Source: Corallococcus sp. AS-1-6
Lineage (GTDB): Bacteria > Myxococcota > Myxococcia > Myxococcales > Myxococcaceae
DNA length: 64,000 nucleotides
Assembly: GCF_020037015.1 (NCBI RefSeq)
Contig: NZ_JAIQDE010000017.1
Location: forward strand, 62,001-126,000
Direction of reading: 5' to 3'
Shown here: positions 1 through 64,000 of the stretch, piece after piece
How the letters are laid out: the number at the start of each line of letters is the position of its first letter
Numbering within the stretch: the stretch's first letter is position 1
Position numbers and translations under genes: made by a program
Notes under the pieces: model-generated
Database searches by the model: none
What the model was told of the DNA's origin: nothing
The model's input: only the letters and a program-made list of their open reading frames with translations

Positions 1-1781
1 TTCGACGTGACGAACGTCAGCGCCCCCAGCGTGTGCCCGCGCACCCGCAGCGGCACGCACAGGTACGCGCACGTCCCGCCCGCCCGCGCGCACGCCGGGT
101 CCCCCTGCGACAACCCCGAGCGCGACTCCGGCCTCCCGGACTGGATGACCCGCGCCACCACCGCGAGCCCCGGGGGCGGCACCTCTTCGGGCTCCACGCC
201 CGCCGTGGCCACGCAGCGCACGCCGCCGGACTCGTCCTCCAGGAACACGCCGCAGGCCTCCGCGTACTGCGGCACCGCCAGGTGCGCCACGCGCTCCAGC
301 GTCTCCTCCTCCTCCAGGCTCCCCGCCAGCACCCCGCCGGCCTCCGCGAGGAAGCGCTGCGCCGCCTCGCCGCGCTGGCGCTCGGTGATGTCCACCATCA
401 CGCTCAGGCACTGCGGCGGGCCGCTCGCCGGGTGCACGCGCCCCGTCCACATGGCCACCTGCACCGCGCCGCCGTCACGCCGCCGCGCCGCCAGCGGCGC
501 GCCGTCCAGCACCGTGCCCCGCGTGGCGCGCTCCAGGCCGTGGCGGAAGGCCTCCCAGTGCTCCGCCGGCACGGCTGGCAACACCTTCCCCAGCACCTCC
601 TCCGCCGTCCACCCCAGCATCCGCTCCGCGGCCGGGTTCCACAGCCGCACGGTGCCGTCCGGGTCCAGCAGCATGATGGCCGTGGGGCTCGCCTGGATGA
701 TGGCCTCCAGCGTCCCGTGCGCCTCGCGCAGCGCCGCCCGCGCCCGCTGCTCCCGCTCCAGCAGCCGCGCCCGCGCCAGCGCCTGCGCCGCGTGGTGCGC
801 CACCAGTTGGAGGAAGGCCCGCTCGTCGTCGTCGAACCCGTGCGGCAGGCCGAAGGTGAACACCAGCACCCCCAGGGCCCGCCCGTCCGCCACCAGCGGC
901 AGGCACGCGGACGAGGGCGCCGGCCGCTCCGACCCGGACAGCGCGTCCTCCGCCATCAGCCACACCGGCCGCGACGCGCGCAGCACCCGGGCCACCGGCG
1001 AGTCCCCCTCCAGGGGCATCCGCTTCAGCCGCTCCGCCGCGTCCGGCGTGCAGCCCGCGCAGCGCAGCAGCGTGGCGCTCGTGGCGTCCGGCGCCACGCC
1101 CCACAGCGCCCCGGCCTTCGCGTCCGCCACCGCCAGCCCCTGCTCCAGCACCACCTCCGCCACGCGCGCCGCGGTGAGCGCCTCGGACAGCTCCGCGGTG
1201 ACGTGCTGCAGCCGCGCGAGCCTCCCCGCCGCCACCTCCGCCGCCTGCCGCGCCTGCCGCTCGGACGCGTACGCCCGCGCCACGTCCAGCGCCAGCGCCG
1301 CCCGGTCCGCCAGCTCCTGGAGCAGCAACTGCTCCCCCGAGTCGAACGACGCCGGCTCCGGCGCCTCGCGCCACACCGTCAGCGTCCCCAGCGGACGCCC
1401 CCGCGCCCGCAGCGGCAGCACCAGCACCGCCTCCACCCCCTGCGCCTCGCCCGTGTCCAGCACCTCCGCCGCCACGCCCTCGTCCGCGCGGATCCGCTGG
1501 GTGAACAGCGCCTGCAGCCGCACGCGCGCCTCCGGCACCGCCGCCGCGGACGCCACCGTGCGCAGCCACAGCCCGTCCTCCGACAAGAGCCGCAGCGCGC
1601 ACGCGGAGCCCAACAGGGGCACCACCAGGCCGCACAGCCGCTCCATCACCGCCGGGGGCTCCAGCGACGCGTCCGCCAGCACCCGCGAGGCCTCCGCCAG
1701 CAGCGCCAGCCGCTCCTCAATCTCCGCGAGCCGCGCCCCGTACTGCCGCGCCTCCCCCAGCCTGGTTGCCACCATCGTCAT
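1..1781 (-). CDS. GAF/PAS multi-sensor protein, probably a histidine kinase (3' end outside window)
   Basis: Reading the minus strand from an ATG at 1781 gives an uninterrupted frame to the left edge, at least 593 residues. The N-terminus (MTMVATRLGEARQ) leads into a coiled stretch and a GAF domain (about residues 25-165), a second GAF (about 185-345, with the motif HGFDDDERAFLQLVAHHAAQ), a PAS domain (about 355-480, with ASPTAIMLLDPDGTVRLWNP and ending in VDITERQ) and the start of a third GAF (VPLRVRGHTLGALTF). The GAF-GAF-PAS-GAF order is typical of soluble myxobacterial sensor kinases, but no HisKA or HATPase part is visible, so the output domain is inferred. An in-frame ATG at 1808 is an alternative start. 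No transmembrane segment is seen. It is divergent from kup. Confidence 0.85.
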   Translation of the reverse strand, partial: MTMVATRLGEARQYGARLAEIEERLALLAEASRVLADASLEPPAVMERLCGLVVPLLGSACALRLLSEDGLWLRTVASAAAVPEARVRLQALFTQRIRADEGVAAEVLDTGEAQGVEAVLVLPLRARGRPLGTLTVWREAPEPASFDSGEQLLLQELADRAALALDVARAYASERQARQAAEVAAGRLARLQHVTAELSEALTAARVAEVVLEQGLAVADAKAGALWGVAPDATSATLLRCAGCTPDAAERLKRMPLEGDSPVARVLRASRPVWLMAEDALSGSERPAPSSACLPLVADGRALGVLVFTFGLPHGFDDDERAFLQLVAHHAAQALARARLLEREQRARAALREAHGTLEAIIQASPTAIMLLDPDGTVRLWNPAAERMLGWTAEEVLGKVLPAVPAEHWEAFRHGLERATRGTVLDGAPLAARRRDGGAVQVAMWTGRVHPASGPPQCLSVMVDITERQRGEAAQRFLAEAGGVLAGSLEEEETLERVAHLAVPQYAEACGVFLEDESGGVRCVATAGVEPEEVPPPGLAVVARVIQSGRPESRSGLSQGDPACARAGGTCAYLCVPLRVRGHTLGALTFVTS

Positions 1782-2047
1782 GCCACGACCCCCCGTTGCA
1801 CCCGCCATGGGAGCACGGCCCCGCTCGCGGCGCTCTGCGTCCCAGGTCCCGCCATCCCTGACTTCTGCGGATGCTCGACACCCACCCCCCGGAAGCGTTG
1901 GTGACGGGCACCCGCCTCGTTCCGGGGCCCGGCACCCCCGAGGGCAGGGCGCCAGGCGCGCACATGGGCGCACCCGGGGCGGTTGGAAAGCAAAGGAGCG
2001 TCACGGCTTCGGTTGCTCCGGGCCCGGGTTCGGCTAAAGCGGGGGCC

Positions 2048-3961
2048 GTGAACGCACCCTCGGAATCACCGGCCGCCCCTTCGGAGGGGCCGGATTCTCC
2101 CAAACGCATCCTGACGCTGGCGCTGGGCGCGCTGGGGATCGTCTACGGGGACATCGGTACCAGCCCGCTCTACGCCCTGCGCGAGTGCTTCACCGGCCCG
2201 CACGGCATCACGCCGACGCCGGCGAACGTGATGGGCGTGTTGTCGCTCATCTTCTGGTCGCTCATCATCGTCGTGTCGGTGAAGTACCTCTTGTTCGTGA
2301 TGCGCGCGGACAACCGGGGCGAGGGCGGCATCCTCGCGCTGATGGCGCTGGCCATGCAGCGGCCCCGGGGGCAGGCGCACCGCGCGCGGCCCGTGCTCAT
2401 CACCCTGGGCATCTTCGGCGCGGCGCTGCTCTACGGCGACGGCCTCATCACCCCGGCCATCTCCGTGCTGAGCGCGGTGGAGGGGCTGAGCGTGGCCACG
2501 CCTGTCTTCGAGCCCTACGTCATCCCCATCTCGCTCATCATCCTGGGGCTGCTCTTCCTCGCGCAGCGCAAGGGCACCGGCGGCATCGGCGCGGTGTTCG
2601 GCCCCTTCATGGCGCTGTGGTTCGTGGCCATCGCCGTCCTGGGGGTGAAGGAGCTGCTGCACAACCCCGCGGTGCTCTGGTCGCTGTCGCCCGTGCACGG
2701 CGTGCACTTCTTCATGGACAACGGGGGGCACGGCTTCCTGGTGCTGGGCGCGGTGTTCCTCGTGGTGACGGGCGGCGAGGCGCTCTACGCGGACATGGGC
2801 CACTTCGGCGCGGGGCCCATCAAGCGCGCGTGGTTCGGGCTGGTGCTGCCCTCGCTGGTGCTCAACTACCTGGGGCAGGGCGCGTTGCTCCTGCGCCACG
2901 CGGAGGCCGCCCGCAACCCCTTCTTCCTGCTGGCCCCGGACTGGGCCCGCTACCCGCTGGTGGCCCTGGCCACCGGCGCCGCGGTCATCGCGTCCCAGGC
3001 CCTCATCTCCGGCTCCTTCTCCATCACCCGCCAGGCCATGCAACTGGGCTACAGCCCGCGCATGGAGGTGGTGCACACCTCCGCGGAGGAGATGGGGCAG
3101 ATCTACCTGCCGGGCCTCAACACCGCGCTGCTGGTGGGCGTCATCGCGCTGGTGCTGGGCTTCGGCTCCTCCAGCCGGCTGGCGGCGGCGTACGGCATCG
3201 CCGTGACGACGACCATGGCCATCACCACGGTGCTCGCCTACGTGGTGGCCCGCGAGCGCTGGGGCGTGGGCCGCGCGGTGGCCCTGCCCGTCGCGGGCCT
3301 GTTCCTGATGGTGGACCTGTCCTTCTTCGGCGCCAACGCGGTGAAGATTTCGGACGGCGGCTGGTTCCCGCTGCTGCTCGCCGTCTGCATCTTCACGCTG
3401 ATGACCACCTGGAAGCGCGGCCGGGACATCCTCGCCGGCAAGCTGCGCGCGGCCAGCCTGGGCCTGAAGGACCTGTTGGGCAGCTTCGGGGACCACCCGC
3501 CCGTGCGCGTGCCCGGCACCGCCATCTTCATGACGGGCAACCCGGAGGGCACCCCGCCCGCGCTCCTGCACAACCTGAAGCACAACAAGATTCTGCATGA
3601 GCAGGTGGTGCTGCTCACCATCATCTCGGAGGAGATTCCCCACGTGGTGGCCCAGGAGCGCGTGGAGGTGGAGCCCCTGGAGCAGGGCTTCGTGCGCGTC
3701 GTGGCCCGCTACGGCTTCATGGAGAACCCCAGCATCCCGGACATCCTCAAGCGCTGCCGGGAGAAGGGGCTCCAGTTCCAGCTCATGGGCACCAGCTTCT
3801 TCCTGGGCCGCGAAACGCTCATCCCCACCAAGAAGCCCGGCATGGCCGTCTGGCGCGAGGCCCTCTTCACCTGGATGAGCCGCAACGCCCGCAGCGCCAC
3901 CGCCTACTTCCGCATCCCGCCCAACCGCGTCGTGGAGCTGGGCAGTCAGGTGGAGCTGTAA
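2048..3961 (+). CDS. kup: Kup/Trk-type low-affinity potassium transporter
   Basis: Inner-membrane K+ uptake protein of the KUP/HAK/KT family (K+/H+ symport). The GTG start at 2048 gives 637 residues, the usual Kup length; the frame stays open upstream to 1871 but that part is low-complexity and the Kup homology begins just after the GTG. The N-terminal signature LGALGIVYGDIGTSPLYALRE is diagnostic. About 12 hydrophobic segments fill residues 20-440, with family motifs such as GDGLITPAISVLSAVEGL and SGSFSITRQAMQLGY. A soluble C-terminal domain follows (about 450-637). It is monocistronic and divergent from the sensor protein. The 266-base spacer shows no obvious K+ riboswitch. Confidence 0.95.
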   Translation: MNAPSESPAAPSEGPDSPKRILTLALGALGIVYGDIGTSPLYALRECFTGPHGITPTPANVMGVLSLIFWSLIIVVSVKYLLFVMRADNRGEGGILALMALAMQRPRGQAHRARPVLITLGIFGAALLYGDGLITPAISVLSAVEGLSVATPVFEPYVIPISLIILGLLFLAQRKGTGGIGAVFGPFMALWFVAIAVLGVKELLHNPAVLWSLSPVHGVHFFMDNGGHGFLVLGAVFLVVTGGEALYADMGHFGAGPIKRAWFGLVLPSLVLNYLGQGALLLRHAEAARNPFFLLAPDWARYPLVALATGAAVIASQALISGSFSITRQAMQLGYSPRMEVVHTSAEEMGQIYLPGLNTALLVGVIALVLGFGSSSRLAAAYGIAVTTTMAITTVLAYVVARERWGVGRAVALPVAGLFLMVDLSFFGANAVKISDGGWFPLLLAVCIFTLMTTWKRGRDILAGKLRAASLGLKDLLGSFGDHPPVRVPGTAIFMTGNPEGTPPALLHNLKHNKILHEQVVLLTIISEEIPHVVAQERVEVEPLEQGFVRVVARYGFMENPSIPDILKRCREKGLQFQLMGTSFFLGRETLIPTKKPGMAVWREALFTWMSRNARSATAYFRIPPNRVVELGSQVEL

Positions 3962-4360
3962 CCCGGCCCATACCGCATGGGGACTTCACCCCGGGAGTAG
4001 AATAACTGCTCGGGGTGTGATGCACGTGTTTTGCGGGTCTTGAGGTTTATTCCGCCCCGTAACCCCTTGAAAAGACATGGGCAACGTTCCCGGGGGAGGG
4101 GTTATCCAGACCCGGGGGTGTCTACAAGTGGGTGCCAGACAGCCCTTTACGCAGGGGCTTGCCTGCTTCAGATTGCACCGCCCCCGGCCGTCTTTTTCCG
4201 GCTCGAATAGAAAAATACGTCAGGGCAGCAACTCTTCCGCCGATGAATCGAGAATCTTTTCGCGGGGCAGAGAAAAATACTGCCCCGATGTAACAGAACT
4301 TGGTTACCCTGCGGCCAGGTGTCCCCCGGCACCCGGCGTCTGAAACGAGGTCAGCCCTTC
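3962..4360. promoter_or_regulatory. 399-base non-coding leader region before the hotdog-protein gene
   Basis: No convincing gene lies here; a short plus-strand frame at 4077-4343 lacks codon bias. The stretch is locally AT-richer than its flanks. It contains a perfect 8-bp stem with a 9-base A-rich loop at 4263-4287 (CGGGGCAG / CTGCCCCG) and a weaker GCAGG/CCTGC repeat near 4156-4171. The likely ribosome-binding site of the next gene, ACGAGG at 4345-4350, sits 10 bases before its ATG. The hairpin lacks a following T-run, so it looks more like a leader structure than a terminator. No known riboswitch class was recognised. Confidence 0.4.
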
Positions 4361-5377
4361 ATGCTCCAGGCCATCGCCCCCGCCCCCGTGTCGTCCCCGG
4401 TCGTCTCTCCGGTGAAGTCCGTCATGCCGTGGATGGCCGAGCCCCGGATGCCGCTGTCGGACGCGGCGCCGTACACGGTGCTGAGCGCGCAGGAGCTGTA
4501 CCCGCGCATCTGCGTGCGGGACCCGTACTTCGCGCTGAAGGACGTGACGGTGCTGCCGGGCGAGGTGGTGGCGCGCGTGCCGGTGCAGATGGCGCCTGAC
4601 GCGGAGGCGATGCCGCTGGGCCTGGGTGAGGCGGGCCGTCACCTGGCCATCCTGGGCTCGTGCGGCGCGGCGCTGGTGGCGCCCAAGGACGGGCAGCACT
4701 TCTACCTGGCCAGCGCGGCGCGCGGTCAGTGGCTGCAGCCGGCCCCGCAGGAGCGCGCCTCGGACATGCTCTGGGCGCTGGCGCAGGCGGAGTACACCGG
4801 CAAGCGCACCTGCACGGCGCGCACGCTGCTGTCCGCCTCGGACGGCACGCCGCTGTTCAAGCTGGAGGTGGACTACAACGTGCTGTCCGCCGCCGCCTTC
4901 ACCCGCCTGTTCGGCGAGGCGCGCCAGGAGATGCGCCGCGAGCCGCGCCCCGCGGACACCGTGCAGCGCACCCCGGAGGAGTGGGCGAAGCTGCGGCAGA
5001 ACCCGTACAGCAAGCCGCTGGACCTCCAGGACTTCCGCATGGACGGCGACATGATGCGCTCGTCGCTCGTCGTCACCCCGGAGCTGTGCAAGGGCCACTT
5101 CGCCATGCACCCGGTGATGCCAGTGGCCGTCGTTGCGGGCGGCATGACGCGCATGGCGACCACGCTGGGCCGCGCGCTGGAGCACGCGCCCGGCGCCCGC
5201 TTCGTGGCCGGGGACGTGAAGCTGTCCGCGGACAGCCTGGCCTACGCGGGCCAGACGGTGGTGTTCGGCGCGCGCCGCACCCGCGTGCGCGGCGCGGACC
5301 ACACCTTCGCCTGCCAGGCGTCCGTGGGCGAGCGCGTGGTGGCGCAGTTGGAAGTCACCTACACCCGCGTGGACTGA
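4361..5377 (+). CDS. FabA/FabZ-like hotdog-fold protein
   Basis: 338 residues, read as a two-hotdog protein related to FabA/FabZ dehydratases or thioesterases. The best motif is GHFAMHPVMPVAVVAGGM near residue 245, which matches the GHFP..PVMPG active-site helix of FabZ. The catalytic-type His is kept, but the following Gly is Val and the usual E-x-x-A-Q segment is replaced, so dehydratase activity is doubtful. ATG 4361 is chosen over an upstream in-frame start at 4319 because the ACGAGG site is correctly spaced from it. The preceding 399 bases are non-coding and structured. It converges with the TIGR02265 gene, 4 bases apart. The substrate is unknown, perhaps a lipid or polyketide intermediate. 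Confidence 0.7.
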   Translation: MLQAIAPAPVSSPVVSPVKSVMPWMAEPRMPLSDAAPYTVLSAQELYPRICVRDPYFALKDVTVLPGEVVARVPVQMAPDAEAMPLGLGEAGRHLAILGSCGAALVAPKDGQHFYLASAARGQWLQPAPQERASDMLWALAQAEYTGKRTCTARTLLSASDGTPLFKLEVDYNVLSAAAFTRLFGEARQEMRREPRPADTVQRTPEEWAKLRQNPYSKPLDLQDFRMDGDMMRSSLVVTPELCKGHFAMHPVMPVAVVAGGMTRMATTLGRALEHAPGARFVAGDVKLSADSLAYAGQTVVFGARRTRVRGADHTFACQASVGERVVAQLEVTYTRVD

Positions 5378-5381
5378 GCTC

Positions 5382-5963
5382 TCAGGCCCACTCGATGTCG
5401 TAGTCCACGCGGTCGATGCCCTGCGGCTTCGCGGTGACCTTGCCCGTCAAGCCCAGCACCTTCAGCGAGCCGGTGAGGATGCCCACGTGGTACGCGGGCG
5501 GCATCATGTCCCGGCGCATCCGCAGGGTGCCGGACTTGGGGCCCGTCGTGAGGTACTCGCGGTTGCCGTAGGACACCGCCGCGCTGTACGCCATCTGCGC
5601 GCCCGCGAAGAGCTTCTGCGGGTCTCCCCGGGAGATGATGCCGAACACCAGCATCCCGGGCCCGGTGGAGTAGCGGGTGATGCTCACCTCGCCGCACGCG
5701 TGGAACACCGCGTCCTGGGGGCCGAGCGCGCCCTCCAGCACGTCCGCCGCGCTGTACAGGAGCGTGAGGAACTCCCGCGCCGGGTACGAGCGCAGCTCCG
5801 CGAAGTCGTGGTTCAGCTCCCCCACGCGCAGTTGCTCCATCCCGATGGCGCCCGCGTGCTGCTGCACCAGGCCGAAGACGGACTTGAAGATGAGCCCACG
5901 GATGGAGTCCCCCTGCTGGAGGCTGGCGATCCGGGCGGCGAGTTCGGCCTTGTCCGACGGCAT
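5382..5963 (-). CDS. TIGR02265/DUF2378 family protein (myxobacterial paralogous family)
   Basis: 193 residues from ATG 5963, chosen because AAGGAG lies 8 bases upstream; a GTG at 5984 would add seven residues. The pattern GDSIRGLIFKSVFGLVQ near the start, then ELRSYPAREFLTLLY and the C-terminal DIEW ending, matches the Myxococcales-restricted TIGR02265 family, which is present in many copies per genome. There is no signal peptide or membrane segment. Its molecular function is unknown. It supports a myxobacterial origin for the window. Confidence 0.8.
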   Translation of the reverse strand: MPSDKAELAARIASLQQGDSIRGLIFKSVFGLVQQHAGAIGMEQLRVGELNHDFAELRSYPAREFLTLLYSAADVLEGALGPQDAVFHACGEVSITRYSTGPGMLVFGIISRGDPQKLFAGAQMAYSAAVSYGNREYLTTGPKSGTLRMRRDMMPPAYHVGILTGSLKVLGLTGKVTAKPQGIDRVDYDIEWA

Positions 5964-6135
5964 GACTTCCACTCCTTGGTTCACGAGCGAACCCGGCGGT
6001 CAGCTTAACGGCCCCGCTTCACCTGTCGACAAAGCGTTTCACCGGGCGTCACACCCGCCAGGACCCGCCATGTCCGGTGCCCGGGCCGACGCGGCGGGTT
6101 CCCTGGAGCCCCCGTGACTCCGGGCCCGGCGTCCG

Positions 6136-6873
6136 TCAGCGCTCGTCCAGCAGCACCGGCGCGAAGCCGGCCGCGTCGCAGGACGCGAGCACGTAGCGCA
6201 CGCCCGCCCGCTCGCCGGTGAAGCCCGCGGGGATGCCGCTCGAGTGCAGGTGGCCGTACACGCACACCTTGGGGGCGAACGCCTCGATGGGGGCGCTGAA
6301 CGCGGTGGCCCGCTCGTTGGCGTACACGGGCGGGAAGTGCACCGCGACGATGCGGGTGAGCGGCGTGGGGTGGGCCGCCTCCTTCTTGAGCGCGTCGTCG
6401 ATGGACGTGGAGAGCCGGCGCGTCTCGCGCTCCACGTAGCCGGAGTCCCCCTGCTCGTCGCCCATCTCCCCGCCGGGCATGGGCGGCGCCTCCGGCGCGG
6501 TCCACAGCCGCGTGCCGGCGATGACCCACGGCCCCAGCACGAAGGCGTTGTTGTGCAGGAAGCCCTCCAGCGTGCGGAACGGCTCCAGCAGCTTGCGCAG
6601 CTTGGACGCGGAGTCGCCCCACCAGTAGTCGTGGTTGCCGCGCACCAGCACCTTGCGCCCCGGCCGCGCGTCCAGCCACGCCAGGTCCTCCATCACCTCG
6701 TGGGGACGGGTGGCCCAGGAGATGTCCCCCGCGACGATGACCGCGTCCTCCGGCCGCACCCGTTCGTCCCACGCGCGCTGCAGGGGCAGCGGGTGGTCCG
6801 TCCAGCCGAAGCGGTGCATGTCCTTCTGCCGGGTGGAGGGCAGGTGCGTGTCGCCAATACCGAAGAGCCGCAT
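6136..6873 (-). CDS. Calcineurin-like metallophosphoesterase
   Basis: 245 residues from ATG 6873. All five signature blocks of the binuclear metallophosphoesterase fold are present in order: GDTHLP near the start, GDISWA, GNHDYWWG, HFPP and GHLHSSG. These supply the Asp, His and Asn ligands for two metals. The protein is cytosolic, with no signal peptide. The GNHDYWW block is typical of a bacterial subgroup of unknown substrate; a phosphodiesterase or phosphatase role is inferred from the family. The frame is open further upstream to 7002, but that part crosses the promoter-like palindrome and is rejected. It is divergent from the amidase gene. Confidence 0.85.
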   Translation of the reverse strand: MRLFGIGDTHLPSTRQKDMHRFGWTDHPLPLQRAWDERVRPEDAVIVAGDISWATRPHEVMEDLAWLDARPGRKVLVRGNHDYWWGDSASKLRKLLEPFRTLEGFLHNNAFVLGPWVIAGTRLWTAPEAPPMPGGEMGDEQGDSGYVERETRRLSTSIDDALKKEAAHPTPLTRIVAVHFPPVYANERATAFSAPIEAFAPKVCVYGHLHSSGIPAGFTGERAGVRYVLASCDAAGFAPVLLDER

Positions 6874-7269
6874 GATGCTGGCGTCATAGCGGATGCCCCG
6901 GCCCCCTGTCGGCCCTTCCAGCGCGGTGCGCGCCCGGACGGCCTCCCGCCCCCCGTCCGCCAAGGGTTCAAATAGTGATTGATACAAGAAATGATGTAAC
7001 AAAACGTTACATCATGGATGTCCTGAAACACGGCGGTGCGGCATCCATGCACCACGCCGGACTCCGGGTGAAACAGCGGGTCCAGTGATGTAGGCAATTC
7101 CGTGATTTCAGGTGCTTGAGGTCACGAGGCGCGCCGCGCCCCGAGTGCGGGTGGAGCATGCATGCACCGGTCGCGGAAGAAAACTGGACGAAGGTGACGG
7201 GTTGGAGGCGGCTGGCACGCACGGTGCTGAGAAGGCGCGCAGTTCCTCCCCCGACTTTGGAGTCCCCTC
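6874..7269. promoter_or_regulatory. 396-base divergent control region, AT-rich near the phosphoesterase gene
   Basis: The spacer lies between the divergent metallophosphoesterase and amidase genes. Its AT-rich segment (about 6970-7015) contains a 25-base operator-like palindrome described separately. The right half (7016-7269) returns to normal GC content, with no supported gene. No terminator-like hairpin was noticed. Confidence 0.45.
6991..7015. promoter_or_regulatory. Perfect 10-bp inverted repeat with 5-base spacer (operator-like)
   Basis: The left arm ATGATGTAAC (6991-7000), spacer AAAAC and right arm GTTACATCAT (7006-7015) form a perfect dyad in an AT-rich patch 118 bases upstream of the metallophosphoesterase ATG. 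The symmetry and length suit a homodimeric regulator. No regulator gene is adjacent, so the binding protein is unknown. Confidence 0.55.
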
Positions 7270-8889
7270 ATGTCAACCTTCCGCAATCCCTTCGCGGCGG
7301 CCGCCGTGGCCCTGGTGCTTTCCGCGTGCGGTCCCCAGGCGCAGCAGCCCACCGAGGCCCCTCCGGCCGAGACGCCGTCGCAGCCCTCCACGGACACGGC
7401 CGGCAGCGCGCTGCCGCGTGAGCTGGACCCGCTGTTCGCGCAGGCCGCCCAGGAGTTCAACGTCCCGGCGGAGCTGCTCAAGGCCGTGTCCTACGCGGAG
7501 ACGCGCTGGCAGATGGTGCGGGGCGAGGCGGAGTTCCCGGGCCAGGAGCCGGCGTTCGGCCTGATGGCGCTGCGCGGTGAGCACCTGGCGCGGGGCGCGG
7601 CGCTGGCGGGCGTGACGGTGGAGGCGGCCAGCACGGACGCGCTGTCCAACGTGCGCGCGGGCGCGGCGCGGCTGTCCCAGTTGGCCACGGACGCGAACGT
7701 GGAGCGCGGGGACCTGGCCGCGTGGGCGCCGGTGGTGGCCGAGCTGAGCGGCATCACCCTCCCGGAGGCGCAGGCGGAGCACGTGCACCGCGGCGTGTAC
7801 TCGGTGCTGAACGAGGGCGCGGTGGCGCTCAACCAGGACGGCTCGGTGGCCGTGTCGCTGGAGCCGGTGAAGGTGGAGGCGAAGTTCGAGCGTCCCCAGG
7901 TGCGCGCCATGGCGGCGGGCCCGGACTACGCGGCGTCCATCTGGCGGCCGGCGCCCACGGGCAACTACGGCACGCGCACGTCGGGCGCGGCGGGCGACCC
8001 GTCGATGATCATCATCCACACCTGTGAGGGCAGCTACAGCTCGTGCTGGAGCTGGCTCACCAACAGCGCTGCGGGCGTGAGCGCGCACTACGTGGTGAAC
8101 GAGAGCGGCAGCGAAATCTCCCAGTTGGTGCGCGAGGCGAACCGCGCCTACCACATCGGCGCGACGTACGACTGCTCGCTCAACAGCAGCAAGGAGTGCT
8201 GGCTCAACGGCGTGCAGGCCAACCACTTCACCATCGGCATCGAGCACGGCGGCTACGCCAGCCAGTCGTCCTTCCCGGCCGGGCAGATTGACGCGTCCGC
8301 GAAGCTGTCGTGCGACATCGCGCGCGACAACGCCATCATCAAGGACAGCTACCACATCGTGGCGCACGGCAAGCTGCAGCCGGCGACGCGCACGGACCCG
8401 GGCCCCAACTGGCCGTGGTCCACGTACCTCAGCAAGATCAACAGCTACTGCGGCACGGCCACGCCGTCCGGTGAGATCATCATCGACAGCAACAGCGCCA
8501 ACAACGACGCGTCCAAGGCGAGGTTCTCGCTGACGGGCGCGTGGTCGGACGGCTACAGCGCCGGCTACTACGGCAGCGGCTACTACTACGCGGCCACGGA
8601 GGCCATCTCCGCGCCGGCCACGTTCGAGTTCTACCTGCCCACCGCGCAGACGCGCACCGTCGACGCTTGGTGGGTCGAGGGCACGAACCGCTCCACCACG
8701 GCGCCGTTCATCGCCTACAACGCGGCGGGCTCCGAGGTGGGCCGCGTGTCCGTCAACCAGCAGACCAACGGCGGCAAGTGGGTGCAGTTGGGCACGTACA
8801 GCTTCTCCGCCGGCTGGAACAAGGTGCAGTTGAGCCGCTGGACGACCCCGGGCTACGTGGTCATGGCCGACGCCGTCCGGGTGCGCTGA
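7270..8889 (+). CDS. Lipoprotein with lytic-transglycosylase-like, amidase_2 and golvesin-type domains
   Basis: 539 residues. The N-terminus has a hydrophobic core ending in a lipobox (VLSAC). Residues about 55-180 resemble the lysozyme-like SLT fold: [15 protein letters not shown] carries a candidate catalytic Glu77, followed by AFGLMAL. Residues about 225-400 are an N-acetylmuramoyl-L-alanine amidase_2/PGRP domain with zinc ligands visible as His250 (IIIHTC), His366 (VAHGK) and Asp376 (RTDPG). The C-terminal 135 residues form a beta-rich, aromatic, golvesin-C-terminal-like module that may bind wall or polysaccharide. The protein would cut peptidoglycan outside the inner membrane. The next gene starts 1 base after the stop. 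Confidence 0.85.
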
Positions 8890-8890
8890 C

Positions 8891-10012
8891 GTGATGCACG
8901 AGGGCCTTGAACAGCGGAAGCGTTCCGGGCCCTCGCGGGCACGGCGGTGGTGGGCCGTGCTCGCCCTGCTGGGCGCCATGGGCTGTCAGGGCCGCTGCGG
9001 CGGCGCCGCCGCGGTCCCGGCGCCCGGCGCGTTGTCGGAGGCGGAGCGGCGGGCCCTGCCGGGCACCATCGTCTTCCTCTCCGAGAGGGCGGGACAGAAG
9101 GACGTCTGGCGGGTGACGCCCGCCGGAGAGGAGACGCAGGTCACCTCCGCGCCGGAGGACGAGTACCCCGGCCCGCCGTCGCCGGACGGCCGCACGCTGC
9201 TGGTCATCGCGTCGGGCGAGGCGAACGGGCGCGTCTTCCAGCAACTGCGCCTGCAGCCGCTCCAGGGAGGCCCCCAGGTGGCGCTGCATCCGCCCCGGCC
9301 CCGGGCGCGCAACGCGAGCTGGGCGCCGGACGGCACGTGGCTGGCCGTGGAGTCCGACGCGCAGGGCTTCAGCGACGTGGTGCGCGTGCTGCCCCGGGCG
9401 AACGCGGTGGACACGCGGCTGACGCACGTGAAGGCGGGCTGCTTCGAGCCCGCGGTGTCCCCGGACGGCACGGAGGTGGCGTGCGTGTGCAGCGGGGACG
9501 GCGACCCGGAGGTCTACGTCTTCCGCGCGGACGGCACGGGCGAGCCCCGCCGCATCACCACGTTCTACATGGAGGACCGGACGCCGCAGTGGAGCCCGGA
9601 CGGCAAGTGGCTGCTGTTCGTGAGCAACCGCGAGCGCAAGGAGCGCGTGTACCTGGTGCGCGCGGACGGCTCGGACCTGCGCGCCGTGTCCGGAGAGGGC
9701 TTCGCGGGAGACGAGCGGGAGGCGGTCTTCAGCCCGGACGGCAGGCGCGTGGCGTACGTGGCCCGGCTTCCGGACGGCAGGAGCCGCATCTGGGTGGCGG
9801 ACGTGGCGGGAGGCGCGCCGGTGGCGCTGACGGACGGGCGGCACCGCGACGACATGCCGGCGTGGAGCCCGGACGGCAAGGCGCTGGTGTTCGTGTCCGA
9901 GCGCGACGGCGACACCGACCTGTACCTCATGCGCCCGGACGGCACCGGCCAGACGCGGCTCACCACGGCGAAGGGCGCGGACTGGCTGCCGCGCTGGTTC
10001 GCGCCGCGCTAG
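8891..10012 (+). CDS. PD40/TolB-type beta-propeller lipoprotein
   Basis: About 373 residues. Tandem GTG-ATG start codons at 8891 and 8894 follow the amidase stop at once, so the two genes are probably co-translated. A signal segment (WWAVLALLGAMGC) ends in a lipobox Cys. The remainder is six or so WD40-like PD40 repeats, each with a motif like W-S-P-D-G-K (for example PQWSPDGKWLLFVS and PAWSPDGKALVFVS), as in the TolB propeller and DPP-IV-like proteins. No peptidase domain follows. It is likely an envelope protein-binding propeller; its partner is unknown. Its TAG overlaps the stop of the convergent kinase gene in a shared CTAG. Confidence 0.85.
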   Translation: MMHEGLEQRKRSGPSRARRWWAVLALLGAMGCQGRCGGAAAVPAPGALSEAERRALPGTIVFLSERAGQKDVWRVTPAGEETQVTSAPEDEYPGPPSPDGRTLLVIASGEANGRVFQQLRLQPLQGGPQVALHPPRPRARNASWAPDGTWLAVESDAQGFSDVVRVLPRANAVDTRLTHVKAGCFEPAVSPDGTEVACVCSGDGDPEVYVFRADGTGEPRRITTFYMEDRTPQWSPDGKWLLFVSNRERKERVYLVRADGSDLRAVSGEGFAGDEREAVFSPDGRRVAYVARLPDGRSRIWVADVAGGAPVALTDGRHRDDMPAWSPDGKALVFVSERDGDTDLYLMRPDGTGQTRLTTAKGADWLPRWFAPR

Positions 10013-12006
10013 CCCGCGCGCTGGCGCAGCGGCTCGGGCACGGTGGGGACGGCGGGGGACTCCATGGGCACGCTGAAGAAGAAGGTGACGCCCCGGCCCG
10101 GCTCGCTCTCCACCCAGATGTGGCCGCCGTGGGCCTCCACGATGAGCCGGCTGATGTAGAGCCCCAGCCCCAGCCCCTTGCCGTCCGCCGAGCGGCCGTC
10201 CTCCGTGCGGTAGTACTTGTCGAACAGGCGCGCCGCGTCCCGGGGGGACAGCCCCGCGCCCTGGTTGGTCACCGACACCACGGCGTGGTCGTGCACGGCG
10301 GAGAGCCGCACGTCCACCGGCGTCCCCGTGGGGCTGTACTTGAGCGCGTTGGTCAGCAGGTTGGTCACCACGCGCTCCATGCGCGCGGCGTCCATGGGCA
10401 CCGGCGGCAGCGGCTCCTGCCGGTGCAGCCGGAAGCGCTCGCGCGCGTCGGGCGGCACGTCGCGCTCCAGCACCTCCTCCAGGAAGCGGCCCAGGTCGCG
10501 CGCCTCGCGGCGCAGGTTCACCCGGCCGGACTCCAGCCGCGAGCCCTCCAGCAGCTCCTCAATCATCGTGCTCATCCACTCCACGTTGTGGATGATGGCC
10601 TGGGCCATGTGGCCCTCGCGCTCCAGCTTCCGCTCGTGCAGCGCGCGCTGGAGCAGGTGGGCGCGCAGGTTGATGGTGTTCAGCGGGTTGCGCAGGTCGT
10701 GGGAGATGAGCCCCACGTACTCCTCGCGCAGCTTCTCCAGGTCCCGGCGCTCGGTGACGTCGCGCAGGATGGCGATGCGCGTGGCGTCGTCCTCGCCCTC
10801 CAGCGGCAGCGGGCTCAGCCGCACCTCCAGCGGCACGCTGGTGCCGTCCTGCCGCTGCCCGGACACCAGCCGCCCGCCCCGGGCGCGCTCCGGACCCTCC
10901 CCGGGCGCGGCCGGGCCGTGGAGCCCCTCCGGCACCAGCAGCTCCACCTCGCGCGCCAGCAGGGCCTCCCGCCGGTAGCCGAAGACGCGCTCGGCCTCCG
11001 CGTTGGCGAAGCGCACGCGGCCGGTGGCGTCCACCACCACCATGGGGTCCGGCGCGGTGTCCAGGAAGGTGCGGAAGCGCTCCTCGGAGGCCTCCAGCGC
11101 GGCTGTGGCCCGCATGCGCTCGGTGTCCAGCACGTCCAGCGCCCGCGCCGCCAGCAGCACCAGCGTGACGCCGCCGGCGGCCACCACCGTGGCGAACAGG
11201 GGCAGCTTCGCGTCGTGGCTGAGCCCGCCCGTCAGGTGGAGCAGCACCAGCGTCAGCCCCAGCACCGGCGGCCCCAGCAGCGTCACCGGCACCAGCCGCC
11301 GCGCCACGAAGCCGCCCAGCGTGTCCCGGGTGAGCCGCGCCATCAGCCCCAGCTCCGGCCGGGCGCACAGCGTGCCCATGGCCAGCAGCATCAGCACGCA
11401 GGTGGTGTGCAGCCCCATGCTGCGCTCCTGGAAGAACGGCGCGGCGAAGGGCGTCACCAGCGGGCCCAGCAGGAAGCCGTTGAGCCCCGTCAGCGCCGCC
11501 ATCAGCGCGAGCACCACCAGCCCGTCCGACCACGACAGCCGCTGCGGGTGGCCCCGGTCCACCAGCGCCAGCGCCGGGCCCAGGAGCATCAGGCACAGCG
11601 CCGTCAGGGGCGAGGACGCGACGCCGGGCGCCGCGCCGCCGGCATCGCCCAGCATGCGCAGGAACAGCGCGTCCAGGCCCCCGGTGCCTCCGGTGATGAC
11701 GCCGTCCACCAGGCTCGCCGCGCCCAGCAGCGCCGTGGTCAGGGCCAGCGCCGTGCCCAGCCGGTGCTGGAAGCGGGAGGGCGTGGCCCGCAGCCTCAGG
11801 CCCAGCGCGGCCCCACCCAGCAGCAACCCCAGCGCGGCGCTGGGGCGCATGGCCGGGAGCGCGGCGCCCATGGACTTGAGGACCATGACGTCCAGCGCCC
11901 AGCCCGTCAGCACCAGCAGCCCCACCAGGCAGGCGGCCACCGCGGAGCTGCGCGCAAGGGCACGGACCATCGCCGTGCTTCGTGGCATGGATCGGCCGCT
12001 CATCAT
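10009..12006 (-). CDS. Membrane-bound PAS sensor histidine kinase
   Basis: 665 residues from ATG 12006, which has a G-rich ribosome-binding site 5-8 bases upstream; a longer frame to 12075 exists. The N-terminal 300 residues hold about eight hydrophobic segments (MASE-like sensor). A PAS domain follows (RFRTFLDTAPDPMVVVDATG to DVTERR), then HisKA with the H-box LISHDLRNPLN and a HATPase_c domain with the N-box NLLTNALKYSP and the glycine box GKGLGLGLYISR. All residues needed for autophosphorylation are present. No response regulator is adjacent, so it is an orphan kinase. Its stop codon overlaps that of the PD40 gene. Confidence 0.92.
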   Translation of the reverse strand: MMSGRSMPRSTAMVRALARSSAVAACLVGLLVLTGWALDVMVLKSMGAALPAMRPSAALGLLLGGAALGLRLRATPSRFQHRLGTALALTTALLGAASLVDGVITGGTGGLDALFLRMLGDAGGAAPGVASSPLTALCLMLLGPALALVDRGHPQRLSWSDGLVVLALMAALTGLNGFLLGPLVTPFAAPFFQERSMGLHTTCVLMLLAMGTLCARPELGLMARLTRDTLGGFVARRLVPVTLLGPPVLGLTLVLLHLTGGLSHDAKLPLFATVVAAGGVTLVLLAARALDVLDTERMRATAALEASEERFRTFLDTAPDPMVVVDATGRVRFANAEAERVFGYRREALLAREVELLVPEGLHGPAAPGEGPERARGGRLVSGQRQDGTSVPLEVRLSPLPLEGEDDATRIAILRDVTERRDLEKLREEYVGLISHDLRNPLNTINLRAHLLQRALHERKLEREGHMAQAIIHNVEWMSTMIEELLEGSRLESGRVNLRREARDLGRFLEEVLERDVPPDARERFRLHRQEPLPPVPMDAARMERVVTNLLTNALKYSPTGTPVDVRLSAVHDHAVVSVTNQGAGLSPRDAARLFDKYYRTEDGRSADGKGLGLGLYISRLIVEAHGGHIWVESEPGRGVTFFFSVPMESPAVPTVPEPLRQRAG

Positions 12007-12138
12007 CCGCGTCCCCCCCGGAACGCCAGCCCTGCATCCTGCCACAACATCTCGTGTCGGCGCCCCCCCCGGCAATGGGACGCCGGGGTTGGGGGATGTC
12101 CGCTCTAGGCGGGGATGTCCGACCTGTCCAGGGTTGGG

Positions 12139-12996
12139 TCAGGGTGCGTAGCGGCCTGGATACACGGTGAGGACGACGCCCAGCCCCGGGCCCACGTCGA
12201 CGTTGCGCGGCACGTACGCGCTGGTGCCCTCCACGGACACCTGGAAGGACGACACCCCGGCGCCGGAGTGCACGAAGAGGAACAGCCCGTGGGCCGCGGT
12301 GCCCGCAGTGCCCGCGGTGTCCACGGACGTCAGGTCCGCGGACGGGTAGTAGACGCGGTCCGCCAGCTCGGCGCGGTCCAGCGCCACGCGCGCGCCGCTC
12401 ACGGGCTGACCGTTCAGGTCCACCACGCGCCCCAGCACGAAGCCCGCGGAGGCCAGGGTGGCCTCCGGGTCCCCGGTGTGGACCTGGAGGCGCGGCGCAC
12501 CCACGGCGGCGCCCAGTTGATCCACGAACGCGGAGGGCAGGGCCCACGCGTGCGCGTCGATGATGTCCGTGCGCGGACGGGTGCCGGTGAAGGCGGTGTC
12601 GTAGACGAGCGTGGTGCTGCGCACGAGGCCGTCGTGCGAGAGGCCCACCGCGAGCCCCTGGTGCACGTCGCGCACGGGCACGCCGGTGATGCGGAAGGCG
12701 CCGTCCTCGGACACCTCGCCGGTGGCGAAGGTGGCGGCCGCGTCATTGACGGCCACGCGCAGCGGCTCCTCCACGGTGAGCGCCATCCCGGTGAGCGACG
12801 CCGGCGCCGAGGCCATGCCCTCGGCCTCCGGGAACACGCGTGCCTCGCCGCTCACGAGGATGCGAAGGTTCTCCAGGTCCACCGCCTCGGCGTCCTCGGT
12901 CCGCACGCCGGGGTCCGGTGTGAAGCCGCCGTCGCCACAGGCCATCGCCAACAGCCCGAGCACGGCACCACCCGCCGCCCGAATGTAGTGTTTCAT
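12139..12996 (-). CDS. Predicted lipoprotein with a carboxypeptidase-regulatory-like segment
   Basis: 285 residues. The N-terminus MKHYIRAAGGAVLGLLAMAC is a lipoprotein signal with a lipobox Cys. The body has no named enzyme domain. The segment GFVLGRVVDLNGQPVSGARV near residue 190 resembles the start of a carboxypeptidase-regulatory-like beta-sandwich, often found in surface lipoproteins. No catalytic motif was seen. The gene stands alone between the histidine kinase gene and a further lipoprotein gene on the same strand. Confidence 0.7.
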   Translation of the reverse strand: MKHYIRAAGGAVLGLLAMACGDGGFTPDPGVRTEDAEAVDLENLRILVSGEARVFPEAEGMASAPASLTGMALTVEEPLRVAVNDAAATFATGEVSEDGAFRITGVPVRDVHQGLAVGLSHDGLVRSTTLVYDTAFTGTRPRTDIIDAHAWALPSAFVDQLGAAVGAPRLQVHTGDPEATLASAGFVLGRVVDLNGQPVSGARVALDRAELADRVYYPSADLTSVDTAGTAGTAAHGLFLFVHSGAGVSSFQVSVEGTSAYVPRNVDVGPGLGVVLTVYPGRYAP

Positions 12997-13131
12997 CGGG
13001 CGGCAACATCTTCACGGCTCGGGGGGCACGCAATCCGTCCCCGGGTGGCGTCCGTCCCCTTCAAGACGCACCGCTGCTCCCGCGGGCCGGACACCCCGGA
13101 CACCGGGCCCTCCGGGTGTTGAAAACACGTC

Positions 13132-13182
13132 GGCACCGGGAGCCGGCCTTCCGCTGGAGACGGAAGGCGGACGCCCGGTGCC
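13132..13182 (-). terminator. Bipartite hairpin, probable terminator of the 13216-14103 gene
   Basis: Outer arms GGCACCGGG (13132-13140) and CCCGGTGCC (13174-13182) enclose inner arms CCTTCCG (13147-13153) and CGGAAGG (13161-13167). Both pairings are perfect. The structure lies 34 bases past the stop of the minus-strand gene and is followed on that strand by GTTTTC, as expected for an intrinsic terminator. Confidence 0.65.
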
Positions 13183-13215
13183 GCGGGTCACGCCAGGGAG
13201 GGGGACGCGGAGCGC

Positions 13216-14103
13216 CTACCAGCCCGAGCCGCTCCTGCCGGAGGAGCCGGAGCTCTTGCCGGTGTTCCAACCCCCGCCGCTGTTGCCGCTCCCGCTGCCG
13301 CGGCCATTGCCGCCGCTGCTGTTGCCGCTGCTGCCGCTGCTGCCGCTGGGAGGGCTGCTCCAGCCGCCGCTGCTCCGGCCATTGCTGTTGCCGCTGTTGC
13401 CGCGGTTGTTGTCCCGGTCGTTGTCCTTCTCGCGGCTCTTGCTGGCCGGGGTGTCCCAGCCGCCGCTGCTCCGGCCGTTGTCCCGGTCATTGTCCCGGTC
13501 CCGGTCGTTGTCCCGCGAGTTGTTGGAGGGGGCGACGCTGTTGCCGCGGCCCCAGCCGGAGCCGCTGGGAGGCCGGGCGCCGGTGCCCGTGCCGCCGGGG
13601 GGCGGGTTGCGGCCCTGGTTGACGGGGGCCGGCGCGGGCCGCGAGGGGCCGACGTTGTTGCGGCCGCCGGGGACCGCGGAGGCCGAGTGGCTGTTGCTCC
13701 AGCGGTAGCCCCGGCTGCCGCGGTCGTAGGAGTAGCCCGCGCCCCACGAGCCGTGCGGGTAGAAGTCGTGCTGGTGGCGGCCGTGGAAGTTGCAGTACGC
13801 GCCGCTGGGGGTGGGGTGGTAGTCCCAGTACCAGACCACCGTCGGGCCCCGGTAGTAGTAGACGTTGTCCGTGTAGACGTAGGACGTGGAGGGCGGCTCG
13901 TAGTCGTGGACGTGGGCGTAGTCCTCCGGGCACCAGCCGCCGCCGTAGTCGTCGGGGACGGGGTGCGCGCCGGCGAACCGGTACTCCGCCACGGGGGCGA
14001 CGTAGGCCACGCGGCGGACGGGGCGGTGCGAGTGGGCCTCGACGACACAGCCCGTCCCCATCAGCAGGGCCACGGGGACGACCAGGGCGAGCAAGCGGTT
14101 CAT
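13216..14103 (-). CDS. Lipoprotein with a Gly/Ser/Asn/Asp-Arg low-complexity tail
   Basis: 295 residues from ATG 14103, with AGGAG 7-8 bases upstream. A lipoprotein signal (MNRLLALVVPVALLMGTGC) is followed by a His/Tyr-rich region of about 110 residues with many YW and YH pairs. The C-terminal 160 residues are low complexity: RDND-type repeats around 180-235, then Gly/Ser/Asn runs ending SGSGW. WSSPP/GGWDTP-type short repeats recur. This looks like a surface-exposed structural or adhesive lipoprotein. No family is recognised. The opposite strand contains long artefactual frames because of the repeats. Confidence 0.7.
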   Translation of the reverse strand: MNRLLALVVPVALLMGTGCVVEAHSHRPVRRVAYVAPVAEYRFAGAHPVPDDYGGGWCPEDYAHVHDYEPPSTSYVYTDNVYYYRGPTVVWYWDYHPTPSGAYCNFHGRHQHDFYPHGSWGAGYSYDRGSRGYRWSNSHSASAVPGGRNNVGPSRPAPAPVNQGRNPPPGGTGTGARPPSGSGWGRGNSVAPSNNSRDNDRDRDNDRDNGRSSGGWDTPASKSREKDNDRDNNRGNSGNSNGRSSGGWSSPPSGSSGSSGNSSGGNGRGSGSGNSGGGWNTGKSSGSSGRSGSGW

Positions 14104-14287
14104 GAGGAGTCTCCTGGCGCGGAAGTGGACCCTCAAAGCGTCCCGCTCCGCAACCTCTGCCCCCATGACGGCCGGCCGCCCGGGAAATTCACCCGGACTG
14201 CCCGCCCGCCGGGAAGGGGAGGGGCCCGCCTGATATGACACCCGGGTCGCGGCCCTCTGGGGGCGCCGCGCGTTGGGAGGCATGCGG

Positions 14288-15271
14288 ATGTCGGATGTGG
14301 ATTTCGGACGCGCGATGGGGGCGTCCTGCGCGCTGCACCCGGGGCGGGAGGCCACGGGCACCTGCGCCCGCTGTGGCAACTTCACGTGCGACGCGTGCAG
14401 CCAGGACGGCGCGTCACCGCGCTGCCCCACGTGCCGGGAGCGCTCCGGCGCCACGTTCCCGCTGAGCCGGGAGACGTGGACCTTCAACAAGCTGTGGGAC
14501 GTGTGCTGGCCCGCGTTCCAGCGCGAGTGGGGCATGCTGTCGCTCGCGGTGTTGATCTACCTGGGCGTGTCCCTGGGCGCGAACCTGCTCCTCAACGTGG
14601 CCACGGGCATTGGCGCGGCGGCGGACAGCGTCGTCGTGGCCATGGTGCTGGGCGGGGTGGGGTTCGTGGCGCAGCAACTGGTGCAGGGCTTGGTGCAACT
14701 GGGGCTCTTGCGCGTGTGCTTCGACGTGCTGCACGGAGGCCGCGCGGACGTGGCGCGCCTCTTCAGCCAGATGCACAAGGCGGTCCCCTACACGCTGACG
14801 ATGCTCCTCGTCTTCGTCATCGTGATGGTGCCGCTGGCCCTGCTGTCCTTCCTGGGCATCCTCGTGCTCGTGGGCACGGGCCTGATGAGCGGCGTGGACC
14901 TGGGCTCCTCCTCGGAGCAGTTCTGGAACGCGCTGGTGCCCATCCTCGGCGTGCTGGGGCTGGGGTTCCTGGTGCTGGTGGGGCCCCTCATGTACCTGGC
15001 GCTGCCGCTCTACCTGGTCCAGCCGGAGCTCGCCTACAGCGACGCGCCGCCCTCGCCCCTCGAGGTGCTGCGCCGCAGTTGGGAGGCCGCGCGCGGTCAG
15101 CGCCTGGGCATCCTGGGCGTGGGGCTCGCGGGGGCGGCCGCCATGCTGGCGGGGGTCTTCGCGTGCTGCGTGGGCTTCATCCCCGGCATGGCGCTGGCCC
15201 AACTGCTCATCGCGGGGATGTTCCTGTGCCTGCGCTCCCCGCGTGACGACGCGGAGTCCTTCCCGGGCTGA
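14288..15271 (+). CDS. B-box zinc-finger membrane protein
   Basis: 327 residues. ATG 14288 is preferred because GGGAGG at 14275-14280 is 7 bases upstream; ATG 14282 would be too close. Residues about 15-55 carry Cys/His spaced as CALHPGREATGTCARCGNF, then CDAC and CPTC, a B-box-like zinc finger common at the N-terminus of myxobacterial membrane proteins. The rest has six or so hydrophobic helices with long Val/Leu runs (about 85-320), similar to DUF975-like integral proteins. The role is unknown; a scaffold or envelope stress function is only a guess. It converges with the DsbA-like gene across a strong hairpin. Confidence 0.7.
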   Translation: MSDVDFGRAMGASCALHPGREATGTCARCGNFTCDACSQDGASPRCPTCRERSGATFPLSRETWTFNKLWDVCWPAFQREWGMLSLAVLIYLGVSLGANLLLNVATGIGAAADSVVVAMVLGGVGFVAQQLVQGLVQLGLLRVCFDVLHGGRADVARLFSQMHKAVPYTLTMLLVFVIVMVPLALLSFLGILVLVGTGLMSGVDLGSSSEQFWNALVPILGVLGLGFLVLVGPLMYLALPLYLVQPELAYSDAPPSPLEVLRRSWEAARGQRLGILGVGLAGAAAMLAGVFACCVGFIPGMALAQLLIAGMFLCLRSPRDDAESFPG

Positions 15272-15283
15272 GGGCCGCAGGGA

Positions 15284-15316
15284 CGCGCGCCTTCGCGAAC
15301 GGGGCGAAGGCGCGCG
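15284..15316. terminator. 13-bp perfect hairpin between convergent genes
   Basis: The left arm 15284-15296 (CGCGCGCCTTCGC) and right arm 15304-15316 pair perfectly around a 7-base loop (GAACGGG). It lies exactly in the 57-base spacer between the convergent B-box and DsbA-like genes. A T-run is weak on both sides. It is probably a bidirectional terminator or 3'-end stabiliser. Confidence 0.65.
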
Positions 15317-15328
15317 CGGGGACGCTCT

Positions 15329-16000
15329 TCAGTGCACCAGCCGCTCGGAGGAACCCGAGCGGGGCACGGCGACCTTGCCCAGGCACGCGAGGATGTGCTC
15401 GCGGTACTCGGACAGCTCGCGCAGGCCGCACAGCATCCACCGGCCGCCAATCACCAGCGTGGGCACGCCGCGCACGCCGCGGCTGCCGGCCAGCCGGTGC
15501 TCGTCGTAGATGAGCCGGCGCGTCTCCTCCGAACGGAAGGCCGCGGAGAACTGGTTCATGGACAGGCCCACGCGCGACGCCAGCTCGAACACCACATCCG
15601 AGCGCGACACGTTGACGCCCTGCTCCAGCGCGGCGCGCTGCATGGACCGGGCGAGGAAGGCCCGCGCCTGCGGCCCCTGCAACCGCGCCGCCTCCAGCGC
15701 AGCCAGCGCCGGCACGCTGGAGCGCGGCGGATCACCGCCCAGCCACAGGTCCGTGGAGAGCAGCGAGGCCGTGGGGTCGGGTTCGCGCTGCGCGCGCTTC
15801 ACCTCTTCCACCAGCCCGCGCACTTCGCGCTCCGTGGGCAGGACGTCGTGCAGACGCAGGGGGTAGGGACGCACGCTCCAGCGGACGGCGTCGCCAAACT
15901 CCTGGCGAAGCACCTCCAACCGTTGGTCGGCGAGGTAGCACCAGGCACAAAGCACATCCTGGTAGACGGTGATCTGCAGCGGCTTGTGCAGCGTTTTCAT
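15329..16000 (-). CDS. DsbA-family (FrnE-like) thioredoxin-fold oxidoreductase
   Basis: 223 residues from ATG 16000. A CxxC redox motif is near the N-terminus (QDVLCAWCYLADQR), followed by the helical insertion and the cis-Pro region GVRGVPTLVIGG of DsbA/2-hydroxychromene isomerase-like proteins. No signal peptide is present, so it is likely cytosolic, as for FrnE. Substrates are unknown. The preceding (upstream) 195 bases to the rimK-like stop contain no gene. Confidence 0.85.
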   Translation of the reverse strand: MKTLHKPLQITVYQDVLCAWCYLADQRLEVLRQEFGDAVRWSVRPYPLRLHDVLPTEREVRGLVEEVKRAQREPDPTASLLSTDLWLGGDPPRSSVPALAALEAARLQGPQARAFLARSMQRAALEQGVNVSRSDVVFELASRVGLSMNQFSAAFRSEETRRLIYDEHRLAGSRGVRGVPTLVIGGRWMLCGLRELSEYREHILACLGKVAVPRSGSSERLVH

Positions 16001-16195
16001 CGGGGGTCGCCAGATTAGAGGCGCATCCCCGCCGCTGCCAACACCCACGGACAATCCACGCCCGAAGGCATTCCCGTATTCCTGAGGAGCATCCAAGGCA
16101 CCGTGCGCACCGTGAAGCCCCGCACGCACGCCATGGAGCAGGCGGGCAGGCACGCAGGTGCTGCTCGCGCGCCTGCTTCCAACACCACGGGTTGA

Positions 16196-17215
16196 TCAGG
16201 AAGCGCGGCCCGCCCGTGTGCGCAACACGCCGGCCCGGGTCCCCGCATACACCAACGCGTGCTCCACGATGTGGCCCGCGATGTCCCTGCCGGTGGCGCC
16301 CTCCAGGCCCTCGAAGCCGGGGCTGGAGTTGATCTCCATCAGGCGCGGGCCCTCGCGGCCCTCCAGCATGTCCACGCCCGCGACCTCCAGCCCGATGATG
16401 CGCGCCGCCTTCACCGCGGCCTCCACGTAGTCCGGGGGCAGGGTGATGGCGCGGCCCTCGCCGCCGCGGTGGATGTTGGAGCGGAACTCGCCCTTCTTCG
16501 CCTTGCGGCGCATGGCGCCCACCACGGTGTCGCCCACCACCAGCGCGCGCACGTCGCGGCCCTCGCTCTCCGCGACGAACTCCTGGAGGACGATCTCCTG
16601 GCCCAGGTCCCAGAAGGTGTCGAGGATGGTCTGCACCTCCGGCAGCGTGTGGGCGATCATCACGCCCACGCCCTGGGTGCCCTTGATCAGCTTGATGATG
16701 ACGGGCAGCCCGCCCACCTCCTGCACCAGCTTGCGCACGTTGCCGCGGTCGTGCGCCATCACCGTCTTGGGCATGTCCAGGCCCGCGCGGGCGAGGAACT
16801 GGAGCGCGCGCAGCTTGTCGCGGCTGCGCGCGATGGCCGTGGGCGGGTTGAGGACGGGCACGTCCATCATCTCGAAGTGGTTCACCACCGCCAGGCCGTA
16901 CGCGGTGATGGACGCGCCGATGCGCGGAATCACCACGTCCACGCCCTTCACCTCCGCGCCGCGGTAGGTCATGCGCGGCTGGCCGCGCGCCAGCAGCAGG
17001 CAGCAGCGCAGCGTGTCGAACACGAGCGCCCGGTGCCCTTGGGCCTTGATGGCCTCCACCAGCCGGCGCGTCGAGTACAGCGAGCGCTTGCGGGACAGGA
17101 TGGCCACGGTCTTCTTCGCGCGGGGCCGCTTGGGTCGCGGTGCGTCACCGCGCTCGGGTGCCTGTGCGCCAGGCGGGACGGGCGCCTTCTTCGGCTGGGC
17201 TTTTCGGGGGGACAT
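16196..17215 (-). CDS. rimK: RimK-family ATP-grasp ligase
   Basis: 339 residues. A basic, Pro/Lys-rich N-terminal tail of about 35 residues precedes a RimK pre-ATP-grasp domain (VAILSRKRSLYSTRRLVEA) and an ATP-grasp domain (about 135-325). Visible motifs are PVIIKLIKGTQGVGVMIA (ATP-binding Lys and glycine loop), LQEFVAESEGRDVRALVVG and LMEINSSPGFEGLE, which carries the Mg-binding Glu and Asn. RimK adds glutamate residues to the C-terminus of ribosomal protein S6; related enzymes use other acceptors, so the substrate here is inferred. It is divergent from the FHA activator, 77 bases apart. Confidence 0.85.
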   Translation of the reverse strand: MSPRKAQPKKAPVPPGAQAPERGDAPRPKRPRAKKTVAILSRKRSLYSTRRLVEAIKAQGHRALVFDTLRCCLLLARGQPRMTYRGAEVKGVDVVIPRIGASITAYGLAVVNHFEMMDVPVLNPPTAIARSRDKLRALQFLARAGLDMPKTVMAHDRGNVRKLVQEVGGLPVIIKLIKGTQGVGVMIAHTLPEVQTILDTFWDLGQEIVLQEFVAESEGRDVRALVVGDTVVGAMRRKAKKGEFRSNIHRGGEGRAITLPPDYVEAAVKAARIIGLEVAGVDMLEGREGPRLMEINSSPGFEGLEGATGRDIAGHIVEHALVYAGTRAGVLRTRAGRAS

Positions 17216-17292
17216 GCGGGGCGCGGGACACTAGCACGCACGGGCGTGGAGGCACGGCGCGTGGGCACCCTTTGCTATCCTCGCGTTCACTG

Positions 17293-18726
17293 ATGACCGC
17301 ACCCAACCCGCATCCCGACGACATCCACACCAACCCCGGAGACGTCGGCCTCGAACTGTCCTCCCAGTCCCCCCTCCTGGGGGAGACGCTGGTCGTGGAT
17401 CCGCGCGCCAGCGTGAAGCTGCACAAGTGCCGGCTGGTGGTGACGTCCGGTCCGGACACCGGGCGCTCCATGGTCAGCGACAAGGAGCGGCTGCGCTGCG
17501 GGGCGCACCCGGGCAACGACCTGGTGCTGGTGGAGGACCGCACCGCCAGCCGCCACCACTTCGAGGTGCAGTACACCGAGCGCGGCCACCTGCTGGTGGA
17601 CCTGAACTCCACCAACGGCACATTCCTGGACGGCCGCCGGATTGAACGGGCCTACCTGTCCCCGGGCTCGCAGATCCGCGCCGGCTCCTCCGTCATCACC
17701 TTCGCCCCCCTGGACGAGGAGGTGGCGGTGGAGCCCGACCGCGAGGGCGAGCTGTGCGGCATGGTGGGCCAGAGCGTGAAGATGCGGCAGGTGTTCGGGC
17801 TCATCAACCGCATCGCGCCCATGGACGTGTCCGTCATCATCCAGGGGGAGACGGGCACCGGGAAGGAGCTGGTCTCCTGCGCCATCCATGAGCTGTCCGG
17901 CCGCAAGAAGGGCCCCATGGTGGTGCTGGACTGCGGCGCCATCCCGCCCAACCTCATCGAGAGCGAGCTGTTCGGCCATGAGAAGGGCGCCTTCACCGGC
18001 GCCACGTCCAGCCGCCCCGGCGCCTTCGAGCGCGCGCAAGGGGGCACCATCTTCCTGGACGAATTGGGCGAGCTGCGCCTGGACCTGCAGCCCAAGCTGC
18101 TGCGCGTGCTGGAGAACCGCGAGGTGCGCCGGGTGGGCGGCAACGACGTCATTGAAGTGGACTGCCGGGTCATCGCCGCCACCCACCGCGACCTGGTGAA
18201 GGAGATCGCCGCGGGCAACTTCCGCGAGGACCTCTACTTCCGCCTGTCCGTCATCCACATCCAGTTGCCGCCCCTGCGCCAGCGCCGGGACGACATCCCG
18301 CTCATCCTCAAGCAGGCGCTGGCGGAGCCGGAGGTGGTGGAGAAGCACGGCCGCAAGCGCTTCTCCGCGGAGGCCCTGGGGCTGCTCATGGCCTACGCAT
18401 GGCCCGGCAACGTGCGCGAGCTGATGAACGTGCTCTCCCACGTGCTGACCTTCTCCGAGGGCGAGGAGATACTGCCCTCCCACCTGCCCCCGCGCGTCCG
18501 GGGCCAGGCCCGCGAGGGGCCGCTCCCCTTCAACGAGCACCTGGCCTTCAAGGACGCCAAGGAGCAGCTCCTGGAGAACTTCGAGCGCGAGTACGTCACC
18601 AGCGTCCTCACCCGCTGCGAGGGCAACCTCTCCCGCGCCGCCCGGGAGAGCGGGCTGCACCGCAAGTCCATCGAGCGGCTGGTGAAGAAGTATCAGCTCG
18701 ACGCCAAGGGGCTGAAACCGCGCTGA
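17293..18726 (+). CDS. FHA-domain sigma-54 dependent transcriptional activator
   Basis: 477 residues from ATG 17293. An N-terminal FHA domain (about 50-135; RCGAHPGNDLVLVEDRTASRHH, LNSTNGTFLDG) binds phosphothreonine, linking the regulator to Ser/Thr kinases. The AAA+ domain (about 155-385) has the Walker A GETGTGKE, the sigma-54 contact loop GAFTGA at 232-237 and the Walker B-type GGTIFLDELGEL. The C-terminus is a Fis-type HTH (NLSRAARESGLHRKSIERL). All residues for ATP-driven sigma-54 activation are intact. FHA-type enhancer-binding proteins are abundant in myxobacteria and often act in development. Targets are unknown; the TadE locus downstream is a candidate because of position only. Confidence 0.93.
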   Translation: MTAPNPHPDDIHTNPGDVGLELSSQSPLLGETLVVDPRASVKLHKCRLVVTSGPDTGRSMVSDKERLRCGAHPGNDLVLVEDRTASRHHFEVQYTERGHLLVDLNSTNGTFLDGRRIERAYLSPGSQIRAGSSVITFAPLDEEVAVEPDREGELCGMVGQSVKMRQVFGLINRIAPMDVSVIIQGETGTGKELVSCAIHELSGRKKGPMVVLDCGAIPPNLIESELFGHEKGAFTGATSSRPGAFERAQGGTIFLDELGELRLDLQPKLLRVLENREVRRVGGNDVIEVDCRVIAATHRDLVKEIAAGNFREDLYFRLSVIHIQLPPLRQRRDDIPLILKQALAEPEVVEKHGRKRFSAEALGLLMAYAWPGNVRELMNVLSHVLTFSEGEEILPSHLPPRVRGQAREGPLPFNEHLAFKDAKEQLLENFEREYVTSVLTRCEGNLSRAARESGLHRKSIERLVKKYQLDAKGLKPR

Positions 18727-18893
18727 AACAGCGTCGTTACACGGTTTCACTCAGGGTGTTGAATCCCGGGAAGTTTTCACCGGGCCCATCCTCTGAGACA
18801 CTCCCGTTTCCCCCTTCCGACCCCGACGCAGTGTGTCGGCGGTCACTTGACGGATACTGCGAGATTCCCCCGTCCCGCAGGATGAGCCTCCGT

Positions 18894-19700
18894 ATGAGCG
18901 CACGATCCCCCCGTGAAGCAGGCGAATCCGGCCAGGCCCTGGTGGAGGCCGCGCTGTCGCTGCCGCTGGTCGTGTTCCTGATTCTGGGCGCGCTCCAGCT
19001 CTTCCTGATGATGCAGGCGCGGGTGATGACGCACTACGCGGCCTTCCGGGCGACGCGCGCGGGCAGCGTGGCGCACGGGGACTGCGAGCGGATGACCCAC
19101 GCGGCCATCCTGGCGCTGATTCCGACCTTCCACTCGTTCATGGGGCAGGGGACGGGGTCGCTCAACGGTCCTTTGGGCCGCGGCGCGGGTTCCGACGCGC
19201 CCCGGCTGCTGGCGGAGGCGTTCGCGGCGCGGATGAACAACCGCTACGCGGGCTCCGGCGGTCCGGGCCCGGGCCTGGACGGCGTGCACAACCGCAGCAT
19301 CGTGTGGATCCAGCGGGACCTGGCGGGCGGCGGCGTGGACAGCCCGGAGGACAGCGACTTCGACCGGCCGGGGCACCTGCGGCGGCTGGAGGTGCAGTTG
19401 GTCTTCTGGTACCCGCTGCGCATCCCGTTCGCCAACTGGGTGATGTCGCGCATGTTCCTGGCGCACTTCAGCCTGCGCTCCTACACGGACGCGAACCCGC
19501 TCATCGTCCCGGAGCGCAACGCCAACTGGAACGGCAGTGACGTGACGGCGTCGCACGTGCTGGACGGCGAGCTGGGCGCGGAGCTGGCGGACCGCGTGCT
19601 CAACCGGCAGTACGTCTTCCCCATCATCACCACGTTCACCATGCGAATGATGACGCCCGTGAAGTCGCGTTTCTTCGCCACCATGGCCTGTCCCCGGTGA
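18894..19700 (+). CDS. TadE-like pilus-assembly/secreted protein
   Basis: 268 residues. ATG 18894 is chosen because AGGATG lies about 9 bases upstream; ATG 18882 is the alternative. The N-terminus has the TadE signature ESGQALVEAALSLPLVVFLI, an acidic-flanked hydrophobic helix recognised in minor Flp-pilus pseudopilins. The remaining 220 residues are extracytoplasmic. The stop overlaps the GTG of the next gene (GTGA), so translation is coupled. No TadA ATPase or TadB/C genes occur nearby, so assembly would need machinery encoded elsewhere. Confidence 0.8.
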   Translation: MSARSPREAGESGQALVEAALSLPLVVFLILGALQLFLMMQARVMTHYAAFRATRAGSVAHGDCERMTHAAILALIPTFHSFMGQGTGSLNGPLGRGAGSDAPRLLAEAFAARMNNRYAGSGGPGPGLDGVHNRSIVWIQRDLAGGGVDSPEDSDFDRPGHLRRLEVQLVFWYPLRIPFANWVMSRMFLAHFSLRSYTDANPLIVPERNANWNGSDVTASHVLDGELGAELADRVLNRQYVFPIITTFTMRMMTPVKSRFFATMACPR

Positions 19701-21373
19701 AAACGATGAAGCGCTCCCCCCTCCAGCGCGGTCAGACCCTGGTGCTGTTCGTCCTCAGCATGTTGCTGCTGTTGCTGATGGTGGCCCTCACGCTGTCGTT
19801 CACCATGAAGGTGCGCGAGCGCATCGAGGTGCAGACGGTGGCGGACGCGGCCGCGTACTCGAACGCGGTGGCCACGGCGCGCACGTTCAACACCATCGCC
19901 GTCAGCAACCGCGCGGAGATCGCCCACATGGTGGCGAACGCCGGCGCGGCCAGCCTGCTCAACTGGGCCAGCCTCTACCGCGGCGAGCTGAACGCGGCGA
20001 AGGCCGGCTACGCGGCGTGGGTGCCCGTCTACCAGGCCTTCGCCATCGCCGGCTGTCCCTGCGCCTGGAGCAACGGCTTCTGCGCCCGCATGTGCCGCTG
20101 CGGCACGCGCGGCGTGTCGGACCTGGGCCGGCTGATGACGAAGCTGCAGCGCGAGGACCTGCGCGTGGAGGCCGTCTTCCAGTCCCTGGACCCCATGGTG
20201 GGCCTGCAGATGCGCCTGCACCAGGTGGCGGCGGGCGCGCTGTATGCCTCCTCCCTGAACGACTACATGAACCTCGAGGACAAGATTGGCAACCAGGGGT
20301 TCGCCAACGACATCCTGGGGGACCTGGTGCCGGGCAAGAACCCGCGCGACGCGGGGTGGCTGGCGCCGTCCGCGGGCAACGTCTCCCGCAACGAGCTGGC
20401 GGACAACACGGCGTGCTTGGGTGGAGGCGCGGTGTGTGACCCGCTGCCGCTGACGGTGGCCCACAGCGTGGACGCGGCGATGGGCAGCCGCGGCTTCACC
20501 TTCGTCACGTCGCGCACCATCGAGCAGTACATCGCGCACGAGGCGAACCTGGCCTTCGTCATCACGCCGCCGGACATCGTCACGCTCTTGCATGCCGCTG
20601 GCACGGCGCACTTCGGCAAGCCCATCCTCCAGTACGGGCTCTTTCCTCCCTACGCTCCCGCCGTCACGGCTGAAGACCAGAGCACCGTGGCCTTCGTCTA
20701 CAACCACATCGCGCATGGCGGTGGACCGCCGTGCCCGGTGATGGTGGGCGGGACGGTGCCGACGCTCGCCCTGTTCGCGGCCTCCGGCGGCGTCATGCCC
20801 ACGCCCACGCATATGTGGTTTGGCGGCACGGACCCGGCGCCCTTCGCGCGGCACATGCTGGCGCCGTGTCTGGGCGGTCCGTCGAGCTGCCCGGGCATCT
20901 GGCCGCCGTTCATGGACTACAACCTGACGGAGCTGTGGCCCAACGGCGAGGACAACAACTTCGGGCAGCCGAAGAACTTCGCGGTCATCCAGCGAGACCG
21001 CAGCAACATGCCCGCGGCGCAGCAGGACCCGTGGAACCTGGCGTTCCGCTTCCGCTTCGAGGCCAACAACCCGAACCCGAACGCGGGCAAGTTCGACAAC
21101 CGCAGCGCCACCATGGCGGACGGCACGCCGCTGGGCATCCAGACGGCGCTGTCCACGGGCATCGCGTACTACCACCGTGGCCGCAGCCTGGGCGTCTCCC
21201 ACTGGAGCGAGCCGCCCAACCTGCTCAACCCGTACTGGCGCGCCACGCTGGTGCCGGTGGACACGGATGAGACGGGGCTTCAGGACGCAATCGACACGTT
21301 GGGTTCCAGCTCTCCTGCCTCCGCCGCCACCATCCAGGAGCTGCGGCGCGTGGGCTTCAGGGGGTTCCAGTGA
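19697..21373 (+). CDS. TadG-like secreted protein
   Basis: 558 residues from GTG 19697 (or ATG 19706). The N-terminal segment RGQTLVLFVLSMLLLLLMVA, followed by DAAAYSNAVATARTFNTIAVSNR, is the TadG/Tad-like pattern of a membrane helix and then a helical region. The large remainder is Cys-containing (for example GCPCAWSNGFCARMCRCG) and without a recognised domain; no von Willebrand A motif was seen. It sits between two TadE-like genes with 4-base overlaps at both ends, so the three are one translational unit and probably one envelope assembly. Confidence 0.75.
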   Translation: MKTMKRSPLQRGQTLVLFVLSMLLLLLMVALTLSFTMKVRERIEVQTVADAAAYSNAVATARTFNTIAVSNRAEIAHMVANAGAASLLNWASLYRGELNAAKAGYAAWVPVYQAFAIAGCPCAWSNGFCARMCRCGTRGVSDLGRLMTKLQREDLRVEAVFQSLDPMVGLQMRLHQVAAGALYASSLNDYMNLEDKIGNQGFANDILGDLVPGKNPRDAGWLAPSAGNVSRNELADNTACLGGGAVCDPLPLTVAHSVDAAMGSRGFTFVTSRTIEQYIAHEANLAFVITPPDIVTLLHAAGTAHFGKPILQYGLFPPYAPAVTAEDQSTVAFVYNHIAHGGGPPCPVMVGGTVPTLALFAASGGVMPTPTHMWFGGTDPAPFARHMLAPCLGGPSSCPGIWPPFMDYNLTELWPNGEDNNFGQPKNFAVIQRDRSNMPAAQQDPWNLAFRFRFEANNPNPNAGKFDNRSATMADGTPLGIQTALSTGIAYYHRGRSLGVSHWSEPPNLLNPYWRATLVPVDTDETGLQDAIDTLGSSSPASAATIQELRRVGFRGFQ

Positions 21374-22368
21374 TGCACAGCCACCTTCGTCGTCACCGCA
21401 GGCAGGCGCGGGGCCAGTCCATCGTCGAGGCGGCCCTCGGCGTCACGTTGTTCATCACCATCCTGGTGTTCGGCATCCACTTCGCGGAGGTGGGCTTCCT
21501 GTCGCTGAAGGTGCAGGAGGCCGCCGTGTCCGCGCTGTGGAACGGCACGCACGGGGAGATGCATGACATCCCCGTGGACTACGGCTCGGCGCATGACTCC
21601 ATGCGGCGGGCAGGTGAGGACGCGCAGGCGCGGTACGCGGACTTCAACGGCCTGTCGTCCGTCAACCGCGGCGACACCATCACGCAGGTGTTCACGCGGG
21701 GCTCGGACCTGCGCGTGAGCTGCGACCGCAACGGGGGGCTGGACTGGGATGGCCCCGTGCTGACCCGGCTGATGTACCGCGACGAGGGCGGCACGGGGTG
21801 CACGTCCCAGGCGAACCTGAGCTCCTGGAACATCCCCACCCGGTACCTGGACCAGACCTCGGAGACGGGGCTGTACAAGGAGCAGCACCAGGACCCGGCC
21901 CACGCCAACATCCAGGTGTGTGGCATTGGCCGCGCGGTGGGCGGCACCTGCCGGGGCCGCTTCTCCATGCTCGTGGATGACTGGGGCCTGTCGAACGAGG
22001 TCGAGTCCTCCACCTGCTTGTTGTTCCAGGACCTGGCGGTGCCGTGCACCAATGTGCCGTTCTACACGGCCACGAAGGGCGTCTACGAGCCCACCACGCT
22101 GCCCATCCCGACCTACGCCAGCTTCCTGGCGATGGATGCCCTCTTCTTCAACCCGCTGCCGCCCCTGGTCTTGATGCAGCGGGAGAACACCTTCTGGATG
22201 AGCGCTGCGGGTGAGGAGAGCCAATTCATGCAGGCCTTTGCCCTCAAGCCCGCGCCCTTGGGAAACCTGTGGAACACGTCCCCCGGCGCGCTGATTGGCA
22301 TCACCACGCCCCACTACGGTCTGGGCTATCTGGACCGTAACGGCTGTTTCCTTGGAAAGGATTGCTGA
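21370..22368 (+). CDS. Second TadE-like protein of the locus
   Basis: 332 residues; GTG 21370 and ATG 21373 are tandem starts overlapping the previous stop. The N-terminus RRQARGQSIVEAALGVTLFI matches the TadE signature (SIVEAAL). The extracytoplasmic part has scattered cysteines (about eight), suggesting disulphides. The stop is 2 bases before the next small gene's ATG. It likely acts with the two upstream Tad-like proteins. Confidence 0.75.
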   Translation: MMHSHLRRHRRQARGQSIVEAALGVTLFITILVFGIHFAEVGFLSLKVQEAAVSALWNGTHGEMHDIPVDYGSAHDSMRRAGEDAQARYADFNGLSSVNRGDTITQVFTRGSDLRVSCDRNGGLDWDGPVLTRLMYRDEGGTGCTSQANLSSWNIPTRYLDQTSETGLYKEQHQDPAHANIQVCGIGRAVGGTCRGRFSMLVDDWGLSNEVESSTCLLFQDLAVPCTNVPFYTATKGVYEPTTLPIPTYASFLAMDALFFNPLPPLVLMQRENTFWMSAAGEESQFMQAFALKPAPLGNLWNTSPGALIGITTPHYGLGYLDRNGCFLGKDC

Positions 22369-22370
22369 AG

Positions 22371-22694
22371 ATGAAGATGCGAAGCCTGCTGTCGGGTGGA
22401 GTTCTGGCGTTCGTGCTGTGCCTGACGGCGTCCCCCGCGCGCGCGGACAGCAATTCGTGCAACACGGACTGCGCGACGAAGAACGGGGACACGCTCAACG
22501 CCTGCATCACCGCCTGTCCGGCGCCGAGCAGCCCGGGGGCGGCGAAGGACAGCAGCCGCACCTGCTCCGCGCGCTGCGCGCAGAAGTTCCAGGCCCAGTT
22601 CAACCAGTGCAAGTCCCGCTGCCCCAAGCCGGAGGGCGACACGGGGCCGAAGTCGGGCAAGTCCGTCAAGGCCGCGCGGTCGAACCGCGGTTAG
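22371..22694 (+). CDS. Small secreted CX3C-repeat protein A
   Basis: 107 residues from ATG 22371. The Sec signal peptide (SLLSGGVLAFVLCLTASPARA) would release a mature protein of about 80 residues. It holds four CX3C motifs (CNTDC, CITAC, CSARC, CKSRC), the pattern of helical hairpins joined by paired disulphides. The tail is basic. It begins 2 bases after the TadE-like stop and is part of the same operon. Its twin is at 23425. The function is unknown; a disulphide-stabilised adaptor or metal binder are possibilities. Confidence 0.7.
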   Translation: MKMRSLLSGGVLAFVLCLTASPARADSNSCNTDCATKNGDTLNACITACPAPSSPGAAKDSSRTCSARCAQKFQAQFNQCKSRCPKPEGDTGPKSGKSVKAARSNRG

Positions 22695-22704
22695 GGGAGA
22701 CGGG

Positions 22705-23394
22705 ATGATGCGCGCGATTCGTGGGGCGGCCCTGGTGCTGGTGTTGGGGCTCTCCGCGCCTGCCTGGGCGCAGCGGGCCAACTTCACCTGGGACATCCCG
22801 AAGACCGTCAGCGTCGTGGACGTGCCGGGGCAGGTGGACGCCAACGGCGTGCCGGTGAAGCTGCTCGCGGTGCGCAGCAAGGAGAAGGCGCAGGTCATCC
22901 TCCAGAGCGTGGTGGACCGCTTCCTCTCCTGGGGCTTCGTGGTGCCGGAGGCGTACAAGCAGCCGCAGCTCCTGCGCGAGCCGATGGTGACCGCCATCGA
23001 CACGCGCAACTTCATCTCCTACACGGCCATCCTCCAGGTGAACCCGGACAACACCACCACGGTGTTCCTGGGCCAGGCGAACCTGGGCGCCGCGAAGCCG
23101 CCCCAGCCCGCGGGGCTGCCCGTGTTCCCCGGCGGCTCCGGGGTGCTGACGGCGCAGACGGAGGGCGCGCACACGGTGAGCTACTCGGTGCCGGGCAAGA
23201 CGACCGCGGACGTGGAGGCCTTCTACCGCGAGGTGCTCACCAAGGCGGGCTTCAAAGAGATCGAACCCCGCGTGTTCAAGTCCTCCACGGAGGAGGTCTC
23301 GCTCAAGCTGGCGGTCACCAAGGAAGGCCCGGTGGCGGTGCGGCTGGTGCGCCGGGCCGCGACGCCGGACGATGACATGCGCCCGGGCGAGTGA
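22705..23394 (+). CDS. Secreted protein of unknown function between the two CX3C proteins
   Basis: 229 residues with a Sec signal peptide (GAALVLVLGLSAPAWAQ) and GGGGAGA-like ribosome-binding sequence upstream. The mature part starts NFTWDIPKTVSVVDVPGQV and has two similar halves that might be alpha/beta units: one near residues 35-115 and one near 145-215 (TADVEAFYREVLTKAGFKEI). It contains no cysteine pair in the mature part. No family is recognised. The position 10 bases after CX3C protein A suggests cotranscription with the TadE locus. Confidence 0.65.
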   Translation: MMRAIRGAALVLVLGLSAPAWAQRANFTWDIPKTVSVVDVPGQVDANGVPVKLLAVRSKEKAQVILQSVVDRFLSWGFVVPEAYKQPQLLREPMVTAIDTRNFISYTAILQVNPDNTTTVFLGQANLGAAKPPQPAGLPVFPGGSGVLTAQTEGAHTVSYSVPGKTTADVEAFYREVLTKAGFKEIEPRVFKSSTEEVSLKLAVTKEGPVAVRLVRRAATPDDDMRPGE

Positions 23395-23424
23395 CGCCAG
23401 CGGGCAACGGAAGACGGGAGTGAC

Positions 23425-23715
23425 ATGACGACGCGTATCGCGGTGCGGGGATGGCTGGGACTGATGGCGCTGGGAGCCGTGCTGGTGGCGCCCCAGGCGC
23501 TCGCGCAGACGTGCGACGAGAAGTGCTCCATCAACGCCGGCCCCACGATGCAGGCCTGTGTGAAGAAGTGCTCCGCCAAGGACAGGAACTGCACGGACAA
23601 GTGCACCAAGGCATTCCAGGCCGCGAAGGCGAAGTGCGCGAAGAAGTGTCCCAAGGGCAAGGGCAAGTCCACGCCCCAGCCGCACTCGCACGACCACGAC
23701 GACCACGACGAGTGA
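23425..23715 (+). CDS. Small secreted CX3C-repeat protein B
   Basis: 96 residues; GGGAG lies 6 bases before the ATG. A Sec signal (LGLMALGAVLVAPQALAQ) is followed by CDEKC, CVKKC, CTDKC and CAKKC, four CX3C motifs plus one extra Cys, in a Lys-rich helical context. The tail is His/Asp-rich (HSHDHDDHDE), suggesting metal binding. It is a diverged relative of the 22371 product, two genes apart. The function is unknown. The gene is the last of the run; ileS starts 53 bases on. Confidence 0.7.
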   Translation: MTTRIAVRGWLGLMALGAVLVAPQALAQTCDEKCSINAGPTMQACVKKCSAKDRNCTDKCTKAFQAAKAKCAKKCPKGKGKSTPQPHSHDHDDHDE

Positions 23716-23768
23716 GCCCCTGGCTGTGATTGAAGGACCGGCGGGAGGGTGTTACGGGCGCTGAAGCC

Positions 23769-26663
23769 ATGAGCGACGCCCCCTCCCGCAAGGACCTCGA
23801 CGCCACCGTCCACCTGCCGCGCACGGAGTTCCCCATGAAGGGGAACCTGGGCCAGCTCGAACCGCGCCTGCTCGCCTGGTGGCGGGAGCAGGACGTGTGG
23901 ACGCGGTTGCTCCAGAAGAACGCGGGCCGTGAGCCCTTCGTGCTGGCGGACGGGCCGCCGTACGCCAATGGCCACCTGCACGCCGGGCATGCGCTCAACA
24001 AGGTGCTGAAGGACATCGTGGTGAAGTTCCGGAACCTCTCCGGACGTCCCTGCGACTTCATCCCCGGCTGGGACACCCACGGGCTGCCCATCGAGCAGGC
24101 GGTGGAGAAGCGCCTCAAGGAACAGACGCTGGACAAGCGCACGCTGTCGCGCGACGCGCTGCTGGAGCGCTGCCGCGAGTACGCGCTGGAGTTCGTGGAC
24201 ATCCAGCGCGCGGAGTTCCAGCGGCTGGGCGTCTTCGGGACGTGGGACGCGCCCTACCGGACGCTCGACTTCAGCTACGAGGCGCAGGAGGTCCGCGAGC
24301 TGGCCGCGTTCGCGCGCCGGGGCATGTTGTACCGGCGCAAGAAGCCCGTGGCGTGGTGCCTCCAGGACCAGACCGCGCTCGCGGAGGCGGAGGTGGAGTA
24401 CGCGGAGCACACGTCACCGTCCGCGTACGTGGCCTTCGACGCGGGGCCGGCGCTGGTGGAGAAGCTGCCGCAGTTGAAGGGGCAGCGCGTGTCCTTCGTC
24501 ATCTGGACCACCACGCCGTGGACGCTGCCGGCCAACCTGGCCATCGCGGTGAACCCGTCGTTCGAATACGTGTTCTACCGGCTGGAGGACCGCGTCCTCT
24601 GCGTGGCGAAGGACCTGCTGGCGAAGGTGCTGGCGGAGGTGAAGTCGGACGAGCTGGCCGTGAAGCACGTGCAGTTGCCCACGGGTGAGGTGTCGTCCCC
24701 GGCGCTGGTGGACCCATCCCGCATCCTCGCGTACGCGACGGGCGAGGACCTGGAGCACGTGACGTATCAGCACCCGTTCCTGGAGCGGCAGGGGCGCGTG
24801 GTGCTGGGCGAGCACGTCACGTTGGACGCGGGCACGGGGCTGGTGCACACGGCGCCGGGGCATGGCCAGGAGGACTACGAGGTCGGCCTGAAGTACGGCC
24901 TGGACATCTACAACCCGGTGCGCGCGGACGGCCGCTACGACGACACGGTGGGCGAGGTGCTCGCGGGCCGTCGCGTGTTCGAGGCGAACCCGGCGGTGCT
25001 GGACCTGCTGGTGCAGCGGGGCGCGCTGCTCAATGACAGGTCGGACACGCTCACGCACAGCTATCCGCACTGCTGGCGCTGCCACCAGCCGGTCATCCAG
25101 GCGGCGACCTATCAGTGGTTCATCCCCATGGACGCGCCGTTCCACGGCACGCGGACGTTCCGGCAGGTGGTGCTGGAGCAGGTGGACCAGGTGCGGTGGG
25201 TGCCGTCGTGGGGACAGTCGCGGATCCGCGGCATGCTGGAGGGCCGTCCGGACTGGTGCATCAGCCGGCAGCGGAGCTGGGGCGTGCCGATTCCCATCGC
25301 GTACTGCGACGGGTGCGACGACGCGGTGGTGTCCCCGGAGGTGATGGAGCGGGTGGCGGCGGCGGTGGAGAAGGAGGGCGCGGGCGTGTGGTACCGCACG
25401 CCGGTGAAGGAGTTCCTCGGTCAGGACTTCACGTGTCCGCGCTGCGGCAAGGGCGAGTTCCACCGCGAGACGGACATCCTGGACGTGTGGTTCGACTCGG
25501 CGTGCATGGCGTCCGCGGTGCTGGCGAAGCGGCAGCGCGTGCCGGCGGACCTGTTCCTGGAGGGGAGTGATCAGCACCGGGGCTGGTTCCATTCCTCGCT
25601 GCTGGTGTCGGTGGGCACGCGCGACGTGGCGCCCTACAAGGCGTGCCTGACGCACGGCTTCGTGGTGGATGGCCAGGGCGAGAAGATGTCCAAGAGCCGT
25701 GGCAACACGGTGGCGCCGGACAAGGTCATCCAGCAGTACGGCGCGGAGGTGCTGCGCCTCTGGGTGGCGGCGAGCGACTACCGCAACGACGTGCGCCTGT
25801 CGGACGCCATCCTCAAGGGCCTGTCGGAGGGCTACCGGAAGATCCGCAACACGCTGCGCTACGCGCTGGGCAACCTGCACGACTTCGACCCGGCGAAGGA
25901 CGCGGTGGCACCGGACGCGCTGTTGCCCCTGGACCAGTGGGCGCGAGGACGGCTGGCGCAGGTGGCCGCGCGAGTGCGGCAGGCGTACGAGGATTATGAG
26001 TTCCACCTCGTCTACGCGACGGTGGTGGACTTCTGCGCCAATGATTTGTCGGCCGTGTACTTCGACATCCTGAAGGACCGGCTCTACACGGCGAAGCAGG
26101 GCGGGCCCGCGCGGCGGGGGGCGCAGACGGTGTTGCACGAGGTGCTCACGGTGCTGCTGCCGCTGCTGGCGCCGGTGATGAGCTTCACGGCGGAGGAGGC
26201 GTGGCAACACCTGCCGGGCGAGCGCGCGAAGAGCGTGTTCCTGGCGGGCTTCGCGGAGGTGAAGGCCACGATGCCGCCGGAGCTGGAGGCGCGCTACGCG
26301 AAGCTCTTCGCGGTGCGCAGCGCGGTGCAGGGCGTGCTGGAGGTGGCGCGGCGGGACAAGCGCATCGGCGCTTCGCTGGAGGCCCGTGTGGCGCTGAGTG
26401 CCACGGGCGCGGTGCGGGAGTTGCTGGAGGCGCACCTCGCGGAGCTGCCGGGGCTGTTCATCGTGAGTCAGGTGGAGCTGGTGGAGTCTCCGTCAGAGGC
26501 CGCGAAGGCGCTGGAGGTTTCACTGGCCTTGGGTGACGGAGCGTCCCTGTTCGCGGAAGTGCTTCCAGTGCTGGGTACCAAGTGCCCCCGCTGCTGGGTC
26601 TACTCGGAAGCGGTGGGGCAGGGGGGGGACATGTGCCTCAAATGCCGCGAGGCGTTGGGCTGA
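23769..26663 (+). CDS. ileS: Isoleucyl-tRNA synthetase
   Basis: 964 residues from ATG 23769, close to the usual bacterial IleRS length. It charges tRNA-Ile with isoleucine. The class I motif HIGH is present as GHLHAGHALN near residue 65 and KMSKS as EKMSKSRGN near 640. The editing (CP1) domain with GTGLVHTAPGHGQEDYEVG lies between. The anticodon-binding domain follows, and the C-terminus ends in a zinc-binding CPRCW ... CLKCREALG pair, characteristic of the bacterial type. No T-box is expected or seen upstream. It is monocistronic. Confidence 0.97.
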   Translation: MSDAPSRKDLDATVHLPRTEFPMKGNLGQLEPRLLAWWREQDVWTRLLQKNAGREPFVLADGPPYANGHLHAGHALNKVLKDIVVKFRNLSGRPCDFIPGWDTHGLPIEQAVEKRLKEQTLDKRTLSRDALLERCREYALEFVDIQRAEFQRLGVFGTWDAPYRTLDFSYEAQEVRELAAFARRGMLYRRKKPVAWCLQDQTALAEAEVEYAEHTSPSAYVAFDAGPALVEKLPQLKGQRVSFVIWTTTPWTLPANLAIAVNPSFEYVFYRLEDRVLCVAKDLLAKVLAEVKSDELAVKHVQLPTGEVSSPALVDPSRILAYATGEDLEHVTYQHPFLERQGRVVLGEHVTLDAGTGLVHTAPGHGQEDYEVGLKYGLDIYNPVRADGRYDDTVGEVLAGRRVFEANPAVLDLLVQRGALLNDRSDTLTHSYPHCWRCHQPVIQAATYQWFIPMDAPFHGTRTFRQVVLEQVDQVRWVPSWGQSRIRGMLEGRPDWCISRQRSWGVPIPIAYCDGCDDAVVSPEVMERVAAAVEKEGAGVWYRTPVKEFLGQDFTCPRCGKGEFHRETDILDVWFDSACMASAVLAKRQRVPADLFLEGSDQHRGWFHSSLLVSVGTRDVAPYKACLTHGFVVDGQGEKMSKSRGNTVAPDKVIQQYGAEVLRLWVAASDYRNDVRLSDAILKGLSEGYRKIRNTLRYALGNLHDFDPAKDAVAPDALLPLDQWARGRLAQVAARVRQAYEDYEFHLVYATVVDFCANDLSAVYFDILKDRLYTAKQGGPARRGAQTVLHEVLTVLLPLLAPVMSFTAEEAWQHLPGERAKSVFLAGFAEVKATMPPELEARYAKLFAVRSAVQGVLEVARRDKRIGASLEARVALSATGAVRELLEAHLAELPGLFIVSQVELVESPSEAAKALEVSLALGDGASLFAEVLPVLGTKCPRCWVYSEAVGQGGDMCLKCREALG

Positions 26664-26857
26664 ATCCAGGCGTGGATTGCAAGAAGAATCCCGCGCTGCT
26701 GACGGGCTCTGATGTGAGCGATGGAATAGGCAACTATATTTGCATGCCATCAATTCAGCGCTGACTTCTGTCAGGCAATGGGATAGTCCAGACGTCGAAG
26801 TACTTCGGCTGCTGCTGAGGGGGCGATCTCTTGTCGTTCAGGGAGTTGTGCGCGCTG

Positions 26858-29155
26858 ATGCTAAAAATCCAGACATGTTCAATTCTTTCCTTGGGGCTCT
26901 TGGCTCTGTCGGCTTGTCAGGCTGCTTCTTCGCCTGACGGCGAGTTGGGGGCGATAAACACTGCGAAAGTCCAACAGGCAGTCGAAACGCCTGTGAGCAG
27001 GGTGACTGCCCAGGCCACATGGGTTGGCTATCTCAAGGTCCGGAGTCGGAGCAGTGGTTCTTGGACGACGCCGACGACTGCCAACCGTCAGTGGAAAAGC
27101 AGCTACAGCTTCGTCTCTCCCGTCGTGGTCACCATGATACCGGCGTCCATGTTCGCGCTGGTCGAAATCAAGCCTGGGTTCTCCAGCTTTGACCTCGTGG
27201 ATGACTCCACCTTCCAGGGGACGTCGGTCCTGAAATATGACGCGAAGTGCTTCAGGGCAACGCCGGGGAACTTTGCGTTCATGCAGTTCCCCACGGACAG
27301 CAGTTATTCGTTCCAGCCTTCTCCATTCAACGGTTCTACGTGCTGGGGAACTGGCACCCAGGGAGACGTCACGACTCCGGCGAACATCGGGTGGCACGCG
27401 TACAACACGATGAGCTTCGCGAATGAGTTTGTTTTCCCTGTTCCTGCAGTGGATGCGCCCCTTCGACTGCATCACACGAAGCACTTCATCACGGTGGATG
27501 GTGCGATCGTCCAGAGCGTTCCCTCTCCGTTGCCCTATGGAACCATGCCTGTGGAGTGGGAGTTCGAGTGGGATCTGATGCCCGAAGATCCCGACGTCGA
27601 TCTCGTTCTGAGCGCTGATGGCTACGAGAGCTGGTTGCCGAAGGCGACCATCTCTACCGGGGGGACGTCCCTGACCAGCACTGCGCAGATCGAGCCAGGC
27701 TCCACTTTGGTCGTCAAGGCGAAGGCCCAGCCCAAGGATCCGTCGTTGCCCGCAGTCGCGATGAAGCAGGTCACCTTCCTGCTCGGATCTTCAAGCCTCC
27801 CGGGCATCGCTATGAACAGGACGCCCCAGGATCTTGTGGTGAATGGCGACGATGCGGATTTGATTTTCGAGCAGGACCGTAACGCAGCATATGGACTCAA
27901 TTCCGTAGATCCATTCACTGTCGAAACGCCGTTTGGTTCGTTCACCGAAGCGACCTCGGAGGTGTCTTCGTTCGACTTTGGTGGCTATGGGGAGATCATG
28001 GCGGTGGGGATTACGGAGAATGACCGCATGGTCTATTCGCGGATCAAGGACCCGTCCGCTACTCCAGGGTTCCCCCTTCCTCCTGTGGAGGGCCCGCTGC
28101 TTCTTCCCAAGCGCGTGGCCTCTTCGTACATCGCTGACTCGTGGAAGTTGGATGAGAACAGCATGCTCAAGCAGGATGACGACGATAGTGACGCGCTGCC
28201 CGCTTCAATGCAGAACACGCATCAAGGGGATGCTCTGTCGCTTTTCGAGGAGTACCGGGGCTTCATCGTAAAGGGCTCCCATGTCCGGACGAAGCCGTCT
28301 GAACCGGACTATTTTCTTGAAGACGAAATGAATACAGATGTGTCCATCGCAGGGATTGGCCGGTTCGCGAATGCGACAAACCTGAAGGTCCGCCTTCTTG
28401 GGAATATGGACTATCTATTGACGAGCCGAGTCATTAATGCCAATCATAAAGGCGGCGTGCATAATGGTAATAAGTATTTTGTGCGCATGAAGCTTGAGTC
28501 AGGACGCCAGGGGACGTCCGAAGCTGTCGGGGGACCCGGTACTCCCAAGTTCATCGACCGCATCGCAATCGCGGATGACACACGTGCCGGGACTTGGGTC
28601 TCCACTATTGCTCATGAGTTGGGGCACACCGCAAACCTCCCTCATCACGGTGAAGGTGGTTTCTTTACGGCGAAGTGGGGAAATCTTGATCAGTATAGCG
28701 AGGCCTGTGAAAGTCCGCTTAAGCCTGAGGGCGTGTACTCGAAGGGGAAGGTTCTGCTCATCAATCCTCCCAGTCTGACTCGACACGCTGCATTGCCTTA
28801 TGAAGAGCCGAACGGAGTCATGGTTGGTGGCTCATGCCTTGAGAATGGTGTGGGAGGGCGCTTCAGTGGAGATGCGGATTGCATCATGCGTACCCCTCCC
28901 CAGGCCTTCATTCCAAATATTGATGGGCGCCGGATCGAACGCGAGTGGGTGACAGAACCCGAGGGGACCTCTCTTTGTGAGTCGCGTCTTGGGACTCGTT
29001 TCGAGGTTAACGACCCTCTTCCCAGATACGGCGATGCGGCGCCGGGCCGGGGGGAATGCGCTCGGAAGGTTTGTGTCAATGACAACCACGTGCATGCCAG
29101 CTATAGCCAGTCGGCCTGCACGCTACGACGGGATACGATTAGGTCCTGTCAGTAG
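26858..29155 (+). CDS. Zincin-like metalloprotease lipoprotein in lower-GC DNA
   Basis: 765 residues from ATG 26858; an upstream TTG at 26831 is also in frame. A lipoprotein signal (LSLGLLALSAC) precedes about 550 residues without a recognised domain. Near residue 586 is the zinc motif HELGHTANLPHH, fitting HExxHxxxxxH, the metzincin-like pattern with the usual Gly replaced by Asn. Several Cys follow, probably as disulphides. It is likely a surface-anchored protease or a zincin fold of other use. Codon choice and GC are visibly lower than in all neighbours, and the flanking spacer (26664-26857) is also AT-richer, suggesting recent transfer. Confidence 0.7.
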   Translation: MLKIQTCSILSLGLLALSACQAASSPDGELGAINTAKVQQAVETPVSRVTAQATWVGYLKVRSRSSGSWTTPTTANRQWKSSYSFVSPVVVTMIPASMFALVEIKPGFSSFDLVDDSTFQGTSVLKYDAKCFRATPGNFAFMQFPTDSSYSFQPSPFNGSTCWGTGTQGDVTTPANIGWHAYNTMSFANEFVFPVPAVDAPLRLHHTKHFITVDGAIVQSVPSPLPYGTMPVEWEFEWDLMPEDPDVDLVLSADGYESWLPKATISTGGTSLTSTAQIEPGSTLVVKAKAQPKDPSLPAVAMKQVTFLLGSSSLPGIAMNRTPQDLVVNGDDADLIFEQDRNAAYGLNSVDPFTVETPFGSFTEATSEVSSFDFGGYGEIMAVGITENDRMVYSRIKDPSATPGFPLPPVEGPLLLPKRVASSYIADSWKLDENSMLKQDDDDSDALPASMQNTHQGDALSLFEEYRGFIVKGSHVRTKPSEPDYFLEDEMNTDVSIAGIGRFANATNLKVRLLGNMDYLLTSRVINANHKGGVHNGNKYFVRMKLESGRQGTSEAVGGPGTPKFIDRIAIADDTRAGTWVSTIAHELGHTANLPHHGEGGFFTAKWGNLDQYSEACESPLKPEGVYSKGKVLLINPPSLTRHAALPYEEPNGVMVGGSCLENGVGGRFSGDADCIMRTPPQAFIPNIDGRRIEREWVTEPEGTSLCESRLGTRFEVNDPLPRYGDAAPGRGECARKVCVNDNHVHASYSQSACTLRRDTIRSCQ

Positions 29156-29188
29156 TGCATGGGCCGGAACGGTCTTCCTGGATGTGAC

Positions 29189-29944
29189 TCAGGAGGACTG
29201 TTCCAGCTTGCGCAGCGTCTCCACCAGCTTCTGCATGCGTTCATGGTGCGTGCCGGGCCAGAAGACGCGCTGGCAGCCGGGGCACTGCTGGAAATGGCTG
29301 TGGCGTTGGGTCACGCCTTCCGGGACGCGGCCCTGCACTTCTTCCGGCGTCGCGGTGGACAGCGGCGCGTTGCAGGCGATGCAGCGGGAGAAGGGCCTCA
29401 TGCGCGACGTCAGGCCGTACCTCCGCACCACCTCCACCAACTGGTGCGCTGGATCCGTCTCCCGCGGGTAGTAGCCCAGCACCACCTCCGAGCGCTTCAG
29501 CACGCCCAGGTCCCGGGTCAGCAGCACCCGCGCTTCGTCGCGGGACACGCGCGCCAGCGTGTCGTCTGGGGAGTCGTTGCGCCAGAGCGTGTCGAAGCCG
29601 AGCATCCGCAGGAAGCCGGACAGCCTCCCCAACCCCACGTCCAGGATGAAGCGCGGCATGTCCGGGAGGGGCGGGCCTACTCGTGCCACCCGCGGCGCTG
29701 ACGGATCCGACGCCGGATACACGTCAATGCGTGTGTCCGCTTCCGCCCTGTCCCCGAAGCCCACCGGCTCGCCGTCCACCAACACCACGTCCACCTCCGG
29801 ATGCGGCGGACCCAGCGACTCGATGAGGTCCTTCACGGACGGGCTGCCCTGCAGGACGTGCGTGAACGTCTGCCCCCGGCGCTCCGGTGCGACGAAGTCG
29901 TTCAGTGCGCCGTGGATCCGCACCGTGAGCTGCCGTGATGACAT
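29189..29944 (-). CDS. Mut7-C RNase domain protein with N-terminal ubiquitin-like domain
   Basis: 251 residues from ATG 29944; AAGGAG is 6 bases upstream. Residues 1-85 match the Mut7-C ubiquitin-like/ThiS fold (VRIHGALNDFVAPERRGQTF, DVVLVDGEPVGFGD). Residues about 95-250 are a Mut7-C PIN-type RNase domain: FILDVGLGRLSGFLRMLGFD with acidic residues, LLTRDLGVLKR, and a zinc ribbon formed by CIACN and CPGCQRVFWPGTHHERM. It is a putative RNA nuclease with a fused beta-grasp domain. The gene converges with the metalloprotease gene (33-base spacer) and diverges from the EEP lipoprotein gene. Confidence 0.88.
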   Translation of the reverse strand: MSSRQLTVRIHGALNDFVAPERRGQTFTHVLQGSPSVKDLIESLGPPHPEVDVVLVDGEPVGFGDRAEADTRIDVYPASDPSAPRVARVGPPLPDMPRFILDVGLGRLSGFLRMLGFDTLWRNDSPDDTLARVSRDEARVLLTRDLGVLKRSEVVLGYYPRETDPAHQLVEVVRRYGLTSRMRPFSRCIACNAPLSTATPEEVQGRVPEGVTQRHSHFQQCPGCQRVFWPGTHHERMQKLVETLRKLEQSS

Positions 29945-30183
29945 CCTGGACTCCTTGTGTCCTGCTGCGTCGTAGCCGGCGCCCTGATGTCTTCCTTTGA
30001 ATCCCCGCCTTCCCCAGCTACGGGCCGGTGAAACTCTCGGATTCTTGAAACACGATGATGCAATCCTCACGGGCGGTCAGGGGACAGCCTTCCTGCAAAC
30101 TTCTATAATCACGCGCCAGTCGGCGTGCCGAAGCCGATGGGTCACCCCCTCGACACCCTCGGAAGCAAGGATCCAGGCCTCGT

Positions 30184-31410
30184 ATGGCAATAAAGCTCTC
30201 CCCGTTCCTCCGCCCCTTCCTGGCGCTGGGTTTCCTGGCGCTCGCATGCGGCGAGGGTGACGAGCCCATCCCGCCTCCGGACGCGGGGACCTCCTCCGAT
30301 GCCGGGACCCGCCCTGACGCGGGCACCACCGAGGATGCGGGCTCCGACGCGGGAGGGTCCACGGACGACGCGGGCACCACCGAGGACGCTGGGACCGACG
30401 TGGATCCGGGCACCGATGATGCCGGCACCACGGAGGATGCTGGCACCACGGAGGACGCTGGCACCACGACCGACGCGGGCACGACGACCGACGCTGGCAC
30501 CACGACCGACGCGGGCACCACGACCGACGGGGGCACGACGACCGACGCTGGCACGACGACCGACGCGGGCACCACGACGGACGCGGGCACGACGGATGGC
30601 GGCTCGGACTCCGAGGCTGGCTACACGCAGATCCGCCTGATGGCCGCCAATCTCACCAGCGGCAACGGCCAGGACTACGACCCCGGCCACGGCATCCGGC
30701 TGATGCAGGGCGTGAAGCCCGACGTCGTGATGATCCAGGAGTTCAACTACAAGACGGACTCGGCGGCGGACATCCGCGCCATGGTCGATACGACCTTCGG
30801 CCCGGGCTTCTACTACTACCGCGAGACCGGCGCGCAGATCCCCAACGGCATCATCAGCCGCTTCCCCATCATCGACTCGGGTGAATGGACGGACACCCAG
30901 GTGTCCAACCGCGACTTCGCCTGGGCCCGCATCGACATCCCGGGCCCGCGCGACCTCTGGGTCGTCAGCGTGCACCTGCTCACCAGCGGCTCCGGCGTCC
31001 GCAACACGGAGGCCACCAACCTGGTGAAGTACATCAAGGCCAACGTCCCGGAGAGCGACTACCTGACCATCGGCGGCGACTTCAACACCGACTCCCGCTC
31101 CGAGTCGTGCATCACCACCTTCAAGCAGGTGGTCGACACCGCGGGCCCGCACCCCGTGGACAAGAACGGCAAGGACGGCACCAACGCCAGCCGCAGCAAG
31201 CCCTATGACCACGTGCTCGTGGACGCCGACCTGCGCCAGTACCAGGTGCCCACCGTCATCGGGAGCAGCACCTTCACCAACGGCCTGGTGCTCGACAGCC
31301 GCGTGTACACGCCCATCTCGGAGATCTACCCGGCGATGAACACCGACAGCGGCGCGTCCAACATGCAGCACATGGGCGTCATCAAGACGTTCCGCACGCC
31401 CAACTTCTAA
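30184..31410 (+). CDS. Endonuclease/exonuclease/phosphatase-fold lipoprotein with DAGTT repeat
   Basis: 408 residues. A lipoprotein signal (LALGFLALAC) leads to about 110 residues of Asp-Ala-Gly-Thr-Thr repeats (about 35-140), then an EEP domain (about 150-405). The catalytic blocks are visible: MAANLTSG, VVMIQEFNY (metal-binding Glu), GGDFNTDSRSES, KPYDHVLVD and MQHMGVIKTF (His). Such domains act as DNases or phosphodiesterases. The repeat would be a flexible spacer holding the enzyme away from the membrane. It converges with the DUF1279-like gene over a hairpin. Confidence 0.85.
   Translation: MAIKLSPFLRPFLALGFLALACGEGDEPIPPPDAGTSSDAGTRPDAGTTEDAGSDAGGSTDDAGTTEDAGTDVDPGTDDAGTTEDAGTTEDAGTTTDAGTTTDAGTTTDAGTTTDGGTTTDAGTTTDAGTTTDAGTTDGGSDSEAGYTQIRLMAANLTSGNGQDYDPGHGIRLMQGVKPDVVMIQEFNYKTDSAADIRAMVDTTFGPGFYYYRETGAQIPNGIISRFPIIDSGEWTDTQVSNRDFAWARIDIPGPRDLWVVSVHLLTSGSGVRNTEATNLVKYIKANVPESDYLTIGGDFNTDSRSESCITTFKQVVDTAGPHPVDKNGKDGTNASRSKPYDHVLVDADLRQYQVPTVIGSSTFTNGLVLDSRVYTPISEIYPAMNTDSGASNMQHMGVIKTFRTPNF
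30272..30600 (+). repeat. In-frame 15-base tandem repeat encoding DAGTT
   Basis: Degenerate to near-perfect 15-base units (core GACGCGGGCACCACG) encode D-A-G-T-T/T-D-A-G-T variants. The units near 30465-30600 are the most alike. The array is inside the nuclease lipoprotein gene and keeps frame, so unit number could vary without harming the reading frame. Confidence 0.85.
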
Positions 31411-31431
31411 CGGGCGCTCCGGAAGGCAACG

Positions 31432-31468
31432 CGGGCCGGTCATCGGGAGCTCCCCGGTGCCCGGCCCG
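31432..31468. terminator. Hairpin between convergent genes at 31410 and 31476
   Basis: Arms CGGGCCGG (31432-31439) and CCGGCCCG (31461-31468) pair perfectly, with an inner CGGG/CCCG pairing in the loop. The structure fills the 65-base spacer between convergent genes and is followed by CCGTTTCAG on the plus strand. It is likely a bidirectional terminator. Confidence 0.55.
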
Positions 31469-31475
31469 TGCCGTT

Positions 31476-31856
31476 TCAGAGCATGTCGCTCCACTTGTGC
31501 CGGTGGCGCTCCAGGAAGCGGGCCACCGGCGGGATGCGCGCCACCAGCGGCGTCAGCACGAACACCGCGCCCAGCCGCAGCGGCTTGATGACCTGCGTGG
31601 CCACGTAGGCCGCGCCCCACGCCCCCGCCTGCTCCCCCGCGCCCTCCGGGCGGAAGCCGGCGCGGATGGCCGCCCAGAAGCCCACCATCGACAGGCCGAA
31701 GCTCAGCCAGTACAGGGCGAAGGCCACCGGGCCGTACTCCAGCAGCAACGCCTTGAAGCGAGCCATCAACGGCGGCTTCGCCGCGGGGGGCGTGGTGGTT
31801 TCGGGTGGGGCGATGTCGGGAGTGGAAGGTTTCACGTCGGGCTCAACAGGCGCCAT
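31476..31856 (-). CDS. DUF1279/FAM210-like membrane protein
   Basis: 126 residues. A Pro/Thr-rich N-terminus is followed by KALLLEYGPVAFALYWLSF and a second hydrophobic helix after GAAYVATQVIKPLRLGAVFV, ending in a basic amphipathic tail (ARFLERHRHKW). The order matches the DUF1279 family, small membrane proteins with an N-terminal K-x-Y-G motif. The function is unknown. It diverges from lspA with a 120-base spacer. Confidence 0.7.
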   Translation of the reverse strand: MAPVEPDVKPSTPDIAPPETTTPPAAKPPLMARFKALLLEYGPVAFALYWLSFGLSMVGFWAAIRAGFRPEGAGEQAGAWGAAYVATQVIKPLRLGAVFVLTPLVARIPPVARFLERHRHKWSDML

Positions 31857-31976
31857 GGGCGCACCATGCCCGAAACGGGCGGACTCCGGGAGGGAGAGGG
31901 CAGGCGGGCCGGCGGCCTGCGGCCCGGGTCCGGGTTGTCAGGGCTCCCGGGGGCGCGATAGAGGTTCGGACACCCC

Positions 31977-32606
31977 ATGAAAGCCTCCCTCCGTCTCCTC
32001 CTCGTGGTGGTCCTCGCCGTGCTGGCGGCGGATCAGGTGACCAAGTACCTGGCCGTGTCCCGGCTGACGGAGGCGCTGGATGGACGCAGCGGCCTGTCGC
32101 GCGTGTCCGGCTTCCTGAGCGAGCGGAACCTGGACAACGACCCTCCGGTGGAGGGCGTGTTCCGCAAGAACACCCGGCCGTACCGCTTCATCGAGGACTA
32201 CTGGCACTTCCGCTACGTGGAGAACCCGGGCGCGGCGTGGGGCATGTTCTCCAGCCTGCCGGAGACGGCGCGCAAGGCGTTCTTCCACGTGGTGAGCCTG
32301 GTGGCGCTGGGCTTCATCCTGACGCTGTACCGGAAGACGGAGCCGTCGCAGAAGCTGGTGCGCGTGGCGCTGGCGCTCATCACCGGCGGCGCGCTGGGCA
32401 ACTTCGTGGACCGGCTCATCCGGGGCTACGTCATCGACTTCATCGACTGGCACTGGCGCAACCAGCCGGGCATGCGCTGGCCCACGTTCAACGTGGCGGA
32501 CGCGGCCATCTGCGTGGGCGTGGCGCTGATGCTGCTGGACTCGCTGCGCCGTCCGGAAGCCGCCGCCGCGCAGCCGCTGCCCCAGGGCAGCAGCCCGCAG
32601 CCGTGA
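31977..32606 (+). CDS. lspA: Prolipoprotein signal peptidase II (LspA), first copy
   Basis: 209 residues with four membrane helices. Signal peptidase II cleaves the signal peptide of diacylglyceryl-modified prolipoproteins. Family blocks: DQVTKYL in the first helix, VENPGAAWGMF, GGALGNFVDRL (catalytic Asp) and FNVADAAICVG (second catalytic Asp). A periplasmic insertion of about 35 residues after the first helix makes it longer than E. coli LspA (164 residues). It forms a set with the second copy 32 bases downstream and lgt, in a genome with many lipoproteins. Confidence 0.93.
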   Translation: MKASLRLLLVVVLAVLAADQVTKYLAVSRLTEALDGRSGLSRVSGFLSERNLDNDPPVEGVFRKNTRPYRFIEDYWHFRYVENPGAAWGMFSSLPETARKAFFHVVSLVALGFILTLYRKTEPSQKLVRVALALITGGALGNFVDRLIRGYVIDFIDWHWRNQPGMRWPTFNVADAAICVGVALMLLDSLRRPEAAAAQPLPQGSSPQP

Positions 32607-32638
32607 CGCGCGGGGGTGGGCTGGTATAAGCCCTCTCC

Positions 32639-33253
32639 GTGCCGCGCAAATACGTCATCCTCCTCGCCCTCACGCTGGGCGTCATCGTGCTGGACCAGTG
32701 GACGAAGTACCTGGTCGTGCGCGACCTCACCACCCGCTTCGACGGGGCCACCACCCTGTCGGAGCGGCTGGGCGCGTTCTACTCGCCCGCGCAAGAACCG
32801 GGCTTCCGGGGCCTGCACTTCCAGCCGAAGACGCACGTGGAGGTGGCGGAGAACTTCTTCCGCCTGCGCTACGCGGAGAACCCGGGCGCGGCGTGGGGCA
32901 TGTTCCGCGACCTGCCGCCGCACCTGCGCGGCCCGCTCTTCCACCTGGTGAGCCTCGGCGCGGTGCTGCTCATCGTCTTCTACTTCCGGAAGCTGTCCGG
33001 CACGGACCCCACGGAGGTGTGGGCGCTGTGGGGCCTGCCGCTGGTGCTGGGCGGCGCGCTGGGCAACTACATCGACCGCGTGGCGCGGGCCTTCGTCATC
33101 GATTTCCTGGAGGCCCATTGGTACGACAAGGCCGCCTGGCCGTCGTTCAACGTCGCGGACATGGCCATCTGCATCGGCGTGGGCATGCTCGTGGTGGATG
33201 CCTTCGTGCGCAAGGAGAAGCCGGAGTCCTCCACTCCCGCGAAGGCCGCGTAG
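32639..33253 (+). CDS. lspA: Prolipoprotein signal peptidase II (LspA), second copy
   Basis: 204 residues from GTG 32639. The same blocks occur: DQWTKYL, AENPGAAWGMF, GGALGNYIDRV and FNVADMAICIG, with both catalytic Asp intact. It shares with copy one the insertion of about 35 residues after helix one. The two copies are clearly paralogous but diverged over much of their length. Tandem lspA genes beside lgt are known in Myxococcus xanthus, where LspA is the target of the self-made antibiotic TA (myxovirescin) and extra copies affect resistance; whether that holds here is inference. Confidence 0.93.
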   Translation: MPRKYVILLALTLGVIVLDQWTKYLVVRDLTTRFDGATTLSERLGAFYSPAQEPGFRGLHFQPKTHVEVAENFFRLRYAENPGAAWGMFRDLPPHLRGPLFHLVSLGAVLLIVFYFRKLSGTDPTEVWALWGLPLVLGGALGNYIDRVARAFVIDFLEAHWYDKAAWPSFNVADMAICIGVGMLVVDAFVRKEKPESSTPAKAA

Positions 33254-33339
33254 TGGCGTGACGGGGCGGGGAATGTCCCTGCCGCCCGTCCCGGTTGTCC
33301 CCGCCGTTCGTCCGGGCCGCCCGGGCCAGAGGTCCCCCC

Positions 33340-34641
33340 ATGCTCCCCGTCCTGCTGCGCCTGTCCTTCACCACGCTGTGGATGCAGCTCCTGCTGTACG
33401 CCGCCGCGGTGGGGGTGGTGGCCTCCGTCGCCGTCAACGGCTGGAAGGGCACGCTGGGGCCGGTGGACGAGAAGACGGGCCAGGAGGGCCCCGCGCCGCT
33501 CCAGGACAAGCTCCTGCGCGCGGTGGGGTTCGCGGCGGTGGGCGGCTTCCTCGCGTACTTCGGCCTGAAGTACGCGCTGCCCGCGGACGCGTTCCCCGGC
33601 GGCAAGGGCGAGGGCATCCCGCTGCACACCTACGGCCTGCTGCTGGCCCTGGGCTTCTCCACCGCGGTGGCGGTGGCGGGCCGGCTGGCGCAGGACGAGT
33701 GGCGCCGCGTGACGTTGGTGCCGGGCAGGGGCTGGGTGGACACGGAGGGGCCCCAGAAGCGCGAGCAGGTGATGGACCTGGCGTTCTGGGTCCTGGTGGG
33801 CGGGCTCGTGGGCAGCCGCGTGCTGTTCGTGCTGGTGAACTGGCAGGACTACGCGCGCGACTGGACGCAGGTCTTCTCCCTGGGCGGCGGGCTGGTGTTC
33901 TACGGCGGCCTCATTGGCGCGGGGCTGGCGGCGTTCCTCTTCGCCCGCAGGTACGACCTGGACTTCCTGCGGCTGGCGGACGTGTGCATCCCCACCGTGT
34001 CGCTGGGGCAGTGCCTGGGGCGCCTGGGGTGCTTCTCCGCCGGGTGCTGCTGGGGCGACATGGCCGGGAGCCACTCGCACACGGGCGTCACCTTCCCGGG
34101 CTCCGGGCTGGCCCAGGACCTGTTTGGCCGGCTGGGGGGCGCGTCCAGCCTGGCGTATGGCTCGCAGGCGGGTGACGGCCGCTTCGTGGTGGAGTCCACC
34201 GGGCAGGTGCTGCACGAGTGGGCGCCGGGCGCGGTGCGCATCTCCGACTGGGTGGCCCAGCATGGCACGACGCTGCCGGTGTACCCCACGCAGCTCTTTG
34301 AGTCGGTGGGCCAGTTGGTGCTCTTCGTGGCGCTCCTGTACGCGCGCCGCTTCCGCCGCTTCCACGGGCACATCTTCGCCCTGTGGCTGATGGCCTACGC
34401 CTGCCTGCGCACCACGGTGGAGCTGTTCCGGGGCGACGTGGAGCGCGGCACCCTGCACGGCCTGCTGGAGTCGCTGGGGGCCCAGGGGCTGGCCGGGGCG
34501 GTGCCCCTGGAGGCCTGGTACAACGTGTCCACCAGCCAGTTCATCTCCCTGTGCATGTTCACGTTCGGTGCGCTGCTGATGGCGCGCCACCGACCGGCGG
34601 GTGAGGCCGCTGGCCTGGGGCCTACACCGTCGGCGGCCTGA
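33340..34641 (+). CDS. lgt: Prolipoprotein diacylglyceryl transferase, extended form
   Basis: 433 residues from ATG 33340, well above the 260-300 usual for Lgt. The enzyme moves diacylglycerol from phosphatidylglycerol to the lipobox Cys. Visible blocks: LHTYGLLLALGF, GGGLVFYGGLIGA, and the signature region GRLGCFSAGCCWGD, a variant of the canonical GRxGNF form, then YPTQLFES. The extra length lies in about 85 N-terminal residues and in a loop after the signature (about 245-310). It acts just before the LspA step encoded upstream, so the three genes form one lipoprotein-maturation operon. Confidence 0.9.
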   Translation: MLPVLLRLSFTTLWMQLLLYAAAVGVVASVAVNGWKGTLGPVDEKTGQEGPAPLQDKLLRAVGFAAVGGFLAYFGLKYALPADAFPGGKGEGIPLHTYGLLLALGFSTAVAVAGRLAQDEWRRVTLVPGRGWVDTEGPQKREQVMDLAFWVLVGGLVGSRVLFVLVNWQDYARDWTQVFSLGGGLVFYGGLIGAGLAAFLFARRYDLDFLRLADVCIPTVSLGQCLGRLGCFSAGCCWGDMAGSHSHTGVTFPGSGLAQDLFGRLGGASSLAYGSQAGDGRFVVESTGQVLHEWAPGAVRISDWVAQHGTTLPVYPTQLFESVGQLVLFVALLYARRFRRFHGHIFALWLMAYACLRTTVELFRGDVERGTLHGLLESLGAQGLAGAVPLEAWYNVSTSQFISLCMFTFGALLMARHRPAGEAAGLGPTPSAA

Positions 34642-34681
34642 GGTTGCGAGCCGCGCCCGGGTTGGGGACACTCCCGGGAAC

Positions 34682-35782
34682 ATGCCGCCGCCCGACAACG
34701 CACGGCCCGCCGCCAAAGGTGGGGCCCGGCCCGCGCAACAGGACGCCAGTTCCTCCAGCGAAGCCGCCCTCCAGCAATGCGAGGAGCTGGAGGCGGCCAT
34801 CGCGGAGCTGCGCCACAGCTACGAGCAGTACTTCCTGGGCATGGAGCGGCAGGCGCCCATCCGCGCGCATGAGGACCTGAAGAAGCGGATGTTGAAGCTC
34901 AAGGGCGCCTTCATCCGCAGCACGTCGGTGAAGTTCCGCGTGCAGAGCCTCCACAACAAGTTCCTCACCTACGAGCGGCTGTGGACGCGCACGCTCCAGG
35001 AGATTGAAGCCGGCACCTACCGCCGCGACCTGGCCAAGGCCCGCCGCCGCGCCGGGACGAAGCAGGCCGGCGCCACGGGCGACCGCCCGAAGGGCGTGGT
35101 GGAGCTGCCCGAAGAAGTCGACGACATGGACTTCGAGGAGATTGAGGAGCTCACCGGCCGCCGCCCCATCAACGAGCCGAAGCTCGCCTCGGAGTACCTG
35201 GAGGCGCAGGCCCCGAGCGGCACGCCCTTCCGGGGGACTCCGGCGGTGGCGCCCGTCGCGGCGCAGCCGGCCGGCGCGCCCCGGGGCACGCCCGCGGGGC
35301 TGGTGCCGCCGAAGCAGTCGGTCCCGGCGGTGTCGCCCGTGAGCGGGCTGCCCTCCATCGCGCCCGTGGGGACCCCGGCGGCGGGGACGTCGAAGCTGCC
35401 GTCCGTGACGCCGGCGGTGGCCGCGGGCGGGACTCCGGCGGCGGGACGTCCGGCGGTGCCTCCGGGCATGGCCACCAAGGCTCCGGTGGCGGCCCCCCAG
35501 CAGCCCGCGCGTCCGGCGGCTCCTGCCGCGGCGGCGCCCCGTCCCGCGGCGGCCGGCCCCGGTGGCGGCATGTCCGACGACAAGCTGCGCGCGGTGTACG
35601 ACGCGTACGTCACCGCGAAGCGCCGCTGCCAGGAGGACACGTCCAAGCTGTCCTACGAGTCGGTGGCCGCCACGCTGCGCAAGCAGGTGCCGGAGCTGCT
35701 CAAGCAGCACAACGCGAAGGCCGTGGAGTTCAAGGTCGTCATCAAGGACGGCAAGGCCTCGCTCAAGGCCGTGCCCAAGTAG
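34682..35782 (+). CDS. Protein with coiled-coil N-terminus and Pro/Ala/Thr linker
   Basis: 366 residues from ATG 34682. The N-terminal 150 residues are charged and helical (ALQQCEELEAAIAELRHSYE), probably coiled coil with many Arg/Lys, followed by an acidic EEVDDMDFEEIEELTG patch. A linker of about 130 residues is rich in G-T-P and P-A-A repeats (GTPAG, GTPAA). The C-terminal 70 residues (SDDKLRAVYDAYVTAKRRCQ to KDGKASLKAV) form a compact alpha/beta domain seen in myxobacterial proteins of unknown role. There is no signal peptide. It lies 13 bases before the kdsC-like gene and is likely cotranscribed. Confidence 0.65.
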   Translation: MPPPDNARPAAKGGARPAQQDASSSSEAALQQCEELEAAIAELRHSYEQYFLGMERQAPIRAHEDLKKRMLKLKGAFIRSTSVKFRVQSLHNKFLTYERLWTRTLQEIEAGTYRRDLAKARRRAGTKQAGATGDRPKGVVELPEEVDDMDFEEIEELTGRRPINEPKLASEYLEAQAPSGTPFRGTPAVAPVAAQPAGAPRGTPAGLVPPKQSVPAVSPVSGLPSIAPVGTPAAGTSKLPSVTPAVAAGGTPAAGRPAVPPGMATKAPVAAPQQPARPAAPAAAAPRPAAAGPGGGMSDDKLRAVYDAYVTAKRRCQEDTSKLSYESVAATLRKQVPELLKQHNAKAVEFKVVIKDGKASLKAVPK

Positions 35783-35795
35783 CGAAAGGCGCGGC

Positions 35796-36311
35796 ATGAA
35801 CCACGACCTGGAGTCGCTCAAGGCGCGGGTGGCGCGCCTGTCGGTGATGATCTTCGACATCGACGGCACGCTCACCGACGGCCGCATCTTCTGGGTGCCC
35901 AACTCCGGCTGGACGCAGATGTACAGCGTGCGTGACGGCATGGGCATCAAGCGTCTCCAGGAAGCGGGCATCGAGGTGGCCGCCATCTCCGGCGGCGACA
36001 GCCTCTCCGCGCAGATGCGCATGCAGTCGCTGGGCTTGCGCCACGTGCACTTCGGCAGCCAGGACAAGGTGGCGCACTTCGAGAAGCTGCTCGGCATCCT
36101 CGACGTGTCCGCCGAGCACTGCGGCTACATGGGGGACGAGGTGGTGGACCTGCCGCTGCTCAACGCGGTGGGCTTCTCCGCCACCGTGCCGGAGGCGCCG
36201 GACGAGGTGCGCGCGCAGGTGCACTACGTGGCCCAGCGCGCCGCGGGCTTCGGCGCCGCGCGCGAGGTGTGTGAGTTCATCCTGAAGCACCGGGCGCGCT
36301 CCGCGCCCTGA
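35796..36311 (+). CDS. kdsC: KdsC-like HAD phosphatase
   Basis: 171 residues, the normal length of KdsC-type HAD enzymes, which remove phosphate from 3-deoxy-manno-octulosonate 8-phosphate in LPS inner-core synthesis. Motif I is IFDIDGTLTDGRIFW, motif II is AISGG, the Lys of motif III is in GSQDKVAHF and motif IV is YMGDEVVDLPLL. It lacks a cap domain, as in the tetrameric C0 class. No kdsA, kdsB or kdsD is adjacent, so the substrate is inferred. Confidence 0.85.
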   Translation: MNHDLESLKARVARLSVMIFDIDGTLTDGRIFWVPNSGWTQMYSVRDGMGIKRLQEAGIEVAAISGGDSLSAQMRMQSLGLRHVHFGSQDKVAHFEKLLGILDVSAEHCGYMGDEVVDLPLLNAVGFSATVPEAPDEVRAQVHYVAQRAAGFGAAREVCEFILKHRARSAP

Positions 36312-36498
36312 GGGTGGATTCACAGCCTTCCTGCCCCACCGTCAAACCGGTGGGATGGGAAAGATGCCCAAACGTTCGCTCCTGGAAACGCCTACCTCCC
36401 GGCCTGGCGTTCGGGTTGTCGCTCCCAGGGCCCGTTCCTACCTTGCGCTGCCTGGACGGCCGGTGCACGGCCCGAGACACCTGGGAGGCGACGTGGGG

Positions 36499-36882
36499 AT
36501 GCGGCGGATGTGGCTCGGACTGGCGGTGGCCGTGGGGCTCGCCGTCTCCACCGGATGCGGGCAGTCCCCCGAGGACTCCGAGGCGCGGCTCGCGGTCCTG
36601 GAGGCCGAAGGTCAACAGATGGACCAGGCCCTGGACGCGGTCGAGGACCGGCTGTTGGGCAGCCAGGGCCGGCTCGCCATGTGGAACGAGCTGGGGCGGC
36701 GCCACCAGGAGGTGAGCGCCATCCAGTGCAAGGTGGCCGACGCCCACATGGCCGCCATCCTCAAGCACGAGGACAAACAGAACCAGAAGGCGCGGGTGGT
36801 CAAACAGCGCAACTCGATGGCGTCCGTGGACACCGCCGTGCTCACGTCCGGCAAGGCGCCCTCGCGGCAGCGCAGCAACTGA
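36499..36882 (+). CDS. Small predicted lipoprotein with helical body
   Basis: 127 residues from ATG 36499; GGGAGG is 10 bases upstream. The signal WLGLAVAVGLAVSTGC ends in a lipobox Cys. The mature part is helical and charged (EARLAVLEAEGQQMDQALDA, then MWNELGRRHQEVSAIQCK), probably a coiled coil. No family is recognised. It converges with an SDR gene, 10 bases away. Confidence 0.65.
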   Translation: MRRMWLGLAVAVGLAVSTGCGQSPEDSEARLAVLEAEGQQMDQALDAVEDRLLGSQGRLAMWNELGRRHQEVSAIQCKVADAHMAAILKHEDKQNQKARVVKQRNSMASVDTAVLTSGKAPSRQRSN

Positions 36883-36892
36883 GCTTCGGTTT

Positions 36893-37726
36893 CTAGCCGG
36901 GGATGCGCGCGGTGTGCTCGCGCATGCGCTTCTCCACCGCGATGACGCCCCGGAGGAAGATGCCGGGCGCCAGCCGCCGCAGCCGCCAGAACCAGCGCGC
37001 ATCCGCCATGGGCAGCACGTGCGGCGCGTTCCGGTCCACCGCCTTGAGCAGCCGCGCGGCGACCCACTCCGGTCCGATTTTCGACTGGTCCACCAGCTTC
37101 ACGCTCATGCGGCGCGTCTCCGGGTCGGAGTAGGGCGCGGCCGCGGCGGCGATGTTCGTGCGGAAGAACGTGGGGCACGCCACCGTGACGCCCAGCCCCA
37201 GCGGCCGCAGCTCCGCGTAGAGCGTCTCCGACAGCGCGACCACGGCCGCCTTGGACGTGTTGTAGGCCGCCAGGTTCGGCGCGTACACGAGCCCCGCCGC
37301 GGACGCGATGTTGAGCACGTGCCCGGAGCCCTGCTTCTTCAGCCGGGGCACGAACGCGTGGCAGCCGTGGATGACGCCCCACAGGTTCACGTCCAGCACG
37401 CGCTTCCACTCCGACAGGGGCAGCGTGCCCACCGCGCCGCCGGTGGCGACGCCCGCGTTGTTCACCACCAGGTCCACGCCGCCGAACGCCTCGTCCGTGG
37501 CGCGCGCCAGCGCCTCCACCGCGTCCGGGTCCGTCACGTCGCACGGGTGCACGCGCGCCTCGCCGCCCAGCGCCGTGACGCGGCGGGCGGTCTCCTCCGC
37601 GCTGGCCGCGTTCATGTCCGACACCATGACGCGCGCCTGACGGGCCGCCAGCGCTTCACACAGCGCGCGGCCCAGGCCACTGCCGGCGCCCGTCACCACC
37701 GCGCGAGGACGAGAGGGAAGGCTCAT
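36893..37726 (-). CDS. Short-chain dehydrogenase/reductase
   Basis: 277 residues. NAD(P)-dependent classical SDR with the cofactor loop TGAGSGLGRA near residue 12, acidic CDVTD, NNAG near 90, catalytic Ser in LNIASAAG and YNTSK (Tyr, Lys). An Asp after the second strand (VSDMNA) suggests NAD preference. The C-terminal 40 residues (RWFWRLRRLAPGIFLRGVI) form a hydrophobic/basic tail seen in SDRs that act on lipids, so a fatty or steroid-like substrate is possible. It stands alone. Confidence 0.85.
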   Translation of the reverse strand: MSLPSRPRAVVTGAGSGLGRALCEALAARQARVMVSDMNAASAEETARRVTALGGEARVHPCDVTDPDAVEALARATDEAFGGVDLVVNNAGVATGGAVGTLPLSEWKRVLDVNLWGVIHGCHAFVPRLKKQGSGHVLNIASAAGLVYAPNLAAYNTSKAAVVALSETLYAELRPLGLGVTVACPTFFRTNIAAAAAPYSDPETRRMSVKLVDQSKIGPEWVAARLLKAVDRNAPHVLPMADARWFWRLRRLAPGIFLRGVIAVEKRMREHTARIPG

Positions 37727-37904
37727 GGTTCAGGGCTCCTGGGGAAAAGAGGGGGAGGGCGTGACGCGACAGGGCTAGCACGGAGGGCGAAACGCGGCCA
37801 TGCGCGGGTGCTCGCCGCCCCGGGTAAATCCTGTTTCCCGACGGGCGGGCAGGCGGGCGCACGGTTCGTGACCCGGGGGCGGAAGTTGGCTAGAACCCAC
37901 GGCC

Positions 37905-38159
37905 GTGCAACGCGCCTTGGTGGCAGCAATGGCGGTCGCGGCGGCGGCGCTCCTGGGATGCAACGACCTGGAGAACTGCGGCTCGACGCCGGTGGACATC
38001 ACCCGGACCGACGGGGGCCTCTACCGTTGCGTGACGTCCGAGGACTGCCCCAGGACGTCGCGCGTCTCCGTGTGCGTGACGGACGTCTCCTCGGAGCGCG
38101 AGTGCGTGCGCTGTGACGAGACGCGCTGCGTGCGCCTCATCCCGGAGGCGTGCCAATGA
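37905..38159 (+). CDS. Small Cys-rich lipoprotein
   Basis: 84 residues from GTG 37905. The signal AAMAVAAAALLGC has a lipobox; the mature part of about 65 residues has eight further Cys (CGSTP, CVTSEDC, VCVTD, CVRCDETRCVR, ACQ), suggesting four disulphides. Its last codons overlap the next gene (ATGA at 38156), so the two are translationally coupled. No family is recognised. Confidence 0.7.
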   Translation: MQRALVAAMAVAAAALLGCNDLENCGSTPVDITRTDGGLYRCVTSEDCPRTSRVSVCVTDVSSERECVRCDETRCVRLIPEACQ

Positions 38160-39073
38160 CGCGACTGTCGCGCTGGGCGTGCGTCCTGGCGGTGGGGGCG
38201 CTCGCCGTCACGGGGTGCCGCGACAAGCCGGTGGACCACATGCAGCGCGCCCGCGACGCCATCTTCGAGAAGCGTCCGGACGAAGCGCTGGTGGAGTACC
38301 GCAAGGCCTACGAGATGCTGCTGCGCGACGAGTCCCCGGAGGCGCTGGTGATGCGCGCCCGGGCGCTCAAGGGCGCCGCCGACGTGTACTGGCTGGAGCA
38401 GCGCAAGGTGAAGGAGGCGGTGAGCGTCTACCGCCAGCTCATCCAGCAGTGCCCGGAGTCCCCGGAGGCGCTGGACGCGCGCATCATCCTGGCGGAGCTT
38501 CTGCGGGTGCACTACCGCGACCTGCGCGGCTCCATTGATCAGCTCACCGCCGCGCTGCACCGCAACCCGCCGCAGAGCGCGGAGCTGCAGTACCAGGTGG
38601 CCAAGACGTACTTCGAGCTCCAGGACTATCCGCAGTGCGAGCTGGAGGCGAAGAAGCTGCCGGACCGCTTCGCCACCAGCCCCTACGTGGACGACGCGCT
38701 CTTCCTCCAGGCGCAGGCCCTGGCCATGGTGGAGGGCAAGCGCCAGGAGGCCCTGAAGACGTACGCGGACCTGCGCACGCGCTTCCCGGACTCGGAGCTG
38801 GCGCCGTACGCCCTCTTCGAGATGGGCAAGCTGCGCGCGGACGCGGGTGACAACGAGAAGGCCATCGAGACCTGGGTGGAGTGCCTCAAGACGCACCCCG
38901 ACCCGACGCTCGTGCAGGACGCCATCGCCCGGGCGCGCCGCCGCCTGGCCAACCTCACGGTGGAGGGGATTGGCAAGAAGGAGGTGGCGTTCGACCGCAG
39001 CAAGCAGGCGCGCACCTCCGTGGAGGCCATGGGGGGCAGCGCCGAGGAAGCCGCCCGGGACCGCGGCGACTGA
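38156..39073 (+). CDS. TPR lipoprotein
   Basis: 305 residues from ATG 38156. A lipoprotein signal (WACVLAVGALAVTGC) is followed by about six TPR-like helical repeats: ARDAIFEKRPDEALVEYRKA, VYWLEQRKVKEAVSVYRQLI, LQYQVAKTYFELQDYPQCEL, ALFEMGKLRADAGDNEKAIE. TPR lipoproteins scaffold envelope complexes. The start overlaps the preceding small Cys-rich lipoprotein gene and a YdfG-like gene follows in 23 bases. Confidence 0.82.
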   Translation: MTRLSRWACVLAVGALAVTGCRDKPVDHMQRARDAIFEKRPDEALVEYRKAYEMLLRDESPEALVMRARALKGAADVYWLEQRKVKEAVSVYRQLIQQCPESPEALDARIILAELLRVHYRDLRGSIDQLTAALHRNPPQSAELQYQVAKTYFELQDYPQCELEAKKLPDRFATSPYVDDALFLQAQALAMVEGKRQEALKTYADLRTRFPDSELAPYALFEMGKLRADAGDNEKAIETWVECLKTHPDPTLVQDAIARARRRLANLTVEGIGKKEVAFDRSKQARTSVEAMGGSAEEAARDRGD

Positions 39074-39096
39074 CTTCTCGCGTGGGAGGCATTCAC

Positions 39097-39846
39097 ATGA
39101 ACGTGCTGGTGACAGGGGCCACGGCGGGCATCGGGCAGGCCATCGCGCGCCGCTTCGTGAAGGAGGGCGCGCGCGTCATCGCTACCGGGCGGCGGAGCGA
39201 CCGGCTGGAGGCGCTCCAGGCGGAGCTGGGCGAGCGGCTGCTGCCGGTGACGCTGGACGTGACGGACAAGGCGGCGGTGAAGGCGGCGTTCGCCTCGCTG
39301 CCGGCGGACTTCGCGCCGGTGGACGTCCTGGTGAACAACGCGGGGCTCGCGCTGGGGATGGAGCCCGCGCAGGCGGCACGGCTGGAGGACTGGGACGTGG
39401 TGGTGGACACCAACGTGAAGGGCCTCCTGTACTGCACGCGCGAGGCGCTCGCGGGCATGGTGGCGCGCGACCGGGGGCACGTCATCAACATCGGCTCCAT
39501 CGCGGGCGAGTTCCCGTACCCCGGCGGCAACGTGTACGGCGCGACGAAGGCGTTCGTGCACCAGTTCACGCTCAACCTGCGCGCGGACCTGCACGGCACC
39601 GCCGTGCGCGTCACGGACATCCAGCCGGGGCTGTTGGGCGGCACGGAGTTCTCGAACGTGCGCTTCCGCGGCGACGACGCGAAGGCCGCCGCGCTCTACG
39701 ACAAGACGCAGCCGCTCACGCCCGAGGACGTCGCGGACACGGTGTACTGGGTGGCCACGCGCCCGGCGCACGTGAACATCAACGTCATCTCCCTGATGCC
39801 GGTGGTGCAGGCCTTCGGGCCGCTGCTGGTGAAGCGCGGCGGCTAG
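39097..39846 (+). CDS. YdfG-type SDR (NADP-dependent 3-hydroxy acid dehydrogenase family)
   Basis: 249 residues; GGGAGG at 39084-39089 is 7 bases before the ATG. Cofactor loop TGATAGIGQA, Arg-rich ATGRRSDRL after strand two (NADP preference), NNAGLALG, catalytic INIGSIAG and YGATKAF. These blocks match E. coli YdfG, which oxidises L-serine, L-allo-threonine and 3-hydroxy acids; the substrate here is inferred from the family. Its TAG abuts the CTA stop of the convergent gene. Confidence 0.88.
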   Translation: MNVLVTGATAGIGQAIARRFVKEGARVIATGRRSDRLEALQAELGERLLPVTLDVTDKAAVKAAFASLPADFAPVDVLVNNAGLALGMEPAQAARLEDWDVVVDTNVKGLLYCTREALAGMVARDRGHVINIGSIAGEFPYPGGNVYGATKAFVHQFTLNLRADLHGTAVRVTDIQPGLLGGTEFSNVRFRGDDAKAAALYDKTQPLTPEDVADTVYWVATRPAHVNINVISLMPVVQAFGPLLVKRGG

Positions 39847-40770
39847 CTAGCCCGGCACGGGCAGCGCGGCTTCCAGGAGCGGCGCGGGCACCGACGGGTC
39901 GTCCGCGTCCGCCACCAGCAGCACGTGGACGCGGCCGCCCTCCACGCGCGCGTCCACGCCCTCCAGCTTCACGGGCGCGTCCACCGCGTCCAGGTACACG
40001 GGCGTGCCGTCCGGCGCGAGCACGCCCACCGCCGAGCCCTTCACCGGCCCATCCGCCACGCGGTCGCGCGAGGCCTCCGCCGTGGCGGTGAACACCACGC
40101 GCCCGTCCGGCAGCGGCGAGGCGTCCGTGAAGGACAGCCGGACGCCGTTGGCCTCGCCCAGCTCCCAGCGGCGCACGGTGCGCACGGCCTCCGGCCCCAT
40201 CACGCCCGCGTCCAGGCTGCCCAGCACGCGGTCCAGGTCCAGGTCCACCAGCGCGTCCACGCCGCCCTCGCCGTTGCCCCGGTTGAGCAGCCGCAGCCGC
40301 TTGCCCGCCACCGCCGCGCCCTCCACGTTGAGCGCCACCAGCTCGCGCTCCAACTGCGTGTAGAGGGACGTGCAGTCCACCGTGCGCGGTTCGCCCGCGA
40401 GCGTCCCGTCCGCGTTCAGGGGCAGCACCGACGCGCGGCGCCGCGCGGGCGTGGACCCCGAGGGCAGGGCCAGCAGCGCCCCGTGCGCGAAGGACGCGGA
40501 CGGGCCCAGCCGGCACAGCGCCTCCAGGTCCGGCTTCGCCGCCTTGCGCTCCGCGTGCCCCTCCGGGAGCTCCCCGGGGAAGAGGCGCACGGTGTGGCCC
40601 GGCGCGTCCCCCGTGGCGGGGAACACGGCCAGGTGGAGCGCGTCGTCCGCGACGACGTAGAGCCAGTCCCCGGCGCGCACCAGGCCGCTGGCGGCGGAGA
40701 CGTGCGCGGGGCGGCCGGGGGACTCGGGCCGGGCGAGGGTGAGCGTGCGGCGGCGGGTGGTGGGAATCAT
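39847..40770 (-). CDS. Uncharacterised beta-rich protein
   Basis: 307 residues from ATG 40770. There is no signal peptide. The sequence is made of short beta-like blocks (LVRAGDWLYVVADDALHLAVF, ALLALPSGS, SFTDASPLPDGRVVFTATAE), as in a six-bladed beta-propeller or phytase-like esterase fold. No catalytic motif can be named. It follows mgtE on the same strand, 20 bases away, and may be cotranscribed. Confidence 0.6.
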   Translation of the reverse strand: MIPTTRRRTLTLARPESPGRPAHVSAASGLVRAGDWLYVVADDALHLAVFPATGDAPGHTVRLFPGELPEGHAERKAAKPDLEALCRLGPSASFAHGALLALPSGSTPARRRASVLPLNADGTLAGEPRTVDCTSLYTQLERELVALNVEGAAVAGKRLRLLNRGNGEGGVDALVDLDLDRVLGSLDAGVMGPEAVRTVRRWELGEANGVRLSFTDASPLPDGRVVFTATAEASRDRVADGPVKGSAVGVLAPDGTPVYLDAVDAPVKLEGVDARVEGGRVHVLLVADADDPSVPAPLLEAALPVPG

Positions 40771-40790
40771 GGGAGCTGGAGCGTCGCCGA

Positions 40791-42119
40791 CTACAGCAGG
40801 GTGCCGCTCAGGAAGAGGCTCGCGGCCGTGAAGTAGATGACGAGTCCGGACACGTCCACCAGCGTGGCCACGAAGGGCGCGGACGCGCTCGCGGGGTCGA
40901 AGCCCACGCGCCGGAGGATGAACGGCAGCATGGAGCCGGACAGCGTGCCGAACATCACCACGCCCACCAGCGACACGCCCACCGTCATGCCAATGAGCAG
41001 CGCGTGCTCGCCGTAGCTGTGGAACAGCCCCTGCCACACCATCACGCGGGTGAAGCCCACCGCGCCCAGCACCGTGCCCAGGGCCAGGCCCGTGGTGAGC
41101 TCGCGCCGGGCCACGCGCCACCAGTCCTTCAGCCGCATCTCCGACAGGGCCAGGGAGCGGATGATGAGCGTGGTGGCCTGGCTGCCGGAGTTGCCGCCGG
41201 AGCTGATGATGAGCGGGATGAAGAGGCTCAGCACGACGGCGCGGGCGATTTCGTGCTCGAAGTAGCCCATGGCCGTGGCGGTGAGCATCTCCCCCAGGAA
41301 GAGCACCATCAGCCAGCCGGCGCGCTTCTTGAGCATCGCCATGAAGCCCACGTCGAAGTAGGGCGCGTCCAGGGCCTCCATGCCGCCGACCTTCTGGATG
41401 TCCTCGGTGGCCTCCTCCTGGACCACGTCCACGATGTCGTCCACCGTGACGATGCCCTTCATGCGCCGCTGCTCGTCCACCACGGGCATGGCCATGAAGC
41501 TGTGCTCGGAGAAGGTGCGGCTCACCGCCTCCTGGTCCGTGTTCTCCGCCACGGTGATGACGTCGCGCTGCATGACGTCCGCCACGCGCTTGTCCGGCGC
41601 GGCCTGGAAGAGCTGGCGCAGGGACAGCACGCCCTGGAGGCGCTGCTCGGCGTCCAGCACGTAGGCGTAGTAGACGGTCTCCACCTTCTCGCGCGCCTGC
41701 TTGCGCAGGTAGCCGATGGCCTCGTCGATGCTCATGTCCGGGCGCACGCGGGCGAAGCGCGGGTTCATGAGGCCGCCCGCGTCGTCCTCCGAGTACGCCA
41801 GGAGGACGTTCACCTCGCGGCGGCTGGCGTCGTCCAACTGCGACAGGATGGCGTCCACCTGCTCCGGCTCCACGGCCTGGACCAGGTCGGCCAGGTCGTC
41901 CGGGGGGAGCAGGCGGACCCAGGTGCGGCGCTCGCCCTGGGGGAGGCTGAGGATGAGCTCGCCCTGTTCGCGCGCGGTGAGGCCCAGGAAGAAGTCGTCC
42001 GCCACCGCCGGGGGCAGCAGGCGGAAGCCCTCCAGGCGCTCGTCCACGGAGAGCACGGCCCACGCCTCGTGAAGCTCGTCGGGGGACAGCGCGTTCTGGC
42101 TCTGGGGACTCTCCACCAT
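40791..42119 (-). CDS. mgtE: MgtE-type magnesium transporter
   Basis: 442 residues from ATG 42119 (MVESPQSQNAL). The cytosolic part begins with the MgtE N domain (about 10-130, ALSPDELHEAWAVLSVDERL) and two CBS domains (about 135-255; ADVMQRDVITVAENTD, MPVVDEQRRMKGIVTVDDIV), which gate the channel by sensing Mg2+. Five membrane helices follow, including IISSGGNSGSQATTLIIRSL, the pore signature of the family. An upstream 54-codon extension is open but is not homologous. The 202-base spacer to gloA shows no Mg riboswitch that I recognise. Confidence 0.93.
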   Translation of the reverse strand: MVESPQSQNALSPDELHEAWAVLSVDERLEGFRLLPPAVADDFFLGLTAREQGELILSLPQGERRTWVRLLPPDDLADLVQAVEPEQVDAILSQLDDASRREVNVLLAYSEDDAGGLMNPRFARVRPDMSIDEAIGYLRKQAREKVETVYYAYVLDAEQRLQGVLSLRQLFQAAPDKRVADVMQRDVITVAENTDQEAVSRTFSEHSFMAMPVVDEQRRMKGIVTVDDIVDVVQEEATEDIQKVGGMEALDAPYFDVGFMAMLKKRAGWLMVLFLGEMLTATAMGYFEHEIARAVVLSLFIPLIISSGGNSGSQATTLIIRSLALSEMRLKDWWRVARRELTTGLALGTVLGAVGFTRVMVWQGLFHSYGEHALLIGMTVGVSLVGVVMFGTLSGSMLPFILRRVGFDPASASAPFVATLVDVSGLVIYFTAASLFLSGTLL

Positions 42120-42285
42120 GACGACGGCCTCGGAAGAAGAGGGGGAGGGTGCGCGCCTCGCTGCGATGCGCGCGGGCCTCTCTACACCCCTGCCGGGGGC
42201 GCGGCGAGCGGAAGGCGCGAAACATCGAGCGGAAAGTCCCGTCCGCCTGCCTGCCCATCCCACCGGTGTCCACGGGTTCACGGGA

Positions 42286-42312
42286 GGGCGCCCCGGTCCT
42301 GACGGGGCGCCC
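42286..42312 (-). terminator. 10-bp perfect stem after gloA
   Basis: Arms GGGCGCCCCG (42286-42295) and CGGGGCGCCC (42303-42312) flank a 7-base loop, 9 bases past the gloA stop on the minus strand. There is no T-run, so factor-dependent termination or 3'-end protection is possible. Confidence 0.55.
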
Positions 42313-42321
42313 GGGGGTGGG

Positions 42322-42708
42322 TCAGGGCTTCTGCTGGATGAGCTCCACCTTGTAGCCGTCCGGGTCCTCCACGAAGGCGATGACGGTGGTGCCGTGCTTC
42401 ATGGGGCCGGGCTCGCGGACGACCTTGCCGCCGGCCTGCCGGATGGCGTTGGCGGTGGCGTAAATGTCGCTGACGCCCAGGGCGATGTGGCCGTAGGCGG
42501 AGCCCAGTTCGTACTTCGCCGTGTCCCAGTTGTGGGTGAGCTCCAGGGCGGGGTGGGTGTCCTCCGGGCCGTAGCCGACGAAGGCGAGGGTGAACCGGCC
42601 GTCCGGGTAGTCCTGGCGGCGCAGGAGCGTCATGCCGAGCACGCGGGTGTAGAAGTCGAGCGACTTCTCCAGGTCGCCGACACGGAGCATGGTGTGGAGG
42701 ATGCGCAT
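42322..42708 (-). CDS. gloA: Lactoylglutathione lyase (glyoxalase I)
   Basis: 128 residues from ATG 42708 ([10 protein letters not shown]). Glyoxalase I converts the hemithioacetal of methylglyoxal to lactoylglutathione. Blocks: [20 protein letters not shown] with the metal His at the start, [11 protein letters not shown] (metal Glu), [13 protein letters not shown] (His) and [13 protein letters not shown] (Glu). All four metal ligands are present. Length fits E. coli GloA (135). It is downstream of the toxin-antitoxin pair on the same strand, 7 bases after the AbiEii-like stop. Confidence 0.93.
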
Positions 42709-42715
42709 GCGGTGG

Positions 42716-43579
42716 CTATAACCGCGGGGACTCAAGCTCCGCCAGCAGCAGCTTCACCGCGCTGCTCGCGCGCCGGGCGGATTGATCCGCATCGACACCC
42801 GGGGCCGCCACGAAGCGGGCGTACTTCCGCGCGCCCGCCGCGTCGAGGTCGGCGAACTCCTGGGCCAGGGCGACGAGGGCCTGCTGGAAGACGGGATCGT
42901 CATGGACAGGACTTGACCGGAGGGTGGCTGCAAGAGGGCTCTGCCCTCCTGGCCAAGCTTCGACAAGCCAGACGATGTCGTAGGCATCCTTGTTCTTTGT
43001 TCGATTCTTGAGCGCATCCACCTTGGCCGCAAGGTACGAGGCCGGCCCTGCGATCTTCAGAAGATGGCGCGTTCTACCACCGCCTCCCGGAAGAACGACG
43101 TCGACCTCTTTCTCGACGAAATCACGGTCGATGAGGTTGCCGGTCTTCAGTACGAACGCGCAGAGCTTTCCTCCCACCACGCCGCCCGGCCTGTACAGCC
43201 GTCCCTCTTCACGCTCAGGGCCAGGAGGACAGAAGAACTCGACGATGAGGGGGCGCGAGATGCCACCCTTCCAGCGCCAGCTTGAGCCGGCGTGCATCTT
43301 GAATCCTACCGCCTTGAGCGCATTCTCCATGCGCTCGTAGTCACCTACTTCTCCCTCGACCAGTGCGACGCGTAGGCAGAGGTCGAGGTCCTGCGTTCCC
43401 GCATGGGGCTCGATGCCGACCTCGGGTGTCGGTACGAGGAGGGATGGGACGAGTCCACCGATGATGACGACGTGTGCTCCCGCGAATCCGAACGCGCGGA
43501 CGACACGCACCGCCTCAGCAAGCAAGGCTGACCGGATAGAGGGATCGTACTCCCCAAGATGGAAGCCTTCAGTAGCCAA
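42716..43579 (-). CDS. AbiEii-like nucleotidyltransferase (toxin-type partner)
   Basis: 287 residues from a TTG at 43579, which has GAGGTG about 7 bases upstream. The nucleotidyltransferase fold shows as [12 protein letters not shown] (GG motif), GTQDLDLCL (two metal Asp) and LIVEFF (third acid). The C-terminal motif [20 protein letters not shown] matches the conserved K-x-x-A-x-x-x-R-x-x-x-K-D block of AbiEii/DUF1814 toxins. AbiEii toxins transfer nucleotides to tRNA or other targets and stop growth; target here unknown. The start lies inside the last codons of the upstream AbiEi-like gene (11-base overlap), typical of a type IV toxin-antitoxin operon. Confidence 0.75.
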
Positions 43580-44594
43580 GGATCACCTCACGGAATTGCT
43601 GGGCGATGTCTTCTCCCCGTCGCTCGGAACGAGCATCAAGATAGATGCGTGCCATGGGAGCGATGGAGATCCCCTCCTTGTTCGTGGGAGCCCATGAACC
43701 GACCTTTCCGGTGTCACGGAGCAGCGTGAGGTTGGCGCCTCGTTCGGTGATCTCGGCGTCGAGTTGTTTCGCTGCGTGTGCAAGAGGTACGTCGGGCGAG
43801 ATGCGGATGCGTGACTGAGCAACGTTCGTGGGCCCTACACCGAACACGCTGGCCGCGGCTGAACCCGTGAGCGCGTGGGGGATACCGTCCCTGCTCAACT
43901 TAGCGCTGGATTGCAGCCAGAGTTCCTCGGGACGCCGTGCATAAACGGCAACCTGCAAAGAGGGCTCCCTCCGTGTGGCGCTGGCTTGCTGCTGGAGCCA
44001 GTCAAGCAATTCAGTCCGCGACAGGATGATGCGCCGCTTCGAGGGACCTCTTCCCGTCGTACGGAGCAGTCCCAGCTCTTCAAGATGGGTAAGGACTTTG
44101 TGCGCCTGCCCGACTGAGACGGAGGCCTGTTCCGCCACTTGAGAGATGGAAAAAGACTCTTGTCCCTGCAGCAGGACCTGCACGGCCCTCACGCCATGAA
44201 CTCCCAGCGTCATCTGCCCCGACGACTTCGCGGCTGTGGCTGAGCGCTTCGTGCTTCCCAGGTGGATGCAGATGCCCGGCGCGATCAGGTGAAGATGCCC
44301 GCGTGCGTCAATGTAGCTCGCATCTCGTTCCTCCAGTGCCTCGCGGACGCCCTGGCTGAGGAATGCACCTGTGAGAACGGGAACTGCGGCGTCTGGCTCC
44401 GCGAGGGACAGATGCAGGTCCAGCAGCAAAGGGAGTTGGTCAACGCTGAGCCGCGCGGGCGCCTCCAACAACCGAAGGCGAAGCTCGCGGTCCTCCAATC
44501 GAAGCGAAGGACGGATGTCGCTGCGTACCTGGAGCCAAGGCTGGTTCGGCAGCCATGTGGCCAGTCGTGAAGGGAGAGAGAGGACCGCAGGCAT
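43569..44594 (-). CDS. AbiEi-like winged-HTH antitoxin/regulator
   Basis: 341 residues from ATG 44594, with AGGAG 5 bases upstream (a GTG at 44600 is the alternative). Residues about 135-200 form a winged HTH (SISQVAEQASVSVGQAHKVL, then LLRTTGRGPSKRRIILSRTE). The C-terminal part (HALTGSAAASVFG) matches the AbiEi_2 antitoxin core. AbiEi antitoxins repress their own promoter by binding inverted repeats and counter the AbiEii toxin. The first gene of a coupled two-gene operon, with AT-rich repeats upstream, it fits that model. The DNA is less GC-biased than neighbours. Confidence 0.72.
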   Translation of the reverse strand: MPAVLSLPSRLATWLPNQPWLQVRSDIRPSLRLEDRELRLRLLEAPARLSVDQLPLLLDLHLSLAEPDAAVPVLTGAFLSQGVREALEERDASYIDARGHLHLIAPGICIHLGSTKRSATAAKSSGQMTLGVHGVRAVQVLLQGQESFSISQVAEQASVSVGQAHKVLTHLEELGLLRTTGRGPSKRRIILSRTELLDWLQQQASATRREPSLQVAVYARRPEELWLQSSAKLSRDGIPHALTGSAAASVFGVGPTNVAQSRIRISPDVPLAHAAKQLDAEITERGANLTLLRDTGKVGSWAPTNKEGISIAPMARIYLDARSERRGEDIAQQFREVILGY

Positions 44595-44718
44595 TTTCAC
44601 TCCTGAGGATTCATCGTCGTAAGTGAAAATAGAACCGTAGTGAATATCGCCAACATGAAGGCTGGAGGTTTAGCGCATAAAATTCAAGTAGATACAGTTA
44701 CTTACGACTTATTTTCAC
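44593..44718. promoter_or_regulatory. Inverted repeats upstream of the AbiEi-like gene (operator candidates)
   Basis: The motif GTGAAAAT or its complement ATTTTCAC occurs three times: 44593-44600 (minus sense, overlapping the gene start), 44623-44630 (plus sense) and 44711-44718 (minus sense). A separate 9-bp perfect inverted repeat joins GTCGTAAGT (44616-44624) to ACTTACGAC (44700-44708). Two copies therefore have the same two half-motifs in opposite orientation. AbiEi proteins autoregulate through inverted repeats, so these are likely operators. Confidence 0.55.
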
Positions 44719-44982
44719 CCACGTTTCATTTTCATTCAATAATGAATAAGCAATCTATGTGTAGATTGCATTGTGGGTCGAGCGCTTGGGCGGGACGAGG
44801 CGGAGAGGCGCGGGGACTCTTCCTGGGATGAATGGCGGGCGCCTGGATGGTCGCTCCGCGCAAGAAGAGCGGGCGAAATTCGGAGGGCCTCTGGCCGGGC
44901 GGGCGCACGCTAGTAAGTGGTGCGACACCGGAGGGCCACTCGGGGCGGGGACGCGCGTCCGGCGCGTGTTATGGAACCGGCC
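44595..44982. promoter_or_regulatory. 388-base divergent spacer between the TA operon and hemL
   Basis: The left 180 bases are strikingly AT-rich for this genome and hold the repeats listed separately. The right half (44780-44982) returns to normal GC and contains no supported gene. The AT-rich part is likely the TA promoter; that part ends abruptly near 44770, possibly the edge of an inserted block. Confidence 0.5.
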
Positions 44983-46278
44983 ATGAAACACGCTCAAAGC
45001 CAGGCCCTCTTCGCCCGTGCGCAGGCGCGCATCCCGGGTGGCGTGAACTCTCCGGTGCGTGCCTTCCGCGGCGTGGGAGGCGACCCCGTCTTCTTCAAGG
45101 AAGGCTCCGGTGCGTGGCTCACCGACGTGGACGGCAACCGCTACGTGGACCTGGTGGGAAGCTGGGGCCCGCTCATCCTGGGCCACGCGTACCCGCCCAT
45201 CGTGGAGGCCATCCTGGAGGCCGCGCGGCGCGGCACCACGTTCGGCGCGCCCGTCGCCTCGGAGGTGGAGTTCGCGGAGCTGCTCTGCGCCACGGTGCCC
45301 TCCGTGGAGAAGGTGCGCCTGGTCTCCAGCGGCACCGAGGCCACGGTGGCCGCCATCCGCGTGGCGCGCGGCTTCACCGGCCGCGACTACATCCTCAAGT
45401 TCGAGGGCTGCTTCCACGGCGCGGGTGACCCGTTCCTCGTGAAGGCGGGCAGCGGCGTGGAGACCCTGGGCCTGCCGGACTCGCCGGGCGTGCCCGCCGC
45501 GCTGGCGTCGCTCACGCTCACCGCGCCCTTCAACGACCTGGAGGCCGTGGAGCGCATCTTCAAAGAGAAGGGCCAGGACATCGCCTGCGCCATCATCGAG
45601 CCCGTGGTGGGCAACATGGGCGTGCTGGTGCCTCGCCCCGGCTACCTCGAAGGGCTGCAGAAGCTCTGCCAGAAGCACGGCGTGCTCTTCGTGCTGGATG
45701 AGGTGATGACGGGCTTCCGGCTGGCTCGCGGCGGCGCGCAGGAGCTGTACGGGCTCAAGCCGGACCTGACCACCATGGCCAAGGTGGTGGGCGGCGGCAT
45801 GCCGCTGGGCGCGTACGGCGGCCGGCGCGACATCATGGCGAAGGTGGCGCCGGAGGGGCCCGTGTACCAGTCCGGCACGCTGTCCGGGAACCCGGTGGCG
45901 GTGGCGGCGGGCCTGGCGTGCTTGAAGGCGCTGGCGGCGCCGGGGACGTACTCGCGGCTGGAGCAGTTGGGCCTGCTGCTGGAGGAGGGCTTCCGCGCGG
46001 AGGCGAAGGCGGCGGGCGTGCCGGTGACGGTGAACCGCGTGGGCAGCATGCTCACGGTGTTCTTCACGGCGGAGCCGGTGTTCGACTACGCGTCCGCGAA
46101 GAAGGCGGACACGGCGAAGTTCGGGCGCTTCTTCCACGCGATGCTGCAAGAAGGCGTGTACCTGCCGCCCAGCCAGTTCGAGGCGGCGTTCGTGTCGCTG
46201 GCCATCGGCGAGCCGGAGGTGGCGCACGTGCTCGCCGCGGCCCGCAAGGCGTTCCGCGCGCTTGGCGACGCCCGTTGA
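44983..46278 (+). CDS. hemL: Glutamate-1-semialdehyde 2,1-aminomutase
   Basis: 431 residues from ATG 44983 (MKHAQSQALF); an in-frame ATG at 44971 would add four. It converts glutamate-1-semialdehyde to 5-aminolevulinate in the C5 tetrapyrrole pathway. Class III aminotransferase PLP fold: IPGGVNSPVRAFRGVGG near the start, VSSGTEATVAAIRVARG, DEVMTGFRLA and the PLP-Lys region TTMAKVVGGGMPLGAYGG. The length fits the 420-430 residue family norm. Its stop overlaps the start of the kinase gene by 17 bases. Confidence 0.95.
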   Translation: MKHAQSQALFARAQARIPGGVNSPVRAFRGVGGDPVFFKEGSGAWLTDVDGNRYVDLVGSWGPLILGHAYPPIVEAILEAARRGTTFGAPVASEVEFAELLCATVPSVEKVRLVSSGTEATVAAIRVARGFTGRDYILKFEGCFHGAGDPFLVKAGSGVETLGLPDSPGVPAALASLTLTAPFNDLEAVERIFKEKGQDIACAIIEPVVGNMGVLVPRPGYLEGLQKLCQKHGVLFVLDEVMTGFRLARGGAQELYGLKPDLTTMAKVVGGGMPLGAYGGRRDIMAKVAPEGPVYQSGTLSGNPVAVAAGLACLKALAAPGTYSRLEQLGLLLEEGFRAEAKAAGVPVTVNRVGSMLTVFFTAEPVFDYASAKKADTAKFGRFFHAMLQEGVYLPPSQFEAAFVSLAIGEPEVAHVLAAARKAFRALGDAR

Positions 46279-48865
46279 ACCCGAGGCCCTGAGCGGGCCC
46301 GTGCGCTTCGGCCCCTACACCCTCGTGCGCCGCATTGGCGCCGGGGGGATGGGGGAGGTCTTCCTCGCGCGCGAGGAGGGCGTGGGGCGCGCGGTGGTGG
46401 TGAAGAAGGTGCTGCCGGGGCTGGTGGACAGCCGGCAGTTCGTGGGCCGCTTCCGCGACGAGGCCCGCGTGGTGGTGCGGCTGGCGCACCCGAACATCGC
46501 CCGCGTGTACGCGATGGGCGAGGTGGACGGGCAGTTGTTCCTCGCCATGGAGTACGTGCTGGGCAAGACGCTCAGCCGGCTCGCGTACCGCCTGCGGCAG
46601 CGTCAGCGGATGATGCCCCTGGGGCCGCTGCTCCAGATGGGCATCCGGCTGTGCGAGGGCCTGGCGTACGCGCACGACGCGACGGACGAGGCGGGGCACC
46701 CGCTGCACCTGGTGCACCGCGACCTGTCCCCCGCGAACGTGTGCGTGAGCTACGCGGGCGAGGTGAAGATCATCGACTTCGGCGCGGCGCAGTCCACGCT
46801 GAAGGAGCAGCAGACGGCGCCGCGCGTGGTGATTGGCAACCTCACGTACATGGCGCCGGAGCAGGCCCGCAAGCGCACGGTGGACCGCAGGGCGGACCTG
46901 TACGCGGTGGGCGTGGTGCTGTGGGAGCTGTTCTCGTGGAAGCCGCTGTCGCAGCGGGGGGACCCGCTGGAGCGCTGGCGGCGCGCGGCCTATCCGCAGT
47001 GGGAGCCGGCGGGGCGCTACCGGCCGGACCTGCCGCGCGCGGTGGACGCGTTCCTGGCGCGCGCGCTGGCGTCCGAGCCGAACGACCGCTTCCCCACGGC
47101 CACGGCCATGGCGGAGGCGCTGGGCGCGCTGAAGGAGAAGCTGGCGCCCAACGTGACGGACCAGGACCTGGTGCGGTTGATGTCGGCGGCCTTCCCGCGC
47201 GAGAAGGTCATCGAACAGCAGATGCTGGACGACCTGTTGCGCGAGCAGCCCGAGCGCGCGAGCACGCGTCAGGAGTTTCCGTCCGTGCTCGCGCCTCCCG
47301 GCGCCATGGACGCGGCGGAGGCGCTCCGGGCACAGGAGGACATCGCGACGGAGGCGCTGGACGCGGCGAGGCTGCGGCAGGCGGAGGGCGCGGGCCCGGA
47401 GAGCCCTCGCGCGGGCCTGGAGCCCGGAGCGCGGGGCGCCTCGAAGCCACCGCCGCCGGAGCACTCCTCCGTGGGCGAGCGGACCGAGGCCCTGGACGCG
47501 GCGAAGGTGGAGCAGGCGCTGCGCGCGGCGGCGGAGGCGCAGCGGCTCCGGGCGGAGTCCGGCGACGCGGCGGAGCTGCCGCGCAAGGCGCCTCCGGCGC
47601 GGCTGCACAACCTGGAAATCACCATGGATGCCTGGCTGCCAGGCATTGGCGCCGCGGAGCCCACCACGCCGGGACTTCCTCCCCAGACCCCGGCGGCGGC
47701 ATCCCCGCCATGGACTCCCGGGCCCGGCGAGGACGAGGCCACTCCCCAGGAGGCCCCCGGCCCCTTGGAGTCCCGTGGGGGCCCGGGCTCCGAGGACACC
47801 ACCGACCCCGGGGAGCGCACGCCCGCGCCCACGGAGTCCTCCTCGGGCAGGCAGGCCGCGGTGGAAGAACCGTCCCGGCCGGATTGGAATCCGGACGCGG
47901 ACGCGAAAGACTCCGCTCCACACCTTCGAGCGTCTCACAGTGAGGGGCCCCCCCCGGCCCCGGAGGACTCACCGATGCAGAACCGCCCCTCGCGCCCGGG
48001 CTGGACTCCCGGCGCAGGCAGTGAGGACTCCACCACCAACGAGCGGCCCGCGCGCAAGAGCGCCACGGGCCTTCCCGCCGCCGGCAAGGGCGGCTGGACC
48101 CCGGGCTCCGGCGAGGACGACGCCACCGAGGGCGCCGGCCCCATGGCTTCGCGCCCGGACATGGACGACGACGCGGACGACGAGGGCACCGACGTCGACA
48201 AGCCCGGCCGCCCGAAGGCGAACGCAGCGCCGCGTGCCCCCGCATCCCAGCCCCGTCCGCAGACCTCGGTGGGGCCCGCGCCGCAGTCGCGTCCCGCTGC
48301 CTCCGTGGGCGCCGCCCCCCAGGCGCGTCCCGCGGAGGCGTTCCCGGACGCCACCCGCCCCATGTCCCAGGACGAGCTGCCGGTGCCCTGGACGCCGCAG
48401 GGCGCGGGCGAGGCCACCGAGGCCCTGGAGGCCGCGAAGATCTTCGGCGCCCTGTCCCAGACGACGGGCAACATGCCGGCCTACCTGGACGAGAAGGCCA
48501 CCCCCTACGTCCCGCCCAAGGAGGCCCCGCGCCGCCAGGCCCCCGTCGTGGACGAACGGCCCCACGAGACGCGCCCCATGCAGGTGCGCACCAAGACGCG
48601 CGAGACGCTCGTGGGCTACGACATGGACATCTCCGAGGCGCTCCGGCAAGCGGAGCTGAAGCGCCGCGAAGCCGAGCTCGCCGCCCAGAAGCGCGACAAG
48701 AAGAAGCCCGTGAAGAAGGCCCCGGGCGGCAACCCGCTCCAGGGCCTGTGGCCCCTCCCGCCCCAGTACCGCTTCTGGGCCATGCTCCTGGTGGTGGCCC
48801 TGGCGTGCGGCCTGGGCTTCGGCGTGATGTGGCTCTTGCTGAGCGGCGGCGAAGGCGGCGCCTGA
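46262..48865 (+). CDS. Membrane-anchored Ser/Thr protein kinase with repetitive linker
   Basis: 867 residues from TTG 46262; a GTG at 46301 is an alternative. Hanks-type kinase in residues about 15-285: GAGGMGEV (P-loop), VVVKK (Lys), HRDLSPANV (catalytic loop), DFGAA (a Gly-containing DFG) and [10 protein letters not shown] linker of about 530 residues is low complexity and contains repeated blocks like WTPGxGxEDxT and TEALxAAKxxxAL. A single membrane helix lies near residues 835-855 ([20 protein letters not shown]), leaving almost no extracellular part. The kinase is cytosolic and tail-anchored. FHA regulators such as the one at 17293 could be readers. Confidence 0.9.
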
Positions 48866-49735
48866 TCAGTCCAGCGCCGGCAGCCGGTACTGGACGCCCA
48901 GCGACACGGTGGCGGTGCTCAGCCAGTTGCTCGTGAAGCCGTCGCCGAACTCGTCGTCGTTGTCGTCCGAGGTGCCTCGCGCGCCGCCGCCCAGGTAGCG
49001 CAGGTTGAGGAACACGTCGATCTGCTCGGTGACGCGCACGCCGCCGCGCAGGCTCGCGTCCAGCAGCGCGCCCGTGGTGGCCGAGTCGCTGTCGCCGTTG
49101 ATGATGGCCGCCGGCGCGTAGCTGCCATCCGCCTCCAGCCCCACCCACCAGTTCTGGCTCAACGGCCAGCGCACGCGCACCTTGAGCAGCGGCACCGGCC
49201 CCACGTCCCGGCTGGTCCGCCGCAGGGTGCCGTCCGCGGAGGTGAAGACGAACGTCGCGTTGCGGAGCTGGAGCGAGGCGCCCACGGACAGCTCGCGCTC
49301 GGGGCCGCCGAGCAAATCGTAGAGGTAGCTGGCCCGGTAGAACGGGAACGCGTAGCGCACGTCCAGCGGCGTGTTCTCCGGGAACGTGAGCTCGTCAATC
49401 GTGACGTCCCGCCGCAGCACGACCTGCGTCTGGATGTCCAACGGCTGCACCAGGAACACCAGCGTGTGCCGCCCGCGCAGGGACAGCTCCGCGCTCAGGC
49501 GCACGAACGTGTAGAGGTTGTCCTGCCCGCCGTCCTCCGGGAAGCGGAAGAGGGTGCCGTCGCTCCCCTGACGCAGGCTGTGCGCCAGGACGTCCAGGAA
49601 GCCCAGCTCCGCCACCGCGCGCAGCTCCACGCGCGGCGCCTCCTTGCGCGGCGCGTCCTCCGCCGCGCGAGCGGAGCCCGCCATCCCGAACAGCCACGCC
49701 ACCACCCCTGCCAACACGGCCTGCGACCCGCGCAT
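48866..49735 (-). CDS. Outer-membrane-type beta-barrel protein
   Basis: 289 residues from ATG 49735. A Sec signal (MRGSQAVLAGVVAWLFGMAGSARA) is followed by alternating beta strands (VELRAVAELGFLDVL, TLVFLVQPLDIQ, ATFVFTSADGTL, KVRVRWPLSQNWWVGLEADG, VTEQIDVFLNLRYLGGG) and a final TATVSLGVQYRLPAL; the C-terminal aromatic/hydrophobic pattern is only weakly barrel-like. The order suggests an outer-membrane barrel or periplasmic beta protein. No family is recognised. The stop TGA abuts the kinase stop in TGATCA. Confidence 0.65.
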   Translation of the reverse strand: MRGSQAVLAGVVAWLFGMAGSARAAEDAPRKEAPRVELRAVAELGFLDVLAHSLRQGSDGTLFRFPEDGGQDNLYTFVRLSAELSLRGRHTLVFLVQPLDIQTQVVLRRDVTIDELTFPENTPLDVRYAFPFYRASYLYDLLGGPERELSVGASLQLRNATFVFTSADGTLRRTSRDVGPVPLLKVRVRWPLSQNWWVGLEADGSYAPAAIINGDSDSATTGALLDASLRGGVRVTEQIDVFLNLRYLGGGARGTSDDNDDEFGDGFTSNWLSTATVSLGVQYRLPALD

Positions 49736-49841
49736 CGTCTTCCCCTGGGAAGTGCATCCTCGAGGCCGGCAGCAGACGCGACCGGGACGCGCGAAGGGGA
49801 CTTTCGAGCGGGGACTGTTCACTCCCGCGCGCACCGCTGCG

Positions 49842-52502
49842 TCAGGCGCCCGTCAGGGGCAGGGGCGGCGCCACCGGCGGCTCCAGCGGCAGGAAGAGGC
49901 GGAAGATGGTGCCCCTGCCCGTCTCCGGCGCGTCCAGCGACACCTGGCCCACGTGCGAGTCGATGATGCGCTTCACCACGGCGAGCCCCAGCCCGGTGCC
50001 CTGGGCCTTGGTGGTGAAGAAGGGCTCGAAGACGCGCGCGCGCAGCTCCGCCGGGATGCCCGGCCCCGTGTCGGAGATCTCCACCTGCACGCCGGGCCGG
50101 TCCATCCACGCCTTGCGCGCCACCACGCGCAGCGTGCCGCCCTGGGGCAGCATGGCCTGCACGGCGTTGAGCGCCACGTTGAGGAAGCACTGGCGGATGA
50201 GCCGCTCGTCCACCGTCACCGGCGGCACGTCCTCCTCCATCACCCACTCCACCCGCACCGGCGGCGGCGAGGTGCCGCCCACGTCGGAGAGCGCGCTGCC
50301 CACCGCCTCCTCCAGCAACTGCGTCACCGACACCGGGTACAGGTGCGGCGACGGAGGCCGCGCGAACGTGAGCAGGTCCGCGACGATGCGGTTGAGCCGG
50401 TCCGCCTCCTCCCCCACGATGTCCACCAGCGGGAGGGCCGGGCTCTCCGGCCCGATGATGCGGCGGATGGTGGCCACCGAGTTGAAGATGGCGCCCAGGG
50501 GGTTGCGCACCTCGTGGGCCACCACCGCGGACAGCTCGCCCAGCGCCACCAGCCGCTCGCGGTTCACCAACTGCTCCTGCGCGCGCGCCAGCTCCGCGTA
50601 GCTCTGCTTCAAGTCCTCCACCAGCCGCGCGCCCTCCAGCGCCAGCGACAACTGGTTGGCGATGGCGTCCGCGCGCTCCAGCTCCGCGGGCGTGAAGCGG
50701 CGGGGCCGGCGCGTCTCCACCATCACCGCCACGCCCACCATCTGGTCGTGCACGGCGAGCGGCAGCACCATGTAGGCCAGGGCCTCCGCGGCGCGGCGCA
50801 GCTCGTCGTCCACCCGCGTCTCCAGCCGCGCGTCCTCCACCCGGAGCGGCTGGCGCGTGCGGAACACCTGGCCCGCGAGCGAATCCGACGACAGGTCCAG
50901 CGGCACGTGGCGCCCCACCAGCTCCGGGTGGCTGCCCGTCGCCGCGCGGATGGCCAGCCTTTCGCCCTGGGCGTCCGGCAGCAGCACGTACGCGTCCGGC
51001 ACGTCCACGATGCGCGCCAGGCTGGTGACGCCCGTGGCCAGCAGCCGGTCCAGCTCCAGCGTGGCCGCCAGCGCCTTGCCCACCTCGTGCATCAGCGCCA
51101 GGTCCTCCGCCCGGCCGCGCACCTCGTCCAGCAGCCGGTGGGATTCAATGGCCGCCGCGAAGTGCGTGCCCATGGCCTGGAGCGTCTCCACCTCCAGCGC
51201 GGTGAGCCGGCGGCGCGCGTGGAACAGCACGCTCAACGTGCCCACGCCGCGCGAGCGCACCCGCAGCGGCACCGACACCAGCGTCTGGAACGCCAGCGCC
51301 CGCAGCGCGTCGCGCGTGGGCGCGGGGCACGTCTCCGCGTCCAGCACCTGCACCGCGTCCGGCATCCCGCCCGGGCGGGGCAGCGACCCCAGCCGCGCGC
51401 GGCGCACGCGCGCCACCGCGTCCTCGGACAGGCCTCGCGCGTAGACGAGCTCCAGCGGCTCGCTCGACTCGTGCCGCGTGTCCGCGGGCAGCAGCAGGCA
51501 CACCGCGTCGCAGCCCAGCAGGCCGGAGATCTCCTCCGTGCCGGAGCCGAAGAAGGCGCGCGGGTGCGGCGCGGACGCGGCCTGTGACGCCAGCCGCCCC
51601 AGCGCGGTGAGCGCCGTCGCGCGCACGCTCAGCCGCTGGATGGTGCGCGCCGCGTCCAGCGCGGAGGACACCTGCTGGCCGAACAGCCGCACCGCGGCCA
51701 CGTCCTCCTCGCTCAGCCAGTCCGCGGCCAGCACCAGCATGGCCATGGGCGCGTTCTCCACGTCGATGCGCACGCCCACCGCCCGGTGCGTCTCCACGCG
51801 CCGGAACACCGCCAGCACCACGTCCATGCGCGCTTCGGACACGAACCGGGACGCCTCCACGCCCAGGTCCTCCACCCACGCATCCCCGTCCCGCCAGGTG
51901 CGCACCAGCGCGGGCGACCAGCCGCCCGGGGCCTCCACCCGCACGCGGCCTCCCAGCGACGGCGCGTGCGGCACCAGCCGGGGGGACAGCCCCGCCACGG
52001 ACAGCTCCACGCCCACGCCCCGGGGCGTCAGCCACGCGAAGCCCAGCTCCAGCGCCTCCAGCCCCCGGAACACCTCCTCGCGCACCGCGTCCTCGGAGTG
52101 CAGCGCGCGCACCGCGCCCCCCAACTCCGCCAGCCGCCGCAGCACCATCCGGCGGCGGACCCGGGACGTCACGTCCCGCACCTGCACCACCCAATCCCTG
52201 GCATGCGGGTGCACCGTCAGCTCCACGCGCATCCCGTGATTGCCCACGGCCAGCCACGCCTCGTAGGTGCCCGCCACGGGCGAAGACCCCAGCCGCCGCG
52301 CCAGCCGGTCCGCGGGGTCCTCCAGCGGCCCGGGCTCCCACAGCAGCGTCGTGACGGGCCTTCCCAGCAGGTGCTCGCGCGCGAGGCCCAGCAGGCGGGA
52401 CAGCGCGGCGTTGGTGTGGATGAGCAGGCCGTCCCGAAGCACGAACACGCCCAGGGGCATGTCGTCGAAGAGGCGGTACACCGCCTCCGGCTCCTCGGAA
52501 AC
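49842..52502 (-). CDS. Orphan PAS-GAF histidine kinase
   Basis: 886 residues from GTG 52502 (VSEEPEAVYRLFDD); the frame is open upstream to 52613. Domains in order: PAS (about 5-120, ending QVRDVTSRVRRR), three GAF-like modules (about 135-640), HisKA with LGELSAVVAHEVRNPLGAI near 670, and HATPase_c with ADLLTFARPP, CFLNVALNAVQAMLP, DTGPGIP and GTGLGLAVVKRI. It is cytosolic and has no adjacent response regulator. It diverges from the RiPP cluster, but no evidence links it to that cluster's control. Confidence 0.92.
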   Translation of the reverse strand, partial: VSEEPEAVYRLFDDMPLGVFVLRDGLLIHTNAALSRLLGLAREHLLGRPVTTLLWEPGPLEDPADRLARRLGSSPVAGTYEAWLAVGNHGMRVELTVHPHARDWVVQVRDVTSRVRRRMVLRRLAELGGAVRALHSEDAVREEVFRGLEALELGFAWLTPRGVGVELSVAGLSPRLVPHAPSLGGRVRVEAPGGWSPALVRTWRDGDAWVEDLGVEASRFVSEARMDVVLAVFRRVETHRAVGVRIDVENAPMAMLVLAADWLSEEDVAAVRLFGQQVSSALDAARTIQRLSVRATALTALGRLASQAASAPHPRAFFGSGTEEISGLLGCDAVCLLLPADTRHESSEPLELVYARGLSEDAVARVRRARLGSLPRPGGMPDAVQVLDAETCPAPTRDALRALAFQTLVSVPLRVRSRGVGTLSVLFHARRRLTALEVETLQAMGTHFAAAIESHRLLDEVRGRAEDLALMHEVGKALAATLELDRLLATGVTSLARIVDVPDAYVLLPDAQGERLAIRAATGSHPELVGRHVPLDLSSDSLAGQVFRTRQPLRVEDARLETRVDDELRRAAEALAYMVLPLAVHDQMVGVAVMVETRRPRRFTPAELERADAIANQLSLALEGARLVEDLKQSYAELARAQEQLVNRERLVALGELSAVVAHEVRNPLGAIFNSVATIRRIIGPESPALPLVDIVGEEADRLNRIVADLLTFARPPSPHLYPVSVTQLLEEAVGSALSDVGGTSPPPVRVEWVMEEDVPPVTVDERLIRQCFLNVALNAVQAMLPQGGTLRVVARKAWMDRPGVQVEISDTGPGIPAELRARVFEPFFTTKAQGTGLGLAVVKRIIDSHVGQVSLDAPETGRGTIFRLFLPLEPPVAPPLPLTGA

Positions 52503-52706
52503 CGTCCCCACCCGACGGTTCGTGCGCTCAGTGCTCCTCACCCCCCCACCTTCGCACCCCTGCCCCCCCGCGGTGAAGCCACCCCCGCCCGTCAATCGAC
52601 CACCAGCGCACACCCGCCGCTCCCCGCCCTGGAGCGGCGCGGCGCCTCACGACCCGGCACGTTCTCAAACCCTCTCATGATGCCCCAACCTGAATCCTTG
52701 CATGTA

Positions 52707-52735
52707 TTGACAGGGTTTATGAGAACACCTAGAAA
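52707..52735 (+). promoter_or_regulatory. Near-consensus sigma-70 promoter upstream of the PqqD-like gene
   Basis: TTGACA at 52707-52712 is a perfect -35; 17 bases later TAGAAA (52730-52735) matches 4 of 6 bases of the -10. It is 39 bases before the TTG start of the PqqD-like gene, in a locally AT-rich spacer. The likely start site is near 52742-52745. Confidence 0.6.
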
Positions 52736-52773
52736 CATGGAAATGTGACAGTGCGGTTTCAAAGGGGAATGTC

Positions 52774-53052
52774 TTGAACCTGCCCCACGCGGCTTCCGGC
52801 GTCATCGTCCAGCAGCAAGGTGAAGCCTTCTTCCTCCTGGATACGGAGGGCGGTGAGGTCTTCCGGGTGAACGAGACCGCCGCGCGCATCTTCGAGCTGT
52901 GCCAGGGCGACACGTCCCTGGAGGGAGCGGTGGCGTCGCTGGCGCTCCGGCTGGGCGCCGCGGGCCAGGAGGAGGCCATCCGCGCGGACGTCCAGCGCAC
53001 CGTGACGCAGTTCCAGGAGCTGGGGCTGTGCGAGCCCTCGCGCCCCGTCTGA
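52774..53052 (+). CDS. PqqD-family RiPP recognition protein
   Basis: 92 residues from TTG 52774; AAAGGGG at 52761-52767 is 6 bases upstream. PqqD proteins bind precursor leader peptides (RRE fold) and present them to modifying enzymes. The order of structural elements fits: FFLLDTEGGEVFRVNETAARI (strands then helix 1), then LEGAVASLALRLG, and RADVQRTVTQFQELGLCEP (helix 3 and end). Most PqqD relatives have the L-x-N-x-x-A-x-x-I/L pattern seen here as VNETAARIFEL. It is the first gene of the RiPP-type cluster and has its own promoter. Confidence 0.85.
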   Translation: MNLPHAASGVIVQQQGEAFFLLDTEGGEVFRVNETAARIFELCQGDTSLEGAVASLALRLGAAGQEEAIRADVQRTVTQFQELGLCEPSRPV

Positions 53053-53291
53053 CCTTCGCCGTCCGCTGAAGCGCCTTTTTGCCCTCGTGAGAGGGACAGG
53101 CCGGGCCATGTCCCGAGCCTTGGGAATCCCGTGTGCCCGGGCCGCCCCGGGTGCGCGTGATGCCAGACGTGAGACGTGTTTTCACGGCTGGAGTGAAGCA
53201 CCGGAGTGTTGGCAGGCAATGTCAGACCCCCTGTCCACACTCCGCCATGTTTCACCGCAGTGAACGCAGCAAATCACCCAGGAGAAGCACC
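53053..53291. promoter_or_regulatory. 239-base spacer before the precursor genes
   Basis: No gene is seen. CCCGGGCCGCCCCGGGTG (near 53133-53151) is self-complementary and may form a terminator after the PqqD-like gene. TTGGCA near 53209 followed by weak downstream hexamers could be a promoter for the precursors but is not convincing. The precursors might have separate transcription. Confidence 0.35.
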
Positions 53292-53393
53292 ATGTACATC
53301 CAGTCCCAGATCGTCCGCGTGTCCGCGTCGTCCGACAAGTGCACCTGCTCCAACGGCATGGTCATCGCCGCGACGACCGTGAGCGCGGAGTAG
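53292..53393 (+). CDS. Putative RiPP precursor peptide 1
   Basis: 33 residues; AGGAG at 53280-53284 is 7 bases before ATG 53292. The N-terminus MYIQSQIVRVSASSDKCTCS leads to NGMVIAATTVSAE. It is a near-duplicate of the next small gene in its first 23 residues (20 identical). The conserved D-K-C-T-C-S-N-G-M block contains the only two Cys, in a CxC arrangement. The tail is short and ends in AE in both copies. There is no signal peptide and no membrane helix. With a PqqD-like protein, an MNIO and a protease nearby, it is best read as a modification substrate. Confidence 0.75.
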   Translation: MYIQSQIVRVSASSDKCTCSNGMVIAATTVSAE

Positions 53394-53442
53394 TCGCTCC
53401 CGTCGTTTCCCAACTCCAGACATCCATCCCAGGAGAACCACC

Positions 53443-53538
53443 ATGTACATCCAGTCCGAGATCGTCCGCGTTTCCGCCGCCACCGACAAGTGCACCTGCT
53501 CCAACGGCATGGGCACCGTGATCGTCATCGCGGAGTAA
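53443..53538 (+). CDS. Putative RiPP precursor peptide 2
   Basis: 31 residues; AGGAG at 53431-53435 is 7 bases before ATG 53443. It shares with precursor 1 the block MYIQSxIVRVSAxxDKCTCS and NGM, then diverges (GTVIVIAE). The differences are Q6E, S13A and S14T in the first 23 residues. The two short tails differ while the CTC motif is fixed, which suggests that modification targets the motif. It is followed directly by the hairpin at 53550-53581 and then the enzyme operon. Confidence 0.75.
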   Translation: MYIQSEIVRVSAATDKCTCSNGMGTVIVIAE

Positions 53539-53549
53539 CGCGTTTCACG

Positions 53550-53581
53550 GCCGGGAGGAGGGCCTCGGTCCTCCTCCCGGC
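53550..53581 (+). terminator. Strong hairpin after the precursor genes (terminator or attenuator)
   Basis: The left arm GCCGGGAGGAGG (53550-53561) and right arm CCTCCTCCCGGC (53570-53581) form a perfect 12-bp stem with an 8-base loop (GCCTCGGT), 12 bases after the second precursor's stop; TGTGTCTTT follows, a weak T-run. A partial terminator here would make precursor mRNA more abundant than enzyme mRNA, as is common in RiPP operons. Confidence 0.7.
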
Positions 53582-53618
53582 TGTGTCTTTCCCCGAAAGC
53601 GCCGACACGCCCCCGCCC

Positions 53619-54242
53619 ATGCTGCCCGCATCCACGCAGTTGTTGCTCTTCACCCAGGCGGACGTCGGCGGACACGCGCTCTTTCGAGTCGTGCCCGTGG
53701 AGGTGTCCGTGCGCCCCGGCCAGGGACGGCTGTGGACGGACGTGTCGCGGGGCAACGCCTTCACCCCCGCGTGGCAGGACCACGCGCGCCACCTGTCGGC
53801 GGTGGGCCGCGCGCGCTACGCGCTGCCGTGGGAGCAGACCGACCTGCACGTCTCGCCGCGCGGCCGGAACGTGACGCTGGATGGCCGGAGCGCGTCGCTG
53901 CCGCTGTTCGTCGCGTGGGTGGCGCTGCTTTCGGGCCTGCCGCTGCCGTCGCCCTTCCTGGGCACGGGCGTGGCGCTGGAGGCGCATGGGGAAGCGCTCG
54001 CGCCCGCGCCGCGCGAGTTCCTCCAGGGAAAGCTGGGCGTGGCGCAGGCCTACGTGACGCAGGTGTTTCCGCGGGCGGGGAGGGTGGCGGTGTTCGTGCC
54101 GGAGGGCAGCGCCTTCGACGCGGCGCCCCTGACGGCGCTGGACGTGCGGCCGGTGCCCACGCTCACGAAGGCGGTGGAGGCGGTGCTGGGGCTGAAGCCT
54201 CGCGCCGCCGGAGCCGACGCCGGGGAAGGGGTGGGGGGATGA
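53619..54242 (+). CDS. Stand-alone Lon (S16) protease-like domain
   Basis: 207 residues from ATG 53619 (a GTG at 53583 is in frame). Residues about 75-190 align with the Lon proteolytic domain: DGRSASLPLFVAWVALLSGL corresponds to Lon DGPSAGIAMCTALVSCLTG, then GTGVAL, GKLGVA and VRPVPTLTKAVEAVLGL, matching Lon's IHPVKRIEEVLTLAL. The Lon Ser679 position is Ser91 and the Lys722 position is Lys138 (47 versus 43 residues apart, with identical spacing up to the shared TG). The AAA+ part of Lon is absent. A peptidase activity, perhaps leader removal from the precursors, is inferred. The stop overlaps the MFS start by ATGA. Confidence 0.7.
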   Translation: MLPASTQLLLFTQADVGGHALFRVVPVEVSVRPGQGRLWTDVSRGNAFTPAWQDHARHLSAVGRARYALPWEQTDLHVSPRGRNVTLDGRSASLPLFVAWVALLSGLPLPSPFLGTGVALEAHGEALAPAPREFLQGKLGVAQAYVTQVFPRAGRVAVFVPEGSAFDAAPLTALDVRPVPTLTKAVEAVLGLKPRAAGADAGEGVGG

Positions 54243-55549
54243 TCCGCCAGGGCGTGGGGGCCATCCGGGAGATGTATGGGCTGACGCGGGGGCTGGGGAA
54301 CCTGCGGGTGATGCTGGGCTCGGGGCTGTTGGGCATGGCGGCGTCCGGCCTGCTCAACCCGGTGATGCCGTTGTACCTGCGCTCGCGCGGGCTGGGCTTC
54401 CAGGAGATTGGCGCGCTCTACACGGTGGGGGCGCTGCTGCCCATCTTCGTGCAGCCGGTGCTGGGGGCGCTGTCGGACCGCCATGGGCGCAAGCCCTTCG
54501 TGGTGGGCCTGTCGCTCGTCACGTCGCTGATGGTGCCGGCGGTGGCGCTGGTGGACGACCCGCAGCCGCTCGCCGCCGTGATGATCCTCAAGATGCTGCT
54601 GTCGCGCAGCGCGGCGCCGGTGTCCAACGCGATGGTGGCGGACTTCGCGCCCGCGAAGCAGCGCGCCACGCTCTTCGCGCTGCTGGATGCCACGTCCAAC
54701 CTGGTGTTCGTCGCCGCGCTGTTCGCGTCCTCCGCCGTCATCCGCGCGCTGTCGGTGGCGGGCACCTTCTTCCTGGCGGGGGGCCTGTTCCTCGCGGGCA
54801 GCCTGCTGCTGCTGGGGCTGGATGAACCGGCGCGGCCTCCGCGCGCGGAAGGAGTGCGTGGGGGCGCGGGGTGGGGCCTGGTGTTCCGGGGGCTGTGGTC
54901 GCCGTTCACCTACGTGAAGGAGCGGCCGGGCGCGGCGGCGCTGTTCCTCTGGCAGTTCTTCTTCACCTTCGCGCTGGCGCTGTTCCCCACGTACCTGCCG
55001 CTGTACGCGGTGGAGCTGGGCGCGCCCCGGGAGGCGGTGGGGCCGCTGGTGGCGGCGTCGTGGCTGACGTACGCGTTCGCGCAGCCCTTCGGCGGGCGGC
55101 TGTCGGACCGGCTGTCCCGGCGCGTGGGCCTCATTGTGCCGGGCCTCGCGGGCATGGCGGTGATGGCGGCGGTGCTGGGGGCCGCGGGGTGGCTGCCGGA
55201 CGGCGCCGCGCTGGTGACGCTGGTGGGGGCCTGGGTGCTGCTGGCCATCCCCGACGGCCTGCACCGCTCCTCCGCGTCCGCGCTGGTGGTGGAGCAGTCC
55301 CCGGCGCCCTCCGAGCGCGGCCGGTTCATGGGCGCGCTGGGCGCCTGCGGCGCGCTGGCCTCCGTGCTCGCGCCCGTCACCTACGGCTTCGTCGCGCAAG
55401 CGGCCGGCATTGGCTTCACGTTCCTTCTTTCCTCGGTGTCCCTCGTGCTGGCGCTCGGCTGTGTGTCGCGCGTGCGCGAGGCGTCCTCACCCGTCACACC
55501 TCCACCGGCCCCCGTGGCCGCCCTCACCCCCACCTCGGAGCCCGGATGA
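54239..55549 (+). CDS. MFS transporter
   Basis: 436 residues from ATG 54239, overlapping the Lon-like stop by 4 bases. About twelve membrane helices in two halves. The conserved MFS loop between helices 2 and 3 is GALSDRHGRKPFVVG, and its repeat after helix 8 is GGRLSDRLSRRVGLI. Exporters of small molecules and peptides in this family are common, so it probably exports the mature product across the inner membrane. A Pro/Thr-rich tail of about 25 residues ends the protein. Confidence 0.9.
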   Translation: MIRQGVGAIREMYGLTRGLGNLRVMLGSGLLGMAASGLLNPVMPLYLRSRGLGFQEIGALYTVGALLPIFVQPVLGALSDRHGRKPFVVGLSLVTSLMVPAVALVDDPQPLAAVMILKMLLSRSAAPVSNAMVADFAPAKQRATLFALLDATSNLVFVAALFASSAVIRALSVAGTFFLAGGLFLAGSLLLLGLDEPARPPRAEGVRGGAGWGLVFRGLWSPFTYVKERPGAAALFLWQFFFTFALALFPTYLPLYAVELGAPREAVGPLVAASWLTYAFAQPFGGRLSDRLSRRVGLIVPGLAGMAVMAAVLGAAGWLPDGAALVTLVGAWVLLAIPDGLHRSSASALVVEQSPAPSERGRFMGALGACGALASVLAPVTYGFVAQAAGIGFTFLLSSVSLVLALGCVSRVREASSPVTPPPAPVAALTPTSEPG

Positions 55550-57675
55550 GCCCCCTTCGCCACGTGTGTCGCTGGGGCACCGCGCTGTTGGCCGCGCTGG
55601 TGCCCACGCTGGGACACGCTGATTCAACGTACAAGGTCACCGCGACGCGGACGCAGGACGCCATCACCATCGACGGCAAGGGGGATGAGCCCGCGTGGCA
55701 GGCGGCCCCGGAGATTTCCGGCTGGTACCTCACGCGCGTCAACTACGGCAAGCCCGCGCCGGACGACACCAAGGTCCGCATCCTCTACGACCAGGACAAC
55801 CTCTACTTCCTCTTCCACTGCATCGACTCCAAGCCGGAGCGCATCACCGGCTACACGGTGCAGAACGAGGGGTTCCTCCACCAGGAGGACAACATCACCA
55901 TCATCCTGGACACGTTCCTGGACCACCGGAACGCGTACTACTTCTGGACCAACCCGCTGGGCGTGCGCACCGACGGGCGCATCGTGGATGACGGCGAGGC
56001 GTTCTCCACCAACTGGCGCGGCGAGTGGGAGACGAAGTCCACCATCGTGAAGGACGGGTGGATTTCAGAGGTGCGCATCCCGTTCGCCAACTTCCAGTTC
56101 GAGACGAAGGATGAAATCTCCTTCGGCATGCTCCTGGACCGCGAACAGTCGCGCAACCAGGAGTGGAGCAACTGGACGCCGGACGGCGTCAACAGCGCGA
56201 AGGTGAGCCGCTACCCGCACCTGGAGGGGCTCAAGGGCATCAAGCCGCGCAGCATCTTCAGCATCACCCCGTACGTGGCCACCACGGTGGCGCTCAAGAC
56301 GACGGACGACCGGGGCGTCTTCCGTCCCAACGTGGGCGCGGACGCGCGCATCGACCCGACGCCCTGGCTGGCGGTGAAGCTCACCGCCAACCCGGACTTC
56401 AGCGACGCGGAGGCAGACCAGAGCTTCCTCCTGCTGGACACGGACCAGCCGCTCCTGCCGGAGCGCCGCGCGTTCTTCACGGAGAGCGAGCACCTCTTCA
56501 TCGCGCCCATCAACGTCTTCACCTCGCGCCGCATCGCGCTGCGGCCGCATGACCGGGTGTGGGGCGGCCTGCAGCTCACCGGCAAGCTGGGGGGCTTGAG
56601 CTTCTCGATGATGGACGTGCAGCACCGCGACCTCACCGGCCGGGACGCCAACGGCCGTGAGGTCTTCGAGAACGTCAACTCCGGCGTCATCCGCTTGCAG
56701 CAGGACATCGGCAAGCGGTCGATGATCTCCCTGGTGGCGCTCAACCGCAGCGGGCGGGGCGGGCTGTTCGGGGACTCGGACTTCCAGACGGTGGGCGTGG
56801 ACGGCAACTTCCACGTCTTCGAGGAGTTCTTCATCCAGGCGCAGGCGCTGAAGAGCTGGAGCCCGCTGGGCAACGAGGACTCGGACGCGTACCACGTGGG
56901 CCTGCACCGCTTCGACACGCTGTCGGAGTTCTGGTTGCAGTTCGAGGACATCGGGAAGAACTACGCGAACCCGCTGGGCTGGACGCCGGTGGTGGACAAG
57001 CAGGGCTACAACTCGCGCCTGTTCCTGAACCCGTTCCCCGGGTGGCGCTTCCTGCCCCGGCTGGACGTGACGTGGGACTCGCTGTGGCGCCGCAACCACG
57101 AGGGCGAGCGCACGCGCTGGCGCAACCGCCTCAACGTGCAGCCCTACCTGCACCACGACTTCGCGCTCTACCTGGAGGGCATCTACGACGACAACCTGGG
57201 CTTCCGGGACCGGCTGGGCACGTTCGGCTTCACCCTGTTCCCGCACGACTGGCAGAGCTACACGCTGACCGCCGTCGCCGGCCGCTTCCTGGGCGGGGAG
57301 ATCCGCGGCTTCAACGGCGCGGCGAACATCAAGATTGGCCCGCACATCGTCGCGCGCTTCAGCGGCTTCTACACGCGCAACTTCAACGTGCCGACGAACA
57401 GCGACCTCTACGGCACGTCCGGGGACGGCTACAGCTTCTCCGGCTACGCGCAACTGCGTTACCACTTCAGCCCGGACCTCTACGCGCGCCTGACCTTGCA
57501 GAAGGGCGGCGTGTACGAGCTGGCGGACTACAACTCCGTGAAGGGCACGTTCCTGGACGCGATGGTGGGGTGGCACTACCGCCAGTGGAGCGACATCTTC
57601 CTCGTCTACACGGATCAGCCCTTCGGCGGCTCCCAGGAGCGGCGGATCCTCTCGAAAATCTCCTTCAACTACTGA
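55546..57675 (+). CDS. DUF5916 outer-membrane protein with CBM9-like N-terminal domain
   Basis: 709 residues from ATG 55546 (ATGA overlap with the MFS stop). A Sec signal (WGTALLAALVPTLGHA) precedes a CBM9-like domain (about 30-215; ITIDGKGDEPAWQAAPEI, then VRILYDQDNLYFLFHCIDS). The remaining 490 residues are the DUF5916 beta-barrel type: repeated strands (FSMMDVQHRDLTGRD, NPFPGWRFLPRLDVTWDSLW, GFTLFPHDWQSYTLTAVAG) ending in SKISFNY. Members are found in Myxococcota and Bacteroidota with no assigned role. In this operon it may act as an outer-membrane channel or receptor for the product; this is inference. Confidence 0.85.
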   Translation: MSPLRHVCRWGTALLAALVPTLGHADSTYKVTATRTQDAITIDGKGDEPAWQAAPEISGWYLTRVNYGKPAPDDTKVRILYDQDNLYFLFHCIDSKPERITGYTVQNEGFLHQEDNITIILDTFLDHRNAYYFWTNPLGVRTDGRIVDDGEAFSTNWRGEWETKSTIVKDGWISEVRIPFANFQFETKDEISFGMLLDREQSRNQEWSNWTPDGVNSAKVSRYPHLEGLKGIKPRSIFSITPYVATTVALKTTDDRGVFRPNVGADARIDPTPWLAVKLTANPDFSDAEADQSFLLLDTDQPLLPERRAFFTESEHLFIAPINVFTSRRIALRPHDRVWGGLQLTGKLGGLSFSMMDVQHRDLTGRDANGREVFENVNSGVIRLQQDIGKRSMISLVALNRSGRGGLFGDSDFQTVGVDGNFHVFEEFFIQAQALKSWSPLGNEDSDAYHVGLHRFDTLSEFWLQFEDIGKNYANPLGWTPVVDKQGYNSRLFLNPFPGWRFLPRLDVTWDSLWRRNHEGERTRWRNRLNVQPYLHHDFALYLEGIYDDNLGFRDRLGTFGFTLFPHDWQSYTLTAVAGRFLGGEIRGFNGAANIKIGPHIVARFSGFYTRNFNVPTNSDLYGTSGDGYSFSGYAQLRYHFSPDLYARLTLQKGGVYELADYNSVKGTFLDAMVGWHYRQWSDIFLVYTDQPFGGSQERRILSKISFNY

Positions 57676-57696
57676 CCTGTCCCAAGGGCCATCCGC

Positions 57697-58539
57697 ATGA
57701 CCTCCGCCGACCCGCAGAGCCTCAAGCGCCGCTACGACGAGGTGTCCCCGAAGTACGACCAGGGCGCGCCGGACGCCACGGCCATCAAGCTGTTCTGGCT
57801 GACGTACGAGCACCTCACCTGGAAGCCCGTGGAGGCGCTCCTGCCGAAGGACGGCACGGCCTGGCGCGTGCTGGACGCGGGCGGCGGGGGCGGCAAGTTC
57901 GGCACGCGCTTCGCGGAGGCCGGTCACCACGTCACCGTGCTGGACATCTCACCGGGCATGCTCGACGGCGCGAAGGCGCAGTTCGCCGCGAAGGGGCTGC
58001 TGGACCGCGCCGCCTTCGTGGAGGGCAACGTCGCGGCGCTGGAGCTGCCGGACGCGGCCTTCGACCTGGTCTTCTGTGAAGGCGATCCGGTGTCGTACTG
58101 CCTGGACGCGTACCCGCGCGCGGTGAAGGAGCTGGTGCGCGTGGCGAAGCCGGGCGCGCCGGTGGTGCTGGGCGTGGACAACCGCTACGAGGCGTTCTCC
58201 GGCTACCTGAAGCTGGGCAAGCCGCAGGAGGCCTTCCGCACGCTGCACGACGGCCGCACCACGTGCCCGTACGGCCTGCCTGTGCACGCCTTCACGGTGC
58301 GCGAGCTGGAGCGCGCGGTGGCGGACGCGGGCGCGGAGCTGCTGGAGGTCTTCGGCAAGCCGGTGATGTTCTTCGACATGCTCAAGGCGATGGCGGCCTC
58401 GCACGGCGGCACCGCGGAGAAGCCGTGGGACGCGTGGGCCGCGCGCGAGGAGATATTGGCGTTGCAGGAGAAGCTGGCGCACGAGGGCTTCGCCGTCCTG
58501 GGGCAGCACCTCCAGGTGATGGCGCGGCGCAAGGGCTGA
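57697..58539 (+). CDS. Class I SAM-dependent methyltransferase
   Basis: 280 residues. Motif I is WRVLDAGGGGGKFGTRFAEA near residue 56, then VTVLDIS with the acidic residue for the SAM ribose, and AFDLVFCEGDPVSYCL. It is closest to small-molecule or Ubi/CmoA-like enzymes, and no target domain can be named. It starts 21 bases after the DUF5916 gene and ends 4 bases before the MNIO gene, so it is part of the operon. In a RiPP setting it may methylate the modified peptide; in chryseobasin, known MNIO ChrH itself does that, so a separate enzyme is notable. Confidence 0.85.
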   Translation: MTSADPQSLKRRYDEVSPKYDQGAPDATAIKLFWLTYEHLTWKPVEALLPKDGTAWRVLDAGGGGGKFGTRFAEAGHHVTVLDISPGMLDGAKAQFAAKGLLDRAAFVEGNVAALELPDAAFDLVFCEGDPVSYCLDAYPRAVKELVRVAKPGAPVVLGVDNRYEAFSGYLKLGKPQEAFRTLHDGRTTCPYGLPVHAFTVRELERAVADAGAELLEVFGKPVMFFDMLKAMAASHGGTAEKPWDAWAAREEILALQEKLAHEGFAVLGQHLQVMARRKG

Positions 58540-58543
58540 CGCC

Positions 58544-59374
58544 ATGGGCCTCCCCTTCCTGGGCGTGGGGCTCAGCTACCGCTGGGACCTCAATCCGCAC
58601 CTGGCGCGCGGCAACCCCGGCGTGGACTGGCTGGAGGTGACGCCCGAGCACTTCCTGCCGCTCACGCCGGACTCGGAGCGGCGGCTGGAGCTGCTCGCGA
58701 AGCGCTACCCGCTGGTGGGCCACAGCCTGGAGCTGTCGGTGGGCTCGGACGGCGTGGACGCGCCCGGCTACCGCGAGGGCTTGAAGCGCATCCGTCACGT
58801 CACGAAGAGCGTCTGGCACGGGGACCACCTGTGCTTCACGCGCGTGGGCAACCTGCCCCTGCGCGCGCTGACGCCGGTGCCGCTGACGGAGGAGGCGGTG
58901 GCCACGTGCGTGCGCAACGTGAAGGCGGCGCAGGCGGACCTGGACGTGCCCTTCGTGGTGGAGAACATCGCGTATCTCTTCCACACGCCGCTCAACACGC
59001 TGGATGAGGCGGAGTTCCTGCGCCGCGTGGTGGAGGGCGCGGACTGCGGGCTGCTGCTGGATTTGCACAACCTCCACTGCAACGCGGTCAACCACGGGTT
59101 CGACCCGTATGCCTTCCTGGACCGTCTGCCATTGGAGCGCGTGGTGCAGGTGCACCTGGCCGGCGGCGTCACGGTGGAGGGGCTGAGATTGGACAGCCAC
59201 TCCGCGCCGTCGCCGGAGGAGGTGTGGCGCTTGTTGGAGTACGTGGCGCCACGCAGCCCGGTGCGCGGGGTGAACTTCGAGATGGACAGCGGCTTTCCTC
59301 CCTTCTCGCGGCTGGTGGAGGAGCTGGCCCGCGCGCGCGCCATCCTCCAGCGCTGCGGTGCGAGCGCGGCATGA
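58544..59374 (+). CDS. DUF692/MNIO multinuclear non-heme iron oxidative enzyme
   Basis: 276 residues. Known members (MbnB, TglH, ChrH) use two or three irons and O2 to modify Cys or other residues in RiPP precursors. Visible family blocks: GVGLSYR, DWLEVTPEHF, GHSLELSVGS (His60), WHGDHLCF, VVENIAYLF (Glu140, Asn141), LLLDLHNLHCNAVNHGFDPY (Asp173, Asn176, His184), VVQVHLAG (His204), LDSHSAP (Asp217, His219) and NFEMDSGFPPF (Glu246, Asp248). These fill the usual metal-ligand positions, so the enzyme looks active. The stop overlaps the partner gene by 4 bases. Confidence 0.92.
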   Translation: MGLPFLGVGLSYRWDLNPHLARGNPGVDWLEVTPEHFLPLTPDSERRLELLAKRYPLVGHSLELSVGSDGVDAPGYREGLKRIRHVTKSVWHGDHLCFTRVGNLPLRALTPVPLTEEAVATCVRNVKAAQADLDVPFVVENIAYLFHTPLNTLDEAEFLRRVVEGADCGLLLDLHNLHCNAVNHGFDPYAFLDRLPLERVVQVHLAGGVTVEGLRLDSHSAPSPEEVWRLLEYVAPRSPVRGVNFEMDSGFPPFSRLVEELARARAILQRCGASAA

Positions 59375-59964
59375 GCTACCCACGAACCTTGGAGGTCCTG
59401 GCGCGGCTGCACGTGGATCCCCGCTTCCGTGAAGCGTGGCGCCGCGATGCCCCCGGCGCCCTGGCCCCGCTGGGCCTGACGCCGTCGGACGCGGAGGCGC
59501 TCCAGCGGGTGGAGCCGGTGGTGGTGGAGCGCGCCGGCCGGATGATGGACTTCCACCGCACCGAGCGCGTGCGCGAACAGCTCCCCTGGGTGGATGAAGC
59601 GAAGCGGCCGGAGCTGGGATGGCTGCGCGCGCGCTTCCTCCAGGACGTGCCGCCGGAGGTGCTCAACCGCGAGGAGGCCATCGCCTACTGCCGCTTCCTG
59701 GAGGCCGGTGAGCACGCGAAGCTGCCCGCGTACGTGCCTCAGTTGGCCCGGTGCGAACGGCTGCGCCTGTCGCTCGCGTGGGGGCTCGTCCCCATGCCGG
59801 CGTCAGGGCTGTTCGTGGAGTCCTTCGACCACCCGGTGCTCACGCTGCTCGCCGCGCTGGACGCGCCGGGCTGGCCCCCGGTGGAGCCGAAGCCCACGCG
59901 CGTGGAGTACCTCAAGGTGCCCGGCCTGCCCGCCGTGATGCCTCGCGAGCTGCCGTCACCTTGA
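59371..59964 (+). CDS. Probable MNIO partner protein
   Basis: 197 residues from ATG 59371 (ATGA overlap with the MNIO stop). In MbnB/MbnC and TglH/TglI, the second protein is needed for activity and binds the peptide. The N-terminus MSYPRTLEVLARLHVDPRFR is followed by FREAWRRDAPGALAPLGLTP and helical segments, as in partner proteins and Nif11/LigA-like small domains. The remainder is helical with few motifs (LEAGEHAKLPAYVPQLARCE). The pairing with the MNIO rests on gene overlap and length more than on sequence. It is the last gene of the cluster. Confidence 0.65.
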   Translation: MSYPRTLEVLARLHVDPRFREAWRRDAPGALAPLGLTPSDAEALQRVEPVVVERAGRMMDFHRTERVREQLPWVDEAKRPELGWLRARFLQDVPPEVLNREEAIAYCRFLEAGEHAKLPAYVPQLARCERLRLSLAWGLVPMPASGLFVESFDHPVLTLLAALDAPGWPPVEPKPTRVEYLKVPGLPAVMPRELPSP

Positions 59965-59980
59965 GGTGCCCCGTGAGCCT

Positions 59981-60475
59981 TCAGTGCTTGCGGTGGTGCG
60001 TCTTCTCGTAGGTGCCCATGAGCTGCGTCTCACCCACGATGTGGCCCTGCATCGCCTTGAGCAGCTCCGTGCGGGTGGGCTGGTTCAGGTCCGGCAGCAC
60101 CGTGTCCAGGGCGTACAGCTTGAAGAAGTACCGGTGGCTCCCGATGGGAGGCATGGGGCCGCCGTAGTCCTGCCGGCCGAAGTCGTTGCGCCCCAGCTTC
60201 ACCCCGTCGGGCAGCACGTCCAGGGTGGCCCCGTCCGGGATGTTCTGGGCGTTGACCGGGAGGTTGTAAAGGACCCAGTGGCAGAAGGTGCGCTGGGGGT
60301 TCGCCGGGTCCGGCGCGTCCGGGTCCTCCACGATGAGGGCCAGGCTCCTGGCCCCGGCGGGGAGGTTCTCCCAGTGCAGGGGAGGCGCCTTGTCGTCCCC
60401 CTCGCCGGTGTAGGCGATGGGGATGGGCATCCCGTCCTTGAACTTCGGAGAGGTGAGCTCGAGCGGCTTCGGCAT
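59981..60475 (-). CDS. PEBP-family (YbhB/YbcL) protein
   Basis: 164 residues from ATG 60475; GAGGAG is 6 bases upstream. Raf-kinase-inhibitor-like proteins of bacteria bind anionic ligands and have unclear roles. Family blocks: PPLHWENLPAGARSLALIVE, DPDAPDP (ligand pocket), TFCHWVLYNLP (His) and GPMPPIGSHRYFFKLYALD (GxHRY). Length fits E. coli YbhB (158). It converges with the RiPP cluster 16 bases after the partner gene, and diverges from the ATP synthase operon. Confidence 0.92.
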   Translation of the reverse strand: MPKPLELTSPKFKDGMPIPIAYTGEGDDKAPPLHWENLPAGARSLALIVEDPDAPDPANPQRTFCHWVLYNLPVNAQNIPDGATLDVLPDGVKLGRNDFGRQDYGGPMPPIGSHRYFFKLYALDTVLPDLNQPTRTELLKAMQGHIVGETQLMGTYEKTHHRKH

Positions 60476-60859
60476 GCGTGACTCCTCGGGCATGAACGGC
60501 CAACGTGACCCCTGCCAAGCTGGCGATGACGTGGGCCCGGTGCTGAGAGACGGAGGGCGCTCCGCCCGGCCGCCCGTCACCTCCCTGGGGCCCCGTCGCC
60601 GCTGATCCTCCGGGCGCCCCCCGGGACGCCTGCTCCTCCGAGCCCCTCTTTCAGAGGAGAAACCACCCCCATGGCCCCGGCGCCGTGGTAGCTGCGCTTG
60701 CGGGTGCCGCAACCGCTGCTGGCGGTGGGGTGGCCCGGGTCCCCGTACCGGTTGCACGCGCCGCGCATTCGGTGCTAAGCGGCGCCCGCGCGTGTATGGG
60801 CGGGGTCGGGGTTGGTGAAGGAAACCCAAGACTTTCCCGGGGTTTGGTGAGGCGTCCGC
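60476..60859. promoter_or_regulatory. 384-base divergent spacer upstream of the ATP synthase operon
   Basis: No gene is supported. A small inverted repeat TTGCGG GTG CCGCAA lies at 60698-60712, and CCTCTTTCAGAGG near 60645-60657 is self-complementary. The region probably holds the promoter of the atp genes. GTGAGG near 60850 precedes the AtpI-like ATG at 60860. Confidence 0.4.
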
Positions 60860-61126
60860 ATGGCAGACCAGGAGCCTCGCAAGCAGGAGGACGCGCCGGG
60901 CAGTGAGCTGGGCGAGACGGCCCGGCAGATGCGGGCGGCGGAGCCGTACATCTCCGCGGTCTGGAAGCTGGTGGGCGGGGCGGTGGTGGGGGTCCTGGGA
61001 GGCTACTTCCTGGACCGGTGGCTGGGGACGTCGCCCTGGCTGCTCCTGGGCTTGAGCCTGGTGGGGATTGGCGTGGGGTTCTACGGCTTCCTCCACGCGA
61101 TGGCGCGGCTGGGGAAGCGCAAGTGA
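60860..61126 (+). CDS. AtpZ/AtpI-family ATP synthase accessory protein
   Basis: 88 residues. A charged N-terminus (DQEPRKQEDAPGSELGETAR) and two membrane helices (VWKLVGGAVVGVLGGYFLDRW and WLLLGLSLVGIGVGFYGFLH) match the AtpZ/AtpI-type accessory protein. Such proteins assist c-ring assembly or Mg2+ uptake. It is the first gene of the Fo operon. Its TGA overlaps the next gene's GTG by 4 bases. Confidence 0.75.
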   Translation: MADQEPRKQEDAPGSELGETARQMRAAEPYISAVWKLVGGAVVGVLGGYFLDRWLGTSPWLLLGLSLVGIGVGFYGFLHAMARLGKRK

Positions 61127-61536
61127 CGGGGACGGGCGGACAGCCGAAGCGGGACCCGTTCTGGTCGCACGCGGGGCTGGCGGCGGCGGTGATGGGCGTG
61201 GGCGCGGTGGTGGCGGCGGCGCTGCCGAAGGTGACGGAGGACCGGGTCTCCGCGCTGCTGGGCGTGGGAATCGCGGCGGTGACGGGCGTGCTGGCGCTGG
61301 TGCTCAAGCGGCGCGCGGCGATGCAGGCGGATTTGAAGGCGGCGTTGAAGGTGGTCGGGGTGGTCTTCGCTCTGCGGGGCGTGGGCGTGGGGATCGGGCT
61401 GGCGTGGGTGGTGTCCCGGGGTTTGAGCGCGATCGCGTTCGTGGGCGGCTTCTTCGGCGTCTACTTCGCGCTGCAGTGGATTGAAGTCAGCTACGTGATG
61501 GCCGCGTCGAAAGACACGGCGGGCGGAGACGAGTGA
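61123..61536 (+). CDS. atpI: Second AtpI-like membrane protein
   Basis: 137 residues from GTG 61123 (GTGA overlap). Four hydrophobic segments ([80 protein letters not shown]) fit an AtpI-type protein of the Fo operon. It precedes atpB with a stop/start overlap. It lacks clear sequence identity to E. coli AtpI; assignment rests on operon position and topology. Confidence 0.65.
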
Positions 61537-62591
61537 TGCGCAAGGCAATGGTGCTGTTCGCCTGTCTGTTCGCGGGCGCCGTGTGGGCCTCCGACCCGGC
61601 CGGCGAGCACGGTTACGCGAACGAGTCCAAGGACGCCGAGGGCGAGGACGTCGCCGGCTACATCCTCCACCACGTGGCGGACTCGAACGAGTACGAGTTC
61701 GAGGTCCCCCTCAGCCACAACCACATCCCCATCCACCTGCCGCAGATCCTCATCCCGCTGAGCGAGGGCGCCTGCACGCCGGTGGCCGACCCGCACGGCG
61801 GCGGTCACGGCGAGGTCTACCCGGGCCTGGGCGCCGGCTGCCTGGACCTCTCCATCACCAAGCACACGGTGATGATGTGGCTGGCGGCGCTGCTGCTCAT
61901 CGGCTCCATCCTCATCTGGAGCAACCGCGACAAGACGAAGCTCGTGCCGCGCGGCGCCGGGGCGAACCTCTTCGAGATGCTCGTGCTGTTCGTGCGCGAC
62001 GAGCTGGCCATCAAGAACATCGGCAAGGAGGAGGGCCCCCGGTACGTGCCCTACCTGCTCACCGCGTTCTTCTTCATCCTCTTCATGAACCTGCTGGGCC
62101 TGTTCCCCTGGATGGCGACCGCCACGGGCAACATCGCGGTCACCTGCGGCCTGGCGCTGTGCACCTTCTTCGTCACGCAGGCGGCCGGCATCCGCGCGGC
62201 GGGCATCGGCGGCTACCTCAAGCACCTGACGGGCGGCGTGGCCCCCTGGCTGTGGCCCATCATGATTCCGGTGGAGTTCCTGGGCCTGTTCACCAAGCCC
62301 TTCGCGCTCACCATCCGTCTGTTCGCCAACATGCTGGCGGGCCACATCGTCATCTTCTTCCTGCTGGGCCTCATCTTCATGCTCCGCAACCCCGCGGTGG
62401 CGCTGGTGAGCGTGCCGTTCGCCTTCGGCATCTACCTGCTGGAGCTGTTCGTGGCCTTCGTGCAGGCGTACGTGTTCACCATGCTGTCGGCGCTGTTCAT
62501 CGGGATGAGCGTGGCCATGGGCCACCACCACGACGAGCACCACGAGGGTGGCGCCAGCCACGACCACGGCAAGGCCCACCACGTCGGCTGA
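61536..62591 (+). CDS. atpB: ATP synthase subunit a
   Basis: 351 residues from ATG 61536 (GTG 61533 is an alternative). Subunit a carries the half channels of proton flow. The key Arg lies in [20 protein letters not shown], and the later helix [21 protein letters not shown] is the usual family ending. It is longer than E. coli a (271). The N-terminus ([13 protein letters not shown]) looks like a signal peptide and is followed by about 75 periplasmic residues; the C-terminus has a His-rich tail ([10 protein letters not shown]). The gene is followed by a 148-base structured spacer. Confidence 0.93.
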
Positions 62592-62605
62592 GCCGCAGAA
62601 GTTGA

Positions 62606-62669
62606 CGGGGCGCACGTCGGTGTGACGGCGCGCCCCGGTTGAAGACCCGGCGGTTCGAAAGGCCGCCGG
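62606..62669 (+). other. Two strong hairpins in the atpB-atpE spacer
   Basis: Hairpin 1: arms CGGGGCGC (62606-62613) and GCGCCCCG (62630-62637), with an inner CGTC/GACG stem (62615-62618 and 62624-62627). Hairpin 2: arms CCGGCGG (62647-62653) and CCGCCGG (62663-62669) around a 9-base loop. Neither has a T-run. They are likely mRNA stabilisers or processing sites that raise atpE output relative to atpB, a stoichiometry need of the c-ring. Confidence 0.55.
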
Positions 62670-62739
62670 AGGTAGTCCTGAAGGGATTTCACGACCCCCC
62701 CACAAGCGGGTCCCGCCTCACGAAAGAAGACGTGCTCCC

Positions 62740-62970
62740 ATGACCAACCTCGCTCTTGCCTTCCTCGCCGCCGGTATCGGCGCGGGTCTCTCCATCATCG
62801 GCGCCGCGCTCGGCATCGGTAAGCTGGCCGCCGCCGCCATGGACGCCACGGGCCGTCAGCCGGCCGCTGGTGGCGACATCCGCACCACGATGATCATCGC
62901 CGCGGCCCTCATCGAAGGCGCCACGCTGTTCGCGCTGGTCGTCTGCATCCTGCTGGCCATCAAGGTCTAG
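62740..62970 (+). CDS. atpE: ATP synthase subunit c
   Basis: 76 residues, two helices: LALAFLAAGIGAGLSIIGAA and MIIAAALIEGATLFALVVCI, with the polar loop GRQPAAGG. The ion-binding Glu sits in ALIEGATLF. The residues after the Glu are Gly-Ala rather than Ser-Thr, suggesting protons rather than Na+. A glycine-rich first helix sets the c-ring packing. Hairpins on both sides of the gene fit high expression. Confidence 0.95.
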   Translation: MTNLALAFLAAGIGAGLSIIGAALGIGKLAAAAMDATGRQPAAGGDIRTTMIIAAALIEGATLFALVVCILLAIKV

Positions 62971-62993
62971 TCAGGGCGTCGGTGTCACCGGGA

Positions 62994-63027
62994 GCCGGCG
63001 TCCTCTTCGGGAAGAAGGGGCGCCGGC
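62994..63027 (+). other. Hairpin in the atpE-atpF spacer
   Basis: Arms GCCGGCG (62994-63000) and CGCCGGC (63021-63027) pair perfectly; the outer GAGCCGG/CCGGCTC alternative (62992-62998 / 63031-63037) is also possible. It is 23 bases past the atpE stop. There is no T-run, so it may protect the 3' end of an atpE transcript. Confidence 0.5.
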
Positions 63028-63111
63028 GTTCCGGCTCGCAGTGCGCAGCACCTGTGTCACCTGAAGTCTCCCGCATCCTCCCTCTGTCTTTCCGCTTCAC
63101 CGGGACCCGCC

Positions 63112-63660
63112 ATGTTCCTGCCCTCTGTCCTCGCCGCCAGCAGCTTCGTGGAGGTCCGTCCGGGCCTCATCTTCTGGACCATCGTCACCTTCGTCATCGT
63201 CCTGCTGGTGCTGCGGGCGAAGGCGTGGGGGCCCATCCTGTCGCTCGTCGAGGAGCGCGAGAAGCAGATCTCCAACGCCATCGAGAGCGCCAAGCGTGAG
63301 CGCGCCGAGGCGGAGAAGCTGCTCGCCGACCAGAAGACGGCCATCGCCGAGGCCCGCCGCGAGGCCGCGGAGACCACCCGCCGCGTGCAGGCGGACATGG
63401 AGAAGTTCCGCGACGAGCTGATGGCCAAGAGCCGCAAGGAGGCGGAGGAGCTGAAGCTGTCCGCCCGCCGCGAGATTGAAGACCAGAAGGCCAAGGCCAT
63501 CGCGGAGGTCCGCGCCATGGCCGTGGACCTGGCCATGGAAGTGGCCGGCAAGCTCATCAACGAGCGCATGGACGACGCCAAGCACCGCGCGCTGGCCGAG
63601 CAGTTCGTGCAGGGCCTGCCCGGCGCCACCAGCGCCACGGCGACCCGCCGCTCGGCCTAA
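63112..63660 (+). CDS. atpF: ATP synthase subunit b
   Basis: 182 residues from ATG 63112. One N-terminal membrane helix (GLIFWTIVTFVIVLLVLRAK) is followed by a long charged coiled coil (SNAIESAKRERAEAEKLLAD, ending in RALAEQFVQGL), the peripheral stator stalk of the enzyme. A 141-base structured spacer separates it from atpE. No atpH/atpA follows: ychF is next, 45 bases on. Confidence 0.93.
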   Translation: MFLPSVLAASSFVEVRPGLIFWTIVTFVIVLLVLRAKAWGPILSLVEEREKQISNAIESAKRERAEAEKLLADQKTAIAEARREAAETTRRVQADMEKFRDELMAKSRKEAEELKLSARREIEDQKAKAIAEVRAMAVDLAMEVAGKLINERMDDAKHRALAEQFVQGLPGATSATATRRSA

Positions 63661-63705
63661 AGGCCGGGAGTCTTCCGCCGCGCCCGCCTGTTCCAGGAAT
63701 CCATC

Positions 63706-64000
63706 ATGGCTCTCTCCATCGGCATCGTCGGTCTGCCCAACGTGGGCAAGTCCACCCTGTTCAACGCCCTGTCCGCCGCGGGCGCGCAGGCGGCGAACTA
63801 TCCGTTCTGCACCATCGAGCCGAACGTGGGCGTGGTGCCGGTGCCGGACGACCGCCTGGACCAGTTGTCGGCGCTCGTGAAGCCGCTGAAGAAGATCCCC
63901 ACGTCGCTGGAGTTCGTGGACATCGCCGGCCTGGTGCGCGGCGCGTCCAAGGGCGAGGGCCTGGGCAATCAGTTCCTGGGGAACATCCGGCAGGTGAACG
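63706..64000 (+). CDS. ychF: YchF/OLA1-family ATPase (3' end outside window)
   Basis: The first 98 residues are visible. The N-terminus [20 protein letters not shown] contains the P-loop [26 protein letters not shown] and [20 protein letters not shown] (DIAGLV, G3) follow and are diagnostic of YchF, an Obg-related ATPase linked to ribosomes and redox control. AGGA about 9 bases before the ATG is a plausible ribosome-binding site. The rest lies beyond the right edge. Confidence 0.95.

What the first reader, a model, noticed from the sequence alone, without database searches (positions are those of the whole stretch)
53292..53538. Tandem precursor-like peptides with identical DKCTCSNGM motif and variable tails
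Seen: two short genes, each with AGGAG at the same spacing, share 20 of their first 23 residues and then differ in sequence while both end in AE. The only Cys are in the fixed CTC. Inference: the CTC block is the modification site and the tails vary.
Basis: partly seen in the sequence, partly recalled or inferred. Interest (0 to 1): 0.9.

Follow-up and report, generated by a model that had tools for sequence, protein, structure and literature searches.

The report
Multi-copy modified-peptide operon in predatory myxobacteria
Soil-dwelling predatory bacteria carry runs of tiny genes whose peptides share one fixed cysteine-containing half but have fast-changing tails, next to one fixed set of enzymes that probably chemically modify, cut and export them, so a single enzyme set may make many related natural products.

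Summary
The two peptides (53292-53393, 53443-53538) belong to a family found only in one family of myxobacteria: 95 units in 22 of 195 Myxococcota genomes, 2-9 per genome. The first 23 residues are nearly fixed (Y2, R9, A12, D15, C17, C19, M23 in 88 of 88); tails change faster than synonymous sites next door. The main arrays lie in one operon (whole in 19 of 22; three contigs end): PqqD, peptides, unknown protein, MFS, predicted outer-membrane barrel, methyltransferase, MNIO, partner. The partner folds like TglI. The unknown protein has the Lon (S16) protease fold, Ser-Lys dyad invariant in 22 of 22. One metagenome-assembled genome fuses seven units in one ORF: a single MYNKPQ, then seven units. 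This marks residues 1-6 as leader and Glu/Gln-6|Ile-7 as the likely cut. Best reading: a new RiPP variety; the MNIO oxidises the C-x-C site, the Lon-like protein releases the units, MFS and barrel export them. Product chemistry (thiooxazole-like?) and role (soft-metal binding?) are inferred. Novel: a possible Lon-fold RiPP protease and a variable-tail, polyprotein-capable MNIO substrate.

The parts
52774..53052 (+). PqqD-family protein, discrete RiPP recognition element (TTG start)
   Evidence: PF05402 E 2e-13, 50.9 bits over cut-off 23.4; present beside 22 of 22 main arrays, frame broken late in one, L052
53280..53284 (+). AGGAG ribosome-binding site of peptide 1, 7 nt before ATG
   Evidence: sequence
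53292..53393 (+). Precursor peptide 1: leader MYIQSQ, conserved I7-M23 block with C17-T-C19, variable tail ending AE
   Evidence: leader border inferred from the polyprotein
53431..53435 (+). AGGAG ribosome-binding site of peptide 2, 7 nt before ATG
   Evidence: sequence
53443..53538 (+). Precursor peptide 2: leader MYIQSE, same block, different tail ending AE
   Evidence: leader border inferred from the polyprotein
53546..53585 (+). Strong G+C hairpin just after the last peptide gene; probable partial terminator or mRNA 3'-end protector
   Evidence: a strong fold in all 22 loci examined, directly after the stop in 18 of 22 (best window, no shuffle control); 8 of 14 pairs with a both-sided change in 18 aligned sequences
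53619..54242 (+). Stand-alone Lon (S16)-fold protein with Ser91-Lys138 dyad; candidate maturation protease
   Evidence: only PDB sequence matches up to E 10 are Lon, 14 of 14, best E 0.067; model vs E. coli Lon proteolytic domain Foldseek E 1.2e-10, Z 16.7, 2.9 A over 174; S91, K138, T116, G117 invariant in 22 of 22
54239..55549 (+). MFS transporter, inner-membrane export candidate
   Evidence: PF07690 E 2.6e-44
55546..57675 (+). CBM9-like/DUF5916 protein with signal peptide-like start and C-terminal SFNY; predicted outer-membrane beta-barrel
   Evidence: PF06452 E 5.3e-8, PF19313 E 6e-6; barrel and location inferred from the sequence ends, no model made
57697..58539 (+). Class I SAM methyltransferase
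   Evidence: PF13649 E 4.9e-19
58544..59374 (+). MNIO (MbnB/TglH/ChrH family) modification enzyme
   Evidence: PF05114 E 2.1e-76; eight presumed metal-ligand positions aligned with the same residue in 3BWW and TglH, Asp248 with Asp in 3BWW
59371..59964 (+). MNIO partner protein, PME-type 2 like
   Evidence: no DUF2063 hit; model vs TglI 8hi7_A Foldseek E 1.2e-4, Z 11.2, 3.6 A over 190; vs NGO1945 3dee Z 9.4, 3.4 A over 128

Best explanation
The operon makes a family of short RiPPs. Each small gene encodes a six-residue leader, MY..[ASP][EQ], followed by a unit I.RV.A..DKC[TS]C...M-tail-[EQ]. PqqD and the TglI-like partner present the peptide to the MNIO, which oxidises the fixed C-x-C site, most likely the Cys after Lys, by four-electron chemistry of the thiooxazole kind; the methyltransferase may methylate the product. 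The stand-alone Lon-fold protein cuts after Glu/Gln-6 (and between units when they are fused), and the MFS protein with the outer-membrane barrel moves the products out. One enzyme set serves 2-9 precursor units per genome whose tails diversify, so the fixed half is the working head (possibly a soft-metal site, C-x-C...M) and the tail tunes specificity. Shown: genes, conservation, co-occurrence, folds of two predicted models, invariant dyad, unit borders in the polyprotein. Inferred: every reaction, the cut site, export and the role.
For: Family and copy number: 95 units in 22 of 195 Myxococcota genomes, four genera of one family (the 23rd match, G102, set aside). The Lon-like gene occurs in the same 22 of 195 at E<1e-99; 12 weaker matches (E 7e-7 to 0.04) lie in frames of 563 residues or more in 10 of 12, probably ordinary Lon proteins. 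The MNIO orthologue (E<1e-160) is in 23 of 96 family genomes: the same 22 plus G019, whose contig begins inside the MFS gene. Flanking genes are shared by Corallococcus and Citreicoccus loci but not by L045 and L048-L052, which bounds the operon at PqqD and partner. Polyprotein in L050: one MYNKPQ then seven units; Glu before I.R at 5 of 6 inner junctions. 72 of 77 distinct single peptides end in Glu/Gln (6.3% expected from inner tail letters) and 77 of 77 have Glu/Gln at 6. Lon fold and dyad. Partner fold. The MNIO has Asp248 where 3BWW has the Asp that I equate with the proposed catalytic base Asp249 of FonB (PMC13097082). The four closest other MNIOs (42-46% identity) carry a C-terminal domain that the partner profile matches in 2 of 4 (hmmsearch 1.9e-8, 4.9e-8 for a set of four) and have putative precursors such as CISCACGSGCLCGC. 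Tail pN 0.24 and 0.29 exceed operon pS 0.08-0.17 in the same Corallococcus.
Against: No mass or structure of any product. The Lon-like family does not reach Pfam's cut-off (best E 0.092, 2 of 22 members) and hhalign gave only probability 7.6% with E 0.0012; RadA, ComM and BrxL share the fold and are, from memory, not proteases. The residues that I equate with FonB's specificity positions differ (Arg16 to Trp14, Phe250 to Ser249). Asp248 aligns with Gln in TglH. Lys16 is Ser/Thr in 7 of 88 peptides. A six-residue leader is unusually short. The secondary arrays have no modification genes nearby. The polyprotein is seen in one metagenome-assembled genome only. In L052 the PqqD frame is broken. 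The barrel shows no raised dN/dS (0.20, 0.34), against tail-receptor coevolution. Head dN/dS is near 1 in the closest strains.
Confidence: 0.6

Rival explanations
1. The fixed 23 residues are a leader that stays behind; the product is the short variable tail, and the CTC block only tethers or senses (for example binds metal or forms a disulfide) during processing.
For: Conserved half plus hypervariable half is the usual leader/core picture; tails have dN/dS above 1.
Against: In the polyprotein the I.R...CTC...M block is repeated in every unit, whereas only MYNKPQ occurs once; a leader need not repeat seven times. The four closest other MNIOs also have putative C-x-C precursors.
Confidence: 0.15
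2. The MNIO acts on the C-terminal Glu/Gln, as ApyH does (recalled) on a C-terminal Asp, and the Cys serve another purpose.
For: C-terminal Glu/Gln in 72 of 77 distinct peptides.
Against: The polyprotein has one C-terminus but seven CTC blocks; Glu/Gln also sits at position 6 of 77 of 77 distinct peptides, which a cut site explains; the ApyH model scores 126.8 bits against a cut-off of 400.
Confidence: 0.08
3. The products are metal-buffering peptides like bufferins or captophorins that keep copper in check; the tails are just spacers under relaxed constraint.
For: MNIO scores best with the BufB and HvfB models (191.9 and 184.2 bits, below cut-offs); invariant C-x-C...M; in L053 the secondary array lies 3' of a ZIP transporter gene on the same strand.
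Against: No signal peptide by eye; no DUF2063, DoxX, sigma-factor or DUF2282 match among the eight operon proteins scanned and the two peptides; tails keep a Glu/Gln end and a narrow composition; the operon has its own MFS and barrel genes.
Confidence: 0.25
4. The Lon-fold protein is not a protease but a scaffold or recognition domain, and trimming is done by a housekeeping peptidase.
For: Fold shared with RadA, ComM and BrxL domains; Pfam cut-off not reached; no experiment.
Against: Ser91 and Lys138 align with the Lon dyad and are invariant in 22 of 22, with the whole LDGRSASLPLFV block fixed.
Confidence: 0.25

Closest known systems
Captophorins: fontiphorin, oxazolin, bufferins (MNIO + PME1, 5-thiooxazole; PMC13097082, PMC12452194)
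   Same: MNIO with the presumed metal and catalytic-base positions; Lys-Cys in most precursors; in L050 repeated units in one chain
   Different: No Sec signal peptide by eye, partner is PME-type 2 not DUF2063, two presumed specificity residues differ, discrete PqqD, Lon-like protein, MFS, barrel and methyltransferase added; variable tails
Pearlin pathway TglH/TglI
   Same: Partner model matches TglI; MNIO aligns with TglH
   Different: No PEARL-type enzyme among the operon proteins; Cys are encoded inside the peptide, not added at its end
Methanobactin MbnABC
   Same: Short Cys precursor, MNIO plus partner; secretion here only inferred
   Different: MbnB model far below cut-off; partner resembles MbnC only weakly (Z 6.0, 5.1 A over 142); several variable precursors
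Myxobacterial ChrH-like system (Archangium ArlA; passages of PMC12636315)
   Same: Myxobacterial MNIO RiPP
   Different: There a CPACGMMM motif and the ChrH clade; ours scores 62.9 against a ChrH cut-off of 600
Lasso-type discrete PqqD RREs
   Same: Stand-alone PqqD, best NCBIfam match the lasso PqqD model though below cut-off (31.3 of 70); the leader Y-x-x-[ASP] recalls the W/Y/LxxP/L/I type named in a passage of PMC12710340
   Different: No lasso cyclase or lasso-type protease in the operon; Pro at the fourth place of the motif in 2 of 89 ORFs only

Membership tests
MNIO-modified RiPP | MNIO enzyme (PF05114) in the gene cluster | tested here: met
   257.1 bits over cut-off 25
MNIO-modified RiPP | Partner protein beside the MNIO | tested here: met
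   TglI/NGO1945-like predicted fold, gene directly after MNIO
MNIO-modified RiPP | Precursor residue oxidised by the MNIO | not testable with these tools
   needs mass spectrometry
Captophorin/bufferin | DUF2063 (PME1) partner | tested here: not met
   no Pfam DUF2063 match in 19 of 19 partners at E<=1, within HMMER's filters
Captophorin/bufferin | BufB or HvfB equivalog model | tested here: not met
   191.9 of 310 and 184.2 of 360 bits
Captophorin/bufferin | 5-thiooxazole in the product | not testable with these tools
   chemistry
Methanobactin | MbnB equivalog model | tested here: not met
   20.6 of 325 bits
Chryseobasin | ChrH equivalog and CPxCGxG motif | tested here: not met
   62.9 of 600 bits; no Cys-Pro in the 89 ORFs printed
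PqqD family | PF05402 match | tested here: met
   50.9 bits over 23.4
PME-type 2 partner (PMC12452194) | Structure related to NGO1945/TglI without the DUF2063 signature, encoded after an MNIO | tested here: met
Lon-type (S16) protease | Fold of the Lon proteolytic domain | tested here: met
   (predicted model, mean pLDDT 81.9)
Lon-type (S16) protease | Catalytic Ser and Lys | tested here: met
   S91 and K138 invariant in 22, aligned with DGPSAG and the second Lys of GGLKEK of the genome's own Lon (weak alignment)
Lon-type (S16) protease | Pfam Lon_C gathering score | tested here: not met
   best E 0.092, 2 of 22 members match at E<=1
Lon-type (S16) protease | Proteolytic activity | not testable with these tools
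   needs assay

The most novel reading that the evidence does not exclude
A new RiPP class in which a stand-alone Lon-fold Ser-Lys protease, without an ATPase domain, is the maturation enzyme, and a fixed oxidised C-x-C...M warhead is combined with positively diversifying tails from arrays or a natural polyprotein, giving each predator strain its own set of secreted effector or metal-capturing peptides.
Probability: 0.4. Interest if true: 0.85.

Novelty: new variant of a known kind. Interest (0 to 1): 0.73.

Why it matters
MNIO enzymes do unusual chemistry on peptides, and the landscape survey I read (PMC12452194, sections 13, 17, 18) collected the ORFs that precede MNIO genes. Here the ORF just before the MNIO is a methyltransferase and the precursors lie about 5 kb upstream in 31-33 codon genes, so such a survey could miss them. 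The polyprotein suggests leader and unit borders without an experiment, which makes the protease hypothesis directly testable. A Lon-fold maturation protease would be new to RiPPs as far as my searches go (the main text of the review PMC10885120 holds no 'Lon'). Natural arrays with one fixed head and many tails are also a ready substrate library.

Tried and rejected
A sigma-70 promoter scan found none (0, shuffles 0.2), and its terminator scan was no better than shuffles (2 against 2.9), so the hairpin rests on its recurrence and covariation alone. Pfam and NCBIfam named neither peptide nor the window's Lon-like protein. A sequence search of the partner profile against the PDB gave only a chance match (XRCC1, E 1.8), so its assignment rests on the model. 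Receptor-tail coevolution was considered and is not supported by dN/dS of the barrel. A literature search for the motif letters returned 7 papers, none on RiPPs by title. Whether the adjamnio families of PMC12452194 (alignments in supplements, not available here) hold this peptide could not be checked. My first regular expression failed (one position too many) and was corrected. G102's weak match was not followed. In one search, 12 of the 34 genomes matched only above E 0.09 and were dropped as chance, as were such extra matches in the other 22. The scan of genome contigs used two short exact peptide patterns, found 12 loci and may miss distant relatives and some carriers.

Papers: PMC12452194 abstract, outline, passages, sections 13, 17, 18; PMC13097082 passages and sections 7, 13, 14; PMC12636315, PMC12710340, PMC12257519 passages; PMC10885120 term search without a hit; all others search listings only. 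'Not in print' means in the open PMC library only. Recalled, not from a call: E. coli Lon residue numbers, which MNIO residues bind metal, that RadA/ComM/BrxL are not proteases, that ApyH acts on a C-terminal Asp, and general RiPP logic.

Full report
OBSERVATION. The two genes are as described: 53292-53393 and 53443-53538 on the plus strand, each 7 nt after AGGAG, 20 of 23 first residues identical, different tails ending in AE, Cys only in CTC. The window lies in G000:C8:62001-126000 of a 9.5 Mb genome, whose only two matches at E<=0.001 are these.

FAMILY. A search with peptide 1 in 96 genomes of the family gave 34 genomes at E<=1; 22 have matches below 1e-6 and the other 12 only above 0.09, dropped as chance. 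A profile of 22 peptides against 195 Myxococcota genomes gave 23 genomes, of which 22 are clear (95 units) and one, G102, is a 15-residue match at E 0.003 that I set aside. My regular expression found 89 ORFs in 24 arrays: 88 single units of 30-39 residues and one ORF of seven units. In one genome (L039) six of nine peptides are identical with a 128-base period, a recent tandem amplification.

ANATOMY. Over 88 single units, positions 1, 2, 9, 12, 15, 17, 19 and 23 (M, Y, R, A, D, C, C, M) never vary; position 6 is always Gln or Glu; Lys16 holds in 81 of 88. 63 end in Glu, 19 in Gln, 6 in Cys; inside tails Glu plus Gln make 6.3% of 759 residues; of 77 distinct peptides 72 end in Glu/Gln (binomial 7e-80, peptides not independent) and 77 have Glu/Gln at 6. 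The six ending in Cys are the secondary arrays L053 and L054, which also have Ser/Thr for Lys16 and one more Cys inside the tail; in L053 the array lies 3' of a ZIP-family transporter gene (PF02535, 1.7e-27) on the same strand. No operon protein matches either contig (tblastn E<=1e-3).

POLYPROTEIN. The MY..[ASP][EQ] segment occurs once, the rest seven times. I infer that residues 1-6 are the leader and that cutting follows Glu/Gln-6. Stand-alone peptides end in the same residue type, as expected if units and single genes interconvert.

OPERON. PqqD, peptides, Lon-like protein, MFS, CBM9/DUF5916 protein, methyltransferase, MNIO and partner occur in this order in each main locus whose contig is long enough: PqqD and Lon-like in 22 of 22, the last four genes in 19 of 22. 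In the other three (L036, L042, L043) the contig ends in the MFS gene, and the MNIO orthologue is on another contig (G017, G027, G023). In L052 the PqqD frame departs from the others after residue 57. The histidine kinase before and the gene after are shared by the Corallococcus and Citreicoccus loci with enough flank but not by L045 or L048-L052, which bounds the unit. The Lon-like gene is found at E<1e-99 in exactly the 22 peptide genomes of 195; in two of them the profile match runs on past a TGA. The MNIO orthologue is found in those 22 and in G019 (23 of 96); G019's contig starts within the MFS gene, so the missing half may be an assembly gap. G029 has no orthologue at that level (best 1.7e-65). 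In the genome collection, the Lon-like profile (two short exact patterns) found 12 loci, all titled Corallococcus, Myxococcus, Pyxidicoccus, Citreicoccus or Myxococcaceae MAG.

LON-LIKE PROTEIN. No Pfam or NCBIfam match for the window protein. A profile of 22 orthologues matched 14 PDB sequences up to E 10, all Lon, best E 0.067. The AlphaFold2 model (pLDDT 81.9, pTM 0.82, 13 sequences) matches the E. coli Lon proteolytic domain (Foldseek E 1.2e-10; Z 16.7, 2.9 A over 174 residues). Other Lon-fold domains (RadA, ComM, BrxL) score Z 15-16, so fold alone does not show proteolysis. Ser91 of DGRSAS lies at the Ser of DGPSAG, and Lys138 of LQGKL at the second Lys of GGLKEK in the genome's own Lon (hhalign E 0.0012 but probability only 7.6%). 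Both are invariant in 22. I recall these as S679 and K722 in E. coli.

MNIO AND PARTNER. The MNIO (PF05114 257 bits) falls below the cut-offs of all five NCBIfam models it matches, best BufB and HvfB. In the alignments with 3BWW and TglH, H60, H95, E140, D173, H204, D217, H219 and E246, which I take from memory for metal ligands, have the same residue in both; H175 is His in TglH and Asn in 3BWW. Asp248 falls on Asp in 3BWW (ERDFNFPPF) and on Gln in TglH; by its context I equate it with the proposed catalytic base Asp249 of FonB, whose neighbour Phe250 and Arg16 (PMC13097082) would then correspond to Ser249 and Trp14, both invariant here. The partner model (pLDDT 87.1) matches TglI (E 1.2e-4; Z 11.2, 3.6 A over 190), NGO1945 (Z 9.4, 3.4 A over 128) and, weakly, MbnC (Z 6.0, 5.1 A over 142). 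It fits the PME-type 2 description of PMC12452194, whose abstract reports a correlation between signal peptides in precursors and partner type; that signal-less precursors go with type 2 is my reading. I looked at 16 other MNIO loci picked from the hits (all from the window's family) and at one further MNIO of the window's genome. The four closest (42-46% identity; L096, L097, L099, L108) have a C-terminal extension; the partner profile matches it in 2 of the 4 (hmmsearch 1.9e-8, 4.9e-8, for a set of four), and single partners match all four weakly by BLASTP. Their putative precursors, the ORFs just upstream, end in C-x-C-rich motifs such as CISCACGSGCLCGC. Seven others have, by eye, EGSCG/GCG-type lipoprotein-like putative precursors; the remaining six differ or show none. 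In the tree our MNIOs form one group (81/99), but the branching among groups is not firmly resolved.

SELECTION. Nei-Gojobori counts, codons 3-23 as head: dN/dS 0.11 (Myxococcus/Pyxidicoccus, 36 units) against tail 1.24; Corallococcus first copies 0.60 against 1.36; all single units 0.58 against 1.50; seven close Corallococcus peptide 1 0.71 against 7.3 (5 synonymous and 77 non-synonymous differences over 15 pairs); peptide 2 1.44 against 2.4. Tails were compared only at equal length and without realignment, and pairs are not independent. Operon genes in the same seven strains have pS 0.08-0.17 and dN/dS 0.07-0.35. So tails change faster than synonymous sites next door, which fits diversification better than mere drift, but a formal site test is missing. 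The near-neutral head ratio in the closest strains rests on few changes.

RNA. A hairpin follows the last peptide gene: a strong one was found in 22 of 22 loci, directly after the stop in 18 (best window, no shuffle control); in 18 aligned sequences 8 of 14 pairs show both-sided changes. It probably raises the ratio of peptide to enzyme message; that is inference.

MECHANISM AND NOVELTY. Best reading as stated in the explanation section. The chain MNIO plus partner plus Cys precursor is established for other RiPPs; the PqqD, the Lon-fold protein, the fixed head with variable tails and the polyprotein are what differ. I found no description of this peptide or operon in the searches listed under Tried and rejected. 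I rate it a new variant of a known kind; if the Lon-like protein is shown to be the maturation protease, the protease would be a first for RiPPs as far as I could search.

Noticed in passing
L053:6711-7139 and L054:6689-7118 (minus strand): Secondary arrays of three paralogues each, with DSCTC/DTCTC, an extra Cys in the tail and Cys at the C-terminus, no operon gene on the contig; in L053 the array is 3' of a ZIP metal-transporter gene on the same strand.
   Followed up: partly
L096, L097, L099, L108: Another myxobacterial MNIO system: MNIO with a C-terminal extension that looks like a partner domain, with a 65-75 residue putative precursor containing VETEEFKLEMLDCG and a CxC-rich end such as CISCACGSGCLCGC.
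   Followed up: partly
L103 (G000:C2:144800-155800): A second MNIO in the window's own genome preceded by a lipoprotein-like putative precursor ending EKGAEGSCGAGSCGAGSCSGKK, perhaps oxazolin/bufferin-like.
   Followed up: no
L039:9861-10998 (minus strand): Nine peptide genes, six with identical products at a 128-base period: recent tandem amplification.
   Followed up: no
L106 and L109: Further MNIO loci with different putative precursors (TCELDNDLLDTVTGGGG...ECPTCASG type; a RRNFMKTVV-type protein with CPNCGLGG).
   Followed up: no
L052:11339-11566 (minus strand): PqqD gene whose frame departs from its orthologues after residue 57, although the rest of the operon is present: frameshift or assembly error.
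   Followed up: no
window 53546-53585: Covarying G+C hairpin between the peptide genes and the enzyme genes.
   Followed up: partly
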